64,000 bases of DNA from Clavibacter sp. (lineage in GTDB: Bacteria > Actinomycetota > Actinomycetes > Nanopelagicales > Nanopelagicaceae). The translations under genes and the position numbers were made by a program. The stretch is taken from contig BGOH01000001.1 of NCBI GenBank assembly GCA_003569145.1, forward strand, positions 124,001-188,000, in the 5' to 3' direction. Below are positions 1 through 64,000 of the stretch, one piece after another (the first letter of the stretch is position 1; each line of letters starts with the position of its first letter). The notes under the pieces were generated by a model. The model had not been told where the DNA came from. It saw nothing but the letters and a program-made list of their open reading frames with translations, and made no database searches.

Positions 1-327
1 TATTCAAGTGCCAGCCAACTCATAGCGGGCTATGCCAAATCACAGTGGAGCGCTTTTGTTAATCCATTAGGGGCCCTTATTGCAATTGCTTTGCTAACTC
101 TCACATCTATATTTCCTTTTATAGCTGGCCTAGCAGGAGAGCTCTCGGGTTGGTATCTCTACTTTGCAATTGTTATGACAAGAAGTATTAAGCGGGATAA
201 AGACAAGAACGATTCCAGTACTTCTCTTCTTCATCCCTTGAGCGCGCTTATCTGGATCTACTTAATATCGATTTCTTGGATAAAGAAGTATCGAGGCGAA
301 CTTTCTTGGCGCGGTAGGAAACTATGA
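1..327 (+). CDS. Membrane glycosyltransferase, C-terminal part (partial)
   Basis: The reading frame is open from base 1, so the 5' part of the gene lies outside the window. The visible 108 residues hold about two hydrophobic segments (around residues 20-55 and 80-95) separated by a basic stretch, ending in a basic tail. This resembles the membrane-anchored C-terminus of family 2 glycosyltransferases found in carotenoid clusters. Its stop overlaps the start of the following CrtI-like gene (ATGA), so the two are very probably co-transcribed. A role in glycosylating a carotenoid end group is an inference from position. The catalytic domain is not visible and the assignment is weak. Confidence 0.45.
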   Translation, partial: YSSASQLIAGYAKSQWSAFVNPLGALIAIALLTLTSIFPFIAGLAGELSGWYLYFAIVMTRSIKRDKDKNDSSTSLLHPLSALIWIYLISISWIKKYRGELSWRGRKL

Positions 328-1841
328 GCCATCACAGAACTAGCAAAGTATCAAAATCCGTAATTGTAATTGGTGCCGGCATGGGTGGTATGGCAGCTGC
401 TGCCCGCCTTGCAAAGCGTGGGCATAAAGTTAAAGTCTTTGAAGCAGCTTCTTTTGCTGGTGGAAAGTGTCGAACTGAAGATATCTCAGGATTTTCATTT
501 GATACTGGCCCTTCGCTACTTACCCTTCCAGCTGTCTACAGAGATCTTTTTGTTAAAACAGGAAAGCGTTTAGAAAATCTCGTCCAACTAAACCCAGTTG
601 ATCCCTCTTTTACATATATCTTTGATGATGGCAAGAGAGTAACTTTTCCAAATCTCTCACATAGCGGCACAGTCTTAGCTATTACTGAAAGTTTCGGAAC
701 GCAGGCAGGAGATGCTTGGCATCAATTACTGACTAGAGCTGAGAAGATGTGGGGCGCATCAAGACAAGCTTTTGTTGAAAGTGAGCTCCGCTCCCCTTTT
801 CAGATGCTAAAGAGTCCATCACTTCTCCGTGATTTAAAAACAATTGCTCCATTTACTTCCCTTCGAGACTTAGTTAGAAGTTATACCGATAATGTCTACA
901 TTGGAAAGATAATTGATCGCTATGCCACCTATACCGGCTCCGATCCTAGAAAAGTCCCCGCAGTTCTTTTAACTATTGCCTTTGTCGAGGAGGCTTTCGG
1001 TGCTTGGCATGTTAGCGGTGGAGTTGGCACGCTTGCTAAATCCCTTGAGTCTCGCCTAAGTGATTTAGGAGTTGAGCTGCATCTAAACACAAAAGTTGAT
1101 CGAATCATCACTAAATCTGGCGTTGCAATTGGAGTTAGATTGGCTAATGGCCAAGTTCATAATAGCGATGTAGTAATTGCCAACGCTGATGCAGATTTAG
1201 TTTATAACCAGCTCCTTGAAAAGAGTTCCAGAACTAGAAGTGCCCGTAACTCACTTAACAAAGCCACTGCATCACTCTCTGGATTCTCGCTTCTCCTTGG
1301 GCTTCGTGGCTCATCAGAGCTTGGCCACCACACTGTATTTTTCCCTAAAGATTATGATGCTGAATTTGATTCTATCTTCGAAAAGAGAAGGCCAGTAGAA
1401 GATCCAGCTATCTATATCTGCAATCCAAATGACTCCAGGATGAAGCGAGCTGGAGTGGATGAGAGTTGGTCGGTACTAATTAATGCCCCTCGCCATCAAC
1501 CAAAAGATGGCTTTAATTGGGATGAGAAAAGCTCAAAGGAATATAGCCAGCACATTATTAATCTAATGGAGGCAAAGGGATTAGATGTTCGCTCCCGAAT
1601 TGAAGTTTTGGAATATAGATCTCCAGCAGATTTAGAAAGAAACGTTAACGCCCCTGGGGGTTCTATTTATGGCACATCTAGCAATGGAGCAAGATCGGCT
1701 TTTTGGAGGGCGCGTAATCGCTCCAAGATTAAAAACTTATTCTTAGTTGGCGGTTCAACTCATCCTGGTGGAGGTCTACCTTTAGTTGGAATTAGCGCTG
1801 AGATTGTTGCAGAAGCGGTCGAAGAAAGTTTAGAACAGTAA
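324..1841 (+). CDS. CrtI-family carotenoid desaturase/oxidase, second copy
   Basis: A 505-residue FAD-dependent oxidoreductase of the phytoene desaturase family. The N-terminal dinucleotide-binding motif is at residues 16-22 (IGAGMGG), followed by GGKCRT and DTGPSLLTLP. The C-terminal FAD motif, with the run VGGSTHPGGGLP, lies around 470-490. It differs clearly from the crtI gene at 4353. In similar clusters such second copies act as CrtD-type 3,4-desaturases or terminal-methyl oxidases, often before glycosylation. Its overlap with an upstream membrane glycosyltransferase fits that. The exact reaction cannot be read from the sequence. Its 3' end overlaps the convergent CDP-alcohol phosphotransferase by 50 bases. 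Confidence 0.75.
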   Translation: MSHHRTSKVSKSVIVIGAGMGGMAAAARLAKRGHKVKVFEAASFAGGKCRTEDISGFSFDTGPSLLTLPAVYRDLFVKTGKRLENLVQLNPVDPSFTYIFDDGKRVTFPNLSHSGTVLAITESFGTQAGDAWHQLLTRAEKMWGASRQAFVESELRSPFQMLKSPSLLRDLKTIAPFTSLRDLVRSYTDNVYIGKIIDRYATYTGSDPRKVPAVLLTIAFVEEAFGAWHVSGGVGTLAKSLESRLSDLGVELHLNTKVDRIITKSGVAIGVRLANGQVHNSDVVIANADADLVYNQLLEKSSRTRSARNSLNKATASLSGFSLLLGLRGSSELGHHTVFFPKDYDAEFDSIFEKRRPVEDPAIYICNPNDSRMKRAGVDESWSVLINAPRHQPKDGFNWDEKSSKEYSQHIINLMEAKGLDVRSRIEVLEYRSPADLERNVNAPGGSIYGTSSNGARSAFWRARNRSKIKNLFLVGGSTHPGGGLPLVGISAEIVAEAVEESLEQ

Positions 1842-2421
1842 ATAGAGAGATTACCTGAAGCACAGCCCAGATCTGAGAGAGCAGCGTTGCTAGATCCATA
1901 TCAACAGCTCTTGCAACGAGAGCAATAAATAAAATGCTGGCTCTAATGGGACGCTCACCAATTGTCACAACCCCTAATTGAGTAACGCCAAGTGATGCCG
2001 CCCTTGAGCGCATATATTCTTGAAGAAATGCTGCAAGCCAAGCGATTAAGACCAGTTGATAGGGAGCTCCAAGTAGATAGAGGCTAAAGGCCCAGAGCGC
2101 TTCAACAATTCGATCGATAAAGCCATCAAGTAGCGCTCCCCACCTACTGACCTTTCCAGTAAGTATTGCTAAGGATCCATCAATGCCATCTGCAATCAAG
2201 GAGAAGACTAGAAGCGCTATAGCCCAATTACTTTCAATATTAACTACCAAGCTGATACCAAGCAGTAAACCAAAGATAGATAGAGAATTAGGGGTAACTC
2301 TTAAAACTGCTAGAGGTTTACATAGCAGGAATGAAATTTCTAACCATGCTCTAACAATTCCTTTTATCTCTGCTCCGCCATGAAGGCTGGACCAGGAATC
2401 AAAGAATTCTATCTTCTTCAT
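1792..2421 (-). CDS. CDP-alcohol phosphatidyltransferase family protein
   Basis: A 209-residue integral membrane protein with about six hydrophobic helices. It carries the CDP-alcohol transferase signature D-x2-D-G-x2-A-x-x8-G-x3-D-x3-D within residues 73-100 (DGIDGSLAI then GALLDGFID). These enzymes move a phospho-alcohol between CDP and an alcohol in lipid synthesis. The residue that is normally Arg after the conserved Ala is Ile here, whereas the pgsA product in this window keeps AR at the same spacing. The substrate is unknown. It starts with an ATGA overlap on the metF stop, so it is translated after metF, and it converges on the CrtI-like gene. Confidence 0.75.
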   Translation of the reverse strand: MKKIEFFDSWSSLHGGAEIKGIVRAWLEISFLLCKPLAVLRVTPNSLSIFGLLLGISLVVNIESNWAIALLVFSLIADGIDGSLAILTGKVSRWGALLDGFIDRIVEALWAFSLYLLGAPYQLVLIAWLAAFLQEYMRSRAASLGVTQLGVVTIGERPIRASILFIALVARAVDMDLATLLSQIWAVLQVISLFTVLNFLRPLLQQSQR

Positions 2422-3266
2422 CTAAGTCCAATTCTCTTAATAATTTCAATCGTTGGAGCTGCGCTATTCATAGTATAAAAATGTAGACCTGGCACTCCAT
2501 AATCTAGAAGCTTTTTAGATAACTCACTTGCAATATCTACACCGACTTTAACCACATCAGCTGGGGTATCCCCTGCTGCCTCAACTCTTCTTTGAACTTC
2601 ACTTGGGATTGGCGAGCCTGCAAGTTCGCTCATTTTCTTTAATTGAGCAAAATTAGTTATGGGAAGAATTCCAGGATAGATATCAAGCTTTGAACCTTTA
2701 GCTCTTATCTCATCTACTAAGTTGATATAGCCCTTAACATCAAAGAAGAATTGAGTTGTAGCAAAACTTGCTCCGCATCTTTCCTTCTCAAGAAGTACTT
2801 TTATATCTTGTTCAAAATTTCCCATTGATGCTGGATGGCCATCAGGAAATGCTGCAACTCCAACTTCAAAGCCCATACTTGATGCAAGAGTTACTAACTG
2901 GTCTGCGTGATCAAAGCCTCCAGCTGTACTCTCCCATTTCACGCCAGGTCCACCCTTAGGATCGCCGCGAAGTGCAAGGATTGACTTAATTCCAGAGGCT
3001 TTGTATTGATTGAGAATCTCAATTAATTCATCTTTACTAGATCCAACACAGGTTAGGTGTGCAATTGTTGAAATTCCACTTCTTGCTGTGATCTCTGAGG
3101 TAATTCTTACTGTGCGATCTCTCGTTGAACCACCTGCGCCATAAGTAACTGAAACAAAATCAGGTTTATAGACTGCAAGAGCCTTTAGAGCGCTCCAGAG
3201 ACGCTCCTCTCCGGCCTGATCTTTAGGCGGAAAGAACTCAACGGAGAAGGTAGGCGCACTATTCAT
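2418..3266 (-). CDS. metF: Methylenetetrahydrofolate reductase
   Basis: A 282-residue FAD enzyme that reduces 5,10-methylene-THF to 5-methyl-THF, the methyl donor for methionine synthesis. Visible family features are the N-terminal SVEFFPPK with the catalytic Glu at about residue 10, SVTYGAGGSTRDRT near 40-50, HLTCVG, and LALRGDP near 98-104. Length matches the family. It is divergent from crtE with only 24 bases between the start codons, so the two promoters must overlap or lie inside the genes. The product feeds the methionine pathway whose other genes (metX, metY) lie 35 kb away. No riboswitch is visible in front of this copy. Confidence 0.95.
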   Translation of the reverse strand: MNSAPTFSVEFFPPKDQAGEERLWSALKALAVYKPDFVSVTYGAGGSTRDRTVRITSEITARSGISTIAHLTCVGSSKDELIEILNQYKASGIKSILALRGDPKGGPGVKWESTAGGFDHADQLVTLASSMGFEVGVAAFPDGHPASMGNFEQDIKVLLEKERCGASFATTQFFFDVKGYINLVDEIRAKGSKLDIYPGILPITNFAQLKKMSELAGSPIPSEVQRRVEAAGDTPADVVKVGVDIASELSKKLLDYGVPGLHFYTMNSAAPTIEIIKRIGLR

Positions 3267-3290
3267 ATAGCGGGAGGGTACCGTTGCGCC

Positions 3291-4352
3291 GTGAAATCTC
3301 CTGACCTATCCCAGCTTCGCGCCGAGATAGATAAGACCTTGGCCTCATTTACCGTTGCAAGAAGCGCTGCGCTTCTTGATATTGGCCCAGAGCTAGTGCC
3401 AGTAGCAAAGGCAATGTCAGATTTTATTACCCAAGGTGGAAAGAGATTTCGGCCAATCTTTGCCTATTTAGGTTATTTAGGAAGCGGAGCAGAAGCGCGC
3501 GAGGAGATACTACGTGCCTGCACATCCTTAGAGTTAGTTCACGTTTGCGCACTTATCCACGATGATGTGATGGATGGCTCTGATACTAGAAGAAATAAAC
3601 CAGCAATACATAAAGCGTTTCAGCAATATCACCAAGATTCTTCTTACAAAGGCAGCTCTGAAAGATTTGGAAGTTCCTCCGCAATTCTTATGGGTGATTT
3701 AGCTCTGGTCTGGGCCGATCGCTTATTGGTGGAATCTGGAATTAGCGGTGATGAATTTCTTCAAGTGCAATCAGTATTTGCAGATATGAGAGATGAATTG
3801 ATGGCTGGCCAGTACTTAGATGTTTTAGAGGGCGCACTTGCCACAACTAGTATTGATAGATCTCTAAAAGTTGCTCGATATAAGTCAGGTAAATACTCAA
3901 TTGAACGCCCACTTCACTTTGGCGCAGCGCTTTCTGGAAAAAAGGAACTAATGAGCGCCTACTCATCATTTGGACTTCCTCTCGGGGAAGCCTTTCAATT
4001 ACGTGATGATCTACTTGGTGTATTTGGAGATCCAGAGGTCACGGGAAAACCAGCAGGTGATGATTTAAGAGAGGGAAAGCGAACGGTACTAATTGCCCTC
4101 ACCATGCAGGCAGTAGGCAAACAAGAGCGAGAGCTTCTAACTGCCTCACTTGGAGATGAAGGACTTGATAAAACACAGATTCTTAAGCTTCAAGAGATTA
4201 TTTCTAGCTCTGGAGCGGTCGCTCAAGTTGAGAAGCTCATCACAGAGCTTCGAGATAGAGCCATTTCTGCGTTGCGAGATAGCCAAGTTGAGACAAGTAT
4301 TCTCTCTGTATTAGAAGAGATGGCAACTATTGCAACGCAACGGAGTCTTTAA
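3291..4352 (+). CDS. crtE: Polyprenyl (geranylgeranyl) diphosphate synthase
   Basis: A 353-residue trans-isoprenyl diphosphate synthase. The first aspartate-rich motif DDVMD lies at about residues 89-93 and the second (RDDLLG) near 238. Both bind diphosphate through magnesium. The start is GTG at 3291. It is followed directly by crtI (no gap) and crtB, so the role is most likely supply of geranylgeranyl diphosphate for phytoene. Actinobacterial enzymes of this type may also supply menaquinone or other prenyl chains. Chain length cannot be read with certainty. Confidence 0.9.
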   Translation: MKSPDLSQLRAEIDKTLASFTVARSAALLDIGPELVPVAKAMSDFITQGGKRFRPIFAYLGYLGSGAEAREEILRACTSLELVHVCALIHDDVMDGSDTRRNKPAIHKAFQQYHQDSSYKGSSERFGSSSAILMGDLALVWADRLLVESGISGDEFLQVQSVFADMRDELMAGQYLDVLEGALATTSIDRSLKVARYKSGKYSIERPLHFGAALSGKKELMSAYSSFGLPLGEAFQLRDDLLGVFGDPEVTGKPAGDDLREGKRTVLIALTMQAVGKQERELLTASLGDEGLDKTQILKLQEIISSSGAVAQVEKLITELRDRAISALRDSQVETSILSVLEEMATIATQRSL

Positions 4353-5834
4353 ATGCGAAAAGTTAAGGGAAAAACAGACCGAGTAGTAGTTGTCGGTGCT
4401 GGACTTGCTGGCCTTAGTTGCGCGCTAAGGCTTGCCGGAGCTGGGCGAGAAGTAATTGTGATTGAGCGTGAAGCGGTTCCTGGTGGTCGAAATGGATTAA
4501 TGAAAAAAGATGGATATTCATTTGATACTGGACCAAGTGTTTTAACTATGCCTGATCTGATTGCCGATGCTCTGGCATGCGTTGGAGAGAAAATAGAAGA
4601 TTGGCTCGATCTGATGCCGCTTAAGCCACTATATCGAGCCTTTTATGCCGATGGTTCTCAATTAGATGTTCATGCAAATACAGAACAGATGGAAGCAGAG
4701 ATTGCAAAAAATATTAGTGCAGATGAAGCTGCTGGCTATCGACGATATGTTGAATTTGTTACCAAGTTATATAAGTATGAGATGAATGACTTTATTGATA
4801 GAAATATTGACTCTCCCCTAAACCTGCTAACTCCTAATCTTGCTCGATTAATTGCTCTTGGTGGCTTTAGAAAGCTTGCTCCTAAAGTCTCTCAATTCCT
4901 AAAAGATCCTAGAACTCAACGCGTCTATTCTTTTCAAGCGATGTATGCCGGGGTTTCGCCCCAGCAAGCACTTGCTATTTATGCAGTTATTGCCTACATG
5001 GATTCAGTTAATGGAGTCTTCTTTCCTAAAGGTGGAATGCATGCGGTTCCAAGAGCGCTAGCAGGAGCTGCCGAGAAACATGGCGTGACTTTCAAATATA
5101 ACACCACAGTGACAAAGGTAGAAAAGAGTGGATCTAGGGCAAGTGCTGTAATAACTAGTGATGGCCAGAGAATTGAATGTGATGTTGTGGTGCTAAATCC
5201 TGATTTGCCTGTGGCGTGGCGAGATTTACTAGGAAAAACTCCGCTATCGGTTAAACGACTCAATTACTCACCTTCTTGTGTAACCATCTTGGCTGGCTCT
5301 TCCAAGAGTTATGATCATTTAGCTCATCACAATATTCACTTTGGCCACTCCTGGGATGGAGTCTTTGATGAGCTAATTACTAAAAAGCAATTGATGAGCG
5401 ACCCAAGCCTTTTGGTGACTCTACCTTCAAAAGATGATCCAAGCCTTGCCCCAAGTGGAAAACATAGTTATTACATTCTCTTTCCTACGCCAAATCTTGA
5501 TGCTGATATTGATTGGAAGAAGATGAAGAACGTTTATAAAGATCAAATGTATGCCACGATGCAAGAGCGGGGCTATAAAGATTTTGCAGACTCAGTTGAG
5601 GTAGAACATGTAACAACTCCCCTCGATTGGCAAGAGATGGGGATGGAAAGAGGTGCGCCATTTGCAAGCGCGCATACTTTCCTGCAAACCGGACCTTTTA
5701 GGCCAAGTAATATGGCAAAGGGATATGAGAATGTGGTCTTTACTGGAAGTGGTACCCAACCTGGAGTCGGAGTTCCAATGGTTCTAATCTCAGGAAGACT
5801 TGCAGCAGAGAGAATTGTTGGACCAGTAAAGTAA
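4353..5834 (+). CDS. crtI: Phytoene desaturase
   Basis: A 493-residue FAD-dependent desaturase that converts phytoene to lycopene at the membrane. The N-terminal motif VVVGAGLAGLS starts near residue 12, followed by GGRNG and FDTGPSVLTMPDL. The C-terminal signature GSGTQPGVGVPMVLISGRLAAERI lies around 465-490, as in bacterial CrtI. It begins one base after the crtE stop and is followed two bases after its stop by crtB. This is the canonical crtE-crtI-crtB operon. Compared with the CrtI-like gene at 324, this copy is the better match to classical phytoene desaturase. Confidence 0.95.
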   Translation: MRKVKGKTDRVVVVGAGLAGLSCALRLAGAGREVIVIEREAVPGGRNGLMKKDGYSFDTGPSVLTMPDLIADALACVGEKIEDWLDLMPLKPLYRAFYADGSQLDVHANTEQMEAEIAKNISADEAAGYRRYVEFVTKLYKYEMNDFIDRNIDSPLNLLTPNLARLIALGGFRKLAPKVSQFLKDPRTQRVYSFQAMYAGVSPQQALAIYAVIAYMDSVNGVFFPKGGMHAVPRALAGAAEKHGVTFKYNTTVTKVEKSGSRASAVITSDGQRIECDVVVLNPDLPVAWRDLLGKTPLSVKRLNYSPSCVTILAGSSKSYDHLAHHNIHFGHSWDGVFDELITKKQLMSDPSLLVTLPSKDDPSLAPSGKHSYYILFPTPNLDADIDWKKMKNVYKDQMYATMQERGYKDFADSVEVEHVTTPLDWQEMGMERGAPFASAHTFLQTGPFRPSNMAKGYENVVFTGSGTQPGVGVPMVLISGRLAAERIVGPVK

Positions 5835-5836
5835 AT

Positions 5837-6745
5837 ATGGATGAGTTAAGCGCTGCTGGAATCCATGATCCTGAGCTACGCAAATCTTATTTGGAGTGCA
5901 AAAGGCTCAACTCTCTTCATGGAAAAACTTACTACCTAGCTACTCTCCTTCTTCCAAAAGCTAAGCGCCCACATGTTCATGCGTTATACGGATTTGCTCG
6001 GTATGCCGATGAGATTGTCGATGATCTGGCATCTACTCTTACTCACCAAGAAAAAGTAGATGAACTCGGCAGGTGGAGTGATCAACTCTTATCCGACATT
6101 TCTATGGGGCGAAGTAGCGATCATGTCGGACGAGCTCTGGTTGATACAGTGCAGCGTTTTAACATTCCAATTTCTTACTTTGAAGCATTTCTTCACTCCA
6201 TGGCAATGGATTTATCTGTAACCCAGTACGAAAGATATGAAGACTTGATGGAGTATGTCTATGGATCTGCTGCAGTAATTGGGCTCCAGATGGTTCATGT
6301 TCTGGGAACAGTTGAGGGAAAAAAATCTGAGGCGCTCGCTCCGGCTGAGAAGTTAGGAATAGCCTTTCAATTAGCCAACTTCATCAGAGATGTAGGTGAG
6401 GATCTAGAACGCGGGCGAATATATCTACCAATGGCAGAGCTGGCCTCATTTGGCGTAGATCGCGAGATGCTAGAGGCAAGGCAAGTTCGCCCTGAAATTA
6501 TCCAAGCGCTCAAGTTTCAGATTGCAAGGGTGCGCCAACTACAGAGCGAGGCAGATGCTGGAATTGAGCTACTAAGCCCGGATGCAAGGGCGTGCATTAG
6601 AGCAGCAAGTGAGCTCTACTGCGGAATTGTCGATGAGGTTGAGAAAATTGATTATCAAATTTTTACCAAGCGAGCTAAGACTTCTAATTTTCGGCGAGTT
6701 AGAACGGCGCTTCCTGCTTATTTTTCAGCGCTCGCTTCTCGCTAG
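5837..6745 (+). CDS. crtB: Phytoene synthase
   Basis: A 302-residue squalene/phytoene synthase-family protein that condenses two geranylgeranyl diphosphates to phytoene. Both substrate-binding aspartate motifs are present: YADEIVDD at residues 56-63 and RDVGEDLERGRIYLP near 184-198. It ends the crtE-crtI-crtB operon, and its stop overlaps the end of the convergent crtYd by four bases. Length is normal. Confidence 0.96.
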   Translation: MDELSAAGIHDPELRKSYLECKRLNSLHGKTYYLATLLLPKAKRPHVHALYGFARYADEIVDDLASTLTHQEKVDELGRWSDQLLSDISMGRSSDHVGRALVDTVQRFNIPISYFEAFLHSMAMDLSVTQYERYEDLMEYVYGSAAVIGLQMVHVLGTVEGKKSEALAPAEKLGIAFQLANFIRDVGEDLERGRIYLPMAELASFGVDREMLEARQVRPEIIQALKFQIARVRQLQSEADAGIELLSPDARACIRAASELYCGIVDEVEKIDYQIFTKRAKTSNFRRVRTALPAYFSALASR

Positions 6746-7047
6746 TTTCTTTGTATTCCCCTTCTTCCCCAAAAAATCCACTGCGAGATAACCATAACAA
6801 TCATAGAAAATCCAAAGAATAGATCTTCAACTGGAGCAGATGCAATTCGCACCCCAACTATTACATCAGGGTCATAAGTAATGATGCCTCTAGAAGTTAA
6901 CCACCAATTTGTAATGATTTGGAAAAAGAGCATGATTGCGTAGGCGTTCCAGAAACTCTTTCTTGATAAAACTCTAGATTTAGTTATATAAAAATCAAAT
7001 AAAATAACGAGTGGAACTGAAAGAAGGGCTAGTTGGGTGTAACTCAT
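6742..7047 (-). CDS. crtYd: Lycopene cyclase subunit CrtYd
   Basis: A 101-residue membrane protein with about three helices, the second half of the heterodimeric actinobacterial lycopene cyclase. It carries the catalytic-type motif PVEDLFF at residues 72-78, equivalent to PLEEFLFF in the partner. It starts with an ATGA overlap on crtYc, so the two are translated together. Heterodimers of this type form beta-ionone rings (CrtYc/d) or, with a lycopene elongase, C50 rings (CrtYe/f, CrtYg/h). No UbiA-type elongase gene is visible here, which favours a C40 beta-cyclase, but the neighbouring sequence is cut off. Confidence 0.88.
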   Translation of the reverse strand: MSYTQLALLSVPLVILFDFYITKSRVLSRKSFWNAYAIMLFFQIITNWWLTSRGIITYDPDVIVGVRIASAPVEDLFFGFSMIVMVISQWIFWGRRGIQRN

Positions 7048-7376
7048 CGCTCATCACCATAATTCCAATGAGGCTTTACCCGTCTCACTGCTTCTATTGT
7101 CATTAAAGCAGCTAGAGGAACTACGATGAAGAAAAGGAACTCTTCAAGCGGAATCCCAGCAGGTCCAAAGATTCCAACAACCTGCTCTCTATCAAAGAAC
7201 CAATGCCTAGAGGTGACTGCGTAATAATCCCAAGTTAAGAAAATAGCTGCAGTAGGAAGAATTGCTAACATCGCTCGCTTAATTCTTCGCAATACTCCAA
7301 CTTTAAGAAAAATCTCCAGCCAGAATGAACCGAGAACTGTGAAGGTGAGCATTGCAAAATAACCGAACTTCAACAT
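7044..7376 (-). CDS. crtYc: Lycopene cyclase subunit CrtYc
   Basis: A 110-residue membrane protein with about three helices, the first subunit of the two-gene lycopene cyclase. The motif PLEEFLFF at residues 76-83 matches the cyclase signature. It is transcribed opposite to crtE-I-B and overlaps crtYd by four bases. Its start lies about 25 bases from the TPP riboswitch that runs the other way, so the interval 7377-7400 must carry promoters for both directions. Confidence 0.88.
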   Translation of the reverse strand: MLKFGYFAMLTFTVLGSFWLEIFLKVGVLRRIKRAMLAILPTAAIFLTWDYYAVTSRHWFFDREQVVGIFGPAGIPLEEFLFFIVVPLAALMTIEAVRRVKPHWNYGDER

Positions 7377-7400
7377 GGGCTTATGCTATTGTTCTGCTAA

Positions 7401-7480
7401 TCGGGAGCCAAAAGTTGGCTGAGAGGACCTCTTCGAAGGTCGACCGAAAGACCAGTTCGGTAATGCGAATTGGAAGGGAG
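7401..7480 (+). promoter_or_regulatory. TPP (thiamine pyrophosphate) riboswitch
   Basis: The RNA shows the conserved THI-box pieces in order. These are a P3 stem AGCC/GGCT, the core GGCTGAGAGG, an extra hairpin GACCTcttcgAAGGTC, then GACC, an arm with the TAATGCG loop element (7461-7467), and the closing GGAAGGGAG. The AAGGGAG at the 3' edge (7474-7480) is also the only good ribosome binding site for the ATG at 7488. Ligand binding would therefore be expected to hide the Shine-Dalgarno sequence, as in thiM-type switches. It controls the PnuC-family genes that follow. Confidence 0.85.
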
Positions 7481-7487
7481 CTTAATC

Positions 7488-7751
7488 ATGTTTACCGTTT
7501 TCACAGCTTGGGGCTATGAAGTATCGGCCCTGGAGTTAAGCGCAGTAATCACTTCATTTACGGCTGTACTTCTCGGGGCGCGCGGAGTAAGAATGACCTG
7601 GCCCTGGTACCTCGTTAGCGCATCACTTTATGCAATCTTCTTCTATCAAGTAGATCTAATTGCTAGCGCACTACTTCAATTTGTCTTCATCGCAGCAGGA
7701 ATCTGGGGTTGGCTTGGATGGAATAAGACTGGCGTTATCCTAGGTATATGA
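7488..7751 (+). CDS. pnuT: PnuC/PnuT-family vitamin transporter, N-terminal half
   Basis: These 87 residues match the first three membrane helices of the PnuC family, with the family-like stretch WPWYLVSASLYAIFFY and an ending GIWGWLGW. The ATG at 7488 is preferred over an upstream in-frame TTG at 7470 because the TTG lies inside the riboswitch and AAGGGAG is spaced for 7488. The remaining helices are encoded by the next reading frame, which overlaps by ATGA. Either the transporter is really split into two peptides or a base is missing near 7742-7751. The TPP switch predicts thiamine (PnuT) rather than nicotinamide riboside as substrate. Confidence 0.8.
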   Translation: MFTVFTAWGYEVSALELSAVITSFTAVLLGARGVRMTWPWYLVSASLYAIFFYQVDLIASALLQFVFIAAGIWGWLGWNKTGVILGI

Positions 7752-8065
7752 ATAACAAGGAGAGATTAATCTGGCTTACAGCTTTAGTGGCATCTTGGCT
7801 TCTTACTGCGCCAATACTTGAAAGCATCGGCGCTGCTGCAACACTGCCAGATTCCTTCTTGCTTATCTCAAGCACTCTGGCACAGACTGCAATGGTGCTT
7901 CAGAGAAATGAGACTTGGATTGCCTGGATTGTGATTGATATTTTTGGAACTTATCACTATGCAAATCAAGGCTATTGGTTCACTGCATTGCTCTATGGTG
8001 TCTTTACAATAATCGCCGTCTTTGGGCTAGAGCGTTGGAAGAAATTATCTAAGAGCGCTGATTAA
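7748..8065 (+). CDS. pnuT: PnuC/PnuT-family vitamin transporter, C-terminal half
   Basis: These 105 residues match the second half of PnuC-family transporters. There is a helix after residue 8, then the conserved block around ETWIAWIVIDIFGTYHYANQG and LTALLYGVFTIIAVFGL-type helices, and a short basic tail. Together with the preceding 87 residues the total is about 190, the normal size of the family. The ribosome binding site before 7748 is weak. This would be explained by translational coupling through ATGA or by a sequencing deletion that split one gene. Substrate prediction (thiamine or a precursor) rests on the upstream TPP riboswitch. Confidence 0.78.
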   Translation: MNNKERLIWLTALVASWLLTAPILESIGAAATLPDSFLLISSTLAQTAMVLQRNETWIAWIVIDIFGTYHYANQGYWFTALLYGVFTIIAVFGLERWKKLSKSAD

Positions 8066-8072
8066 ATCTAAT

Positions 8073-8642
8073 ATGAATCAGCCTTCACTTACTGAAATCA
8101 TCACAAGCATTAAAAAGGGTAGAGCAATAGGCAATGTTGGACGAATAGTTGCAATAGATGGACCTGCTGGAGCTGGTAAAACAACTCTAGCCAATCGCCT
8201 TAAAGAGAACATCCAAGATTCAAGTGTTGAGATTGTTCATATGGATGATCTCTATGATGGTTGGCAAAATTCGCTAACTCCAGCACTAGGTAAAGTTTTA
8301 GATATAAGCATCTGCTCCCCAGTTTCTAAAGGAAAGAGTTTTCAATATCGAAAATATAATTGGATTGAATCAAAGTTTGGCCCGCTGCTGGACTTCACTT
8401 TTCCAGAGATATTGATTCTAGAAGGTGTGGGTTCGGGCCAGAGGGTTGTTAGAAAGTATCTAGATGAGCTGATTTGGATTGATATCTCTGCTCAGGTTGG
8501 CTTGCAAAGAGTCTTGCAAAGAGATGGTGAATCCATTGAAAAAGAGATGGAGATCTGGCAGATGAGAGAGAATTACCACTTTGTTGCAGACAACACTCGC
8601 GATAGCGCCACTATTCGCATTGATGGAGCAACTTTCATCTAA
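8073..8642 (+). CDS. Uridine kinase-like P-loop NTPase
   Basis: A 189-residue protein with a Walker A motif GPAGAGKTT at about residues 30-38, HMDDLYDGW at about 56-64 and an ILEGVGSG strand near 114. This layout is typical of the uridine kinase/phosphoribulokinase-like group in Actinobacteria. It probably phosphorylates a small hydroxylated substrate with ATP, but the substrate is not clear. It lies 7 bases after the transporter and 9 bases before the Ser/Thr kinase, so it may share their transcript. A link to vitamin metabolism is possible only by position. Confidence 0.65.
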   Translation: MNQPSLTEIITSIKKGRAIGNVGRIVAIDGPAGAGKTTLANRLKENIQDSSVEIVHMDDLYDGWQNSLTPALGKVLDISICSPVSKGKSFQYRKYNWIESKFGPLLDFTFPEILILEGVGSGQRVVRKYLDELIWIDISAQVGLQRVLQRDGESIEKEMEIWQMRENYHFVADNTRDSATIRIDGATFI

Positions 8643-8651
8643 AATTTCCAC

Positions 8652-10562
8652 GTGTCGGAGTTAATTGGAGAAATCATCGATGGGCGCTATCAGCTAACCC
8701 GCGTTGTTGGCTCTGGCGGAATGGCAACAATTTATGCCGCGATAGATTTAAGACTAGATCGCCAAGTTGCAGTAAAAATAATGCATTCTCATCTTGCCCA
8801 AGATGAGCAATTTGTCTCTCGATTTATAAGAGAGGCCAAAGCTGCTGCATCACTTTCTCATCCCAATATCGTTGCAGTATTGGATCAAGGGTGGAATCAA
8901 GGTGGATCTCCTTGCGTCTTTATTGTCATGGAGTTAATTGAAGGTGCAACGCTAAGAGATTACCTAATCGAGCAGGGCTCACTTTCTCCTGAGCGTGCCT
9001 TATCCATCATTACACCAGTTGCAAGCGCTCTTGCTGCTGCACATAAGTTAGGAATTGTTCATAGAGATATAAAACCTGAAAACATCTTAGTCTCAAAAGA
9101 AGGTCGCATAAAGATTGCTGACTTTGGTTTAGCTCGAGGCGCACTTCTTGGAAACACTATGACTGCAGAATCCAGTGTGATTCTAGGAAGTGTTTCATAC
9201 CTCTCCCCCGAGCAGGTTCAAAGAGGAGTTGCAGATGCTAGAAGTGATATCTACTCACTTGGAATTGTTCTCTTTGAAATTCTCACTGGCCAGAAGCCCT
9301 ATCAAGGAGAGGATCCAGTTCAGGTTGCAATCAAGCATGTAAACGAACGAGTACCTGCTCCTTCAACACTAAAACCCGGACTCTCAGTAGAAATTGATCA
9401 ACTAGTCCTATCCGCTACTGACATAGATCCTGATAAACGTCCAAGGGATGCAGTAGTAATGCTTGAGAAACTGCGCGAACTCTCTGAAAAGTTAGATCCG
9501 CGCAAAAGGCAATTAAGTCTTGAGCTTGACCTGCCACCACTTGCTATAAAGGAAGTAGGAAAAAGAGATGGCGCAAAGCGCCTTCGTAGAGATAAAGATC
9601 GTGAAGTGGAAATTCCCAAAAACCAGGAGGCTGCCGTGAAAAAAGAGAAGAGTTCTTCGATTGCTAAGAAGGCGCTCTCTAAACGAGTTAAACGAAATCG
9701 ACAGATAGCAGCACTAATCGCAATCGCTCTTGGAATTGGCATTTGGTATGTAATCGTAGGTCCTGGTTCAAAGGTAATTGTTCCATCTCTTGCAGGCCTT
9801 ACTGTTAAGGAAGCAACTAGTGAGCTGGCAGACCTTGGCCTTGATCTAAAGGTAGAGCGAGAAGAATTTAGTGAAGATATCCCAGAAAATAGAGTCATTA
9901 AATCAAGTCCAGCTGGCGGCGGGCGCATTTCACCAGATGGAACAGTTGAGGTGACAATTTCAAAGGGTAAGGAGCGTTACATAGTTCCAACTCTTCAAGG
10001 ACTCAAAATTGAAATTGCTGAAGGACTAATCAGTGATAATAACTTAATCGTCGGTGAGATTATTGAAGAATTTTCAAGTGAATTTCCCAAAGGCTTTATT
10101 ATGCGAAGTAGCCCTGCAGCAGGCGAACGTATAAAGCGTGATAGCCAAGTAACTCTCTATCTCTCAAAAGGAGTCGAGCAAGTTGGAGTTTCCAGCTATC
10201 AAGGAAAGAGCGGCGAACAAGCTCTTAATGAATTAACTGAAGCTGGCTTTGATGTTGAAACTAAGTATGTCTTTAGTGAAGATCTGCCAATTGGAGCAGT
10301 TGTTAGTCAGATTCCAAGCGGTGGAGATATCGATAAAGGAAGCGTAGTAACTTTAACTGTATCCAAGGGATCTCAATTTGTTTTTATCCCCAATGTCTTC
10401 TCCCTAAGCGAAGCAAAAGCAATAGATACCCTTAAAGATCTTGACTTAAAGGTAGTTGTCAAGAAAGTCGGCAATAAAAAGACGAAAGTTGTCACCAATA
10501 TCTCACCAAAAGTGGGAGATAAAGTAAAACGTGGCTCAACGGTCACAATCACTGTAGGGTGA
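8652..10562 (+). CDS. Transmembrane Ser/Thr protein kinase with four PASTA domains
   Basis: A 636-residue PknB-type kinase starting at GTG 8652. The kinase domain spans about 13-275, with GSGGMATIY, the ATP-binding Lys near 42 (VAVKIM), HRDIKPEN at about 137 and DFGLARG. A basic linker leads to one transmembrane helix around 351-370. Four extracellular PASTA repeats follow to the C-terminus, each ending in a valine-rich TVxxSKG-like strand. PASTA domains bind peptidoglycan fragments, so the protein probably couples wall state to growth or division. It is not in a pbpA/rodA cluster. It is followed by nfo four bases after its stop. Confidence 0.93.
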   Translation: MSELIGEIIDGRYQLTRVVGSGGMATIYAAIDLRLDRQVAVKIMHSHLAQDEQFVSRFIREAKAAASLSHPNIVAVLDQGWNQGGSPCVFIVMELIEGATLRDYLIEQGSLSPERALSIITPVASALAAAHKLGIVHRDIKPENILVSKEGRIKIADFGLARGALLGNTMTAESSVILGSVSYLSPEQVQRGVADARSDIYSLGIVLFEILTGQKPYQGEDPVQVAIKHVNERVPAPSTLKPGLSVEIDQLVLSATDIDPDKRPRDAVVMLEKLRELSEKLDPRKRQLSLELDLPPLAIKEVGKRDGAKRLRRDKDREVEIPKNQEAAVKKEKSSSIAKKALSKRVKRNRQIAALIAIALGIGIWYVIVGPGSKVIVPSLAGLTVKEATSELADLGLDLKVEREEFSEDIPENRVIKSSPAGGGRISPDGTVEVTISKGKERYIVPTLQGLKIEIAEGLISDNNLIVGEIIEEFSSEFPKGFIMRSSPAAGERIKRDSQVTLYLSKGVEQVGVSSYQGKSGEQALNELTEAGFDVETKYVFSEDLPIGAVVSQIPSGGDIDKGSVVTLTVSKGSQFVFIPNVFSLSEAKAIDTLKDLDLKVVVKKVGNKKTKVVTNISPKVGDKVKRGSTVTITVG

Positions 10563-10566
10563 TTTA

Positions 10567-11430
10567 GTGCCGAAAGCAGCAAAACCAAGAATTGGTGCTC
10601 ATGTGCCAACTTCTGGTGGAATGGCAAAGCGAGCTATTGAATATGCCAAAACAATAAAGGCAGAGGCAATTCAGGTATTTGCATCAAACCCCAGAGGTTG
10701 GGCCATGCCTGAGACAAATAGTGATGCTGATCAAGCATTCATTGAGAAGGCAAGTGAACTAGATATTGAAACTTATATTCACGCGCCATTTCTAATTAAT
10801 TTAGGATCTCCGACCGAAGGCACCTATAAGAACTCTCTTGCATCCACAAAATACTCCCTCAAGCGAGGACGGGAGATAAAGGCTAGAGGTGTAGTAATTC
10901 ACACAGGTTCTGCTGTTGATGAGGGAAATATCAAGAAGGCATGGAAGCAGATTCATGAAGGCATGATGCCAATACTTAGCGAGCTAGATGATCAAGATCC
11001 TTGGCTTCTGCTTGAACCAACCGCTGGTCAAGGTCAATCTCTAGTTAAACGATTAGAGGATTTAAATAATTATTTCGAAGCCCTTGAGTGGCATCCTAAA
11101 GTGGGAGTTTGTCTAGATACCTGCCATGTCTTTGCAGCAGGACATGACATAAAGAGCAAAGGTGGGATGAGCGCAACTATTGATTTGTTGGTGGAGGTTG
11201 CAGGCTCTGAGCGAATTCAACTAATTCATGCCAATGACTCTATGGATGTGCTTGGCTCACTTAAAGATCGACATCAAAATCTTGGAGATGGGGAGATAGG
11301 AACGAAGCCATTTGCAGAACTTCTGGCTCACCCAGCTATTGTTAATGCTCCACTGATTCTAGAGACCCCTGGTGAAGAACCCGAGCATGGAAGAGAAGTA
11401 GCGATGCTAATGAAGATGAGAGATAAATAA
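10567..11430 (+). CDS. nfo: Deoxyribonuclease IV (AP endonuclease)
   Basis: A 287-residue TIM-barrel AP endonuclease of the Nfo family for base-excision repair. Family features are RIGAHVPTSGG near residue 8, the metal-binding YIHAPFLINLGSP near 75, VVIHTGS near 114, LLEPTAGQG near 153, CLDTCHVFAAGHD near 182, LIHANDS and the C-terminal ILETPGEE. The start is GTG at 10567. Its stop shares one base with the start of the next gene (TAATG), which suggests an operon. Confidence 0.94.
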   Translation: MPKAAKPRIGAHVPTSGGMAKRAIEYAKTIKAEAIQVFASNPRGWAMPETNSDADQAFIEKASELDIETYIHAPFLINLGSPTEGTYKNSLASTKYSLKRGREIKARGVVIHTGSAVDEGNIKKAWKQIHEGMMPILSELDDQDPWLLLEPTAGQGQSLVKRLEDLNNYFEALEWHPKVGVCLDTCHVFAAGHDIKSKGGMSATIDLLVEVAGSERIQLIHANDSMDVLGSLKDRHQNLGDGEIGTKPFAELLAHPAIVNAPLILETPGEEPEHGREVAMLMKMRDK

Positions 11431-12290
11431 TGCAACTTAAATTGGCTCCCTGGGCTCTTCTTGCAGTAGCTGCAATGTGGGGTATTTCCTTTGTATGGAT
11501 GAAGGACATTTTGGATCAGCAGGATGTCTATAGCTTCCTGACTTCGAGATTTATCTTTGCAGCTCTGGCAATGATAATTATCAAGCCTAAAGTATTAAAA
11601 CTCTTTACTAAAGAGCTAGTTAGTAAAGGTTTTATAATTGGATTGGCCCTGGGCTCTGGTTACATTTTTCAGACTCTAGGTCTTGATCGCACCACTCCTG
11701 CTATCACTGGATTTATCACTGGCCTTTATGTAGTAATCACTCCTTTGATTGCAGCATTATTACTAAAAGAGCGAGTTACCCTGACAATGTGGGGCTTCAT
11801 TCTTTTGGCGGTAGTTGGTCTTGCAGTTCTCTCTGTTCAAGGGTGGAGCGTAGGTTTTGGAGAGTTTCTAGTATTCATCTCGGCAATTTTATTTGCAGTT
11901 CATATCATCATGCTTGGTGCCTGGAGCAAGAACTTTGATGCCTACGCGCTAACGGTCATGCAGTTAATTGGCTGCGCCTTTCTATCGGCAATACCTGCTG
12001 GAATAAATGGATTCAACCCTCCCCCTGATACTCAAGTTTGGGCAGTCGTTATCTTCACAGCTGTATTTGCCACAGCGATTGCCTTTGTAATTCAAACTTG
12101 GTCTCAAGCTCGCATTTCAACTACTAAGGTTGCAGTGATACTAACCATGGAAGTGGTTTTTGCAGCTCTATTTTCTTTCGCTTATGGAATGGAGCCCTTT
12201 ACTCTACGTTTAGCAATCGGTGGCACCTTGGTGCTAATTGCCATGCTTGCCATAGTTCAGCCTCGCTTTTCATCGCCTAGGGCTAGCTGA
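11430..12290 (+). CDS. EamA/DMT-superfamily permease
   Basis: A 286-residue membrane protein with about ten helices in two EamA repeats. Typical features are AMWGISFVWMKD near residue 15, a first-half end with GLYVVITPLIAALLLKERVT, and a second half with TKVAVILTMEVVFAALFSF. The family exports amino acids or other small metabolites. Its substrate is unknown. It overlaps nfo by one base and is followed 12 bases later by threonine aldolase. This could hint at amino-acid export but is not proof. Confidence 0.85.
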   Translation: MQLKLAPWALLAVAAMWGISFVWMKDILDQQDVYSFLTSRFIFAALAMIIIKPKVLKLFTKELVSKGFIIGLALGSGYIFQTLGLDRTTPAITGFITGLYVVITPLIAALLLKERVTLTMWGFILLAVVGLAVLSVQGWSVGFGEFLVFISAILFAVHIIMLGAWSKNFDAYALTVMQLIGCAFLSAIPAGINGFNPPPDTQVWAVVIFTAVFATAIAFVIQTWSQARISTTKVAVILTMEVVFAALFSFAYGMEPFTLRLAIGGTLVLIAMLAIVQPRFSSPRAS

Positions 12291-12302
12291 AAGACTTAGC
12301 TC

Positions 12303-13367
12303 ATGGCAGATAGCACAGAATTCATAGATTTAAGATCTGACACTGTAACTAAACCTTCATTACAGATGCGCTCTGCAATGGCAAGTGCTGAAGTTGGCGA
12401 TGATGTCTACTCCGATGATCCAACAGTCAATTCACTTGAAGAAAGAGTTGCAGATCTATTTGGCAAAGAAGCTGCGTTATTTACCCCAAGTGGATCTCTT
12501 GCAAATCAGTTAGCTATTCGATCCCTAGTATCTCCAGGGCAGGAGTTAATCTGTGAAACAAACTCTCACATTGCTAGAGCTGAACTAGGAGCGGCAGCGA
12601 CCTTTAGCGGAATTACAACAAGGACCTGGCTTGCCGATCGTGGGCTATTAAATGCAGCTCAAGTTCTAGATTTAGCAAAACCTGACTCTGGCCCCTATCT
12701 AGTTTCAACTACAGCTATTGCAATTGAAAATACTCATAACTTTGGTGGTGGAAGTATTCAACCAATTGAGGAGATTGCCCTTCTAAGCAGGAGAGCAAAA
12801 GAGTTGGGGCTCTTTCTCCACCTTGATGGAGCAAGAATCTGGAACGCTCACGTTGCATCCGGAGTTTCTCTACTTGAGTATGGAAAGCACTTTGAAACCA
12901 TTAGCGTCTGTCTTTCAAAGGGGCTAGGAGCTCCCGTTGGATCTTTAATGATCTCAAGTAAAGAGCGCATCTCATCTTCTAGAGTTTGGCGTAAACGATA
13001 TGGCGCTGGAATGCGACAGATAGGAATTCTGGCAGCTGCTGGTCATTACGCACTAGATCACAACATCTCTCGATTAGTCGATGATCATAGAAAGGCTAAG
13101 CAGCTAGCTATAGCCTGCGCAAGCGTTGCACCTTCGACTATCAATCCAGATTTTGTAGAGACAAATATTGTTGGACTGGACCTCTCCGGAGCAAATGTAT
13201 CTGCACTTGAATTTGCCTCGGATGCAAAACAAAAAGGACTGTTGGTAAGCGCGCTAGGAAAGAGCTACCTTAGATTAGTAACGCATATGGATATTGATGA
13301 TGAGGCAAATGAGAGAGCTTGCGCTATTTTGCAGGAGCTTTTAAAGCGCGCCTTCATGGCTAAGTAG
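12303..13367 (+). CDS. ltaE: Low-specificity L-threonine aldolase
   Basis: A 354-residue fold-type I PLP enzyme that cleaves threonine or allo-threonine to glycine and acetaldehyde. It shows the family opening IDLRSDTVTKPS, the block ALFTPSGSLANQLAI, the HLDGARIWNA aspartate region, and the PLP lysine in SVCLSKGLGAPVGS at about residue 205. Length is normal. The last 27 bases overlap the convergent methyltransferase gene. Confidence 0.92.
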   Translation: MADSTEFIDLRSDTVTKPSLQMRSAMASAEVGDDVYSDDPTVNSLEERVADLFGKEAALFTPSGSLANQLAIRSLVSPGQELICETNSHIARAELGAAATFSGITTRTWLADRGLLNAAQVLDLAKPDSGPYLVSTTAIAIENTHNFGGGSIQPIEEIALLSRRAKELGLFLHLDGARIWNAHVASGVSLLEYGKHFETISVCLSKGLGAPVGSLMISSKERISSSRVWRKRYGAGMRQIGILAAAGHYALDHNISRLVDDHRKAKQLAIACASVAPSTINPDFVETNIVGLDLSGANVSALEFASDAKQKGLLVSALGKSYLRLVTHMDIDDEANERACAILQELLKRAFMAK

Positions 13368-13838
13368 CCACTGTTTATATTTCAACCCATAAGCATAATT
13401 TCCTAGCGCCCCACCTGTTTTAACAATTCGATGACAAGGGACAACCAGGGCAATCAGATTTCGGGCGCAAGCACTTCCGGCCGCTCGCACCGCATCTTCT
13501 GAACCTGCTCGTTTTGCTAAATCGGCATAGGTCAGAGTTCTTCCTGGAGCTATTTTTCTCATCACCCGCCATGCTGATTGTGAAAACTTCTCACCCTCTT
13601 GATCAACCTTAATCCCATCAAGGGCTCTCAAGTCTCCATCAAAGTAATCAGAAACCAAATCTGAAATTATTGGAATCTGACTTACTTTCTTACTCTCTAA
13701 CTGCCTATCTTGCTTGGAGATCGAGGATAGAAGTTCATCCTGTGATGTAAAGCCCGCAGCAATAAGGATATGTTCGCGCGATATTAAAGAGAGAGCGCCT
13801 ACTGGGGTTTTAAGAGTGGTACGAAGCAACACGGGCAA
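13341..13838 (-). CDS. ogt: Methylated-DNA--protein-cysteine methyltransferase
   Basis: A 165-residue suicide DNA-repair protein that takes alkyl groups from O6-alkylguanine. The active-site PCHR motif has its acceptor Cys at residue 135 (VVPCHRIVKTGGALGNYAYG). The helix-turn-helix with TYADLAKRAGSEDAVRAAGSA precedes it. Length fits Ogt. It runs opposite to threonine aldolase, with a 27-base overlap of the 3' ends. Confidence 0.95.
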   Translation of the reverse strand: MPVLLRTTLKTPVGALSLISREHILIAAGFTSQDELLSSISKQDRQLESKKVSQIPIISDLVSDYFDGDLRALDGIKVDQEGEKFSQSAWRVMRKIAPGRTLTYADLAKRAGSEDAVRAAGSACARNLIALVVPCHRIVKTGGALGNYAYGLKYKQWLLSHEGAL

Positions 13839-13869
13839 ACCCTACTGTCCTAATCTACGTTTGGAAATA

Positions 13870-15210
13870 CTATGAACGATCGCGAAGCATCTCGGCAACA
13901 AGGAATGCAAGCTCTAAAGATTGTGTGTGGTTAAGCCTTGGGTCACAAGCGCTCTCATATCGAGTAGCAAGATCTTCATGCGAGATTTCCTCGCCTCCAC
14001 CAACACATTCAGTTACATCATCGCCAGTTAATTCAATGTGAATTCCCCCAGGATGAGTTCCAAGCTTTTGATGAACTTCAAAGAAGCCCTTCACTTCATC
14101 TAGAACATCATCGAATTTACGGGTTTTATACCCGCTTGGAGCTTCATAAGTATTGCCATGCATTGGATCGCAGACCCAAAGTACTTTTGCGCCCGATTTA
14201 TTTACCGCTTCAATTATTCCTGGAAGGACGCTACGCACATTTTGCGCGCCCATTCTGGTGATAAATGTTAAGCGACCTGGCTCATTATCTGGATTAAGCG
14301 CTTGGATAATTTCTAGTGCGCTCGCAGCAGTTGTCTTTGGCCCTAGTTTGACTCCAATTGGATTTTTAATCTTCTTGGCAAAATCAATATGTGCTCCATC
14401 TAATTGACGAGTGCGCTCGCCTATCCAAACAAAGTGAGCTGAGACATCGTAGGCATTACCAGTTCTTGAATCGATCCTCGTTAGGGCCTTCTCATACTCA
14501 AGTATTAAAGCCTCATGACTTGAGTAAAAATCAACAGTCTTAAACTCCTCAGGATTAATCCCTGCAGATCTCATGAATTCAAGAGCTCTTCCAATTTCAT
14601 TGGCCATAGCTTCATAGCGCACACCAATACGAGAGTCCTTAACAAAACCTTTGTTCCACTCGTGAACCAAACGCAGATCTGCAAAGCCGCCTTGAGTAAA
14701 GGCACGCACTAGATTTAATGTTGAGGCAGAGGTCTGATAAACCTTAACTAGTCGAGCCGGATTTGGGCGCCGGGCTTCTTGGGTGAACTCCAAATCATTA
14801 ACAGCATCCCCGCGATATGCAGGAAGAGAAACCTCGCCTCGAGTCTCTAGATCATTACTTCTAGGCTTTGCAAACTGGCCTGCCATTCGACCAACTTTTA
14901 TTACCGGAAGGCTTGCGCCATATTGGAGAACTGCTGCCATCTGAAGAATAGTTTTGATCCGGTTTCTAATTGAGTCTGCGGTTGCCCCAAGAAAAGTCTC
15001 TGCGCAGTCTCCACCTTGTAACATAAAAGCCTTGCCATCTGCGGCTAGGGCTATCTTCTCTTTTAAGTTATCGCATTCACCAGCAAAAACTAGAGGCGGT
15101 AGCGATTTTAATTCCTTTACTGCCAACTCTAATTCAGCGCGATCTGGCCAATTAGGCTGTTGCGCTGCCTTAAGGGCGGGATCAAAGAGAGAATCAATTG
15201 ACATGGTCAA
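13870..15210 (-). CDS. aroG: Class II 3-deoxy-7-phosphoheptulonate synthase
   Basis: A 446-residue plant-type (class II) DAHP synthase, the first step of the shikimate pathway, joining phosphoenolpyruvate and erythrose 4-phosphate. Features include FMLQGGDCAETF near residue 82, GQFAKPRS, the strongly conserved HFVWIGERTRQLDGAH near 253-268, GVKLGPKTT, VLWVCDPMHGNT and GGIHIELTGDDVTECVGGG. ATG 15204 (MSIDS) is an alternative start two codons in. It follows pfkA on the same strand with a 35-base gap. Confidence 0.96.
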   Translation of the reverse strand: MTMSIDSLFDPALKAAQQPNWPDRAELELAVKELKSLPPLVFAGECDNLKEKIALAADGKAFMLQGGDCAETFLGATADSIRNRIKTILQMAAVLQYGASLPVIKVGRMAGQFAKPRSNDLETRGEVSLPAYRGDAVNDLEFTQEARRPNPARLVKVYQTSASTLNLVRAFTQGGFADLRLVHEWNKGFVKDSRIGVRYEAMANEIGRALEFMRSAGINPEEFKTVDFYSSHEALILEYEKALTRIDSRTGNAYDVSAHFVWIGERTRQLDGAHIDFAKKIKNPIGVKLGPKTTAASALEIIQALNPDNEPGRLTFITRMGAQNVRSVLPGIIEAVNKSGAKVLWVCDPMHGNTYEAPSGYKTRKFDDVLDEVKGFFEVHQKLGTHPGGIHIELTGDDVTECVGGGEEISHEDLATRYESACDPRLNHTQSLELAFLVAEMLRDRS

Positions 15211-15245
15211 AGGGTAGGCAACTTAGGGCAATCGGCGTCGGCCAA

Positions 15246-16271
15246 TTATCCGAAGAAAACTTCTGCCTCTGCTAGTAGGGCTGGATCTACCGTCTTTAAC
15301 TTCTCAGTAGCTGAGGCCAGTGGAACTCGCTTAATTGCCGTTCCATGAAGCGCCACCATTTTGCCCCAATCTCCTTCATGAGCAGCAGTTATGGCATGAA
15401 GGCCAAAGCGCGTTGCCAGAACTCGATCAAAAGCCGTTGGCGTTCCCCCACGTTGAATATGGCCAAGAATTGAGGTGCGCGCCTCTGCTCCGGTGCGCTT
15501 TTCAATCTCATTAGCTAGCCACTCACCAATTCCTGAAAGTTTGACATGGCCAAAAGCATCTTTGGTGGAATCTTTAGTAATTAAATCGCCATCCTTAGGA
15601 AGAGCTCCCTCTGCCACTACCAAAATAGGAGCATAAGATTGTTCAAATCTAGATTTCACATATGAGCAAACTTTGTCGATATCAAAGGGAACTTCAGGAA
15701 TGAGAATGCATGAAGCCCCGCCGGCAAGTCCGGAATGCAGAGCAATCCAGCCCGCATGTCTTCCCATAACTTCCACAATAAGTGCGCGGTGATGTGACTC
15801 TGCAGTGGTGTGAAGACGATCAATTGCTTCAACTGCGATATTTACAGCAGTATCAAAACCAAATGTGTAATCAGTATTGTTCAAATCATTATCGATGGTC
15901 TTAGGTACTCCAATAACTTTTACACCTAAGGCATCTAATTTTGTAGCGACCCCTAAAGTATCTTCTCCGCCAATTGCAATTAGAGCATCGACATTCATCT
16001 TGGCAAGATTTTCTTTTATGCGCTCTACACCGTTTTCAATCTTAAATGGATTAGTGCGAGATGATCCAAGAATTGTTCCACCTCGTGGCAGAATTCCTCG
16101 AGTTGCCGCAATATTTAGCGGCATCGTAAGCCCCTCTAGCGGACCTTTCCAACCATCGCGAAAACCGATGAACTCATAGCCATATTCTTTCTCGCCTTTA
16201 CGTACAACCGCTCTAATGACTGCATTAAGTCCGGGACAATCTCCGCCACCTGTAAGGACTCCGAAACGCAT
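15246..16271 (-). CDS. 6-phosphofructokinase, probably PPi-dependent
   Basis: A 341-residue group III PFK that phosphorylates fructose 6-phosphate in glycolysis. The family blocks LTGGGDCPGLN, GGTILGSSRTNP, PKTIDNDL, EAIDRLHTTAES and MGRHAGWIA are intact. The phosphoryl-donor residues are Asp104 (in GGEDT) and Lys124 (in PKTIDND). E. coli ATP-PFK has Gly at both. Asp104 plus Lys124 is the known signature of PPi-using enzymes, which would also make the step reversible. ATP use cannot be excluded because close actinobacterial relatives vary. Confidence 0.85.
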   Translation of the reverse strand: MRFGVLTGGGDCPGLNAVIRAVVRKGEKEYGYEFIGFRDGWKGPLEGLTMPLNIAATRGILPRGGTILGSSRTNPFKIENGVERIKENLAKMNVDALIAIGGEDTLGVATKLDALGVKVIGVPKTIDNDLNNTDYTFGFDTAVNIAVEAIDRLHTTAESHHRALIVEVMGRHAGWIALHSGLAGGASCILIPEVPFDIDKVCSYVKSRFEQSYAPILVVAEGALPKDGDLITKDSTKDAFGHVKLSGIGEWLANEIEKRTGAEARTSILGHIQRGGTPTAFDRVLATRFGLHAITAAHEGDWGKMVALHGTAIKRVPLASATEKLKTVDPALLAEAEVFFG

Positions 16272-16301
16272 ATGAATAACTCCGATTAGATAATTGGATT
16301 T

Positions 16302-16329
16302 GAATCAGCTCTGACTCAGGAGCAGATTC
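16302..16329. other. Imperfect inverted repeat between glgC and pfk
   Basis: The arms GAATCAGCTC and GAGCAGATTC pair at nine of ten positions around an 8-base loop TGACTCAG. The repeat sits in the 85-base spacer between the glgC stop and the phosphofructokinase start. No U-run follows on the transcribed strand, so a simple intrinsic terminator is unlikely. It could be an operator, an mRNA processing hairpin or chance. Confidence 0.4.
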
Positions 16330-16356
16330 TAGCGCATTGCAAAATTACCAATGAAA

Positions 16357-17580
16357 TTACCGCGTAACTACTACGCCTTTTCCAACTACAACTATTCCAC
16401 CAGGTGAAACTGTGAAGCGCTGGCGATCTCTCTCTAAATCAAATCCAATACTGGCCCCAGGTTCAACGATTACATTCTTATCCAAGATTGCGTTTTTAAC
16501 TCGGGCGCCATCCCCTATTCGCACCGCTGGCATAAGCACTGAGCTCTCAACGACAGAGTCACGGCCAGCATAAACATCATAGGAGGCAACGGTTCTACGC
16601 AATTCACCACCAGAGATAATTGATCCCGCGCCAACAACTGAATCAAAGGCAATTCCTCGCTCTGAAAATTTTGCTGGTGGCAGCGATGGCGGATTGGTGA
16701 GAATTGGCCACTGTCGGTTATAGAGATTAAAAATAGGTAGCGGCGAAACTAAATCCATATGTGCTTCAAAATAAGTATCAATACTTCCCACATCACGCCA
16801 ATAACCTTTATCGCGCTCAGTCTCACCTGGCACAACATTATTTGCAAAGTCATAAACCTTAGCAAGGCCCGCTCTTGTCATAGCCGGAATGATGTTTGCG
16901 CCTAAGTCATGACGAGAGTCAACATCTTCCGAGTCAAGAATCAGGGCCTCTTCCATGGCGTCGCGACGGAAGATGTAATTACCCATGGAAACCAAACATA
17001 AATCAGGATGACCTGGCATAGCTGGAGGATCTTTAGGCTTTTCATGAAATGCTTTTATAGTAACGCCATCGCTATCAAGTTCGATGACTCCAAATTCTGA
17101 TGCCTCTGATCGCTTTACTCGAATTGCGGCAACTGTTACCCCAGCTCCGCTTTCCAAGTGACTTAGATACATTGCATTTGAATCCATGCGATAAACGTGA
17201 TCTGCGCCAAAGACAATCACATGTTTTGGGTTCTCATCATGGATTAAATTGAAATTCTGCAAAATTGCATCAGCACTTCCGGTATACCAACGTGGACCAA
17301 GTCTCTGCTGCGCTGGAACAGGAGTGATGTAATTTCCAAGTAGTGTCGACATTCTCCACGTAGTAGTTATATGTCTATCAAGGGAATGAGATTTATACTG
17401 CGTAAGAACTGCGATCCTTAAAAATCCTGCATTGACAAGATTTGAGAGAACGAAATCAACTAATCGATAAGAGCCACCAAAAGGAACTGCCGGCTTTGCT
17501 CTATCTGCAGTTAATGGCATTAAACGCTTACCTTCGCCACCAGCGAGCACTATTCCTAAAGGGAGATCTAAGCGGGCCAT
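16357..17580 (-). CDS. glgC: Glucose-1-phosphate adenylyltransferase
   Basis: A 407-residue ADP-glucose pyrophosphorylase, the committed step of glycogen synthesis. The N-terminal nucleotide-binding loop [25 protein letters not shown] (from about residue 12) and later [10 protein letters not shown] and FHEKPKDP are characteristic. The C-terminal left-handed beta-helix region ends in VVVGKGVVV. The gene is divergent from glgM, with 23 bases between start codons. Confidence 0.95.
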
Positions 17581-17603
17581 ATGTCTAACGATACTCTTGG
17601 CAG

Positions 17604-18770
17604 GTGAGCGGCGCTAAGGTGAAAGTAGCCATGATTACTCGTGAGTGGCCCCCTGAGATCTACGGTGGTGCCGGAGTTCATATCGCAAACCTAGTCTCTG
17701 CCTTAAATCAGAGCGGAGAGATCGAGAGCTTCGTTCATTGCTTCGGTGGAGCAAGAAGTGATGCCACCAACTACCAGCTAATCAAAGAGTTTTCTACGAT
17801 AAATCCAGCGCTGCAAACCCTCTTACTTGATAGCGATATTGCCAAGAATCTAAAGGGTATGGATGTTGCGCACTCTCATACTTGGTATGCCAATCTAGCT
17901 GGTTACTTGGCGATGAAAATATTTGGAATTCCCCATGTCATTACCGCCCACTCTCTGGAACCACTACGTCCCTGGAAAGCTGAACAGCTAGGTGGCGGAT
18001 ATCAAATTTCATCCTGGGCCGAAAAGATTTCCTATGAGAGCGCATCTGCCATCATCGCAGTTAGCGATGGCATGAGAGCAGATGTCTTGAAGGCTTACCC
18101 TGAAATAAATAGCGATAAAGTCATAACAATTAGAAATGGAATTGATACTAAAGCCTTTGCCCCTAATCCGAAATTAGAAGTATTAAAAAAGTATGGGATC
18201 AATTCACCCTATGCTTTATTTGTTGGAAGAATAACAAGACAGAAAGGCCTTGCACACTTACTCCGTGCTTGGCAGAAAGTTCCTAAAGACTACTCTCTAG
18301 TCCTTGCTGCAGGATCTCCCGATGAGCCAGCAATCGGTGCTGAAGTTGAGCAACTCATTGCTGAGCTATCAAAGCAGCGAGGAAATATCATTTGGATAAA
18401 GCAGATGCTAGATCGTGATGAATTAACCGCCCTTCTTACCGGAGCTCAAGTATTTCTCTGTCCATCAATCTATGAACCGCTAGGAATTGTTAATTTAGAG
18501 GCGATGGCCTGTGAAACCGCAGTTGTGGCATCAAAAGTTGGTGGTATTCCTGAGGTTGTAGTTGATAATGAAACTGGATTATTGGTTGATTACTCACCTA
18601 ATTCATCAGAATTTGAAGACGCTCTTGCATCTGCAATCAATAGATTAATGTCAGATAAATCACTATCTGTTAAATACGGTCAAGCAGGGCGAATCCGCGC
18701 AATAGAGCACTTCGGATGGGATAAGGTTGCCGAAGCAACCATCGAGTTATATCGGAGTCTAATAAAGTAA
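17604..18770 (+). CDS. glgM: GlgM/GlgA-type alpha-glucan glycosyltransferase
   Basis: A 388-residue GT4/GT-B glycosyltransferase starting at GTG 17604. Visible features are [22 protein letters not shown] at the N-terminus, [21 protein letters not shown]-like acceptor region, [20 protein letters not shown], and the catalytic E-x7-E block [18 protein letters not shown] near 285-302. Actinobacterial members use ADP-glucose to make maltose 1-phosphate or extend glucan. The divergent glgC neighbour supplies ADP-glucose. No glgE or treS gene is in the window. Confidence 0.9.
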
Positions 18771-19648
18771 ATGTCACGTAAAGGTTGGGCGCTCTTTGCC
18801 CTTGTTGGTTTGCTATGGGGCGTTCCCTATTTATTTATGAAAGTTGCAGTTGAAGAGCTTTCAACACCTGTAATTGTCTTTGCTCGCCTTGCTATCGGAG
18901 CCCTGCTTTTAATTCCCATAGCGCTCTATGAAAAATCTATCCGACCAGCTCTTAAGTATTGGCCATATATTTTGTTCTACTCCGTTCTCGAAATGGTAAT
19001 CCCTTGGTATTTAATTACCACCGCGCAAAGAGATCTCTCATCGGGATTGGTGGCGCTCTTGGTTTCAACAGTTCCAATCTGGGCCACGCTATTTGCTCAC
19101 CACAGCGGTGATTCAACGGCAGCTCATCGCACCAGAATCTTTGGTATTGCTATGGGATTAATCGGTGTGGCACTTCTTGTAGGAATTGAGTCACTAAATG
19201 ACTTTGATAGCGCGATCGCAATTGCAATGGTATTGGTTGCATCTATCTCATATGCCTGGGCAGTAAATATGATTACTAGACGTGCTCCCCAAATCTCTGG
19301 AGTTGCAATTAATGGATTATCGATGCTTATTGCTCTTATTTTCTTTGCTCCATTTGCGGCCTTTAACTTGCCAACTCGAGTCCATCATTAGAAGCTATTA
19401 GTGCAACTGCTGCGCTTGGAATCTTCTCAACAGGTCTTGCTTTCTGGATTTTCTTTATGGTCTTAAAAGAAATTGGCCCAGCAAGGGCTTCTCTTGTGGT
19501 TTATCCAAATACGGCAGTTGCTGTAATTCTTGGGATCATAATTCTCAATGAAAAGTTGACGCTAGCAATTACGATTGGTCTTCCATTAGTCTTAGTTGGT
19601 TCTTATTTTGCTAGCAAAAAGTCTGAAACCCCAGTAGTTACCGGGTAA
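18771..19648 (+). CDS. EamA/DMT-superfamily permease (frameshifted)
   Basis: Two consecutive frames (18771-19391 and about 19372-19648) together encode a normal 292-residue, ten-helix EamA transporter. The first frame ends prematurely after LPTRVHH. The second resumes as NSSPSLEAISATAALG, with a normal last repeat PARASLVVYPNTAVAVILGIIILNEKLT. One extra A in CCAACTC near 19371-19376 restores a single frame, so a one-base deletion is the simple explanation. The start immediately follows the glgM stop. The substrate is unknown. Its end overlaps convergent era by 11 bases. Confidence 0.85.
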
Positions 19649-20561
19649 ATCCCAACTTAAGTAAAGCCTTAGAGTCGCTCTGCCAATTAGCCATAACTTT
19701 TACATGAAGACCAAGAAATACTCGGGCCTTTAACTTCTTTTCAATCTCACCTCTTGCCACAGTTCCTACTTGCTTAAGTCTCTCTCCTTTATGGCCAATG
19801 ATTATTGCCTTCTGACTATCGCGTTCAACAATAATTGATGCATGAATATCAAAAAATGGGGTATCACCCTCCACTCGCTTATCACGCTCGGAGATCTCAT
19901 CGATTATGACTGCAATTGAGTGGGGTACCTCTTCAAAAACATCTTCAATGGCTGCCTCTCTAATTAGATCAGCAATCTGAGTATTTAGCTCCTGATCAGA
20001 GCTCATATCAGCAGGATAAAAAGGTGGGGACTCTGGGGCATATTTTGCAAGCAGATCCATAAGCAATTGAACTTGATCATCAGTTTTCGCAGATAAAGGA
20101 ACGACTTCATCCCAAGTAAAGCCAGCATCCTCAGCTAACTTACTTGCAGCTATTAATTGCTCAGGCATTAGAGCTTTCTTGGCCATATCAATCATAGTTA
20201 TTGCGCAAATTTTCTTAGCGCTTCGATGGCGCGCCATCTCTTTGGCGATAAAGAGATCACCTGCTCCTATGGCTTCAACTGCAGGAATGCAGAGCACAAT
20301 TGCATCAACAGATTCCATATTCTCATTAACTATTGAATTAAGAGCCCCTCCAAGAAGTGTTTTTGGCTTATGAACTCCAGGGGTATCAACTACTACTAAT
20401 TGGAAGTCAGGACGGGTAACAATTCCTCGTATCGCGTTTCGCGTGGTATTTGGATGATGTGAGGTAATAACAATTTTCTCGCCAACTAAAGCATTTACAA
20501 GTGTTGATTTTCCAGTATTGGGCCTGCCAACAATTGCAACAAAGGCAGCTTTATGTGTCAT
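19638..20561 (-). CDS. era: GTPase Era
   Basis: A 307-residue Ras-like GTPase for 16S rRNA/30S maturation. The G-motifs are GRPNTGKST near residues 12-20, DTPGVHKPKTLLGG and a base-recognition loop around TMIDMAKK. A C-terminal KH domain carries IVERDSQKAIIIGHKGERLKQVG. The start ATG 20561 (MTHKAAFVAIVG) is preferred over an upstream in-frame ATG at 20591 because family members begin there. It overlaps the dprA stop by 11 bases. Finding era directly behind dprA is not its usual place beside ybeY and recO. Confidence 0.95.
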   Translation of the reverse strand: MTHKAAFVAIVGRPNTGKSTLVNALVGEKIVITSHHPNTTRNAIRGIVTRPDFQLVVVDTPGVHKPKTLLGGALNSIVNENMESVDAIVLCIPAVEAIGAGDLFIAKEMARHRSAKKICAITMIDMAKKALMPEQLIAASKLAEDAGFTWDEVVPLSAKTDDQVQLLMDLLAKYAPESPPFYPADMSSDQELNTQIADLIREAAIEDVFEEVPHSIAVIIDEISERDKRVEGDTPFFDIHASIIVERDSQKAIIIGHKGERLKQVGTVARGEIEKKLKARVFLGLHVKVMANWQSDSKALLKLGFTR

Positions 20562-21477
20562 CACCGCTAAGGGTACCCGTCTTTTGACCACTGATTGGCA
20601 ATATCAATTCAAGCGCATCAGGAACTGAAGTGACTATCTCAGCTAAGCGCTCGCCAATTAAGCGATGACAACCATCGCTAGTAGGCGAGGTAATCGGTCC
20701 CGGAACGGCCATGACAGGGCGCATTATCTCGGCAGCATCACGGGCAGTTCTAAGAGAGCCACTTCTAAATGCTGCTTCTATAACGATGGTTGCCTTTGAA
20801 AGAGCGGCAATTAATCTATTTCTAGTTAAAAATCTCTCCGCTCTTGCTCCAACACTTGGCATTACCTCAGAGATAAGTGCGCCATTTTCTTGTAATTCAG
20901 AGAAAAGTTTATTGTTTCCAGCTGGATAGTTAACTGATACTCCAGATGCAAGAACGGCAAATGTTGAACCCTCTGCAGCTAAGCAGCCACGATGAGCATG
21001 AGTGTCTATTCCATAGGCTCCCCCACTAATTACCGCCCAATTACGATCTGCAAAGCCGCTTGCAAATTCACTAGCAACTCTTGCTCCATAGAGCGTTGGT
21101 TTTCTTGTCCCAACGATGGAGATAGATTGCGCTGGCAGATTGGCTCCTTTAATGATCAAGCCAATAGGTGGATTGCGCAAGTCATTTAGAGATGTAGGCC
21201 AATGCTTTGAATTTGGAGTAATAAATCTCGCTTCCGCAATTTCAATCTCCTCCCAAAGCTTTTGAATAGAAGTATCTCGAAGTAGCTGCCGATACCCCTC
21301 AGATTCTCTACCTAACTTCTCATAAGGACCATGAATAATTCGCTCTACCAATTCAACTGCGCCGTAACGTTTTAACTCAACCGACCAGCTAATGCTGCCT
21401 GGCTCGATAACGCTAAAAAGCTTTAAGCGAGCCTGAATCTCTAAATCATCATTTATCTGATTCTCCATGTCTATCAT
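20551..21477 (-). CDS. dprA: DNA processing protein DprA
   Basis: A 308-residue DprA/Smf protein, a RecA loader on incoming single-stranded DNA during transformation. The Rossmann domain is clear: SIVGTRKPTLYGARVASEFASG near residue 119, VISGGAYGIDTHAHRG and GSLRTARDAAEIMRPVMAVPGP. ATG 21468 is an alternative start. It follows rnhB, as in many bacteria, but the usual comM and yraN neighbours are absent. Confidence 0.93.
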   Translation of the reverse strand: MIDMENQINDDLEIQARLKLFSVIEPGSISWSVELKRYGAVELVERIIHGPYEKLGRESEGYRQLLRDTSIQKLWEEIEIAEARFITPNSKHWPTSLNDLRNPPIGLIIKGANLPAQSISIVGTRKPTLYGARVASEFASGFADRNWAVISGGAYGIDTHAHRGCLAAEGSTFAVLASGVSVNYPAGNNKLFSELQENGALISEVMPSVGARAERFLTRNRLIAALSKATIVIEAAFRSGSLRTARDAAEIMRPVMAVPGPITSPTSDGCHRLIGERLAEIVTSVPDALELILPISGQKTGTLSGDDT

Positions 21478-21540
21478 TGCTAGAGAATAAGAGTTAGAGG
21501 CCTAAAAACCTTTTGAATTATTAGTTAGATGTGAATAACC

Positions 21541-22142
21541 CTACTTGTTAATTAGAGCTTGAATGTTTGCATATGACTTTCTATGAATAGCAGTAACGCC
21601 TAATTCATTCAAAGACCTCTCATGGGTTCTTGTGACATAACCTTTATGGTCGGCAAAGTGATAGCCAGGATATTGGCGATCTAAATTAATCATAATTCGA
21701 TCTCGATAGACCTTGGCAAGGATTGATGCTGCCGATATTGAAATTGCAACTTGATCTCCTTTCCAGATAGCTAGAGATTCAGAGCCAAGGCCCGATATTT
21801 CATAGCCATCGGTTAGGACATACTCTGGCTCAACTTCAAGAGCGTTGATGGCCCTGCGCATTCCCTCAAGGTTTGCCTTATGGAGACCAATAACATCAAT
21901 TTCTGCTGCCGAGATTTCAATAATTGAATAATCCTGAGCAAGATCAACTATTACTTCAAATAACTCTTCGCGCATTCCTGGCTTTAGCTCTTTCGAATCA
22001 CGTACCTTAGCTAACTTCGCATCAGTTATATCTTTTAGTATCACTGCTGCTATCACTAGCGGCCCAGCACACGCCCCTCTGCCAGCCTCATCAACTCCTG
22101 CAATCTTAGTTAATCCTGATTGAATAGTTTTGATTCAATCAT
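21541..22142 (-). CDS. rnhB: Ribonuclease HII (frameshifted near 5' end)
   Basis: An RNase HII that removes ribonucleotides from RNA-DNA hybrids. The intact frame 21541-22056 lacks the catalytic N-terminus. The upstream bases still encode the family start GLTKIAGVDEAGRGACAGPLV in frame, but with no start codon after the preceding stop. Adding one base in the T-run at 22128-22131 (A-run on the coding strand) joins this to ATG 22142 and gives a normal 200-residue protein, MIESK-TIQSG and onward. The catalytic residues DEAGRG and the later LTDG and KVYRDR are all present. Its start lies 3 bases after the lepB stop. Confidence 0.88.
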
Positions 22143-22145
22143 AAA

Positions 22146-22826
22146 TTACTTAGAGCTTTTAACAGGAATCTTTGAGAGATCTTCGCCCTTTTCAAGTACT
22201 GCCAAATTAGAAAATGGCCAGATAATAAATGTTGCCCGCCCTGTGACTTTATCTAGGGGAACCATTCCTTTATTGGGATCATCAGTATGGAAGCGAGAAT
22301 CTGCGCTAGCTCCGCGGTGATCTCCCATAACCCAGATAAATCCTTGCGGAACTTCTACTTCGAATTCTGAATCACTGGGCTTATCGCCTTCATAGATATA
22401 GGGCTCATTAATACTCACGCCATTAACTTCAATTTTTCCATCTTTGCCGCAGCAACGAACTTTATCGCCGCCAACTCCGATAACTCTCTTGATTAAATAT
22501 TGCTTAGAGGGATCTGGAAGAACTCCAACGAAAACTAGAGAGTCCTTTATTACTTTGCGAAAACCCGATGTGTCATCATAATTTGGCGATAGCCAATTAG
22601 CTGGATCTCTAAAAACTACAACTTCGCCCCTTTTAATATCACTAAAGAGAGCCCCAAGCTTGTTTACTCCCACACGATCATTAACCTGAAGAGTGTTCTC
22701 CATAGAGCCAGAGGGGATATAAAAGAATTGAATGAAGAACGTTTTGACGATGATTGATAGAACTAGAGCCGAAATGATGAGAATAGGCAGCTCGCGAAGG
22801 CTACTGCCCTTCGCTTTAGGCGACAT
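22146..22826 (-). CDS. lepB: Signal peptidase I
   Basis: A 226-residue membrane-anchored leader peptidase. One N-terminal helix spans about residues 12-37. The catalytic Ser41 is in IPSGSMENTL and the catalytic Lys is in LIKRVIGVGGDKV. The C-terminal box MGDHRGASADSRF is intact. It lies between rplS (11 bases upstream) and rnhB, the common rplS-lepB-rnhB order. Confidence 0.96.
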   Translation of the reverse strand: MSPKAKGSSLRELPILIISALVLSIIVKTFFIQFFYIPSGSMENTLQVNDRVGVNKLGALFSDIKRGEVVVFRDPANWLSPNYDDTSGFRKVIKDSLVFVGVLPDPSKQYLIKRVIGVGGDKVRCCGKDGKIEVNGVSINEPYIYEGDKPSDSEFEVEVPQGFIWVMGDHRGASADSRFHTDDPNKGMVPLDKVTGRATFIIWPFSNLAVLEKGEDLSKIPVKSSK

Positions 22827-22837
22827 TACTCTGGGCT

Positions 22838-23332
22838 TTAAGACTTAGTTGGTTCAGTTTCAGTAGGAGTTGATTCCTCTGCTACCTGCGCGCTCTCTGG
22901 AGCAAGGCTCTCTTCAACAACAGCCTCTGGAGCAGCTTCTGCAACTGGATTAGTTGATGAAGTTGAATATAAAACCTCTAGGTCATCTGCTCCACGACGC
23001 TCACGAATCTTGGCAGCTTTGCCACGTAGATCACGGAGATAGAAGAGTTTGGCGCGACGAACTTCGCCTTTTCTTACTACTTCAATCTTTTCAATAACAG
23101 GTGCATGAACTGGGAAAATTCTCTCAACGCCAACGCCATAGGAGATTTTGCGAACTGTGAAAGTCTCGCGAACTCCAGATCCTTGACGAGCAATTACTAA
23201 GCCTTGGAAGATCTGAATACGGCTCTTGCTGCCTTCAATAACGCGGACATGAACTTTTAACTCATCACCAGGACGGAAATTAGGAAGGTCCTTACGGAGA
23301 GAGGCGGCATCTAGCGCATCGAGCACGTTCAT
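22838..23332 (-). CDS. rplS: 50S ribosomal protein L19
   Basis: The first 115 residues are a standard L19, located at the 30S-50S interface ([54 protein letters not shown]-like block). The remaining 45 residues are a low-complexity acidic tail rich in Glu, Ala, Pro and Thr, which many L19 proteins lack. The tail makes the protein 164 residues long. lepB follows 11 bases later. Confidence 0.96.
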
Positions 23333-23368
23333 TATTTTGTCCTCACAATTAGTCTTTATTTATCCTTC

Positions 23369-23392
23369 AGGCCTTTTCCAAAGGATTGGCCT
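23369..23392 (-). promoter_or_regulatory. Hairpin in the rplS leader
   Basis: In the 131-base region between rplS and the suhB-like gene there is an inverted repeat AGGCC/GGCCT with an inner TCC/GGA continuation around an AAA loop. It lies about 40 bases upstream of the rplS start on the transcribed strand. It could be a leader structure, since L19 leaders are known in some phyla, or a terminator of the preceding gene. I cannot match a named family. Nothing else is recognisable in this interval. Confidence 0.35.
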
Positions 23393-23463
23393 AACAACTC
23401 GCCGTATCTTGCCATACCTTGAGGCTAAGTGCTAAATCGCTAAAAATTAGGGCAGAAAGTGGG

Positions 23464-24240
23464 CTATTGCCCCTGAATTTGGGCGCTAAGGGCGGCATGA
23501 AGAAATGGGCCAGCGACAATTACCGAACTCCTTGAAGATCCATCACTTGCCTTAGTAACTGAAAAAGTGGCCCCCGCTTCTTGGGCAATTAGTGATGCCG
23601 CAGCATAATCCCATTCATTAACTCCCTCTTCGAAGTAAGCATCAAGTGCGCCACTTCCTACATGGCAGATATCAACAGCGCATGCACCAAGTCTTCTTAA
23701 ATCTCTTACTTTGGGAAGTAGTTCTTCAATTATCTTTGCTTGCACTTTTCGATTGTTGATGTCATATGCAAAGCCAGTGCCTACTAAAGCCCTATCAAGA
23801 TTTACTGGATCATTGCACTTTATTGGTGAATTATTAAGAAAAGCTCCATTTGACTTTGATGCTTTCCACAGTGAATTCGTTGTCGGCGAATAGACCACAC
23901 CTGCTATGTATTCTTCTTTGTTCTTTGCTGCGATACTGATGCACCAACCAGGTAAGTCATATAGATAATTCACAGTTCCATCAATAGGATCAATTACCCA
24001 AGTAACTCCAGATTCACTCTCTTTATTTGCCCCTTCTTCGCCAATCAATCCATCCAAAGGCCTTTGAGCAAGAATTTGGCTCACAATCAAAGATTCGCTC
24101 TGATGATCTTTCTGAGTCGCAAAATCTAGAGCACCACTTTTTTCATCTAATTCAAACTTACTTGGTCTATCCAAGAGCAACTCCCCAGCGCTTAACGCAA
24201 TTTTCTCAGCAAGGGCTAATAACTCAAGGTTTAACGACAT
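23464..24240 (-). CDS. suhB: Inositol monophosphatase family protein
   Basis: A 258-residue magnesium-dependent phosphatase of the IMPase fold. Metal-binding motifs are IGEEG near residues 66-70 and WVIDPIDGTVNY at 81-92, with EWDYAAASLIAQEAGA near the C-terminus. Substrates could be inositol phosphate, histidinol phosphate or a related sugar phosphate. The sequence does not separate these. It is divergent from the MFS gene, with a 26-base gap. Confidence 0.88.
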   Translation of the reverse strand: MSLNLELLALAEKIALSAGELLLDRPSKFELDEKSGALDFATQKDHQSESLIVSQILAQRPLDGLIGEEGANKESESGVTWVIDPIDGTVNYLYDLPGWCISIAAKNKEEYIAGVVYSPTTNSLWKASKSNGAFLNNSPIKCNDPVNLDRALVGTGFAYDINNRKVQAKIIEELLPKVRDLRRLGACAVDICHVGSGALDAYFEEGVNEWDYAAASLIAQEAGATFSVTKASDGSSRSSVIVAGPFLHAALSAQIQGQ

Positions 24241-24266
24241 ATTCCAATCTAATCATAGTTTCTTCG

Positions 24267-25501
24267 ATGCCAAGTAGACTTGCCTTCATGCTCACCTCCT
24301 ACAAAAGATTATTTGCCGTGCCTGGAGGTTGGAACTTCTCTTTTGCAGGCTTCATTTTGCGCATGCCGATTTCAATGCTCTACATCGCAATTGTTCTCTT
24401 CGTTGTTGCCGAGACTGGCTCATATGCCCTAGCTGGCGCGTTATCAATGGTGGCATCACTGATCTTGTCGGTGGCCACACCGCTTTGGTCTAGGGTTGCA
24501 GACCAAATTGGCCAAAATAAAGTTTTATCCATAACAGCTCCAGTTCATCTAATTTTCCTTGGCCTCTTTGTTTATCTGGTTAAGAGCGATGCTCCTACCT
24601 GGAGTTGGTTTACTGCAGCGATAATCTTTGAAGGGTTTGTGATTGGCTCAGGGCAGATGGTTAGAAGGCGCTGGATTCATGTTATTGGTGATGATCGAAA
24701 GCTAATTGATACCGCATATTCTTTTGAGGCACTAGTTGATGAAGTGATCTTTACTAGCGGCCCTGTTCTTGCTGCAATCACTGCTTCCTACTTCTTTCCA
24801 GAGGCCGCAATTTTTACTGCAATGGGATTTATCAGTGTGGGAACGCTGCTCTTTCTCTCGCAGCGAAGAACTCAGCCGCCAGCCCATCCCCGCGAAGTCG
24901 GCGATGATCATTCATTGCTTATAAAGATAGATTCATTCAAGCTTTATTTATTCCTATGATGGCAGTTGGAGCATTCTTTGGATCAACTGGCTTGGTACTT
25001 GTTGGCTATCTTGATGAATTTGGTATCCGTGAATATAGCGGTTTCTATATCGCGATCTGGTCCTTTAGCTCTGGAATCTCAGCATTTATAAGTGGATCGT
25101 TGCATTGGAAAATTAATGAGGCACGAAGATTTATTCTCTCAGTGTTTGCTCTAGCCCTTCTGACCCTTCCCATCTATCTTGCTGCACAGATATTTACTGG
25201 TAACTTAACAATTTTGGCTATCGCACTATTTATCAATGGCCTAGCAATAGCGCCGCTACTAACAGCCGGATTTGCTGTTGCTGAGCGCTCCGTTAGTCCA
25301 AAGCGAACCACTGAAGTTTTGGCATGGTCGATCTCTGCACTTAATCTTGGTGGGGCTATTCCTGCTGCAATTACTGGATACATCATTGACACATATGGCT
25401 CAACTGTCGCATTTATGGTGCCAGTTGCCTGTATGTTAATTGCTTTACTTTCGCTTCTACCATTTCTTAGCCTTTGGAAGGCAAAAGTAATTCAACTCTA
25501 A
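24267..25501 (+). CDS. MFS transporter (frameshifted)
   Basis: Two frames (to 24959, and from about 24915 to 25501) together give a 411-residue, 12-helix major facilitator protein. The first frame loses the family pattern after HPREVGDD. The next frame resumes as FIAYKDRFIQALFIPMMAVGAFFG. One missing base around 24905-24914 explains this. The start ATG 24267 (MPSRLAFML) is close to the divergent gene; ATG 24288 is an alternative. A motif like WSRVADQIGQNK in the first cytoplasmic loop fits MFS. The substrate is unknown. Confidence 0.82.
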
Positions 25502-25547
25502 GCCTAATTTCCCGCAGATTTCAGTAATCTTATGGCAATCTTTACCC

Positions 25548-26351
25548 ATGACTGACTTGCGCTTTATTGCACGCTCTCAAGATGGAGAGCATCTAGAGCT
25601 AAGTGATAGCGATGGCAATAATTTCTCACTAAGAGTCAGTGACACTTTGCGCGCTGCTGTTAATGAGCGCCGTTTAGCAACAGTAGTTGAGAGCGCTCCA
25701 CAATTTTCCATTAAAGAAATTCAAGCTCGCCTTAGAGCTGGCGAAAGCTTTGCTGAAGTTGCTCGCATCTCAGGACTTTCTATTGAAAAAGTTGAGCGTT
25801 ATGCAAGTCCGATCTTGCAAGAGCGCGCTTGGATAATTGAATTGGCAGAGAAGGCCTCACCAAAAGGAACTTCTCTTCCCCTCTCAGAGTTAGTTATTCA
25901 ACGTCTTGCTCCTCGGGGCGTAAATATGAATCAGATCTCTTGGAATACCTGGAGACTAGATGATGGAAGTTGGCATCTAGTTCTCACCTATCCATCACGA
26001 GATGGGCAATCAGAGGCAACCTGGAGCTTTGATGCAAATAAGCGAACACTCCACTCACGAGATGATGGCGCTAGATGGATTAATGGTGAAGAAGTTTCTC
26101 AAAAGAGTGCGCCGAAAAACGATCGACTTAGTGATCATGGAGTTCTCTTTCCCATGGAAGGTGAATCTCCTCAGCCGCCTCGCTTAGTTGCTGTTAGAAC
26201 CGATCCAAACCTTTTAGAGGAGACAAGTGGAGTAAAAGAGATTGCTCCTGATGCCAAGAAGGATGGCGTAACCAAGCGGATTTCAATTCCATCTTGGGAT
26301 GACATTATGTTTGGGCGAGGCAAGAAGAAAGATGAACAAGAGGAAGAGTAA
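25548..26351 (+). CDS. sepH: Septation protein SepH (DUF3071)
   Basis: A 267-residue actinobacterial cell-division protein that binds and stimulates FtsZ in Streptomyces and mycobacteria. The conserved N-terminal domain includes a helix-turn-helix-like part around residues 55-85 (IKEIQARLRAGESFAEVARISGLS). The conserved C-terminal tail RISIPSWDDIMFGRGKKK sits at 245-262, after a variable linker. Both conserved ends are typical of SepH. It ends 4 bases before the stop of the convergent phosphodiesterase. Confidence 0.92.
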   Translation: MTDLRFIARSQDGEHLELSDSDGNNFSLRVSDTLRAAVNERRLATVVESAPQFSIKEIQARLRAGESFAEVARISGLSIEKVERYASPILQERAWIIELAEKASPKGTSLPLSELVIQRLAPRGVNMNQISWNTWRLDDGSWHLVLTYPSRDGQSEATWSFDANKRTLHSRDDGARWINGEEVSQKSAPKNDRLSDHGVLFPMEGESPQPPRLVAVRTDPNLLEETSGVKEIAPDAKKDGVTKRISIPSWDDIMFGRGKKKDEQEEE

Positions 26352-26355
26352 AACC

Positions 26356-27488
26356 TTAAATATCTGCACTTAATAAAGGTATAGCAGTCTCAGCTTGAGT
26401 AATTCCTCCATGATGCCCAACCATCGATAGTTGTAACTCTTGCCTTTCACTCTCAACCATAATGAATCTCCGTTGGCAATAGCAATTAAGTCGCCAATGC
26501 GCTCCATATTCTTATCTAATACTTCAGGGCCGAATAAATTCAATGCAATCGCCTCTTTGCGAGTGTAGAGAGTTACCTTTTCTTTAAAGAATTCCTGCCA
26601 TTGCGATTTTGTCTCATCAACGCTACCTGGCTTTAGATAGAGATAGCGCACCCTCGGCTCGCCCCCTAGCAACTCGACGTTTTTAAGCAGGTCATTTTCT
26701 TTTCCTAAAACTACAAAATCATCCCGATTAATCATCCCGTGATCTGAGGTGACCCATAACCTGCTTCCTTTGGGTAGATTCTCAATAAGTTTCAAAATTA
26801 AATCTGCGCTCTTTGCCATGGCATAGTGAAACTTCTCAGAGCCTAAGCCCTCACGATGCGAGGCATCATCTACATCATTTAAATATAGATAAGCAAAAGA
26901 TCTAGTATTACTAAGCGCGCTCTTTGCTTGATCAACCATCTCATCGACCTGATTAACTCCATAGTAATCAGCGCCACGAAGTGCAGCTCTAGTGAAACCT
27001 GTTTCTTCATAACGCTTTGCTGCAATATGAGAGACCTTAACTCCTTGCTTTTTTGCTCGCTCAAACAAAGTTGCCTCTGATTGCCAGATGTAGGGATCTA
27101 CTCGCTCATCCCACTTAAGTGCATTTAATAATCGCTCTGGAGTTCCACTATTGGGAACTCTCATCGTGTAACCAACCATTCCATGGACGCCCACCGCACA
27201 ACCAGTGCCAAGAGAGGTCAAACTGGCAGAAGTTGTTGAAGGGAAAGTAGCTTGCAATTGGTTATGGTTTTTAATTTGTGAAAATATCGGTAGCTCTTTA
27301 CTAACTATCTCTAAAGCATTGATTCCCATACCATCTACAAGAAGTAAGCACTCTCTCTGACCTTCATTATTACTAAGCCCTAAAGAATTAATGCAGTTAG
27401 ATACCCCAAGTGTTGCAAATATCGATTGAGATAAATCTGAGAGCAGGTAGGCCACTACCCCATCTTTCCAGTAACCTAGACCTCTCAT
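26356..27488 (-). CDS. Alkaline-phosphatase-superfamily phosphodiesterase (frameshifted)
   Basis: A nucleotide pyrophosphatase/phosphodiesterase-type enzyme. Metal and nucleophile motifs are LLLVDGMGINALE, FPSTTSASLTSLGTG, GVHGMVGYT and WVTSDHGM. The frame that starts at 27488 ends wrongly at 26370. Another frame downstream of about 26466 carries a fitting C-terminus (MVESERQELQLSMVGHHGG, ending at 26356). One added base near 26458-26468 gives 377 residues. In Actinobacteria this gene often accompanies sepH. Its ATG overlaps the psuG ATG head to head; GTG 27455 is an alternative start. The substrate is unknown. Confidence 0.82.
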
Positions 27489-28380
27489 GATCAAATACTC
27501 AGCGGCAGTGGCTAGAGCCCTTAAAGATAAGAGCCCAGTTGTCGCTCTTGAATCGACAATCATCACTCATGGACTGCCCCGGCCTAAGAATCTTGAGGTG
27601 GCCCTAGAAGTTGAGCAAATCGTCACTGAAACTGGCGCAACGCCAGCAACTATTGCAATTATCGATGGACAGATTCATATCGGACTAGAGCCAGATCAAT
27701 TAAAGCAAATTGCAAATGATGAAAACATCTTAAAAGCTTCGATAAGAGATTTGGCAATCATTTCAACTCAGAAAAAGAGCGCCGCTACGACAGTTGCTGC
27801 AACATCTCATATCGCCAATCTGGCTGGTATCTCACTTTTTGCCACCGGAGGGTTAGGCGGAGTTCATCGTGAAGCTTGGCAGAGCTGGGATGAGTCGGCA
27901 GATCTTCTAGCTTTAGCAAATACTCCGATCTTAATCGTCTGCTCAGGAGCAAAATCCATTCTGGATGTCAGCGCTACTTTGGAAAGACTTGAAACCTTAT
28001 CTGTTCCAATTCTTGGCTATAAGACAAATAAATTTCCTGGCTTTTATCTAACAGACTCTGGCTTTGACTTAGAACATAGAGCCGATACGCCGCAAGACAT
28101 TGCCCAAATTTGGAGGGCTCGAAGTGATGTAGCCACAAATAATTCAGCGCTAATTGTGGCAAATCCGGTTGGAAACCAAATGGATAAAGCTCTACATGAT
28201 CAAATCCTTTTTGATGGTCTTGCTAAAGCTAAGACAGCTGGAATTATCGGAAAAGCTGTGACGCCATTTCTTCTGGAATATTTCCACTCCAATTCCAAAG
28301 GTGAATCCTTAAGAGTAAATGTTGAGATAATTAAGGCAAATGCTGCTCTAGCAGCTCAGATTGCAGTAGCTCTTAAATAG
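27487..28380 (+). CDS. psuG: Pseudouridine-5'-phosphate glycosidase
   Basis: A 297-residue enzyme that splits pseudouridine 5'-phosphate into uracil and ribose 5-phosphate. The hallmark opening VALESTIITHGLPRPKNLE is near residues 19-37, followed by TIAIIDGQIHIGL, ATGGLGGVHR and CSGAKSILDVSATLERLETL. All fit PsuG. The pfkB-type kinase gene begins 3 bases after its stop, making a psuG-psuK pair for pseudouridine salvage. The start codon overlaps that of the divergent phosphodiesterase, so its promoter must lie within that gene's 5' end. Confidence 0.94.
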   Translation: MIKYSAAVARALKDKSPVVALESTIITHGLPRPKNLEVALEVEQIVTETGATPATIAIIDGQIHIGLEPDQLKQIANDENILKASIRDLAIISTQKKSAATTVAATSHIANLAGISLFATGGLGGVHREAWQSWDESADLLALANTPILIVCSGAKSILDVSATLERLETLSVPILGYKTNKFPGFYLTDSGFDLEHRADTPQDIAQIWRARSDVATNNSALIVANPVGNQMDKALHDQILFDGLAKAKTAGIIGKAVTPFLLEYFHSNSKGESLRVNVEIIKANAALAAQIAVALK

Positions 28381-28382
28381 CT

Positions 28383-29272
28383 ATGGCCCAAATTCTCTGC
28401 ATCGGCGATGCCATGCTTGATGTAATTGTTAAGATGCAGGGGCAGATGTACCTAGGCAGTGACACAATCTCTCAAATTTCAACCCATGGCGGCGGAGCTG
28501 CAGCAAATACCGCTACCTGGCTCGCATCATCTGGCCATAAAGTCTTTTATGTCTGCCGTCTTGGTGATGATGCAGCTGGTCGAGTTATTGCTAATGAATT
28601 TGATGCCTGGAACATTGAATACAAACCTGAGTTTTTAAAAGAGCATCGAACTGGAATTGTTGTGGTGCTAGTTGATCAAAGTGGTGAGAGATCAATGTTT
28701 CCGGATAGAGGAGCAAACTCAGGTCTTAGCGAGTTAGATCTACCCGATCTCACCAGATTTAGCGCTGTATTTCTCTCAGGCTATGCCCTCTTTAATCCTC
28801 AATCCCAAGCGGGAGTTCTTCGAATGATCAACAAAATGAGAGAAGCTAATTTAGAAATCTTCTTTAATCCGGATCTGTTGGAGTGATGAGCAATCTTGGG
28901 GTAGATGCCTGTCGCCAGAGATGTAAATTAATGGATCTGTTAATTATGAATCAGGCTGAGGCAGAATTTCTAACTGGAAATAGCGATATTGAAGGTGCCT
29001 TAAATGAACTGTCTAAAGATGTTGAGACCGTTGTCATAACTACAAGTAGCCAAGGGGCAATTGGTAAATCAAGAGGGCAAGAGATAGTAAATTCTCCAAT
29101 TCTGCCAATTACTGCAATTGATTCCACCGGAGCTGGAGATGCATTTGCTGCTGGATTCATTGGAAGATGGATTGAATCTAAAGATTTAGAATCATCTCTA
29201 AGGGCTGGAAATACATTAGCCAGTGGATGTGTCACAACTATCGGGGCTAGACCGAGCGTCAATCCCAAGTAA
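28383..29272 (+). CDS. psuK: PfkB-family kinase, probable pseudouridine kinase (frameshifted)
   Basis: Two frames (28383-28886 and from about 28880 to 29272) together make one PfkB carbohydrate kinase of about 296 residues. The first has the substrate-side motifs [16 protein letters not shown] and LGDDAAGR. The second has [10 protein letters not shown] and the catalytic/ATP motif [13 protein letters not shown]. The break after FFNPD near 28871-28884 fits one missing base. Placement behind psuG suggests it phosphorylates pseudouridine to the PsuG substrate. Ribokinase-like activity on another sugar remains possible. Confidence 0.8.
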
Positions 29273-29300
29273 TTCACACTTTACTTGGCAGAATCACGCC

Positions 29301-30818
29301 ATGGCTAAATCAGATTCAGGCAAGAGCACGGGCAAGAAAGTAGTAGCTGCTAAGCCAGGAGAATTCCCCGGGAAAATTGTTGATATTGATGTTTCATCCG
29401 AGATGTCAGATTCATTTCTTGAGTATGCCTATTCAGTTATTTACTCCAGAGCGCTTCCTGATGCCAGAGATGGATTGAAGCCAGTACATCGCAGAATTCT
29501 CCACCAGATGTCTGAGATGGGGCTACGTCCAGATAAAGGCCATGTTAAGAGCGCGCGTGTTGTTGGTGAGGTGATGGGTAAATTGCATCCCCACGGTGAT
29601 GGAGCAATTTATGACGCGCTAGTTCGCATGGCGCAGAACTTTTCAATGCGCCTGCCATTAGTAGATGGACATGGAAACTTTGGTTCGCTTGATGCCGGGC
29701 CTGCAGCTATGCGCTACACGGAAGCAAGACTTGCAAGTGCTGCGCTTATGATGGTTGAGGAAGCCGATGAAGATACCGTTGATTTCGGTGCAAATTATGA
29801 TGGGCAGATATTAGAACCATTAGTACTACCTGCAGCTTTTCCTAATCTCTTAGTTAATGGTGCAACAGGTATTGCTGTTGGAATGGCCACAAATATGGCT
29901 CCTCATAACTTAGGTGAAGTAATTCAAGCAACAAAGCATCTAATTGAAAATCCCAGCGCTACCTTAAAGCAGTTAATGAAATTCATTCCTGCACCTGATT
30001 TTCCAACTGGAGGAAGCATTATCGGCAAGGAGGGCATTCTTGAGGCTTACCAGAGCGGAAAAGGTGCTTTCAAAGTTCGTGCCAAAGTTGAAATTGGCAA
30101 AGTGAGCGCTCGTAAATCTGGAATAACTATTACCGAACTTCCATTTAATATCGGACCTGAAAAGGTAGTCGAACGTATTAGCGAGCTAGTTAAATCAAAG
30201 AAGATCCAAGGCATTTCAGACATTATTGATCTAACCGATGGACAATCTGGAACAAAGGTTGTCGTTGAGGTGAAAAATGGTTTTGAGCCAGAGGCGGTAC
30301 TAGAAAACCTCTACAAGCTCACCCCACTTGAGGATGCCTTCTCTATCAATGCTGTTGCCCTAGTAAATGGCAAGCCAAAGACTTTAGGCTTGAAAGAACT
30401 GCTTCAGGTCTTTATTGATCATCGAATCCAGGTAGTAACAAGAAGATCCAACTTTAGAAAAGCTAAGGCCACTGCCCGTCTAAACCTAGTTGAAGGCCTT
30501 CTAAAGGCAATTATAGATATCGATAAAGTAGTGAAAATAATTAGGGGAAGCGATGATGCAAATGAAGCAAAAGAATCACTTATCAAGAGCTTTAAGTTAA
30601 GTGAGGAACAAGCCACCTACATCCTAGATATGCCTCTAAGAAGGCTAACCAAGATGTCAAAGATTGAGTTAGATACTGAGGCTAAAGAGTTGAAGTCAAC
30701 GATCTCCAAGCTGACTGCGCTTTTAAAGAGTGAAGAGGCGCTTCGAAATCAAGTATCAGATGAGTTAAGCGAAGTTAGCAGCAAATACGCAACGGCGCGA
30801 CGCACTCTAATTGCTTAA
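29301..30818 (+). CDS. parC: Type IIA topoisomerase A subunit (ParC/GyrA) without C-terminal domain
   Basis: A 505-residue topoisomerase IV/gyrase A subunit. The breakage-reunion core is complete: [16 protein letters not shown] near residue 52, [14 protein letters not shown] near 94, and the DNA-linking Tyr139 in [10 protein letters not shown]. The coiled-coil end lies around 430-505. GyrA/ParC normally continue about 300 residues into a beta-pinwheel domain, which is absent. The gene ends here, with its stop overlapping the stop of parE on the other strand by four bases, so no sequence remains for the domain. ATG 29301 follows a short basic N-terminus. Confidence 0.92.
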
Positions 30819-32911
30819 GCGTCAATTCTTTCGCGATCGATATCTGCAGTTGCAATAAATTCTTTTCGAGGCGCAACTTCATTACCCATCAATAGTTCGA
30901 AGATCTTTTCAGCCTCTGCCGCATCTTTAATGGTAATTCTTCTAAGAGTGCGCTTATCAGGATCCATAGTGGTTTCGCGGAGCTGATCAGCATCCATCTC
31001 ACCAAGGCCTTTATAGCGCTGCAGTGGCTCTTTCCATCGCTTGCCTTGTTTCTTCAAGTCGGTCAATAGTTTTTTCATATCATCATCGGAGTAGGTGTAG
31101 TGCACCTCTCCCTTCTTGCCTCCCCCGCCAATAACTTCAATGCGATGAAGCGGCGGAATTGCAGCAAAGACTCGTCCATCATCAATTAGTGGCTTCATAT
31201 AGCGATAGAGCAGGGTGAGCATTAAGCAGCGAATGTGCGCGCCATCAACATCGGCATCTGACATCAGAATAACTCTTCCATATCTCGCATCCTCTAGCGT
31301 AAAAGACTTTCCAGATCCAGCTCCAATTACTTGGATAATTGCTGCGCACTCTGCGTTATCAAGCATCTGAGAAAGCGAGGCCTTTTGAACATTTAGAATC
31401 TTTCCTTTCAGCGGCAAGATTGCTTGGAACTCCGAATTTCTTGCAGCCTTAGTAGTTCCAAGAGCTGACTCACCTTCAACAATAAATAACTCAGTTCGCG
31501 AAACATCCTCAGAACGACAATCAGAGAGCTTGGCAGGAAGTGATGAGCTCTCAAGGGCGTTCTTTCTGCGTTGCAACTCCTTGTGGGCTCTTGATGAAAT
31601 ACGAGTTCTTGAGGCGTTAGCAACTTTCTCAAGCACTACAAGTCCATTGGCCTTATCGATTCGTTTAGTGGTTGTAAAGAACTTCTTAAGCTCATCTGAG
31701 ACTACTTGAGTCACAATCTTTGTTACCGCAGGAGTTCCTAAAACCTCTTTAGTCTGACCTTCAAATTGTGGTTCTTGCATTCGAACTGTTACAACTGCGG
31801 TTAATCCTTCGAGGATATCTTCTTTAATCACATCAAGTTCATTCTTTTTTAGAACGCCTTTAGCACGAAGGAACTCATTAAACGTTTTTACTAGAGCCTT
31901 TTCAAAACCTTGCACATGGGTTCCGCCCTTTGGAGTTGCGATGATGTTTACAAAGGAGCGAACTGTGCTCTCATAACCATTGCCCCATTTAATAGCGATA
32001 TCAACGCCCATATCTCGCTCAACTTCTTGAGGCTCAAGATGGCCTTTTTCATCAAGAACGGGAACTGTCTCTTGATAATGGCCTTGGCCAGTTAAGCGAA
32101 TTACATCTCCTACCGCCTCATCCGGCTGAATAAAGTGGCAGTATTCCGAAATTCCACCTTTATGAAAGAAAATCTCCGAGCTCTTATCTTTACTGCGATT
32201 GTCATTAACAACCAGAGTAAGGCCTGGAACTAGATAAGAAGTTTGTCGAGCCCTGGTGTAGATCTCCTCTAAATCATGCTGAGCATCCTTTAGAAATATC
32301 TGTTTATCTGACCACCACTTGATTCTTGTTCCAGTGATCTTTGCCGAGACTTTTCCAATGATGCGAAGCCCTGATTTAGGTTCAAATGGAGCATTAGGGC
32401 CATCGCCATCAAATATTCCAGCAACGCCGCGCTTAAATGACATCCAATAAATTTTTCCATCTCGATCTACTTCAACATCAAGGCGAGATGCCAGAGCATT
32501 TACAACAGATGCTCCTACGCCATGAAGGCCTCCGGTTGCCGCATATGAGCCACCACCAAACTTTCCACCAGCATGAAGGCGGGTCATCACAACTTCTACT
32601 CCAGTAAGTCCTGTTTTAGGTTCCTTATCAACTGGGATACCTCGTCCATCATCATGGACTTCAATAGATCCATCTTTTTCTAAATTAATTTCTATCTTCT
32701 TGCAATAACCTGCAAGAGACTCATCCACAGCGTTATCAATAATTTCCCAGAGACAGTGCATAAGGCCGCGGCCATCGGTTGAACCGATATACATTCCGGG
32801 GCGCTTTCGAACCGCATCAAGACCTTCTAATACTGAGAGATCTTTTGCTGAGTAGGACTTTTCTACACTGCGCACTTGGTCTGCGCTTGAAGTCTCTGCC
32901 ACGATGGGCAA
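30815..32911 (-). CDS. parE: DNA topoisomerase IV subunit B
   Basis: A 698-residue ATPase subunit of a type IIA topoisomerase. It shows the GHKL ATPase motifs [27 protein letters not shown] and [10 protein letters not shown]. The transducer is followed by the TOPRIM domain with LFIVEGESA and the [10 protein letters not shown] metal site, then the C-terminal [16 protein letters not shown]. It faces parC tail to tail with overlapping stops, so the two subunits are not in one operon. DUF7455 is divergent from it. Confidence 0.94.
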
Positions 32912-33091
32912 GGGTATCTATGGGATCAAAGGAGCCTGGCAATACGCGCCGAAAAGGGTGAGGATTTCGATTTTCAGTGAAGAAAGTCATCAATTATGAG
33001 AAAAAACTTTGAATTCGACCTGCGGGGAATAACCCAGAGGTGGTTTGATGTTCCACTAGAACCTAACAAGCACAGGAAAGGTTGGCCAGAA

Positions 33092-33310
33092 ATGACTGAA
33101 AATCTATTGCTTACCTCATCTCCCCTTAGCGCTCTTGATCGTTGTGATCGCTGTGGAGCTCAGGCTTATGTTCGTGCGGTAATGGCCAATGGATTTGAAT
33201 TACTTTTCTGTGCTCACCACGCTAAAAAATACCAAGATGGGCTAGCAAGCACAGCCGCTCGCATAGATGATGAGACTGAGCGCCTTAGCGCAGAATCAAC
33301 GGCGAAATAA
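33092..33310 (+). CDS. DUF7455 small zinc-ribbon-like protein
   Basis: A 72-residue protein with CDRCGAQA near residues 18-25 and CAHHAKK near 40-46. This four-ligand pattern suggests a bound zinc. The start ATG 33092 is chosen because AGGAAAGG stands 10 bases before it. An upstream in-frame ATG at 32996 has no such site and would add a non-conserved leader. DUF7455 genes commonly sit between parE and the principal sigma factor in Actinobacteria, as here. The function is unknown. It converges on the FAD oxidoreductase with a 26-base overlap. Confidence 0.85.
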   Translation: MTENLLLTSSPLSALDRCDRCGAQAYVRAVMANGFELLFCAHHAKKYQDGLASTAARIDDETERLSAESTAK

Positions 33311-34628
33311 GCCTTGAGACCAAACTGGGCCTCCCAGTTCTAGCTTCCTCTCTATCTGCAATCCCACTTAATTTCACTAACGAGTTAACTGCTAGATATC
33401 TAAGTGGTTCTATCTCCCATTTTCTAATTTCGCGATTTACAAAGTGCAGATTTGTGACATTACTTTCTCTGCCAACGATTAAATCAGCCAATATTTTGCT
33501 TGCTAAATAACTCATAGTCACGCCATCTCCTGCATAGCCACCAAGGCGAGCAGATCCCGTTGATTTATCAAATTGAACATATGGCTCCCAATTACGGGTA
33601 ATTGCCACTGCCCCGCCCCAGGCATGAGTAAATTTCACATTTTTCAAAACTGGAAACCATCGCTTAGCCATTTTCTCTAAGCTTTGATGAACAGAGCTAG
33701 TCATTTCCTTTTCTTCAATAAGTTTTGAGCCAAATGGATAGCTAGCCCCGCGACCACCAATTGCAAGGCGATTATCTGCAGTGCGTTGTGCGTAATTCAC
33801 CAAGTGCGTCCCTTCAGCAAAGGTGAAGCGATCCTTAACTCCTATTTGATCCCAGATTTCTTCAGGCAGAGCTTCACTAGCAATCATGAGAGAGTAGAGC
33901 GGGATAAATTCTCGCCCAGGATTAGAGAAAGCCTCACTGGCTCTAATCACTACCGGAGCCTTCACTAGTGAGCTATTTGCTAAGACTCCGCCATTTGTTT
34001 GGGTAGCAAATACCCCCTCGGCTATTACTACTCCTTTGCTCTCCAGGTATTTGGCGAGCCCCAAAACAAGTTGGAATGGATTAATCGTTGCGCATTGCGG
34101 ATTAAATAATCCGCCCCTTAAATCAGATACTTGAATTAACTGATCAAGCTCACCTGCAGACTTCCAGAAATGTTCTGAATCAGCACTCTCTTTTAATCGT
34201 CTCTCCTGCGCCTTATTTCTAGCAAATGTGAGCGTTCCTGACTTAACAAAACTTGCCTTGGGTGCAATCTCTCCTGCTATCTGGCCGATCTCATCAATGG
34301 CATTTGAAAGCTCTTTGAAAAGATTGTTAGTGGCATCACTACCATGGCGCTTTTCAAGTGTTTTTCGATAGACCGGATAATCTGATGAAACCCAGCCACC
34401 ATTTCTTCCACTTGCTCCATAGCCAATTGATTTTGCCTCAAAGATAACGATAGAGAGTTTAGGATCTAACTTCAGAAGATGATAGGCCGACCAGAGCCCT
34501 GAGAATCCACCACCGATTATTGCGACATCGTAAGAATTATTAAATTCTTTTCTCTTACCGCTCTGCTTAAAACCTTCTGCCCAGAGCGAGTTATTCGGCG
34601 GTAAATCCTGCATCTCGATGGGAGCCAT
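33285..34628 (-). CDS. FAD-dependent amine/amino-acid oxidoreductase (DadA-like)
   Basis: A 447-residue DAO-family flavoprotein. The FAD-binding start YDVAIIGGGFSGLWSAYHLLK is near residue 33, followed by IVIFEAKSIGYGASGRNGGWVSS. The C-terminal TGSARLGGYAGDGVTMSYLASKI is typical of the gamma-glutamylputrescine oxidase/glycine oxidase group, which makes imines and H2O2 from amines. The start may be ATG 34628 or 34613; both lie within the end of the CDGSH gene, so the two genes are translationally linked. The substrate is unknown. Confidence 0.82.
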   Translation of the reverse strand: MAPIEMQDLPPNNSLWAEGFKQSGKRKEFNNSYDVAIIGGGFSGLWSAYHLLKLDPKLSIVIFEAKSIGYGASGRNGGWVSSDYPVYRKTLEKRHGSDATNNLFKELSNAIDEIGQIAGEIAPKASFVKSGTLTFARNKAQERRLKESADSEHFWKSAGELDQLIQVSDLRGGLFNPQCATINPFQLVLGLAKYLESKGVVIAEGVFATQTNGGVLANSSLVKAPVVIRASEAFSNPGREFIPLYSLMIASEALPEEIWDQIGVKDRFTFAEGTHLVNYAQRTADNRLAIGGRGASYPFGSKLIEEKEMTSSVHQSLEKMAKRWFPVLKNVKFTHAWGGAVAITRNWEPYVQFDKSTGSARLGGYAGDGVTMSYLASKILADLIVGRESNVTNLHFVNREIRKWEIEPLRYLAVNSLVKLSGIADREEARTGRPSLVSRLISPLILR

Positions 34629-34782
34629 CACAGAAGGGTTTCTCTTTAGAGTGTCCGCAGCGACAGAGAGAGAAATTCTCTTTACTCTCAATCACATTTC
34701 CTTGCGCATCGACAAAATCAACTTCACCTGTGACGCGAATAGAGCCATTAGGCTTAACGAATATCTTTACCTTCTCACTCAT
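34591..34782 (-). CDS. CDGSH-type iron-sulfur protein
   Basis: A 63-residue protein with the complete CDGSH signature CRCGHSKEKPFCDGSH near residues 40-55. Its three Cys and one His hold a redox-active, acid-labile 2Fe-2S cluster in this family. The N-terminal half forms short beta strands (VKIFVKPNGSIRVTGEVDFV). It lies 10 bases after sigA and overlaps the FAD oxidoreductase, so it may exchange electrons with that flavoprotein. This is inference from overlap only. Confidence 0.9.
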   Translation of the reverse strand: MSEKVKIFVKPNGSIRVTGEVDFVDAQGNVIESKENFSLCRCGHSKEKPFCDGSHRDAGFTAE

Positions 34783-34792
34783 TGCTCTTCTC

Positions 34793-36205
34793 CTAATCTA
34801 GGTAATCGCGTAGTACTTGCGATCTTGATGGATGGCGAAGCTTGGACATAGTTTTAGATTCAATCTGGCGAATACGCTCACGGGTCACGCCGTATACCTT
34901 GCCAATTTCATCAAGGGTCTTAGGCTGGCCATCGGTTAATCCAAAGCGCATCGCAACAACGCCTGCCTCGCGCTCTGAGAGAGTATCTAGCACTGAGTGA
35001 AGCTGCTCTTGAAGGAGAGTAAATGAAACTGCATCTGCAGGAACAATCGCCTCAGAGTCTTCAATCAAATCACCAAACTCTGAATCTCCCTCTTCACCAA
35101 GTGGAGTGTGAAGTGAGATTGGTTCGCGACCATATTTTTGAACTTCAACAACCTTCTCAGGGGTCATATCAAGCTCTTTAGCCAGCTCTTCTGGGGTTGG
35201 TTCGCGGCCGAGATCTTGAAGCATCTGGCGCTGAACTCGCGCTAATTTATTAATAACTTCAACCATATGTACTGGAATACGAATGGTTCTTGCCTGATCT
35301 GCCATAGCGCGTGTGATTGCCTGGCGAATCCACCAGGTTGCATAGGTTGAGAACTTATATCCCTTTGTGTAATCAAATTTCTCTACTGCGCGAATTAAAC
35401 CTAGGTTTCCCTCTTGAATTAGATCAAGAAATAGCATTCCTCGACCGGTGTAGCGCTTAGCAAGAGAAACAACGAGGCGAAGGTTTGCTTCAAGAAGATG
35501 ATTCTTAGCTCTCTTACCATCCTCTGCAATCCACTCCAGCTCTCGCTTAAATGAACGTTCCATCTTCTCGCCTGAATTCAACTTTGCTTCAGCAAATAAT
35601 CCAGCTTCAATTCTCATAGCAAGTTCAACTTCAAGTTCAGCATTTAGTAGAGCTACTCGACCAATCTGCTTGAGATAGTCTTTTACTGGATCTGCAGTAG
35701 CACCTGCTGTTAAGACAGTCTGAGGAGGTGCGTCATCTTCTTCAGAATCCTTAAGGGTGAACTCACCCTCTTCTTTCTTGGCTTCTTCAGTTAGATTAAC
35801 AACTCGAACATCACTTGCGCCTTCAACAACGTCTTCCCCAGTTTCAGCAACTAACTTTTCAAGATCTTCTAATTCAACTTCTTCTAGTTCAACTTCCTCG
35901 CCATCAACTTTTTCAATTATCTTCTTGCCAGCAGACTTGCTTACTCCAGCAGCTGCAGCCTTTGCTGCTTCAAGTTCTGCCTTTGTTGGAAAGCGTCGCG
36001 GGCCGCTTTTTTCAGCTGGCTTAGCTTTTGCTTCTCTTGCCAGCTTCATGGCTTCAAGTTCTGCCTTGGTAGGAAATAGTCTTGGGCCTTTGGACTTAGC
36101 GCCCTTCTTATCTTTCTTTATTGAACTTTTAGCAACGCTCTTCGTGCTCTTTTTTGCAACGCTCTTCTTCTTGCCTGCGTTTTTGGGCGCACGAGATACA
36201 GCCAC
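34793..36205 (-). CDS. sigA: Principal RNA polymerase sigma factor (RpoD/HrdB/SigA)
   Basis: A 470-residue primary sigma factor. Region 1.2 begins near [16 protein letters not shown] (about residue 172). Region 2 has [56 protein letters not shown]. Region 3 has RIPVHMVE. Region 4 has the helix-turn-helix [20 protein letters not shown] and ends [13 protein letters not shown]. The N-terminal 160 residues are Lys/Ala-rich then acidic and contain two copies of GPR[10 protein letters not shown] near residues 40 and 68. Such a variable N-terminus is usual for actinobacterial HrdB, but the duplicated motif is notable. Confidence 0.97.
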
Positions 36206-36226
36206 GAATTAGTCCTTTGCTTTAAA

Positions 36227-36241
36227 TTGACGAACTGTCAA
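36227..36241. promoter_or_regulatory. Inverted repeat TTGAC-N5-GTCAA in front of sigA
   Basis: A perfect 5-bp inverted repeat with a 5-base spacer lies 22 to 36 bases upstream of the sigA start. It could be an operator half-site pair, or part of a -35-like TTGACA element on the coding strand. No regulator is identified. Confidence 0.35.
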
Positions 36242-36288
36242 AACTTCTTTTTTTACCTCTAGCCTTTTGGGGAATTGGCTATGGCTAT

Positions 36289-36294
36289 ATTATA
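36289..36294 (-). promoter_or_regulatory. Candidate -10 element of sigA
   Basis: A perfect TATAAT on the minus strand lies about 84 bases upstream of the sigA start within the 132-base metX-sigA spacer. The -35 position 17 bases upstream shows only a weak match. The A/T-rich surrounding and lack of another strong candidate support it modestly. Confidence 0.4.
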
Positions 36295-36337
36295 AATTGT
36301 CCACAGGGGTAAATGCACATCCAAACCGCTTTATTCC

Positions 36338-37429
36338 TCACTTTGAGTGAACCAGTTCCAAACTTTCCCTGATTATCTGACCCACACGCTCAACTTCTAT
36401 CAAAAATCCATCGTGGCCAAAGGGAGATGAAATCTGCTTCAACGGTAGGGCTGTTGGTGTTAGCTCAACAATCTCCTCCTGCAATCGCGTTGGAAAGAGG
36501 CGATCGGTGTCAATTGAAACCACCACGACTGGGCGTTGAGCCGTTGCAAGGGCTACATCTATTCCACCTCGACCTCGCCCAATATCGTGCGAAATCATCG
36601 CTGTTTCTAGGACAATGTAAGTGTTGGCATCAAATCGACGCTGCAATTTCTGCGCTTGATGGTCTAAATATGAAGTAATGGCATATCGACCAGTGGCATC
36701 TCCCTGAAGATCGCGGCCAAATCGGGTATGCATCTCATATTCGGTGCGGTAACTCAGATGGGCAATTTTTCTCGCAATGCCCATTCCTTCCATGGGGCCC
36801 ATTTCTTGGTCATAGTAATCCCCGCCATTGAAGTGTGGGTCTGCTGTGATGGCATGTATCTCTGTGCTCCACGTTCCAATTTGATCTCCCGTTGCAATTG
36901 CTGAAGATCCAATCGTGCAGATTGCGCCGATTCGGTCTGGGTGCTCGATAGCCCACTCCAATGAGCGCATTCCGCCTAATGATGGGCCTACCGCAAGCAC
37001 ATAACTTGGAATATCTAGTTGATTAGAGAGCTCAACTTCCGCTCGAACTAGATCTCGGACCGTGACATACGGAAACCGAGAACCCCAACGCTTGCCATCG
37101 GGTGCAAGCGATGAGGGCCCTGTACTTCCTTGGCATCCGCCAACTACATTGGGACAGATGATGAAGTAGCGATCGGTGTCGAACGGCAAACCTGGACCAA
37201 CCATTTCTGGCCACCAGGAAGGCACATCAGACCATCCCGTAAGCGCATGATTGATCAATATCGCGTTTGATCGATCTGCGTTGAGTGTTCCCCAAGTTTG
37301 GTACGCGATTGTGACATCCGGAAGGACTGCGCCAGATTCCAAAATCAAATCACCAAGTTTATGAAAGATTCGCGCGCCAGGGTCATGGGTTTCAAGCCAT
37401 GCGCCTGTGACGCGATTCGGCATTGTCAT
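36338..37429 (-). CDS. metX: Homoserine O-acetyltransferase
   Basis: A 363-residue alpha/beta hydrolase that acetylates homoserine for methionine synthesis. Motifs are the nucleophile elbow VGPSLGGMRSLEW near residues 147-159, ICPNVVGGCQGSTGPSS near 91, the C-terminal HDIGRGRGG and the catalytic His in SPFGHDGFLIE. It follows metY after 20 bases, so both are under the SAM-IV riboswitch in front of metY. Confidence 0.95.
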   Translation of the reverse strand: MTMPNRVTGAWLETHDPGARIFHKLGDLILESGAVLPDVTIAYQTWGTLNADRSNAILINHALTGWSDVPSWWPEMVGPGLPFDTDRYFIICPNVVGGCQGSTGPSSLAPDGKRWGSRFPYVTVRDLVRAEVELSNQLDIPSYVLAVGPSLGGMRSLEWAIEHPDRIGAICTIGSSAIATGDQIGTWSTEIHAITADPHFNGGDYYDQEMGPMEGMGIARKIAHLSYRTEYEMHTRFGRDLQGDATGRYAITSYLDHQAQKLQRRFDANTYIVLETAMISHDIGRGRGGIDVALATAQRPVVVVSIDTDRLFPTRLQEEIVELTPTALPLKQISSPFGHDGFLIEVERVGQIIRESLELVHSK

Positions 37430-37449
37430 GAAAAAGAGTCCGATGAATA

Positions 37450-38772
37450 TTACTTCGCGGCTGCGAAGGCTTTTTCTAAATCTGACTTGATATCAGCTAT
37501 GTTTTCAATTCCAAGACTGAGCCGTACTAGACCTGGAGTTACTCCAGCGCTTAGCTGCTCGGCAGGACTTAGCTGTGAATGAGTTGTGGATGCTGGATGA
37601 ATTGCTAGAGATCGAACATCCCCAATATTTGCCACGTGTGAGAAGATATTTAGCGCCTCAATGAACTTTCTACCAGCTTCAATTCCACCCTTTATCTCAA
37701 AGGAGAGAACTGAGCCACTGCCCCTTGGAGCATACTTCTTAGCTAACTTATTCCAAGGAGATGATTCTAGTGAGGCATAGTTGACCTTAGTAACTTGATT
37801 ATGACTCTCTAACCATTTAGCTGTCGCTAGCGCGTTATCAGTATGGCGCTCCATACGTAGCGATAGAGTCTCAAGTCCTTGAGCCAGTAGCCAGGCATTA
37901 AAGGGTGATGTTGCAGCTCCGATGTCGCGAAGCAGAGTAAGTCGAATTTTGAATATATAGGCTAAATTCGCGCCAAAGGCAGATCCCACACCAAGTGCCT
38001 GAGCATAAACAATTCCGTTATAGCTGGGATCTGGCTGATTGAAATTCTTAAATCGCTCTGGGTATTTTGCATAATCAAACTTTCCAGAATCGACGATTGC
38101 CCCAACTACGGCATTGCCATGACCTGAGAGAAACTTCGTGGCCGAGTGCACCACCACATCTGCGCCATGTTCAATGGGGCGAATTAAAAATGGAGTAGCG
38201 ACAGTATTATCAACAATTAATGGAACTCCAACTTCATGAGCAACTTTTGCAACTGCCTCAATATCTAGGACATCATTTTTTGGATTAGCGATGGTTTCCC
38301 CAAAGAAGGCCTTGGTATTTGGGCGTACAGCTTTTTTCCAGCTTTGTGGATCTTCTGGATTCTCTACAAAGCTCACTTCAATGCCAAATTTTGGCAAGGT
38401 GTAATGAAACAGATTATAAGTTCCGCCATATAGCGATGGTGATGAAACTATGTGATCTCCAGCCTCTGCAACATTTAAAACGGCAAAGGTTGTTGCAGCA
38501 GAACCCGAGGAGAGAAGTAGGGCTGCCACACCTCCTTCAAGTGAGGCAATTCTCTGCTCCACTGCATCTTGAGTTGGATTCATTATCCGGGTGTAGATAT
38601 TGCCGAGCTCTGCTAAGCCGAATAAATCCGCAGCATGCTTGGTGTCACGGAATTGATATGCCGTGGTCTGATAAAGAGGCAACGCTCTAGCTCCAGTGGT
38701 TGGATCTGGAACTTGACCGGCATGTACTTGACGAGTTTCAAAGTGAGTATCAGTTACGCAAAAAGATGACAT
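37450..38772 (-). CDS. metY: O-acetylhomoserine aminocarboxypropyltransferase (sulfhydrylase)
   Basis: A 440-residue PLP enzyme of the Cys/Met metabolism family that makes homocysteine from O-acetylhomoserine and sulfide. Features are the start [29 protein letters not shown], the long-form [24 protein letters not shown], the PLP lysine in [14 protein letters not shown] near residue 216 and the C-terminal [10 protein letters not shown]. The AGGGAGG ribosome binding site is 8 bases before ATG 38772. Expression is predicted to fall when SAM is high through the SAM-IV RNA upstream. Confidence 0.96.
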
Positions 38773-38780
38773 GATATAAA

Positions 38781-38806
38781 CCTCCCTAAAATTCAGGGGG
38801 CCTGAA
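38781..38806 (-). promoter_or_regulatory. Expression platform of the metY SAM-IV switch
   Basis: Between the aptamer and metY there is a hairpin TTCAGG-CCC-CCTGAA (38792-38806). The Shine-Dalgarno AGGGAGG follows at 38781-38787. The CCCCCT in the hairpin can alternatively pair with AGGGAG, so the leader can form two competing structures. This suggests control at translation start rather than termination. The pairing is read by eye. Confidence 0.5.
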
Positions 38807-38817
38807 AGTGATTTTGC

Positions 38818-38932
38818 AGACCCACGCTTGCCGATGGCGCTTTGCTATCGACCTGGTCTTCACCCGGAGCACCCCACCGTGGTGGAGGGTTGCCGCTCAG
38901 TTAGCCGGGGCTATGAACTGAGACTCATGACC
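38818..38932 (-). promoter_or_regulatory. SAM-IV riboswitch (metY-metX)
   Basis: Read on the minus strand, the aptamer runs GGTCATGAGTCTCAG, then a GCCCCGGCTAACTGAGCGGC block, CAACCCTCCACCACGGTGG, GGTGCTCCGGGTGA, GACCAGGTCGAT and GGCAAGCGTGGGTC. These are the conserved blocks of the actinobacterial SAM-IV class, including the pseudoknot-forming strands. It lies 46 bases upstream of the metY start. A second copy with the same blocks is at 41570-41683. Confidence 0.9.
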
Positions 38933-38975
38933 TGTGCGGATTTTAGGGGAAGAATATGAAAAAAGTCCAGCTTAT

Positions 38976-39725
38976 TTACAATCTGCCGGCTTGATGGAGG
39001 CGTTGGAGAAACTCTTTAGTTTCTTTCCGCTTCGGACTTTCCAATATCTTCGCAGGACTTCCCCACTCCAGAATTCGTCCCTGATGCAGATAACAGAGCT
39101 CATCGGCCACCTGTTTGGCAAACCCCATCTCATGGGTAGCCAGCACCATCGTCATTCCCTCGCTCTTTAGATCTCTAACCGTGCTCAAAACTTCATTAAC
39201 CAAGACTGGATCAAGGGCGCTAGTTATCTCATCAAGTAATAGCAGTCGAGGGTGCCTGGCAAGGGAGCGGATAATGGCAACTCTCTGCTGCTGACCCCCA
39301 CTTAGCCGATCTGGATATTGATCAGCCTTCTCCTTCAAACCAAACTTATTTAATAGCTCCAAAGCCTCATCTATCGCCTTCTCTTTTGCCACCTTCTGCA
39401 CCTTGGTTGGAGCCAAAATAACATTTTCAAGCACCGTCATGTGAGGAAAGAGATTAAAGGATTGAAAAACCATTCCTAACTTCTTTCTCACCTCATCAGG
39501 ATTTACATTTGCTGCAGAGATATCTTGCCCATCAAGGAGTATCTGCCCATCATCAATCTGGTCAAGTAAATTTATGCAGCGCAGTAGCGTCGACTTGCCA
39601 CTGCCAGATGCACCAATAAATACTGTGGCTTTATGCTCTAAGACTTTAAAGGAAATATCTTCAAGAACTACTTCACTTCCAAAGCTCTTTCTAACTTTCT
39701 CGAGCTGCAACACCGCCTGACTCAT
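38976..39725 (-). CDS. Amino-acid ABC transporter ATP-binding protein
   Basis: A 249-residue ABC ATPase of the polar amino acid (GlnQ/HisP) type. Walker A is GASGSGKST near residues 37-45, the Q-loop MVFQSFNLFPHMTVLEN is near 85, the signature LSGGQQQRVAI near 140 and Walker B LLLLDEITSALD near 163. The His switch lies in ATHEMGFA. It ends the three-gene transport operon, overlapping the permease by four bases. The SAM-IV switch before the operon points to methionine as cargo. The encoded protein lacks the extra C-terminal ACT-like domain typical of MetN. Confidence 0.93.
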   Translation of the reverse strand: MSQAVLQLEKVRKSFGSEVVLEDISFKVLEHKATVFIGASGSGKSTLLRCINLLDQIDDGQILLDGQDISAANVNPDEVRKKLGMVFQSFNLFPHMTVLENVILAPTKVQKVAKEKAIDEALELLNKFGLKEKADQYPDRLSGGQQQRVAIIRSLARHPRLLLLDEITSALDPVLVNEVLSTVRDLKSEGMTMVLATHEMGFAKQVADELCYLHQGRILEWGSPAKILESPKRKETKEFLQRLHQAGRL

Positions 39726-40633
39726 GCTTGCCCCACTGCATTTTCTCGCTCATAGGAGTTTCTAAGCATCCGATCAGTCCAGCGCGTCAAGGGAATTGTC
39801 ACCAGAAGGAAGATGATTGCTGCCATTACATACGGGGTGTAATTAAAAGTCTTTGCAGTTTGAATCTGCGCGGCTCTTACTGCATCGGTAACTCCCAAAA
39901 TTGAAACTAGACCGGTATCTTTAATCAGCGCTACTAAATCATTTAGTAGTGGTGGGGTGACTCTCTTAAGTGCTTGAGGCAGAACGACATGGCGAAGAGT
40001 CTGAAAATTACTTAAACCCAGTGATCTAGCAGCAGCTCTCTGGCTTGGGTGAACGGTAAGAATTCCAGAGCGAATCACTTCAGCAACATATGCCGAATAG
40101 GTGATGATTACTGCAAGAGTTCCTAAAATCAACACATTATTGGTTAAGCCCTTTATCTGTAGCGCCGGAATTCCAAATCCCACAAGAAGAATTACTAGAA
40201 GCATTGGAATACCACGAAATACATCAACATAAACTGTGGCAAGAATCCTAAATGGGGTTAATGCTGGCGATCTAGAAGTTCTAAGTAGTGCTATCGCTAA
40301 ACCAATGAGCGCTACAGATGTTCCTGCAATAACAGTTAGTGTGGCATTGGTAGTAAACCCGAGAAGTATTTTGGGCAGAATTTCAAAGCCATAAGCCCAC
40401 TTAAAGAATGTATTTCTAAGCGTCTCCCAGCCCGGTGAGGTAACTAGAACTAAACCAAGGGTTCCAAGAACTAAGAAGCTTGAGAGTGCTGCAATTAGTG
40501 CACTTTTCTTATTGCGTGCTCGCCGAGCCGCACGTCTTGCAAGTTCTATTTCACTTGGGCTCCAGCTGCCACCAAAGTTATAAGAAGAAGAGGGCGCAGC
40601 TCTATTGGAACTGCGCCCCGATTTCTTAGCCAT
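39722..40633 (-). CDS. Amino-acid ABC transporter permease
   Basis: A 303-residue permease of the HisM/PAAT type. A hydrophilic N-terminal stretch of about 45 residues rich in Ser and Arg precedes five to six helices. The EAA loop, with AEVIRSGILTVHPSQRAAARSLGLSNFQTLRHVVLPQAL, is at about 190-225. It overlaps the ATPase gene by four bases and follows the binding protein by 33 bases. The long basic N-terminus is unusual but could be a variable cytoplasmic extension. Confidence 0.92.
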   Translation of the reverse strand: MAKKSGRSSNRAAPSSSYNFGGSWSPSEIELARRAARRARNKKSALIAALSSFLVLGTLGLVLVTSPGWETLRNTFFKWAYGFEILPKILLGFTTNATLTVIAGTSVALIGLAIALLRTSRSPALTPFRILATVYVDVFRGIPMLLVILLVGFGIPALQIKGLTNNVLILGTLAVIITYSAYVAEVIRSGILTVHPSQRAAARSLGLSNFQTLRHVVLPQALKRVTPPLLNDLVALIKDTGLVSILGVTDAVRAAQIQTAKTFNYTPYVMAAIIFLLVTIPLTRWTDRMLRNSYERENAVGQA

Positions 40634-40666
40634 TAGCCATGCTTAGTAGTTTGCCGTATCTGGCAA

Positions 40667-41518
40667 CTATCCAAGTACTGGCGCTCCTGCAGAAGATGTT
40701 AACCACTTTTCAATAATGGCCTGAAGTGTTCCATTATTGTTAATTGCATCGACCGCTCCTGAAACACATGATGTGATCGGATTATCTTTAGATAGCAAGA
40801 GACCAAATCCTTGATCTCCTGAATCACTGCCATCAATTTGTCCAACGATTATTCCATTTGGAACTTCAACAGCTGAGAGATAGAAAGCAGTTGGAAGGTC
40901 TACAACTAGACCATCAATCTGCTTATTCTTAAGGGCAGTAACAGCAGCAGCGTTATCGTTAAATACCGCAGCCTTTAGCCCTAGTTGGCCTTCAATCACA
41001 TCAAGTGAGGTCGTTGAAACAGCGGCTCCTAATTTAGCTCCGGCATCTGCAAGACCCTGCAAGGTAGTGACGCCATCAATCTTGCTTCCCTTGAAGGAGA
41101 CAATTGCTTGATTTGATTTGTAGTATGCAGATGAGAAATCAACAACCTGCTTGCGCTCATCAGTTATGGAATATTGCTGGAGGTTGAAGTCAAATGTCTT
41201 TGGTCCTGGCGCAATTGCAGCATCAAAGCTGGTGCGAACCCACTTCACTGCTGACTGGTCATAACCAAGCTCACTTGCAACTGCATATGCAACAGCGGCT
41301 TCAAAACCTTCACCTGACTCTGGAGCATCATCGATGACCCATGGATAGTAGGCAGGCTCACCTGTTGCAATTGTTAGAACTCCTGCTTCAACTGTTGCCA
41401 GAGATTCTGGAGAACATGTTGTTGAATCACCAGTTGCGCCTTCATCACTTGATGAGGAACATGCTGTGATTACTAGAGCAGTTAGAAGTAATGGGATGAA
41501 TCTAAAGATTTTTTTCAC
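40667..41518 (-). CDS. Amino-acid ABC transporter substrate-binding lipoprotein
   Basis: A 283-residue extracellular solute-binding protein of family 3. It starts with GTG 41518 and a lipoprotein signal MKKIFRFIPLLLTALVITAC, with the lipid-modified Cys at residue 20. The mature protein has the family shape (LTIATGEPAYYPWVIDD, VDFSSAYYKSNQAIV, LKNKQIDGLVVDLPTAFYL, GFGLLLSKDN). The SAM-IV riboswitch just upstream predicts that the ligand is methionine or a close relative. The family itself binds many amino acids. Confidence 0.92.
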   Translation of the reverse strand: MKKIFRFIPLLLTALVITACSSSSDEGATGDSTTCSPESLATVEAGVLTIATGEPAYYPWVIDDAPESGEGFEAAVAYAVASELGYDQSAVKWVRTSFDAAIAPGPKTFDFNLQQYSITDERKQVVDFSSAYYKSNQAIVSFKGSKIDGVTTLQGLADAGAKLGAAVSTTSLDVIEGQLGLKAAVFNDNAAAVTALKNKQIDGLVVDLPTAFYLSAVEVPNGIIVGQIDGSDSGDQGFGLLLSKDNPITSCVSGAVDAINNNGTLQAIIEKWLTSSAGAPVLG

Positions 41519-41569
41519 TTTTTCCTTGCCTTTCGCAAATTAGGAGCTTAAGGCCTGCCAATAATTGTC

Positions 41570-41683
41570 AGACCCGCGCTTGTCGATGCACTTTGCAATC
41601 GACCAGGTCCTCACCCGGAGCACCCCACCGCGGTGGAGGGTTGCCGTCCAGTTAGCCGGGGCTTAATGCTGGAACTCTTGACC
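41570..41683 (-). promoter_or_regulatory. SAM-IV riboswitch (ABC transporter operon)
   Basis: The same ordered blocks as the metY leader are seen on the minus strand: GGTCAAGAGTTCCAGC, GCCCCGGCTAACTGGACGGC, CAACCCTCCACCGCGGTGG, GGTGCTCCGGGTGA, GACCTGGTCGAT and GACAAGCGCGGGTC. Stem bases differ from the first copy but pairing is kept (for example CCGCGG in place of CCACGG), which supports real RNA structure. It ends about 51 bases upstream of the binding-protein start and follows the ald stop by about 20 bases. Confidence 0.9.
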
Positions 41684-41703
41684 TAAGGCGGACTTTAGAA
41701 AAT

Positions 41704-42813
41704 TTAGAGTGAAAAGTCCATCTCAACACTTGCCATGCCATGAGCCTGAGCTACTGCTTTATAAGTGATCTGGCCATTATGGACATTTAGCCCCTTAGCA
41801 AGGCCAGAGTTTTCAGATAGCGCCTTCATCCAGCCCTTATTGGCAAGTGCTAGCGCGTAAGGCAGGGTGGCATTTGAAAGGGCGTAGGTGGAGGTCAGGG
41901 GCAGAGCTCCTGGCATATTGGCAACGCAGTAAAAGATGCTCTCATGAACTTTATATGTTGGATCTGCATGGGTTGTGGCCTTTGAATCCTGGAAACAGCC
42001 ACCTTGATCAATGGCAATATCAACTAAGACTGAACCCTTCTTTAAATGCGAAACTAACTCATTACTAATCAACTTCGGAGCCTTTGCGCCGTGTACTAAA
42101 ACAGCTCCAATAATTAAATCTGCAAGAAGTGCTTCTTGCTCAATCTCATGGGTATTAGAGACCAAAGTCTTTACTGCTCCATTAAATATCTGATCAATAT
42201 AGGCAAGTCTGCTCTGATTTAAATCAACTACCGTTACATCAGCTCTCATACCAAGGGCAATAGTTGCTGCAGCAAGACCTGCAGTTCCTCCGCCAAGAAT
42301 TAGAACCTTTCCAGGTCTTACTCCAGGAACTCCGCCAAGTAATACACCGCGCCCACCTGCACTTGCCTGCAGCGCTGCTGCGCCAACTTGTGGAGCCATA
42401 CGCCCAGCAACCTCGCTCATTGGAGCAAGAAGAGGAAGATTGGAATTTAGCTCAACAGTTTCATAGGCAATTGCAGTGATACCGCTTTTCATTAGCGCAT
42501 CAGTGCAATCCTTTGAAGCAGCAAGATGAAGATAGGTAAATAGAACTTGGCCAGCTCTCATTCGGTGATATTCAGCAGCAATCGGCTCTTTTACTTTTAA
42601 GACTAATTCGGCTTCAGCCCAGAGCTGATCTGCTGAGGCAATAATTGTTGCCCCAACGCTTCTATAGTCATCATCTGAGATTGCGCAGCCAAGACCAGCC
42701 GAACTTTCCACTAAAACTTTATGCCCCTGGTGGATAAATTCTCTAGCTCCTGCCGGGGTTAGTGAGACTCGATACTCATGGTTCTTTATCTCTTTGGGAA
42801 CGCCGATGTTCAC
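41704..42813 (-). CDS. ald: Alanine dehydrogenase
   Basis: A 369-residue NAD-dependent enzyme interconverting alanine and pyruvate plus ammonia. Family features are MNIGVPKEIKNHEYRVSLTPAG at the N-terminus, VLFTYLHLAA with the catalytic His region near 95, GGVPGVRPGKVLILGGGTAG near 160-180, LVDIAIDQGGCFQ near 265 and the C-terminal GLNVHNGQITYKAVA. It lies 2 bases before DUF4192 in the reverse order of transcription. It may allow growth on alanine as a nitrogen and carbon source. Confidence 0.96.
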   Translation of the reverse strand: MNIGVPKEIKNHEYRVSLTPAGAREFIHQGHKVLVESSAGLGCAISDDDYRSVGATIIASADQLWAEAELVLKVKEPIAAEYHRMRAGQVLFTYLHLAASKDCTDALMKSGITAIAYETVELNSNLPLLAPMSEVAGRMAPQVGAAALQASAGGRGVLLGGVPGVRPGKVLILGGGTAGLAAATIALGMRADVTVVDLNQSRLAYIDQIFNGAVKTLVSNTHEIEQEALLADLIIGAVLVHGAKAPKLISNELVSHLKKGSVLVDIAIDQGGCFQDSKATTHADPTYKVHESIFYCVANMPGALPLTSTYALSNATLPYALALANKGWMKALSENSGLAKGLNVHNGQITYKAVAQAHGMASVEMDFSL

Positions 42814-42815
42814 CT

Positions 42816-43811
42816 CTAGATAGTACCCGAGAAAAGCTCACTACATATTTTGGGGTGTAACTCACTTCTCATTTGGGCAAATGAGTTGGGGGCCCATCCA
42901 GAATTAAAGACTTGTCTAAGTAATTTACTCATTGCATAACTTGGATCATCGCTATCTGCCCTATCTAGCGCTCTTTGTGCAAGAGCTCCATCTCCTCGCT
43001 CATAGGCCACTGCTGCAAACAAATTAGCAACTGGAGCGATATAGCCCTCTGGGGCAAGTCGAAGCAACCATCTCCAAGCAGTGAAGTAGAGATCAAGGCT
43101 CTCAGCGCTAACACTTCCAAGGGCGTAATCCCTAACCTGCAAATCCGATAGACGAACTAAAAGCAGTGCAATTAAAGCCTTATCTTTGACTAGACCATGA
43201 GATTTAAAATCATCCATAAACTGGTTAACAGAGCTAGCGCCTTGCCTTTGAAAAGATATTGGATCTTTTTCATAATCAATAGGCTCGATACTTCTTATTA
43301 ACTCTAGTAATTCATGATCGGTGTCAAGCTTCGAAATTGAATCTATTAGCAGTTCAAGAGTTGCGAAAGGAATTGGTCTGCCTTGAGCAACTTGCTCTGC
43401 AGCAATTCGTGAATCAATTAGCTCTGGAAGTAGGTTTCCCTCACTTGGGCAACAGCTCAAATCTTCACAAATTAATGAGCGATATCGATCCTTCTCAACT
43501 GTTATGACTTCTCGAAGATTTAGTCCATATTCAGTGATAGCAGCGAGAATCTCTGAAATTATCTCATTCTGGCTCTGCCCAATTTCTGGGCAATAAAAGA
43601 TTGCAATAATAGCTTCAGCGCTATCTCGAGATAGATGGGAGTTTAGAAGTTTTAGTTCATCTGCGCCGATTTGATCTGGAAAATCTATGCGAATCGCCAT
43701 AGCTATTGCATCATTTTTTAGGCTCAATAGAACTATTGAATTCTCTGGGTTAAATCCAATTAAAAAGGGAACAGCTGCAAGAAGGTCTTTAGGTGTTGTA
43801 AGTGTCGTCAT
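42816..43811 (-). CDS. DUF4192 family protein
   Basis: A 331-residue protein of an actinobacterial family of unknown function. The start ATG 43811 (MTTLTTPKDLLAAVPFLIGFNPENSIVLLSL) is chosen because this is the conserved family opening; an upstream in-frame start at 43907 adds a non-conserved leader. The C-terminal half has helical repeats (LAPEGYIAPVANLFAAVAYERGDGALAQRALDRA) resembling a TPR-like end. It is followed by ald after 2 bases. No catalytic motif is evident. Confidence 0.85.
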   Translation of the reverse strand: MTTLTTPKDLLAAVPFLIGFNPENSIVLLSLKNDAIAMAIRIDFPDQIGADELKLLNSHLSRDSAEAIIAIFYCPEIGQSQNEIISEILAAITEYGLNLREVITVEKDRYRSLICEDLSCCPSEGNLLPELIDSRIAAEQVAQGRPIPFATLELLIDSISKLDTDHELLELIRSIEPIDYEKDPISFQRQGASSVNQFMDDFKSHGLVKDKALIALLLVRLSDLQVRDYALGSVSAESLDLYFTAWRWLLRLAPEGYIAPVANLFAAVAYERGDGALAQRALDRADSDDPSYAMSKLLRQVFNSGWAPNSFAQMRSELHPKICSELFSGTI

Positions 43812-43872
43812 TGGCAAAGCATCTTTGGATAGAGAAATTGAAGTTTTTTTCAAGCCGCAGAAATGTTGATAA

Positions 43873-44583
43873 CTAACCCCTGTAGATACCTCTGGCTGGC
43901 CTAACATCTATTTGCCGACTGACCCGCTGCACAATTGCTCCATCAATTGGCGCACCGATAGACCCTGCTCGCCAAAAACCGCTCCAAGTTGTTGTTAACT
44001 CAACTCTCTTCTGGCCTGAGCTCTTATAGGTATTTTCAATAAGCATCAATGGGTATGGGGCTCCTGCAAGCTTGGTGCTCTGGCTATTGCCATCTCCAAA
44101 CTCCCATAAAAACTCCGGAGTTAAGTGAATCGTTATAGGCGTGCCAAGAACTACAAGGACGGTTGTGAAGTGCATAGGAGTATTAGTTAAGAAATTAACG
44201 CTCTGATTTACCAAGATGTTATCTAGCGGTTGGGTGATTATCGCTCCCCTTGGAATCAAACTCTTAACTTGATCGCTAATTTGAGAGCCAGAAATTCTCT
44301 TCACTCTTGGTTTTGGTGAAGGCTTTGGACCTAGCGCAACTGGCTTACTTGCAGCAGGTGGCTTTGGAAGCCAGGGAATCCAAGTCCGCTTTGTAGTTGA
44401 GGTTGGTCTTGGCTTTGGCGCAGTTGATACCTGACTGCCCGCCTTACCCTTCTTAACTGTGATTACAACTTCATTGCTCTCTTGATTAGCTTTTACATCA
44501 ATACATGTCTCACCTTCACAAGCGCCATAGGCAGCATTCATAGATGAAAAGATAATTAACATTGCAACAAGAGTTATCCGCAT
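43873..44583 (-). CDS. Secreted protein with PKD-like region
   Basis: A 236-residue protein with a signal peptide (about residues 1-20, cleavage after AAYGA). A Pro/Lys/Thr-rich linker runs from about 45 to 95. A C-terminal domain contains LWEFGDGNSQSTKL and a following ENTYKSSGQKRVELTTTWSG, the pattern of a PKD-type beta-sandwich. It is likely an exported or wall-associated protein. The function is unknown. It lies between dinG and DUF4192 with no shared overlap. Confidence 0.7.
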   Translation of the reverse strand: MRITLVAMLIIFSSMNAAYGACEGETCIDVKANQESNEVVITVKKGKAGSQVSTAPKPRPTSTTKRTWIPWLPKPPAASKPVALGPKPSPKPRVKRISGSQISDQVKSLIPRGAIITQPLDNILVNQSVNFLTNTPMHFTTVLVVLGTPITIHLTPEFLWEFGDGNSQSTKLAGAPYPLMLIENTYKSSGQKRVELTTTWSGFWRAGSIGAPIDGAIVQRVSRQIDVRPARGIYRG

Positions 44584-44644
44584 CTAGCAGATGATGCCTT
44601 CTTGATCTCATCTCTAAATTGGAAAAACTAAGACTTTGGGGATA

Positions 44645-46649
44645 TCACTGCCCTGTGGAGTTGTATTGGCTAGAAAGTCTTTTAAGAGATTCTTTGATAA
44701 CAGCTCCATCGCTACTTCTCCAGAGCGGCGGCATAGAGTTTAAAAGCACTGATCCATAGCGTTTATTAACAATTCTTGAATCAAGAATTGCCACTACCCC
44801 GCGATCATCAATGGATCGAATTAGCCTTCCTGTTCCCTGCGCAAGAAGTAGAGCAGCCCTTGGAAGTGAGACTTGCATAAAACCTGAGCCGCCAGATGCA
44901 TCTATCTGGGCAGCCCTTGCCGACATCACTGGATCATCTGGTCTTGGAAAAGGTATTCGATCAATTGCTACCAAAATACAAGATGGCCCCGGCACATCAA
45001 CTCCCTGCCAAAGGCTCATTGTTCCAAGCAAAATTGAGGTGGGATCACTGGCAAATTTTTCAACTAAGACCCCAACGCTATCGCCCCGTCTTTGAGTAAT
45101 GATCTTTATCGGAAGCTCTGCTAAAACTCGCCTTAGATGTTCATCAGCCATCTCAACACCGCGCCATGATGAAAATAGCGCAAGAGTTCTTCCCCCGGCA
45201 GCATCAATTAACTCACCTAGCTCAACCAAGCCTGCGGACTTGGCCCATCTCTTGTTGGCTCAGGAAGATCTCTTGGAAGATAGAGCGCTCCTTGGCTGGC
45301 AAAATCAAAGGGTGAACCAACATCAAGTGATACTAAATTCTCTGGGTCAATATCTCCCCCGCTTTCGCTACTTTCATCTTGGCTAGCCTCTAGTGGATCA
45401 ATACCAAAGCTCTTAGCAATTGCAGCAAAACTATTTCCAACGCTCAAGGTTGCACTTGTTGCGATAACTGGAGTTTTAGTAAATAAGTTCTCGCGTAATA
45501 GATGTGAGACTTCTAGTGGAGCAAGATAGAGAGTGGAAAATGTTGGTTCAAACCAGAGCACTTGATTACTGCCAATCTTAAGCATCTTTGATGCGGTGGT
45601 TTTAATTTCATTGACCGCTCCCTTTACTCGAGCCCGCTCAGCTAAAGCATCTGGATCAACAATTAGTGAATCGGCATTAATTAGCGCAATAGCGCTCTCT
45701 GCTGCCTCTTTAATCTTTCTCACCCAAGGGGCAAGAAGCAACGGTAGTTCTTGAAGCTTTCGCTCATCGCCACTTTTTATGCGAAACTCTTGGCCATACT
45801 CATCAAGTGCTCTGCTAAACCCATCGCAAGCTTTGCCCAGCGCTTCAGCAGCTTTTCCGGGAAGATGTTTTCGCAGCATATTTGCTGCTCTACTAGCCTT
45901 GCTGCAGTTAGCTCCTCAGTTACTGCTTGAGTGGTGCGATCCATAAACTCATGAGCCTCATCTAAAATCACTGCATCTCGCTCTGGCAATATCGGATGAG
46001 AGTCAACGATTTCAATTGCAAGTAAGGTGTGATTAGTAACGACAATATCTGCGCTCTGGGCTTTAGTTTTTGCCTTCACTGCAAAACATTGCGCTCCAAA
46101 GCGACATTCATCAGCTCCCACACATTCTCTTCCAGATGTTGAATTGGCTAGCCAGACTCGTCTATCAACCTCAGGGGCATCATCTCGATCCCCCGAGATT
46201 CCATCTCTACTTGCCCACTGGCGAAGGCGGCGGGCATCTGATTCAAGTGATGAAATCTCAACTAAGACCTGGCTATCAACGCCAGAGTCATCAGCATTCA
46301 TCTTCTGCAGGCAGAGATAATTTCCAACCCCTTTATAAACAGCAAAGGTGATGCTTCTTCCCAATTCTTTCTCTAACGCCTTTTGAACCTTAGGAAGATC
46401 TCGCTCAATTAATTGTCGCTGCAGCGCAAGAGTTGCTGTTGCAACAAGGACTCGTTTGCCATGAACTAGAGCTGGCACTAAATAAGCAAGTGATTTTCCA
46501 GTTCCAGTTCCTGCTTGAACAAGGAGGTGATGGCGATCTTCAAGAGCGTTTGCCACTGCCTCTGCCATTGCAATCTGGCCAGCTCTCTGGCTTCCACCAA
46601 TTGCCTCGACTGCTGCTGCTAGCGCCTTTCTAACTGACTCTGCGCTCAT
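44645..46649 (-). CDS. dinG: DinG-family ATP-dependent DNA helicase (two frameshifts)
   Basis: Three frames (46649-45777, 45879-45217, 45229-44645) encode the ordered parts of one XPD/DinG helicase of about 668 residues. They hold the Walker A (VQAGTGTGKSLAYLVPAL near residue 40), the iron-sulfur cysteine region with GRECVGADECRFGAQCF, the DEAH box VILDEAHEF, and the last helicase motifs LFSSWRGVEMADEHL and QGTGRLIRS. The breaks are near 45888-45892 and 45239-45246. At each, one added base restores a family-like junction (ANMLRKHLPGKAAEAL; SAGLVELGELIDAAGG). These are likely sequence errors; otherwise the gene is dead. Confidence 0.87.
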
Positions 46650-46729
46650 AGTGGCAACCTTATTCTGATTTCACATTCAATGATTAGAAACTGCTTACTT
46701 AATTGCTAGATAAATAGCGTTAAATGATT

Positions 46730-46758
46730 TAACCCCCCGAAATTTCTTCGAGGGGTTA
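46730..46758 (-). terminator. Terminator-like hairpin after nrdJ
   Basis: A near-perfect 12-bp inverted repeat (TAACCCCCCGAA with TTCGAGGGGTTA, one mismatch) with a short loop lies about 40 bases beyond the nrdJ stop on the transcribed strand. A modest T/A-rich stretch follows. This is the most stable structure in the 148-base interval 46650-46797. Confidence 0.6.
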
Positions 46759-46797
46759 GAGATCAAGGAGAGATGAGCCCTCCTGTAATTACTTTTT

Positions 46798-49607
46798 CTA
46801 GCTACATCCTGAAGTATTGCCACAACCTTCACAGACATAGCAGGCTCCTGAAGCTCTCATCTTTACGCCACAGGTAACACAGAGTGGAGCATCTGATTTA
46901 ACGCCAGCGATCTTCTCTAGCAGCTCTGTTGAAGAACCAATTTGGTGGAGGGAAGTATCAGCCTTTGCAGGCTTTGCAACTGGCGCGCTGGCCTTCTTCT
47001 CCTCAACTACCTCTATCTTTTCCTCAACAATTTGAGCATATTCACCGGTTTCAAGGGCTGCTGCTCGCTCTGCTGCGGTATAGATACCAAATGCTGCGCG
47101 CTCTTCATATGGCAGGTAATCAAGAGCAAGGCGGCGGAAGATGTAATCCATCATTGATTGGGCCATACGAATATCTGGATCATCAGTTATTCCTGCTGGC
47201 TCAAAGCGAGAGTTTGTGAACTTAGAAACATAGGTCTCTAGCGGCACTCCATATTGCAGACCGATTGATACTGCAATTGAGAAGACATCCATAACACCTG
47301 CAAGAGTTGAACCCTGCTTGCCAAGCTTTAAGAAGATCTCACCTAGCTGGCCATCTTCATAGGTACCAGCATTCATATAACCCTCTGCCCCGCCAACTGA
47401 GAACGAAGTTGTTCTTGATGGACGTGACTTTGGAAGGCGCTTACGAGTTGCAGGAGCAGGAGCTGCGCTTACCTGATCATCTTTGCCATTGTTCTTTGAT
47501 TTTGCATCAGAGAGTGGCTGACCAACTTTGCAACTATCGCGGTAAACAGCAAGAGCCTTAAGCCCTAACTTCCATCCTTCGTAATAAACCTCTTCAACAT
47601 CTTCAACGCTTGCATCAGCAGGAAGATTTACCGTCTTTGAGATAGCTCCAGAAAGGAATGGTTGGCAGGCAGCCATCATTCTCACATGGCCCATTGGCGC
47701 GATAGATCTTGTGCCAAGCGCGCAATCAAAGACATCGTAATGCTCAACCTTTAGCCCTGGAGCATCAACTACATGGCCATTAGCAGCGATGTATTCCACA
47801 ATCGCTTCAATGGTCTCATCGGTATAGCCCAACTTCTTTAGAGCTTGTGGGACGGTCTGGTTAACGATCTGGAGTGATCCTCCGCCAACCATCTTCTTAA
47901 ACTTAACGAGTGAGAAATCTGGCTCAATACCAGTGGTATCGCAATCCATCATCAAGCCGATAGTTCCAGTAGGTGCAAGAACTGATGCTTGAGCATTTCT
48001 CCAGCCATTCTTCTCACCAAGTGCAATACAGCTATCCCATTGCTTATTAGCCTCAGCTAAAACATCTCTATCAAGAGTTGAAACTGATTTAGCAGAAAGT
48101 GATGCGGCCTGGTGCTTCTTCATGACTCGAGTATGAGGAGCTGCATTTCTGGCATATCCCTCATATGGGCCAACGATTCCAGCTAGTTCAGCAGATCTGC
48201 GATATGAAGTTCCAGTCATAAGTGAGGTGATCGCTCCAGCTAGGGCTCTTCCGCCCTCTGAATCATAAGCAAGTCCTGATGCCATAAGAAGAGCGCCAAG
48301 GTTTGCATAACCAATTCCTAGTTGGCGATAGGCCCTTGTTGTTACGCCGATTGCCTCGGTTGGGAAATCTGCAAAACAAATTGAGATATCCATTGCAGTA
48401 ATGATCATCTCAACTGCCTTAACGAAGTTCTTTGCATCAAATGATCCATCGCTCTTTAAAAACTTCATAAGATTTAAAGAAGCAAGGTTGCATGAGGAGT
48501 TATCAAGTGACATATATTCCGAGCAAGGATTGGAGGCATTGATGCGACCGGTCTCAGGGCTGGTATGCCAATCATTGATTGTGGTGTCATATTGAATTCC
48601 AGGATCTGCGCAAGCCCAGGCAGCCTCTGCCATCTTGCGGAATAGTTGACGAGAATCAACCTCTTCATTACCTCACCTGTTGCGCGAGCTGTTAGACCAA
48701 ACTTGGCTCCGCTTTCATAGGCGCGCATAAATTCATCATTTACGCGAACTGAGTTATTGGCATTTTGATATTGCACAGAGATGATGTCTTTGCCACCAAG
48801 ATCCATATCAAAGCCAGCATCGCGAAGGGCGCGAATCTTGTCTTCTTCTCTTACCTTAGTTTCAATAAATTCTTCAATATCTGGGTGATCGATATCTAGA
48901 ACAACCATCTTGGCAGCTCTTCTAGTTGCGCCACCTGATTTGATTGTTCCAGCAGAGGAATCAGCCCCGCGCATAAATGAAACTGGGCCAGAGGCTGTGC
49001 CACCTGATTTCAATAGCTCTTTTGAGGAGCGAATCCGTGAGAGATTTAATCCAGCTCCTGATCCACCTTTGAAGATCATGCCCTCTTCGCGATACCAGTT
49101 AAGGATCGATTCCATCGTGTCATCAACTGAGAGGATGAAACAGGCAGATACTTGCTGCGGAGCTGATGTTCCTACGTTAAACCAGACTGGAGAGTTAAAG
49201 GAAAATACCTGGTGCAGGAGCATATAAGTTAATTCATGTTCAAAAATTTCAGCATCTTCTGGAGTTGCAAAATAACCATGTTCTTTTCCAGCTTTGGTGT
49301 AGGTAAGAACAACGCGATCGATAACTTGCTTTAATGAGTGCTCTCTATTTTCAGCTCCCACTGCGCCGCGGAAATACTTTGTTGTAACAATGGTTGAGGC
49401 ATTAACTGACCAGAAATCTGGATACTCAACGCCGCGTTGTTCAAAGACAACTTCGCCGCTCTTCCAGTTGGTCTGCACCACATCGCGTCTCTCCCAATTA
49501 ACGCCTTCATATGGGTGTTGACCAGCTGTGGTGTAAATCCGCTCCATACTTAAGCCTTTTTCTGACTTGGCTTTCCCCGATGGGCGATTGATTACTGTGT
49601 CCGACAT
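46798..49607 (-). CDS. nrdJ: Class II (B12-dependent) ribonucleotide reductase (frameshifted)
   Basis: Two frames (49607 to about 48665, then to 46798) form one NrdJ of about 936 residues. It reduces ribonucleotides with adenosylcobalamin. The N-part has FNSPVWFNVG, a Cys in VSACFILSVDD, and FKGGSGAGLNLSRIRS. The C-part has NPCSEYMSLDNSSCNLASLNL, PTGTIGLMMDCDTTGIEPD and a Cys-rich end (CVTCGVKMRASGACYVCEGC). At 48661-48668 the coding strand reads ATGAAGAGG where ATGGAAGAGG restores GEVMEEVDSRQLFRKMAEAAW. It follows nrdR on the same strand. Confidence 0.92.
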
Positions 49608-49709
49608 TTCTAATTTCTCCAGTTTCTTCTTGAATTTTTAATTTTGTTTTTAAAACTTTTCTATCTTTTTTTATTTAATTTTTTCTCTGCTATCTACTTA
49701 TCGGACTTT

Positions 49710-50210
49710 TCATTTAAGTTGCGGGGAGGCAACTTGAGATTCGCTCTCTATTTCTGACTTTTCGATCGGCAGGGCCCGGAGAAGAGCGATCTCGCCTTCG
49801 AAATCTTCAAGGGAGGAGAAGTTACGGTATACCGAGGCATAACGCAGGTAGGCGACCTCATCTAATTCGCGAAGTGGCGGCAAGATAGCCATGCCAACCT
49901 CTTGAGCTTCGATCTCTGCCTGTCCTGTGGAGCGCAGCGCCTCTTCAACCCTCATTGCTAGTAGCGCTAGATCATCATCATCAACTGGGCGGTTCTGGCA
50001 GGCCTTACGAACGCCGTTAATAACTTTCTCACGGCTAAAGGGCTCTGTTGCTCCACTGCGTTTGATAATCGAGAGAACTGCAGTTTCAGAGGTTGAAAAA
50101 CGCGAACCGCATTGGGTGCACTCTCTTCTTCGACGAATTGAGCTGCCTTCATCACTTGGACGCGAGTCAATGACTCGAGAATCCTCAAAACGACAGAAGG
50201 GGCAGTTCAC
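49710..50210 (-). CDS. nrdR: Transcriptional repressor NrdR
   Basis: A 166-residue zinc-ribbon plus ATP-cone repressor of ribonucleotide reductase genes. The zinc ribbon is [16 protein letters not shown] and [14 protein letters not shown], and the ATP-cone begins at about residue 45 ([24 protein letters not shown]). The start GTG 50210 is preferred because family members begin with the CPFC motif and GAGAGGA is placed about 10 bases upstream. A C-terminal Ser/Glu-rich tail is variable. nrdJ follows 102 bases later. Confidence 0.95.
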
Positions 50211-50275
50211 GGCGTGTCGTCCTCTCAATCCTGGGTATTTCCTGAAATCGGGTGTATTGGAGCCTTAGGTGCTAA

Positions 50276-50323
50276 CCACTACTTATGGAAGCATATCCTA
50301 AAACAACCCCAATATCTAGGGGT
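50276..50323 (-). promoter_or_regulatory. Tandem NrdR-box-like sites before nrdR
   Basis: A perfectly flanked palindrome ACCCCAATATCTAGGGGT at 50306-50323 and a weaker one CCACTACTTATGG at 50276-50288 lie in the 164-base spacer upstream of nrdR. Their centres are about 32 bases apart, close to three helical turns. This is the layout known for NrdR box pairs. They would make nrdR-nrdJ autoregulated. The second site is degenerate. Confidence 0.55.
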
Positions 50324-50374
50324 AAGAGTAAAGCAACGGTTGAGAGTTCCGCAACTTAAAAGATGTTTGAGCCT

Positions 50375-50758
50375 CTACGGGCGTGTCGGGATATAAATCT
50401 TCTGGCCAGCCTGGAGGTTTGGCGATTTCAAGTTATTGACTTCAACAATATCTGCAACCAAAGCTCGTCTATCAGCCTGCGGCGCGATCCCCTCAGCAAT
50501 CGACCAGAGGGTATCTCCTGGCTTCACGCTGATCTTCACATAAGGGCTAGAGATTGACTCGCTATTAGATCCTGCCGTTGCGCCATTAAAGGCGGCAAAG
50601 CCAGAGAGAAGCAGTATGGAGAGTGAAGAGATGACTGCCAACCTTGCTAGCCCTCGACCACGGGGGGTTAGTCGCAGAGCTGCTGGGCCTTGATTTATAG
50701 GGGTTTTCACGCGCCTGGCATCTTTAGCAAGGAACGGATTGATGGCGATCGTCGTCAT
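50375..50758 (-). CDS. LysM-domain membrane protein, SOS cell-division inhibitor candidate (ChiZ/YneA-like)
   Basis: A 127-residue protein with one transmembrane helix around residues 44-62 and a C-terminal LysM domain (VKISVKPGDTLWSIAEGIAP to LQAGQKIYIPTRP) outside the membrane. The start ATG 50758 has GGAGAG 6 bases upstream; ATG 50764 directly abuts it. The gene is divergent from lexA and has a good LexA box 56 bases upstream of the start. In Bacillus (YneA) and Mycobacterium (ChiZ/Rv2719c), the lexA-adjacent LysM protein delays division after DNA damage. That role is inferred here. Confidence 0.85.
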   Translation of the reverse strand: MTTIAINPFLAKDARRVKTPINQGPAALRLTPRGRGLARLAVISSLSILLLSGFAAFNGATAGSNSESISSPYVKISVKPGDTLWSIAEGIAPQADRRALVADIVEVNNLKSPNLQAGQKIYIPTRP

Positions 50759-50813
50759 CTTCATCTCTCCAGATACTTCTAGAACCGAGCTAATCAGAGA
50801 GTGGGGATACTCT

Positions 50814-50829
50814 TCGAACGTCTGTTCTA
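50814..50829. promoter_or_regulatory. LexA (SOS) box of the LysM gene
   Basis: TCGAAC-GTCT-GTTCTA matches the actinobacterial SOS consensus TCGAAC-N4-GTTCGA at all but one base. It lies 56 bases upstream of the LysM gene start and about 90 bases from lexA. Confidence 0.8.
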
Positions 50830-50871
50830 AGAGCAAAGGTACACCTACCCACCGACATCGGCAAGTTTTTT

Positions 50872-50887
50872 TAGAACATTTGTTTGA
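50872..50887. promoter_or_regulatory. LexA (SOS) box of lexA
   Basis: TAGAAC-ATTT-GTTTGA is a two-mismatch version of the SOS consensus, 32 bases upstream of the lexA start. A further degenerate half-site pair (GCAACTTTGTTC) lies at 50895-50906. It is suited to LexA autoregulation. Confidence 0.7.
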
Positions 50888-50918
50888 TTTCTTCGCAACT
50901 TTGTTCTAAACTCAACCC

Positions 50919-51590
50919 ATGAGCAAAAACCCTTCAAAGCTGACTGAACTGCCTGATGGCCCCGTTGATGAAAATGGCCTCACCCCAAGGCAGACCAAGA
51001 TCCTGCTAGCAATAAAAGAGGCGATGGAGACTAATGGCTATCCCCCTTCAATGCGTGAGATTGGTGAAGCCGCAGGGCTCTCCTCCCCATCAAGTGTTAA
51101 ATATCAATTAGAGGCACTTGAATCAAAAGGTTGGATCCGTCGCGACCCATCTCGCGGAAGAGCTCTAGAGGTTCTCACCCCAGGTGATGAAAGATTTGAA
51201 GACATTAAGCCAGAGAGAACTCATAACGTTCCATTAGTTGGTCGAATTGCAGCTGGTGGCCCAATTCTTGCAGAGCAAAATGTTGAAGAGCTCTTTCCTC
51301 TTCCTGCATCACTTGTTGGCGAGGGCGAACTATTCATGCTCAAAGTTGTTGGTGATTCAATGATTGATGCTGCAATCTGCGATGGAGATTATGTAGTTAT
51401 TCGCTCTCAGAAAGATGCTAATAAAGGTGAAATTGTTGCAGCGATGATAGATGGCGAGGCAACGGTTAAGACTTTAAGTAAAAAGAACGGTCAAATCTGG
51501 TTACTGCCAGCTAATGATAGCTACCAACCTATTGATGGAAATCAGGCAGAGATTCTTGGTGTGGTAACAGCTGTTCTTCGCTCGCTCTAA
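50919..51590 (+). CDS. lexA: LexA repressor
   Basis: A 223-residue SOS repressor. The N-terminal winged helix ([40 protein letters not shown]) is followed by the autocleavage site Ala112-Gly113 in GRIAAGG. The catalytic dyad is Ser147 ([14 protein letters not shown]) and Lys184 (EATVKTL). All catalytic parts are present. It ends three bases before the convergent hflX stop. Confidence 0.97.
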
Positions 51591-51593
51591 ATA

Positions 51594-53057
51594 TTAATTA
51601 ACGGAGTACTTCTCAAGGGCGTGCGCTAAAGATCCATCAACCATGGCATGAAGCGATGTTCCTTCAGGTAAATACTCTTGACTTAATATCTCGCCATGTT
51701 CATGGATCTGACTAACTAAATCCCCTCTGTCATATGGAAGTACAGTTCTAATCTCAATCCTTGGCCTTGGAAGAGATGACTCAATAGCTCGGATGAGTTT
51801 TTCAATGCCAACTCCGCTATGAACTGAGATTAGATAAGCATCAGGTTCTTGAATCAATACCTGAGCAATCACTTCTGGATCTGCGATATCTGCCTTATTT
51901 AACGCGATAATTTCCGGAATTTTTGCTCCCCCAATATCAGCTATTACCCCTCTAACTGCCTTTATCTGACCTAGAGGATCTGGATGTGAGCCATCAACTA
52001 CATGAACGATTACATCAGCTCCTGAGACCTCCTCCAGCGTTGATTTGAAGGCATCAATTAAGTCATGGGGCAGGTGTTTAACAAATCCCACAGTGTCAGT
52101 TAGCGTGTAGGTGCGACCATCACTTGTCTCTGAGCGTCTAACCGTTGGATCAAGAGTTGCAAAGAGAGCGTTCTGCACTAAAACTCCAGCATTAGTTAAA
52201 CGATTTAATAGCGATGATTTGCCAGCATTGGTATATCCCGCAATTGCAACAGAGGGAATTGAATTTCTCTTACGCTCTTGTCTCTTGGTATCACGGGCGA
52301 CTTTCATATCGCCAATCTCCCTGCGAAGCTTTGACATCTTGTCGCGGATTCTGCGGCGATCAACCTCTATCTTTGTTTCACCAGGTCCGCGCCCACCAAT
52401 TCCACCTGCCTGGCGAGATAGTGAATCACCCCAACCGCGAAGTCTGGGCAACATATAACTCATTTGAGCTAACTCAACTTGGGCCTTACCCTCTTTGCTC
52501 TTGGCATGTTGCGCGAAAATATCCAATATCAGCGCAGTTCGATCAACTACTTTGACTTTCACCTTATCTTCTAAATTTCTTAGTTGAGAGGGACTTAACT
52601 CGCCATCGCAGACAACGGTATCGGCCCCTGTTGATTTAACAATTGCCTTTAACTCGCTAACTTTTCCAGAGCCGATAAAGGTTGCTGGATCTGGTTTATC
52701 ACGGCGTTGAATAAGGGCATCTAATACCTTTGATCCGGCTGTCTCAGCTAGCGCTGCAAGCTCCTCCATAGAGTTCTCTGCATCTTTAACACTTCCCTCG
52801 GTCCAAACTCCAACAAGAATTACTCGCTCAAGTCTTAATTGGCGATATTCGGCCTCAGAGATATCACTTAACTCAGTTGAGAGGCCAATAACTCTTCGCA
52901 GCGCCTGTCTATCACTTAAATCCTGCTGCGTTGATTGATATGAATCAGGGATAAAAATCTCAGAGTCAAACTCTGCTGCCACCTGCTGGCTCTCAGAGAT
53001 TAAATCTTCTATCTCTGGCAGCTCTTTTTTCTTAGCCAAGATAGGGCTCCAGATCAA
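51594..53057 (-). CDS. hflX: GTPase HflX
   Basis: A 487-residue ribosome-associated GTPase. The N-terminal HflX domain carries ERVILVGVW and FIGSGKVSELKAIV near 130, followed by MLPRLRGWGDSLSRQAGGIGGRGPGETKIEVDRRRI near 210-245. The G-domain has the P-loop GYTNAGKSSLLNRL, DTVGFVKHLPHDLIDAFKSTLEEV and the NKAD-type loop NKADIAD. The start is uncertain: ATG 53057 overlaps dapF by 26 bases; TTG 53039 would cut that. The usual actinobacterial order dapF-hflX is kept. Confidence 0.95.
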   Translation of the reverse strand: MIWSPILAKKKELPEIEDLISESQQVAAEFDSEIFIPDSYQSTQQDLSDRQALRRVIGLSTELSDISEAEYRQLRLERVILVGVWTEGSVKDAENSMEELAALAETAGSKVLDALIQRRDKPDPATFIGSGKVSELKAIVKSTGADTVVCDGELSPSQLRNLEDKVKVKVVDRTALILDIFAQHAKSKEGKAQVELAQMSYMLPRLRGWGDSLSRQAGGIGGRGPGETKIEVDRRRIRDKMSKLRREIGDMKVARDTKRQERKRNSIPSVAIAGYTNAGKSSLLNRLTNAGVLVQNALFATLDPTVRRSETSDGRTYTLTDTVGFVKHLPHDLIDAFKSTLEEVSGADVIVHVVDGSHPDPLGQIKAVRGVIADIGGAKIPEIIALNKADIADPEVIAQVLIQEPDAYLISVHSGVGIEKLIRAIESSLPRPRIEIRTVLPYDRGDLVSQIHEHGEILSQEYLPEGTSLHAMVDGSLAHALEKYSVN

Positions 53058-53837
53058 AGTCTTTTAGTAGTACTGCAGGGCCAGTTAGCGTGGCATTGGA
53101 GTGTGGATCAATTTCTACAACCAACCTTCCACCTGGTGGATTAATCACCCATTTAGCTGGCAATTTCATCCCCTTCTTTAAAGTTGCAGCTAGAGCAACT
53201 GCGCAGGTTCCAGTTCCGCAAGATCTGGTCTCACCACTTCCCCGCTCATGAACTCTCATTGCAAGTTCGCCATTTTCAAGAAATTGAACAAATTCAACGT
53301 TAACGCCCTCTGGATACTCCTCTTTCGGGCGAACCACTGGCGGATCCTTTAAATCACCGACATCATCTAGCGAATCAACAAAGACCACGGCATGGGGATT
53401 TCCGATATTTAAGTTATAACCACTCCAGACTTTGCCATTATTGGCAGCTGTAATTTCGCCATCGATTACTTCAACTTGTCCCATATTTACACTGATATCT
53501 CCTGCCACATCAGCGCTTAAATACTTAGCCCCATCACGAGTTAGTATTGAAAATATCCCAGCGCCTTGATGGCCTCTATCTACTAAATACCGAGCCATAA
53601 CTCTGATGCCATTGCCACACATCTCAGCAAGGGAGCCATCTGCATTCCGATAATCCATAAACCATTTACCATCGCGCTTTATTATTCGAATTAGCCCATC
53701 TGCGCCAATGCCGCTTGCTCTATTGCAGATCGCTGCAGTCTGTTTTGAAGAGAGATTATTTTATCATCTGGATCAAAGAGGATTACAAAGTCATTCTCAG
53801 TGCCATGGCCATAGGTGGCGGTAAGAGGAGCTTTCAT
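53032..53837 (-). CDS. dapF: Diaminopimelate epimerase (frameshifted)
   Basis: The open frame 53032-53658 begins inside the protein (MDYRNADGSLAEMCGNGIR). The missing N-terminus is encoded upstream as MKAPLTATYGHGTENDFVIL from ATG 53837, then CNRASGIGADGLIRI in another frame. One added base in the TTTT run at 53743-53746 restores a 268-residue epimerase with both catalytic Cys regions (CGNGIR; ETRSCGTGTCAVALAA). It converts LL- to meso-diaminopimelate for peptidoglycan and lysine. Its ATG overlaps the miaA stop (ATGA). Confidence 0.93.
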
Positions 53838-54745
53838 CTAGGGCTAATAGTAGAGGAGATGATTTCTTCAAGCATTTGCTGCCTTGAACCACCCTTAATC
53901 CAAGTAATTCGCTCATCTCTTGAAAACCAGGTCTCCTGCCTTCTGGCATATTGCCTAGTTGCCCGTTTTGTTTCCTCTTTCGCTTCGCTCTGACTTAACT
54001 CGCCTTTGGCAAACTTAATTACCTGGGCATAGCCAAGGGCGGCTTGAGCTGTTCTTGCCTCCAATAACCCTTGAGAAATAAGGCCTTTAACCTCATCTAC
54101 TAGCCCTTCATCCCACATCTTTTCAACTCGAGCATCGATGCGAGATGCAAGAGTTGAGCGCTCCATAACAAGTCCAAATTGTTTTGCATGTGGGTATTTA
54201 CTACTTCCAGCCCTTGGCAGATTTGCGGTGTAGGGCTTGCCAGTTAATTCAATTACTTCAAGTGCTCGCACAACTCTTCTTAAATTCTCCTTAGGAATTG
54301 CAGCTGCTGCTGCGGGATCTAACTTAGCAAGCCTTTGATGCATAACATCCTGACCCAACTCCTGTCCTTGTTTAGCTATCTTCTCTCTAAGCGCTGGATC
54401 AGTATCTGGAAAATTAAGATCATCTAAAATTGCTTTGATATAGAGCCCAGTTCCGCCAACAACAATTGCTGGTTTATCTAGCTCTAAGAGCTGATCAATT
54501 ATATTTCTAGCATCGATTTGATACTGAGCAACAGATGCCTCTTGATTAACCCTTAAAACATCAAGTAAGTGATGCGGGATTCCTCGCCGCTTACTAAGTG
54601 GCAGCTTTGCCGTTCCAATATCCATGCCTTTATAGAGCTGCATTGAATCGGCATTTACTATCTCGCCCCCAACAGCCTCAGCAAGTGATAAAGCTAAATC
54701 ACTTTTTCCAGTGGCAGTTGCTCCGCAGATAACAATGACGCTCAT
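53834..54745 (-). CDS. miaA: tRNA dimethylallyltransferase
   Basis: A 303-residue enzyme that prenylates A37 of UNN-reading tRNAs. The P-loop GATATGKSDLAL, NADSMQLYKGMDIGTAK, the HHLLDVL motif, VVGGTGLYIKAIL and the C-terminal RRQETWFSRDERITWI are intact. It overlaps the corrected end of miaB by ATGA and dapF by ATGA, so miaB-miaA-dapF are a tightly coupled set. MiaB acts on the product of MiaA. Confidence 0.96.
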   Translation of the reverse strand: MSVIVICGATATGKSDLALSLAEAVGGEIVNADSMQLYKGMDIGTAKLPLSKRRGIPHHLLDVLRVNQEASVAQYQIDARNIIDQLLELDKPAIVVGGTGLYIKAILDDLNFPDTDPALREKIAKQGQELGQDVMHQRLAKLDPAAAAAIPKENLRRVVRALEVIELTGKPYTANLPRAGSSKYPHAKQFGLVMERSTLASRIDARVEKMWDEGLVDEVKGLISQGLLEARTAQAALGYAQVIKFAKGELSQSEAKEETKRATRQYARRQETWFSRDERITWIKGGSRQQMLEEIISSTISPR

Positions 54746-56162
54746 TTAGAGTGAACGCTCTTTAGAGTCGGCATTCCTAGCGCTACTCCTTTTGTTTCTG
54801 CCTCAGCCTTTCTGGCGCTAAAAGCATCTCCGCCTCGAGTTGGGCGAATGCTTACACTCTGGCTATCTCCAAGGATGAAGTGAGCCTTGCTTCTTTAATA
54901 GTTAACTCAGCAATATCTCCTGGCCGAGCAGTTGCTGGAGCTTCAAAGTGAACCAGACGAAAATCTCTACTCTTTCCAGTTGCGCTAGAGCCATCAATAT
55001 CAGTGATTAAAACTTCAACTCTTTTGCCAAGTACTTCATTATTGACCCTGGCTGCAATTTGATTTATCTGCTGGTGGAGGCGGTCATAGCGCTGGGCAAC
55101 GATCTGTTCTGGAATCTGATTATCCATAACAGCAGCTGGGGTGCCTGGGCGCTTTGAATACTTAAAGCTATATGCAGCAAGAAAGCCAACCTCGCTACAT
55201 AAATCAAGTGTTGCTTGAAAATCTGCTTCGCTCTCGCCAGGAAATCCCACAATGACATCAGTAGTAATAGTTGCGTTAGGAAGAGCGCTTCGAACTTTGC
55301 TAATGATTGAGCGATAGCGATCAACTCGATAGGAGCGGCGCATCGCTGCCAAGATTGCATCAGATCCAGATTGCAGTGGCATATGAAGATGGGGCATCAC
55401 ATTTTTTGTCTCAGCCATTGCTTGGATTACATCATCGGTGAAATCTCTTGGATGAGGAGACATAAAGCGCACTCGCTCTAGGCCCTCAATTTCGCCGCAG
55501 GCTCTAAGTAATTTGGCAAAGGCTCCCCGATCGCCAAAGTCCACACCATAGGCATTTACATTCTGGCCTAGAAGAGTTATCTCAATAACTCCATCTGCAA
55601 CAAGAGCTCTAATCTCACTTAATATCTCAGCGCTACTTCGATCTTTCTCTCTGCCTCGAAGCGCTGGAACGATGCAGAAGGTGCAGGTGTTATTACATCC
55701 AACTGATATTGAAACCCAAGCTGAAAATGGTGAGTGGCGACGAGCTGGAAGAGTAGAGGGAAAGTGCTCTAGCGATTCCTTAATTTCAATCTGCGCTCTT
55801 TTTTCAACCCTTGCTCTCTCAAGGAGAGCGGGAAGTGAGCCCATATTGTGAGTTCCAAAAACCACATCAACATAGGGGGCTTTCTCCAAAATCACTGACT
55901 TATCTTTTTGAGCAAGACAGCCACCGATTGCTATCTGCAACTCTGGTCTTAACTTCTTTTCCGGCGCGAGGAAACTTAGGTGGCCATATAACTTGTTATC
56001 TGCATTTTCTCTAACTGCGCAGGTATTAAAGACGATTAGATCAGGATCAGATCCATCTGCCGCAGGGACATATCCGGCAGCATCGAGTGAGCCTGCAATA
56101 CGTTCTGAGTCATGAACGTTCATCTGGCAGCCCAGAGTTTGAATTACATAGGTACGGCTCAC
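54742..56162 (-). CDS. miaB: tRNA-2-methylthio-N6-dimethylallyladenosine synthase (frameshift near 3' end)
   Basis: A radical-SAM methylthiotransferase that modifies i6A37 in tRNA. It has the N-terminal [14 protein letters not shown], the second cluster Cys (FNTCAVREN), the radical-SAM motif CNNTCTFC and a TRAM end ([13 protein letters not shown]-like). GTG 56162 ([15 protein letters not shown]) is the proper start. The frame closes at 54852, but the next frame continues with [16 protein letters not shown] and GVALGMPTL, the C-terminus usual in actinobacterial MiaB, to a stop at 54742. One base is missing near 54864-54873. Corrected length is 473 residues. Confidence 0.93.
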
Positions 56163-56196
56163 CAGCGAATCGTACCTATCTATCTCTAGAGCTAAT

Positions 56197-56694
56197 TTAT
56201 GAGCGCGAAATCCCCAGCTCTGCCAATACTCGAGAGACAACATGGCCAGAAAATCCTCGCCTTGATAAGGCGCCATGTAATCTGCGGTATGCCACCTCAG
56301 GTGCAAGGCTAGTAACTGCTCTCGCCTTACGTTCGGCGAAAGTCATCGCATTGGCAAACTCTTCATCATCGCTGATATCACTTGTGATCCACTCAATTAT
56401 CTCTGGCGAGATTCCTTTTGAACGCAGCTCTCCGCTAATTATTCGCTTTGAGACCTTCTTAGTTCTCTGCCGTGATTCACTCCAATAGCGAGCAAACTCA
56501 TGATCATTGATAAAGCCTTGCTCGGCGAGGCGAAAGAGAACTGCGTTTGCAACCTCTTCTTCAATGCCGCGAGATTTGAGAAGCTTAAAGAGCTCCCCCC
56601 TACTTTTTGCCCTTCGACCAAGTGCCATAAGGGCAATGGTCTGAGCTACTTGGTAGGGGTCGCTCTCAACTTCTACTGAATTAGAACTCGACAT
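56197..56694 (-). CDS. recX: Regulatory protein RecX
   Basis: A 165-residue helical protein that modulates RecA filaments. It has three helical repeats ([41 protein letters not shown] is the first). The start ATG 56694 ([10 protein letters not shown]) overlaps the recA stop by 14 bases, so recX is translated with recA. A farther upstream ATG would extend into recA and is not needed. Confidence 0.93.
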
Positions 56695-57766
56695 CAGCTG
56701 CGGCTTCATCGATTGCAGCAACTAGAGCTGGATCGATATCGCTCGCGACAAAGTGAGCCCGGATCTTTCCTTCGATTTCATTAGCTAGAGCAGGATTATC
56801 AAGAAGGAATTGGCGAGAGTTCTCTTTACCCTGGCCTAGTTGATCTCCTTCATAGGTAAACCAAGCTCCTGATTTCTTCACAATTCCAAGATCTACGCCC
56901 ATATCTAGAAGGCTTCCCTCTCTAGAAATTCCAATGCCGTAGATGATGTCAAACTCTGCCTGCTTAAATGGCGGAGCCATCTTATTTTTCACAACTTTGA
57001 CGCGGGTACGATTTCCAACCGCTTCTTGTCCATCTTTTAGAGTTTCAATACGGCGAATATCCATACGAACTGAGGCATAAAACTTAAGCGCTTTTCCACC
57101 AGTTGTGGTTTCAGGAGAGCCGAAGAAAACACCGATCTTGTCGCGGAGCTGATTAATAAAGATAGCTGTTGTCTTGGTCTGACTTAGCGCGCCAGTTATC
57201 TTTCTTAAGGCCTGTGACATCAAGCGAGCCTGAAGTCCCATATGGGAATCTCCCATTTCGCCCTCAATTTCAGCGCGAGGAACAAGTGCTGCAACGGAGT
57301 CAACCACAATTAAATCAAGTGCTCCAGAGCGAACTAACATGTCCATAATTTCAAGTGCTTGCTCGCCAGTATCAGGCTGAGAAACTAGAAGCGCATCAAT
57401 ATCAACTCCAAGTTTCTTTGCATATTCAGAATCAAAGGCATGCTCAGCATCGATAAAAGCTGCAATACCGCCATTTTTCTGTGCATTAGCAATTGCATGC
57501 AGAGTTAGCGTTGTCTTACCTGATGATTCTGGTCCAAAGATTTCTACAACGCGGCCACGTGGAATGCCGCCAATTCCTAAGGCCATATCAAGAGCGATGG
57601 ATCCAGTTGGAATAACCTCAATTGGAGTTGCGGTTCGATCGCTCATCTTCATTACTGAGCCCTTGCCAAACTGACGTTCGATTTGAGCAAGCGCGGTATC
57701 TAGGGCTTTCTGCCGTTCGGCAGAGGGTTTTGCTTTTTCATTTGGATCTTTGGCTTCTTTAGCCAC
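56681..57766 (-). CDS. recA: Recombinase RecA
   Basis: A 361-residue recombinase for homologous repair and LexA cleavage. The Walker A loop is GPESSGKTT near residue 70; [31 protein letters not shown] and [15 protein letters not shown] are typical. The start is GTG 57766, with AGAGAGG about 9 bases upstream. An earlier in-frame ATG at 57817 would add a non-conserved 17 residues. A LexA box lies 138 bases upstream. recX overlaps its end. Confidence 0.97.
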
Positions 57767-57868
57767 GGTCTTGCCTCTCTTCTCTCGTAGTTGGCTCCAG
57801 AAGGTACGGAATGCCACTGACGGCCTGACTTTGCAGTCGGCGGAAATGTGGAACCGCTCTGGTTGGGT

Positions 57869-57889
57869 ATAACAGCTCGCCGCTGTTAT
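57869..57889. promoter_or_regulatory. Inverted repeat in the recA leader
   Basis: ATAACAGC-TCGCC-GCTGTTAT is a perfect 8-bp inverted repeat with a 5-base loop, between the LexA box and the recA start. It may form a hairpin in the recA mRNA leader or act as an operator. No match to a known element was recognised. Confidence 0.5.
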
Positions 57890-57903
57890 GGGGATAAGTC
57901 TAG

Positions 57904-57919
57904 CCGAACATCTGTTCTA
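57904..57919. promoter_or_regulatory. LexA (SOS) box between recA and the P450 gene
   Basis: CCGAAC-ATCT-GTTCTA fits the SOS consensus with two mismatches. It lies 138 bases upstream of recA on one side and touches the most upstream P450 start (57920) on the other. recA is the expected target. Confidence 0.8.
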
Positions 57920-59362
57920 ATGACTTTTAAGACACGCGAGCCCTACCTTGGAGCCATGGTTGATCTCGCCCCCTTTCAAAGCCCACGGCCAGCTGAGTAC
58001 GCCCCGATGCCAAAGCCTCTAAAGCGGCGAGATTTGAAGGGTCTAAATATTCCTGATGGGCCAAGATCGCCCCTACTAACCCTTAGATTTCAAAAAGATA
58101 CCCCAGCCTTTCTACTAAATGCCAAGGCCGAATATGGCGATTGCAGCTCATTCTTTTTAGCAGGCCAGCTCTTTATCACCGCCTTCTCACCAGAGATGGT
58201 CAATGAGGTAACGGTAAGCAAGCAGGGAAGCTTTATAAAGGGCGTGGGTTTTGATCGGATGAGAAAAGTATTAGGAAGCGGCCTTTTAACTAATGAAGAA
58301 CCTATCCATCTTCGCCATAGAAGGTTGATGCAATCACCATTTCATATTAGCAAGATCTCAACTTATGCCCAGACGATGCTAAACCTTACTCGCAAGCACA
58401 TCTCAAATTGGAGCGATGGCCAGGTCGTAGCCATTGGCCCTGAAATGATGTCGCTAACTTTTGACATCGTTGCAGATATTTTATTTGGCACAGATATTTC
58501 AGCAGATACCAAGCGAGTTCAAGACTCGATGCATATTGCAATAGATCGTATTGAGCGCACCATGCTTCCGGGCCTTGATCGCCTTGATAATCTTCCTATT
58601 CCATATTTTAGAAAGTTTGAAAAAGCTGCTAATGAGCTCCATAACGTTGCAACTAGGATTGTTACGGAGCGAATTGCAAGCGGAGTCAAACGCGATGACT
58701 TAATGGGAGTCTTACTTGAGGCAGAAACTGTCGATGGTGAGAAGTTAAGCGCTCGAGAGATTTCAGATGAAACTCTAACTTTAATTTTAAGTGGCCATGA
58801 AACTACTGCAAATGTTTTAACTTGGACCTTTGCATATCTAAGCCAGAATCCTAAGTACTGGGATGGCCTTGCCAAAGAGGCAGAGGAAGTTTTTGCTAGA
58901 GAAGGCGATGAAGACTTTGCCAGAGTCATTCTCGCAGCTCCCCTATCTGGAGCTATTTTTAGCGAGGTTTTAAGGCTTGCTCCCCCAGTCTGGATCTCAC
59001 CAAGAAGGGCTCTAGAGGATATAACTCTAGGTGGCAGAGAGATTCCAAAAGGGGCCCATGTTTTAGTTAGTCAATATGTCACTCAAAGGGATGAAAAGTA
59101 TTTTCCATCTCCAAATGAATTTATTCCAGAGCGATGGAGCAATGACTTTGAAAAGAGCTTGCCACGCGGGGCTTATTTCCCATTCCTTGCTGGTAGTAGA
59201 AAGTGCCTAGGCGATCAATTTGCCCTGCTTGAGGGACGAATAATTATTTTAGAGATTGCAAGGAGAGCCAGACTTTCACTTACTGGTGGTTTTCCTAAAG
59301 CCCAACCTCGAGCAACTTATCGCCCTAAGGGAGCTGTTGCTATGAGATATGAGCTTATTTAA
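57920..59362 (+). CDS. Cytochrome P450
   Basis: A 480-residue soluble-type P450. The I-helix is LSGHETT near residue 295, the ExxR motif EVLR near 349, and the heme-thiolate motif FLAGSRKCLG with Cys429. The region GDQFALLEG after the heme motif recalls CYP175A1-type carotene hydroxylases, by memory only. A carotenoid role would fit the crt locus in this window but is an inference. ATG 57956 is an alternative start. It is the only plus-strand gene in the recA-ftsK block and ends 8 bases into DUF3046 of the opposite strand. Confidence 0.9.
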   Translation: MTFKTREPYLGAMVDLAPFQSPRPAEYAPMPKPLKRRDLKGLNIPDGPRSPLLTLRFQKDTPAFLLNAKAEYGDCSSFFLAGQLFITAFSPEMVNEVTVSKQGSFIKGVGFDRMRKVLGSGLLTNEEPIHLRHRRLMQSPFHISKISTYAQTMLNLTRKHISNWSDGQVVAIGPEMMSLTFDIVADILFGTDISADTKRVQDSMHIAIDRIERTMLPGLDRLDNLPIPYFRKFEKAANELHNVATRIVTERIASGVKRDDLMGVLLEAETVDGEKLSAREISDETLTLILSGHETTANVLTWTFAYLSQNPKYWDGLAKEAEEVFAREGDEDFARVILAAPLSGAIFSEVLRLAPPVWISPRRALEDITLGGREIPKGAHVLVSQYVTQRDEKYFPSPNEFIPERWSNDFEKSLPRGAYFPFLAGSRKCLGDQFALLEGRIIILEIARRARLSLTGGFPKAQPRATYRPKGAVAMRYELI

Positions 59363-59552
59363 GTTCGCTTGAAATATCTGGGTTATTTTTCACAACCGCC
59401 CGCCAGATATCAGCTGGATCAAATCCCATTTCAAGGGCCTGATCCACGCTCTGACCGCCAAGTTCTGCCATTACAAAATCTTTGGAATAGGAAGGGGCCC
59501 AATCAGGGCCGAAGTGAGCAGTTAACCTTCTACGAAGTTCGGTGATTCTCAT
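59355..59552 (-). CDS. DUF3046 family protein
   Basis: A 65-residue protein of an actinobacterial family of unknown function, opening MRITELRRRLTAHFGPDWAPSYSKDFVMAELGG. It normally sits just upstream of recA. Here the P450 gene intervenes, convergent with it. No catalytic residues are evident. Confidence 0.9.
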   Translation of the reverse strand: MRITELRRRLTAHFGPDWAPSYSKDFVMAELGGQSVDQALEMGFDPADIWRAVVKNNPDISSELK

Positions 59553-59568
59553 AAAGCCATTACTTACT

Positions 59569-60102
59569 TTAAAGAATTGATGCTAAACGCTCTGCCTGCT
59601 CTTTAGAGTGCTCATCAGAGAGCGGAGCGGTTACCTGCCCCATCAGCCAGCGAAGAATTAATCCAACTCCAACTACATCTGTTGCAAATATTTTTGAGAG
59701 CTGGGCATAGATCTCAACCCAGATTTTATGTTCTCTTGCAGTTAACGCATTTGCCATAATCTCGCCATCACTAGCTAGTGCGCTCTTAAGCCCTGGATGA
59801 TTTGAAATCTCGCAGGAGATTAAATAGAGCGCCTCTGATCGTGATTGGGCAATCATTGCAAGAGTTGAGATTCGCTCCAGCTCACTTTCAACCAAAGCTA
59901 AAAAGACTTCATGTTTATCTCTAAAGTGGTTATATAGCGAGGCTCTTGACACTTGAGCTCTATCGGCAATTTCAATCATGTTAGTTCCAGAGATACCACT
60001 TTGGGCCAAGAGCTCTTTAGCCGCTGCCATTATGGCGCCTCTTGTGCGACGATGAATTATTGATTGGTGTTGATAGGTCGAGCGCGCGCTCTGATCTCTC
60101 AC
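59569..60102 (-). CDS. TetR-family transcriptional regulator
   Basis: A 177-residue TetR-type regulator. The N-terminal helix-turn-helix is SGISGTNMIEIADRAQVSRASLYNHFRDKHEVFLALVE near residues 34-71. The ligand domain is helical and not identified. It lies 16 bases before DUF3046 and shares the small island with the P450 gene, which could be its target. Confidence 0.88.
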   Translation of the reverse strand: MRDQSARSTYQHQSIIHRRTRGAIMAAAKELLAQSGISGTNMIEIADRAQVSRASLYNHFRDKHEVFLALVESELERISTLAMIAQSRSEALYLISCEISNHPGLKSALASDGEIMANALTAREHKIWVEIYAQLSKIFATDVVGVGLILRWLMGQVTAPLSDEHSKEQAERLASIL

Positions 60103-60123
60103 AGCCTTATTCTTCCCCTCTAG

Positions 60124-60396
60124 TTAAGCAGCGTTGGTATCAACGACGCTAAGTACTGGGGTCTCGTTGAGTTTAACTTGAGCAGTTACCTCAACTAGTA
60201 CTTTTGATAGCGACAAATCAAGTGCGATACAAATTGCATTAAGTAACTCTGATGAAGCTTCTTTCTGGCCGCGCTCTACCTCAGATAAATATCCGAGAGA
60301 GACTCGAGCAGCCTTAGCAACATCTCTTAGAGTTCTATTCTGTGAGATGCGCTCGGTGCGAAGGCATTGACCAATGTGGCTACGTAGTAACTCCAT
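60124..60396 (-). CDS. clgR: XRE-family regulator, ClgR-like
   Basis: A 90-residue protein whose Cro/C1 helix-turn-helix ([43 protein letters not shown]-like, residues 20-62) matches ClgR. ClgR activates clp protease genes in Actinobacteria. The gene follows cinA by 39 bases, the usual pgsA-cinA-clgR order. An AGGAGGC-like site is visible in front of its ATG 60396. Confidence 0.85.
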
Positions 60397-60435
60397 TGCT
60401 ATGCCTCCTAATTGAAAGAATGATTGAACAAATTC

Positions 60436-60906
60436 CTAGGACCTAAGGATACGCTCCAGCAGGGTTAATGCGCTCTCTACCGCGCCGTTTATGACCTCCT
60501 GGCGAGCGCCATTTAAGGATAATTTCACACTTTCTTGCCTATCAGGGCCCAGAATTGCAATCCAGATCTCACCAGGAGTGCTGCCATCTAGAGCTGTTGG
60601 CCCAGCAGAGCCGGTTGAGGAGATCGCCCAATTACTTCCAAGTCTCTGTCTTGCCCCCTTGGCCATCTCAATTGCAACCTCTTGAGAAACCAGACCTTTG
60701 GAATCAATTAACTCTGCACTTAAACCTAGCTGACTCATCTTGATCTCTTTTGAATAAGCAACGATTGAGCCCAGTAAAACATCTGAAGCTCCAGCAACCG
60801 AGACAAGTTTCGATGTGATTGCACCGCCAGTTATTGACTCCGCGCAAGAGATGCTCTCACTGCGCTTTCTTAGTAGATCAATTACCGTTGCTGCAAGATC
60901 ACTCAT
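60436..60906 (-). CDS. cinA: CinA C-terminal domain protein (NMN amidohydrolase)
   Basis: A 156-residue stand-alone CinA C-terminal domain, a PncC-type nicotinamide-nucleotide amidase. Motifs are SCAESITGGAITSKLVSVAGASDVLLGSIVAYS at residues 19-51 and ISSTGSAGPTALDGSTPGEIWIAI near 95-118. The N-terminal molybdopterin-like domain of full CinA is absent, which is normal for actinobacterial versions. It overlaps pgsA by four bases. Confidence 0.9.
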   Translation of the reverse strand: MSDLAATVIDLLRKRSESISCAESITGGAITSKLVSVAGASDVLLGSIVAYSKEIKMSQLGLSAELIDSKGLVSQEVAIEMAKGARQRLGSNWAISSTGSAGPTALDGSTPGEIWIAILGPDRQESVKLSLNGARQEVINGAVESALTLLERILRS

Positions 60907-61433
60907 GGCTTTGATTTCACTACATCTTTTAGATATTGATAGCCGGTGATGAAGGTAAGGGCGATGGCAATGGCTAGCAATATATCTCTAGGAGTATGAA
61001 GCGCCTCAGGCAGAGGAAGTATGTAGAAACCTACTGAGAAGTTCTGCAGAAGTGTCTTTATCTTTCCGCCTTTACTGGCGCTTATTACTTTTTTCTTAAT
61101 TACTAGAAGGCGCAGAACTGTAATTCCAACTTCACGGGTAAGAATTAATACCGTAACCCACCAAGGCATCTTGCCTAGAATCGAAAGTCCAATTAGCGCA
61201 GTAGCAATAAATGCTTTATCAGCAATCGGATCTAAAATAATTCCAAAGGATGAAACTTGATTCCAACGTCTTGCAATAATCCCATCTAGAACATCGGTCA
61301 TGCCAACTATAAAGAAGGAGAACCAAGCAATTATCTGCCAGCTTGGATCATCTCCCCCATTTTTAAATAGCGCCCAAGCACAAAATGGAAGAGCTGCGAT
61401 CCGGGCAATTGTTAAGGCGTTAGGAAGGTTCAT
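60903..61433 (-). CDS. pgsA: CDP-diacylglycerol--glycerol-3-phosphate 3-phosphatidyltransferase
   Basis: A 176-residue membrane enzyme for phosphatidylglycerol phosphate synthesis. The catalytic signature D-x2-DG-x2-AR-x8-G-x3-D-x3-D is intact near residues 46-72 ([10 protein letters not shown] then [10 protein letters not shown]). About five helices are visible. It overlaps rimO and cinA by four bases each, in the usual rimO-pgsA-cinA order. Confidence 0.94.
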
Positions 61434-62830
61434 AGGCTCTGGGCAATTAAATCCGCCCCTGAAGTATCGGTAATGATGGCATCGACATACTGACCGACTT
61501 TATAACCAGCACTTGGCCGTCCTGCAATGGTTACAAAGGTGCTGGAATCAACCTCTGGCCCCTGGTGCTCAGCTCTTCCCTCTTGGAGTTCTTCATCTTC
61601 AATTAGAACTCTAACTCTCTGTCCAATTCGATCTGTTGCTCGCTGCATTACTAACTCTTCAGCAATCATCGTTAATTCACTGGTTCGCTCACTAATAACT
61701 TGCGGATCCAACTTTCCATCTAGTGTCAGCGCTTCCGTTTTATCTTCATCAGAGTAGGCAAAGATTCCAATTGCATCAAGATTTGATGCGCTAACAAAGT
61801 CCACTAGCTCTTGATACTCACTTGCGCTCTCACCAGGAAATCCCACAATAAAGTTGGAGCGAATTCCAGCCTCTGGGCTAAGTGCTCTTATCTGAGTTAA
61901 TAAGTGTAGGAACTTCTCGCCATCGCCAAAGCGTCGCATCCTTCTAAGAAGAGTGCCTGAGGCGTGTTGAAATGAGATGTCAAAGTAGGGAACAACTTTC
62001 TCGGTAGCAATCAAGGCTTGCAGTAGCGTCGGCCTAATCTCGGCTGGCTGCAGATATGAAGCTCTGATGCGCTCGATTCCATCTATTTTGGAAAGAGCTG
62101 GCAGTAATTTCTCCATTGCCTTTAAATCACCAAGATCTTTTCCATAAGAGGTGGTGTTTTCGCTAACTAAGAAGAGTTCGCTGACACCATTTTCTGCCAG
62201 CCATCTAGCTTCGGTAATAATCTCATCTGGGGTTCTTGAAACAAAAGATCCTCTAAATTGCGGGATAGCGCAGAAGGAACATCTGCGATCACAACCCGAA
62301 GCAATTTTTAGCGGAGCCATTGGTGAGTTTGCAAGTCTCTTCCTTGCAAAGGTGCCGCCTTGCCCCATTTTTGTATTTAACTCAACCTTCATCTCCTGTC
62401 TTGCCACAGGTGAGATTGGAATTAAACTTCTACGATCCTTTGGGGTGTGAGCTGGCTTTGAATTTCCAGCAAGAATATTCTGTAATCTAGTTGAGATATC
62501 TGCATAATCATCAAAACTTAAAATTGCATCAGCCTCTGGCATCGCCTCTGCCAGCTCTTTGCCATATCGCTCAGCCATACAGCCCACAGCAACTACGGCC
62601 CGAAGCGTTCCATCGGCCTTCATGGAGTGAGCCTCAATCAGGGCATCTACTGAGTCTTTCTTAGCTGATTCGATAAACCCGCAGGTATTTACTAGCGCAA
62701 CATCAGCCGTTGCTACATCATCGACTAATTGCCAGCCATCGGCTGCAAGACGTCCTGCTAGCTCTTCAGAGTCAACATCATTTCGCGCACAGCCTAGAGT
62801 TACTAGGGCAACGCTTTTAGGCTTGGACAC
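61430..62830 (-). CDS. rimO: Ribosomal protein S12 methylthiotransferase
   Basis: A 466-residue radical-SAM enzyme that methylthiolates Asp of ribosomal protein S12. It has the N-terminal [20 protein letters not shown], the Cys in [16 protein letters not shown], the third cluster Cys (VGCMAERY) and the radical-SAM motif [11 protein letters not shown] near residue 183. A C-terminal TRAM domain is present. The GCARND version separates it from MiaB (GCQMN). It overlaps pgsA by ATGA. Confidence 0.95.
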
Positions 62831-62859
62831 CGCGTTATTCTACAGAGAAGAAGTAGAAC

Positions 62860-63576
62860 TTATCCTTGATTAGATGCTTGCGGACCGAATTCCAGACGTA
62901 AAACTTCGCCAACTGCGCCAGCAACTCCAATATCTTCACCATTTACCGTCAGGTTAATCGCGCCTGCATTTCCAATGACTAGATAGAGCAGTTGATTATC
63001 GCTAAATACTCTCTCCTCGCCCTGGCGAATTCGTCCACTAAATTGTGTGGTGCCAGTGCTATCACTTACTGCAACCCATGAAAGTCCATTCACTGCCTTA
63101 AGTCTTACCTCAACGCCATCTCTAATTGAAGCGCTAGGTTGGCTCTCATCTTTACCGTTACTTGAAGCGGTGATGCCGCTTTGCTCTGGTGAATCCTCAA
63201 TGGAAATAATTGCTGTTCCAACAAGTGCAAAGATAAATAAGCCAGCTGCTGCACCAGTTAGCGCCTTCCAAGATATCGGCTTTCTCTCTTTCTTCTGCTT
63301 TGTAACGCTATTTTCATTCAATAGATCTCTAAGCGATTTACTTAAAGGAATTGTTTGAGATTCAAATTTAATAAGCACATCACTATCGCCAACTCCACAG
63401 ATTCGCGCAATTGTTTTAATATGGCCACGAGCATAAGTTGGGCCACCTGCAGTTAGGAAATTATCTTTCTCTAAATCCTCAATCACCGATGCCGGGATAC
63501 GCGAGCGCTTGGCAAGTTGCTCGACAGTAAAACCTGCCGACTTGCGCATCTCTTTTAGCGTTGAACCAACCGACAT
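62860..63576 (-). CDS. RodZ-like helix-turn-helix membrane protein
   Basis: A 238-residue protein with an N-terminal HTH_25 domain (MRKSAGFTVEQLAKRSRIPASVIEDLEKDNF near residue 10-40). A basic stretch and one transmembrane helix follow at about 105-126. The C-terminal DUF4115 domain (GVEVRLKAVNGLSWVAVSDSTG and onward, ending near 235) lies outside. This architecture is that of RodZ, a cell-shape/divisome linker. It lies between ftsK and rimO as in other Actinobacteria. Confidence 0.9.
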   Translation of the reverse strand: MSVGSTLKEMRKSAGFTVEQLAKRSRIPASVIEDLEKDNFLTAGGPTYARGHIKTIARICGVGDSDVLIKFESQTIPLSKSLRDLLNENSVTKQKKERKPISWKALTGAAAGLFIFALVGTAIISIEDSPEQSGITASSNGKDESQPSASIRDGVEVRLKAVNGLSWVAVSDSTGTTQFSGRIRQGEERVFSDNQLLYLVIGNAGAINLTVNGEDIGVAGAVGEVLRLEFGPQASNQG

Positions 63577-63655
63577 GAAAGCCTCTAAATCACTTGTGGG
63601 GAGGTCAAATTGTAGAAGCAGAAGCAGGCCAGATACAACCTAAATCTTAACGCAG

Positions 63656-63669
63656 TGCTCAATTGAGCA
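63656..63669. promoter_or_regulatory. 14-bp perfect palindrome between ftsK and rodZ-like gene
   Basis: TGCTCAATTGAGCA is a perfect palindrome in the 121-base spacer 63577-63697. It lies 28 bases beyond the ftsK stop and 80 bases before the next start. It may be an operator. No U-run follows, so it is not a classic terminator. Confidence 0.45.
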
Positions 63670-63697
63670 AGGGAGCTGGAATACCGCCCCTAAAAAT

Positions 63698-64000
63698 TCA
63701 CCCCTGGATTACCTCAAGGACAGAGGCCAGGTCTTCCTGCTTAACCAAAACTACTCGAGCCTTAGAACCTTCAGATGGTCCCACAATTCCTCGGCTCTCC
63801 ATCAAATCCATCAGACGTCCAGCTTTAGCAAAACCAATTCTTAACTTTCGCTGCAACATAGAAGTTGATCCAAATTGAGTGCTAACAACTAACTCGATTG
63901 CTTGGATAAGTAACTCTTTGTCATCACCAATTTCTTCATCAGAGCCTCTGGTTGCAACTACTGGTTTTAAAATATCTTCTCGATACACCGGCTTTAGCTG
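63698..64000 (-). CDS. ftsK: DNA translocase FtsK, C-terminal gamma domain (partial)
   Basis: The open frame reaches the window edge, so the motor and membrane parts are outside. The visible 100 residues are the winged-helix gamma domain that reads KOPS sites: [57 protein letters not shown]. The position before the RodZ-like gene and rimO matches other Actinobacteria. Confidence 0.95.

Follow-up and report, generated by a model that had tools for sequence, protein, structure and literature searches.

A SAM-IV riboswitch directly before a polar amino acid-type ABC importer in Nanopelagicales points to a sulfur amino acid as the probable substrate

The window, that is, the whole 64-kb stretch of DNA analysed here, spans positions 124,001-188,000 (forward strand) of contig BGOH01000001.1 of GCA_003569145.1, an assembly of 1.08 Mb in 8 contigs that is 81% complete; window positions are used throughout. 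The features of the locus are listed below in the direction of reading.

41704-42813: ald (alanine dehydrogenase), just upstream of the SAM-IV-importer unit
41715..41720, minus strand: -35-like hexamer TGGACT, read from sequence, inside the 3' end of ald and 17 nt ahead of the -10 hexamer
41692..41697, minus strand: -10 hexamer TAAAGT, beginning 14 nt ahead of aptamer nucleotide 1
41571..41683, minus strand: SAM-IV aptamer of the transporter operon (RF00634, 103.6 bits, E 5.8e-18; covariation in relatives)
41519..41570, minus strand: putative expression platform of 52 nt, with a Shine-Dalgarno-like AAGGAA before GTG (sequence and single-sequence folding)
40667..41518, minus strand: extracellular amino-acid-binding lipoprotein (SBP) of 283 aa with a GTG start (SBP_bac_3, PF00497, 74.8 bits, cut-off 26.4; its only Pfam match)
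39722..40633, minus strand: HisM/GlnP-type permease of 303 aa (BPD_transp_1, PF00528, 74.6 bits, cut-off 26.4; HEQRo_perm_3TM, TIGR01726, 52.3 bits, cut-off 42.2)
38976..39725, minus strand: GlnQ/ArtP-type ATPase of 249 aa (ABC_tran, PF00005, 122.5 bits, cut-off 25; no NIL match)
38819..38932, minus strand: SAM-IV riboswitch before metY (RF00634, 106.7 bits, E 1.2e-18)
37450..38772, minus strand: metY, O-acetylhomoserine sulfhydrylase (NF005872, 754.3 bits, cut-off 703)
36338..37429, minus strand: metX, homoserine O-acetyltransferase (NF001209, 418.5 bits, cut-off 331)

After the transporter aptamer, the genes for the SBP, permease and ATPase follow one another on the same strand, and then the second SAM-IV, metY and metX. 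The GTG start of the SBP gene lies 52 nt past the aptamer, the permease and ATPase genes overlap by 4 nt, the metY riboswitch begins 43 nt after the end of the ATPase gene and metY starts 46 nt past its riboswitch. The importer operon extends to 38976; the interval 40667-41683 takes in the leader and the SBP gene only. A preliminary description of this DNA had placed the same riboswitch class before metY-metX at a distance of 2.8 kb; the class was recovered, and the distance was slightly generous (2.64 kb from end to start, 2.75 kb from start to start). Elsewhere in the window, an apparent DinG-type helicase (44645-46649) and an apparent B12-type ribonucleotide reductase (46798-49607), both judged by eye, each fall into several ORFs that overlap and lie in different frames, probably reflecting frameshift errors in the draft assembly.

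Domain searches bore out the earlier view that the aptamer stands before an SBP3-HisM-GlnQ operon: the operon is of the polar amino acid (PAAT) type, not MetNIQ. It shares with the HisJQMP, GlnHPQ and ArtJ systems an SBP_bac_3 protein, an HEQRo-type permease and a GlnQ-type ATPase, all above general family cut-offs, but it differs from them in having a single permease gene, a SAM riboswitch ahead and no substrate-specific cut-off reached. The nearest solved structure of the ATPase was ArtP (3c41, E 3.7e-80), and its match to the MetN model (192.7 bits) fell below the cut-off of 499.7. Pfam search of the 249-aa ATPase did not find the C-terminal NIL domain, as expected from the earlier remark that the regulatory domain of MetN is missing. 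In MetN this domain senses methionine, and an ATPase that lacks it fits regulation at the RNA level. MetNIQ importers (MUT family) are frequently regulated by SAM-I riboswitches or methionine T-boxes. The window importer resembles them as a three-part ABC importer under a methionine-branch signal and probably does the same job, whereas it has neither the MetQ/NlpA protein nor the NIL domain, and its permease and SBP are of the PAAT type.

S117, R122 and D207 of the SBP are invariant in an alignment with 46 relatives (A1), and we take S117/R122 (SIT..R) and D207 (D-x-P-T) to be the alpha-amino-acid clamp sites, as in the LAO and GlnBP structures. The AlphaFold model built from the alignment of 46 relatives (mean pLDDT 85.9) has the family-3 binding protein fold. 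Its structural neighbours were NocT, OccJ, LAO, SocA, GlnP SBD2 and GlnBP (Z 18-19.5), and the gonococcal cystine receptor scored Z 17.4. Since binders of Arg, Gln, Lys, opines, Glu and cystine score so closely, ligand assignment from the model and its PDB neighbours was rejected. Assignment from NCBIfam was likewise rejected, because the SBP reaches no equivalog cut-off in that collection and misses all of them by far.

We then consider the leader itself. The covariance-model search proposed in the preliminary description was carried out on both leaders: cmscan of the window with Rfam 15 returned exactly two gathering-level matches, each a full-length SAM-IV (model 1-116) on the minus strand, with scores far above the gathering score of 38 bits. 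Across the whole assembly (81% complete), SAM-IV was found only at these two sites. The class is built of P1, P2a/b, P3 and P5 together with the pseudoknots PK-1 and PK-2, the latter being one feature that separates SAM-IV from SAM-I (PMC6890682). All of these helices and both pseudoknots are present in both window aptamers. For PK-2, the P3 loop of the transporter aptamer (CCGCG) pairs with the 3' tail (CGCGG), and the metY aptamer has a compensated pair (loop CCACG, tail CGUGG); the two variants occur in 33 and 22 of 81 aptamers, respectively. As each window aptamer carries one compensated type, the transporter leader is not a decayed copy. The two are 89% identical to each other, and each most resembles the same-position aptamers of relatives.

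The covariation analysis took in 32 aptamers of the order plus one relative. Changes on both sides were observed in 25 of the 39 SAM-IV base pairs (average of 11.6 in shuffles), and none of 500 shuffles reached the observed measures. Paired cells amounted to 92.6% and dropped to 46% or less when partners were slid by one column; they were 97.5% for PK-1 and about 89% for PK-2, with compensatory changes in both pseudoknots. Thus, the transporter leader is a genuine SAM-IV riboswitch, and on the basis of its class each window aptamer would be expected to bind SAM. It should be noted that several genera of the order also have weak SAM-IV matches (43-66 bits) that do not adjoin recognised met genes (L290:214-330, L290:5057-5173, L291:3539-3658, L291:7365-7477, L292:3463-3577, L294:201-316, L297:203-322 and L298:200-318), some of them near or overlapping short unknown ORFs; they may represent a SAM-IV relative that is mobile or off-function.

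A TANNNT hexamer lies 13-14 nt ahead of aptamer nucleotide 1 in nearly all of the 81 aptamers; with a spacing of 7-16 nt allowed, it was present in 80 of 81 leaders, compared with a shuffled mean of 19.2. The -35-like element (TGGAC/TAGAC type) was seen again in relatives and ahead of the metY aptamer. The ald stop codon is located only 20 nt ahead of the transporter aptamer; these promoter-like sites are therefore located where ald ends, and expression of the operon need not rely on read-through from that gene. In 44 leaders, the start codon lay 8-79 nt past the end of the aptamer. In six relatives the gap was only 8-16 nt, with the Shine-Dalgarno sequence at or just after the aptamer tail, which leaves no space for a terminator; transcription termination was thus rejected as a general mechanism, and a PK-2 held by SAM would be expected to block ribosome access. 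Within the window's expression platform, pairing is possible between GCCUU and AAGGC, and the candidate hairpin, predicted by single-sequence folding, would mask the Shine-Dalgarno sequence. Control is probably exerted at translation start.

In the mechanism that we propose, transcription would be driven by a promoter with its -35 element in the 3' end of ald and would begin at or beside aptamer nucleotide 1. At high SAM levels, SAM-IV would fold and hold its 3' tail in PK-2, and less binding protein, permease and ATPase would be made, most likely through an effect at translation start. When SAM drops, the importer would be produced along with the neighbouring MetY and MetX. The importer would be a PAAT-family ABC transporter for a sulfur amino acid, most likely methionine, that replaces the missing MetNIQ. 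We infer both the direction and the level of this control.

The preliminary description had also called for a survey of related genomes. By its named relatives, the window's genome belongs to Candidatus Nanopelagicales. SAM-IV was detected in 235 of 251 genomes of the order, and the importer binding protein in 155 of 251 (E <= 1e-20). Among 80 binding-protein loci, 46 had SAM-IV directly before the operon, 32 did not and 2 could not be judged at contig ends. Thus, the SAM-IV-SBP-permease-ATPase arrangement, with the same strand and gene order, was observed in 46 of 78 assessable Nanopelagicales loci, a proportion that is not an unbiased rate because loci were chosen by similarity rank and spread over genera. 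In the window's genus, all 12 assessable loci had the riboswitch before the importer. The SBP-permease-ATPase order was invariant wherever the contig extends far enough, and in several genera the importer is followed by SAM-IV-metY-metX as in the window. Some SAM-IV-led importers had no metY in the surrounding locus, and the other high-scoring SAM-IVs of the order that were examined precede only metY or metX.

Outside the order, no SAM-IV was found upstream of 29 homologous operons of other Actinomycetia with either Rfam or our custom model R1, including those of Streptomyces, Micromonospora, Geodermatophilus, Agromyces and Leifsonia. A small-genome, sister-like family outside the order does have SAM-IV before the importer (L156), and seven further loci with SAM-IV (L211-L213 and L216-L219) may belong to the same family. 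The idea of a hidden SAM-IV in leaders lacking a match was rejected after five of them were scanned by E-value and the operon had no SAM-IV immediately ahead in any case. In other Actinomycetia the genes flanking the operon vary between genomes, and they were rejected as a guide to the ligand.

Several local variants of the arrangement were also observed. Part of one large genus (L106, L107, L110-L112 and L115) has the importer without SAM-IV, in several cases after a tRNA gene; the leaders are mutually similar (CGCGTGTAGACA...) and different from SAM-IV, and their sequences suggest that these importers may be under other control. Across the window's genus, as in some other genera, the SAM-IV-importer unit has ald immediately ahead of it; in L019 there is no importer, and SAM-IV-metY comes straight after ald. 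In L299 (G138:C43:3429-3798), which belongs to the same genus, the SBP and permease genes are missing together with most of the ATPase gene, so that a transporter-type SAM-IV runs straight into the 3' end of the ATPase gene, and SAM-IV-metY-metX comes next; this looks like a natural deletion scar, with an assembly error as the alternative.

To follow the link, 99 binding proteins were placed in a quick maximum-likelihood tree. The SAM-IV label required 15 changes, compared with 32 when shuffled, and at least 11 of them are forced by starred branches; the link has thus been gained or lost repeatedly. Two clades of the order that share about 50% identity carry SAM-IV, and the window's is one of them. 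They differ in T-G-E-P-A-Y and N-x-Q-Q versus T-D-D/E/N-P-A-Y and D-x-N-Q/E, at positions expected to line the ligand pocket. That the same switch was repeatedly gained or lost on two importer versions speaks for a substrate linked to sulfur and against mere chance.

With regard to methionine metabolism, metX and metY are present in the window and metH in 22 of 24 genomes of the genus, so the group makes methionine and would gain from a joint shut-off of synthesis and import. The earlier statement that this organism also makes methionine holds to that extent, although metH was not found in the window's own assembly (81% complete). MetQ/NlpA (PF03180) was found in none of the 251 genomes of the order, with a positive control search; the usual methionine importer is therefore missing. 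Pairing with SAM-IV recurs in many relatives without this importer, which indicates that methionine or another sulfur amino acid is probably imported.

On this basis we consider it rather probable that the operon encodes a SAM-repressed sulfur amino-acid importer, most likely for methionine, that stands in for MetNIQ. A methionine transporter of the PAAT family, as predicted in the preliminary description, is the best-supported reading in view of the conserved coupling, the absence of MetQ from 251 genomes and a regulon whose other partners are only metY and metX; the ligand itself is what we infer, as sequence and fold do not decide it. The 32 of 78 loci in the order and all 29 operons of other Actinomycetia that lack SAM-IV count against this reading.

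It seems rather unlikely, but deserves serious attention, that a genuine riboswitch controls a transporter for cystine or cysteine. MetY needs sulfide. Cysteine could supply it in an organism unable to reduce sulfate, which would make SAM feedback on cyst(e)ine import sensible. Sulfite reductase (PF01077) was not found in any of the 24 genomes of the genus, which agrees with the report that acI strains lack assimilatory sulfate reduction and need reduced sulfur (PMC5301498). A CysD-sized PF01507 protein of about 304 aa was observed in the window's genome (G000:C4:131413-132096) and in most other genomes of the genus with a PF01507 match, with sulfite reductase in none; it is perhaps used for sulfation rather than assimilation. 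The best single-substrate match of the SBP was the cystine SBP model NF008426 (57.2 bits), and a precedent exists in yckJK of Lactobacillus paracasei, a PAAT-type transporter under a methionine T-box for which the authors argue for cysteine (PMC6004538). However, 57 bits is far below the cut-off of 312 and the margin over GlnH (52 bits, also far below its cut-off) is trivial, none of the SAM-IVs of the order examined precedes a recognised cysteine gene, and if the transporter carries cyst(e)ine, no recognised methionine importer would remain in the order, though one of another family is possible.

A methionine-related ligand, namely methionine sulfoxide, S-methylmethionine, homocysteine, homoserine or D-methionine, would suit a SAM-controlled regulon equally well, and the open water column would presumably offer oxidised and methylated forms, but nothing points to a specific compound and the operon has no accessory enzyme; we therefore regard this as improbable. 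Finally, it is very improbable that the riboswitch is a passenger on a general amino-acid importer with no sulfur tie, locally duplicated from the metY leader, as the similarity and closeness of the two window aptamers and the SAM-IV-less relatives outside the order might suggest, since SAM-IV also precedes importers with no metY nearby and those of the second clade, each window aptamer is closest to its positional counterparts, and both kinds retain PK-2 and the promoter-like box.

SAM-IV before O-acetylhomoserine sulfhydrylase has been reported in Mycobacterium avium (PMC3774663), and the metY copy in the window, with the same class, helices and pseudoknots as those before metY/metX in Actinobacteria, is a classic target, whereas the transporter copy precedes an ABC importer instead. 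The yckJK system resembles the window operon in tying a PAAT-type transporter to a methionine signal through leader RNA, but it involves a T-box in Firmicutes with cysteine favoured, in contrast with a SAM riboswitch here. In the first complete acI genomes, the riboswitch search was confined to the thiamine, FMN and cobalamin classes (PMC5301498). Our search of the open full-text literature gave no report that connects SAM-IV with a PAAT-type importer. What is new here is the pairing of a known riboswitch class with a known transporter family, which predicts a substrate.

Thus, our results provide a testable function for an ABC importer family labelled just 'polar amino acid', and import joins the methionine synthesis genes as a target of the SAM-IV class. 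More tentatively, the whole order of abundant freshwater actinobacteria may have replaced MetNIQ by a SAM-IV-controlled methionine importer of the PAAT family; if so, members of this unassigned operon family in Streptomyces, Micromonospora and Microbacteriaceae, where it is widespread, would likewise import a sulfur amino acid. The finding also bears on the reduced-sulfur supply of streamlined freshwater bacteria that are apparently unable to reduce sulfate, and on what they may need in growth media.
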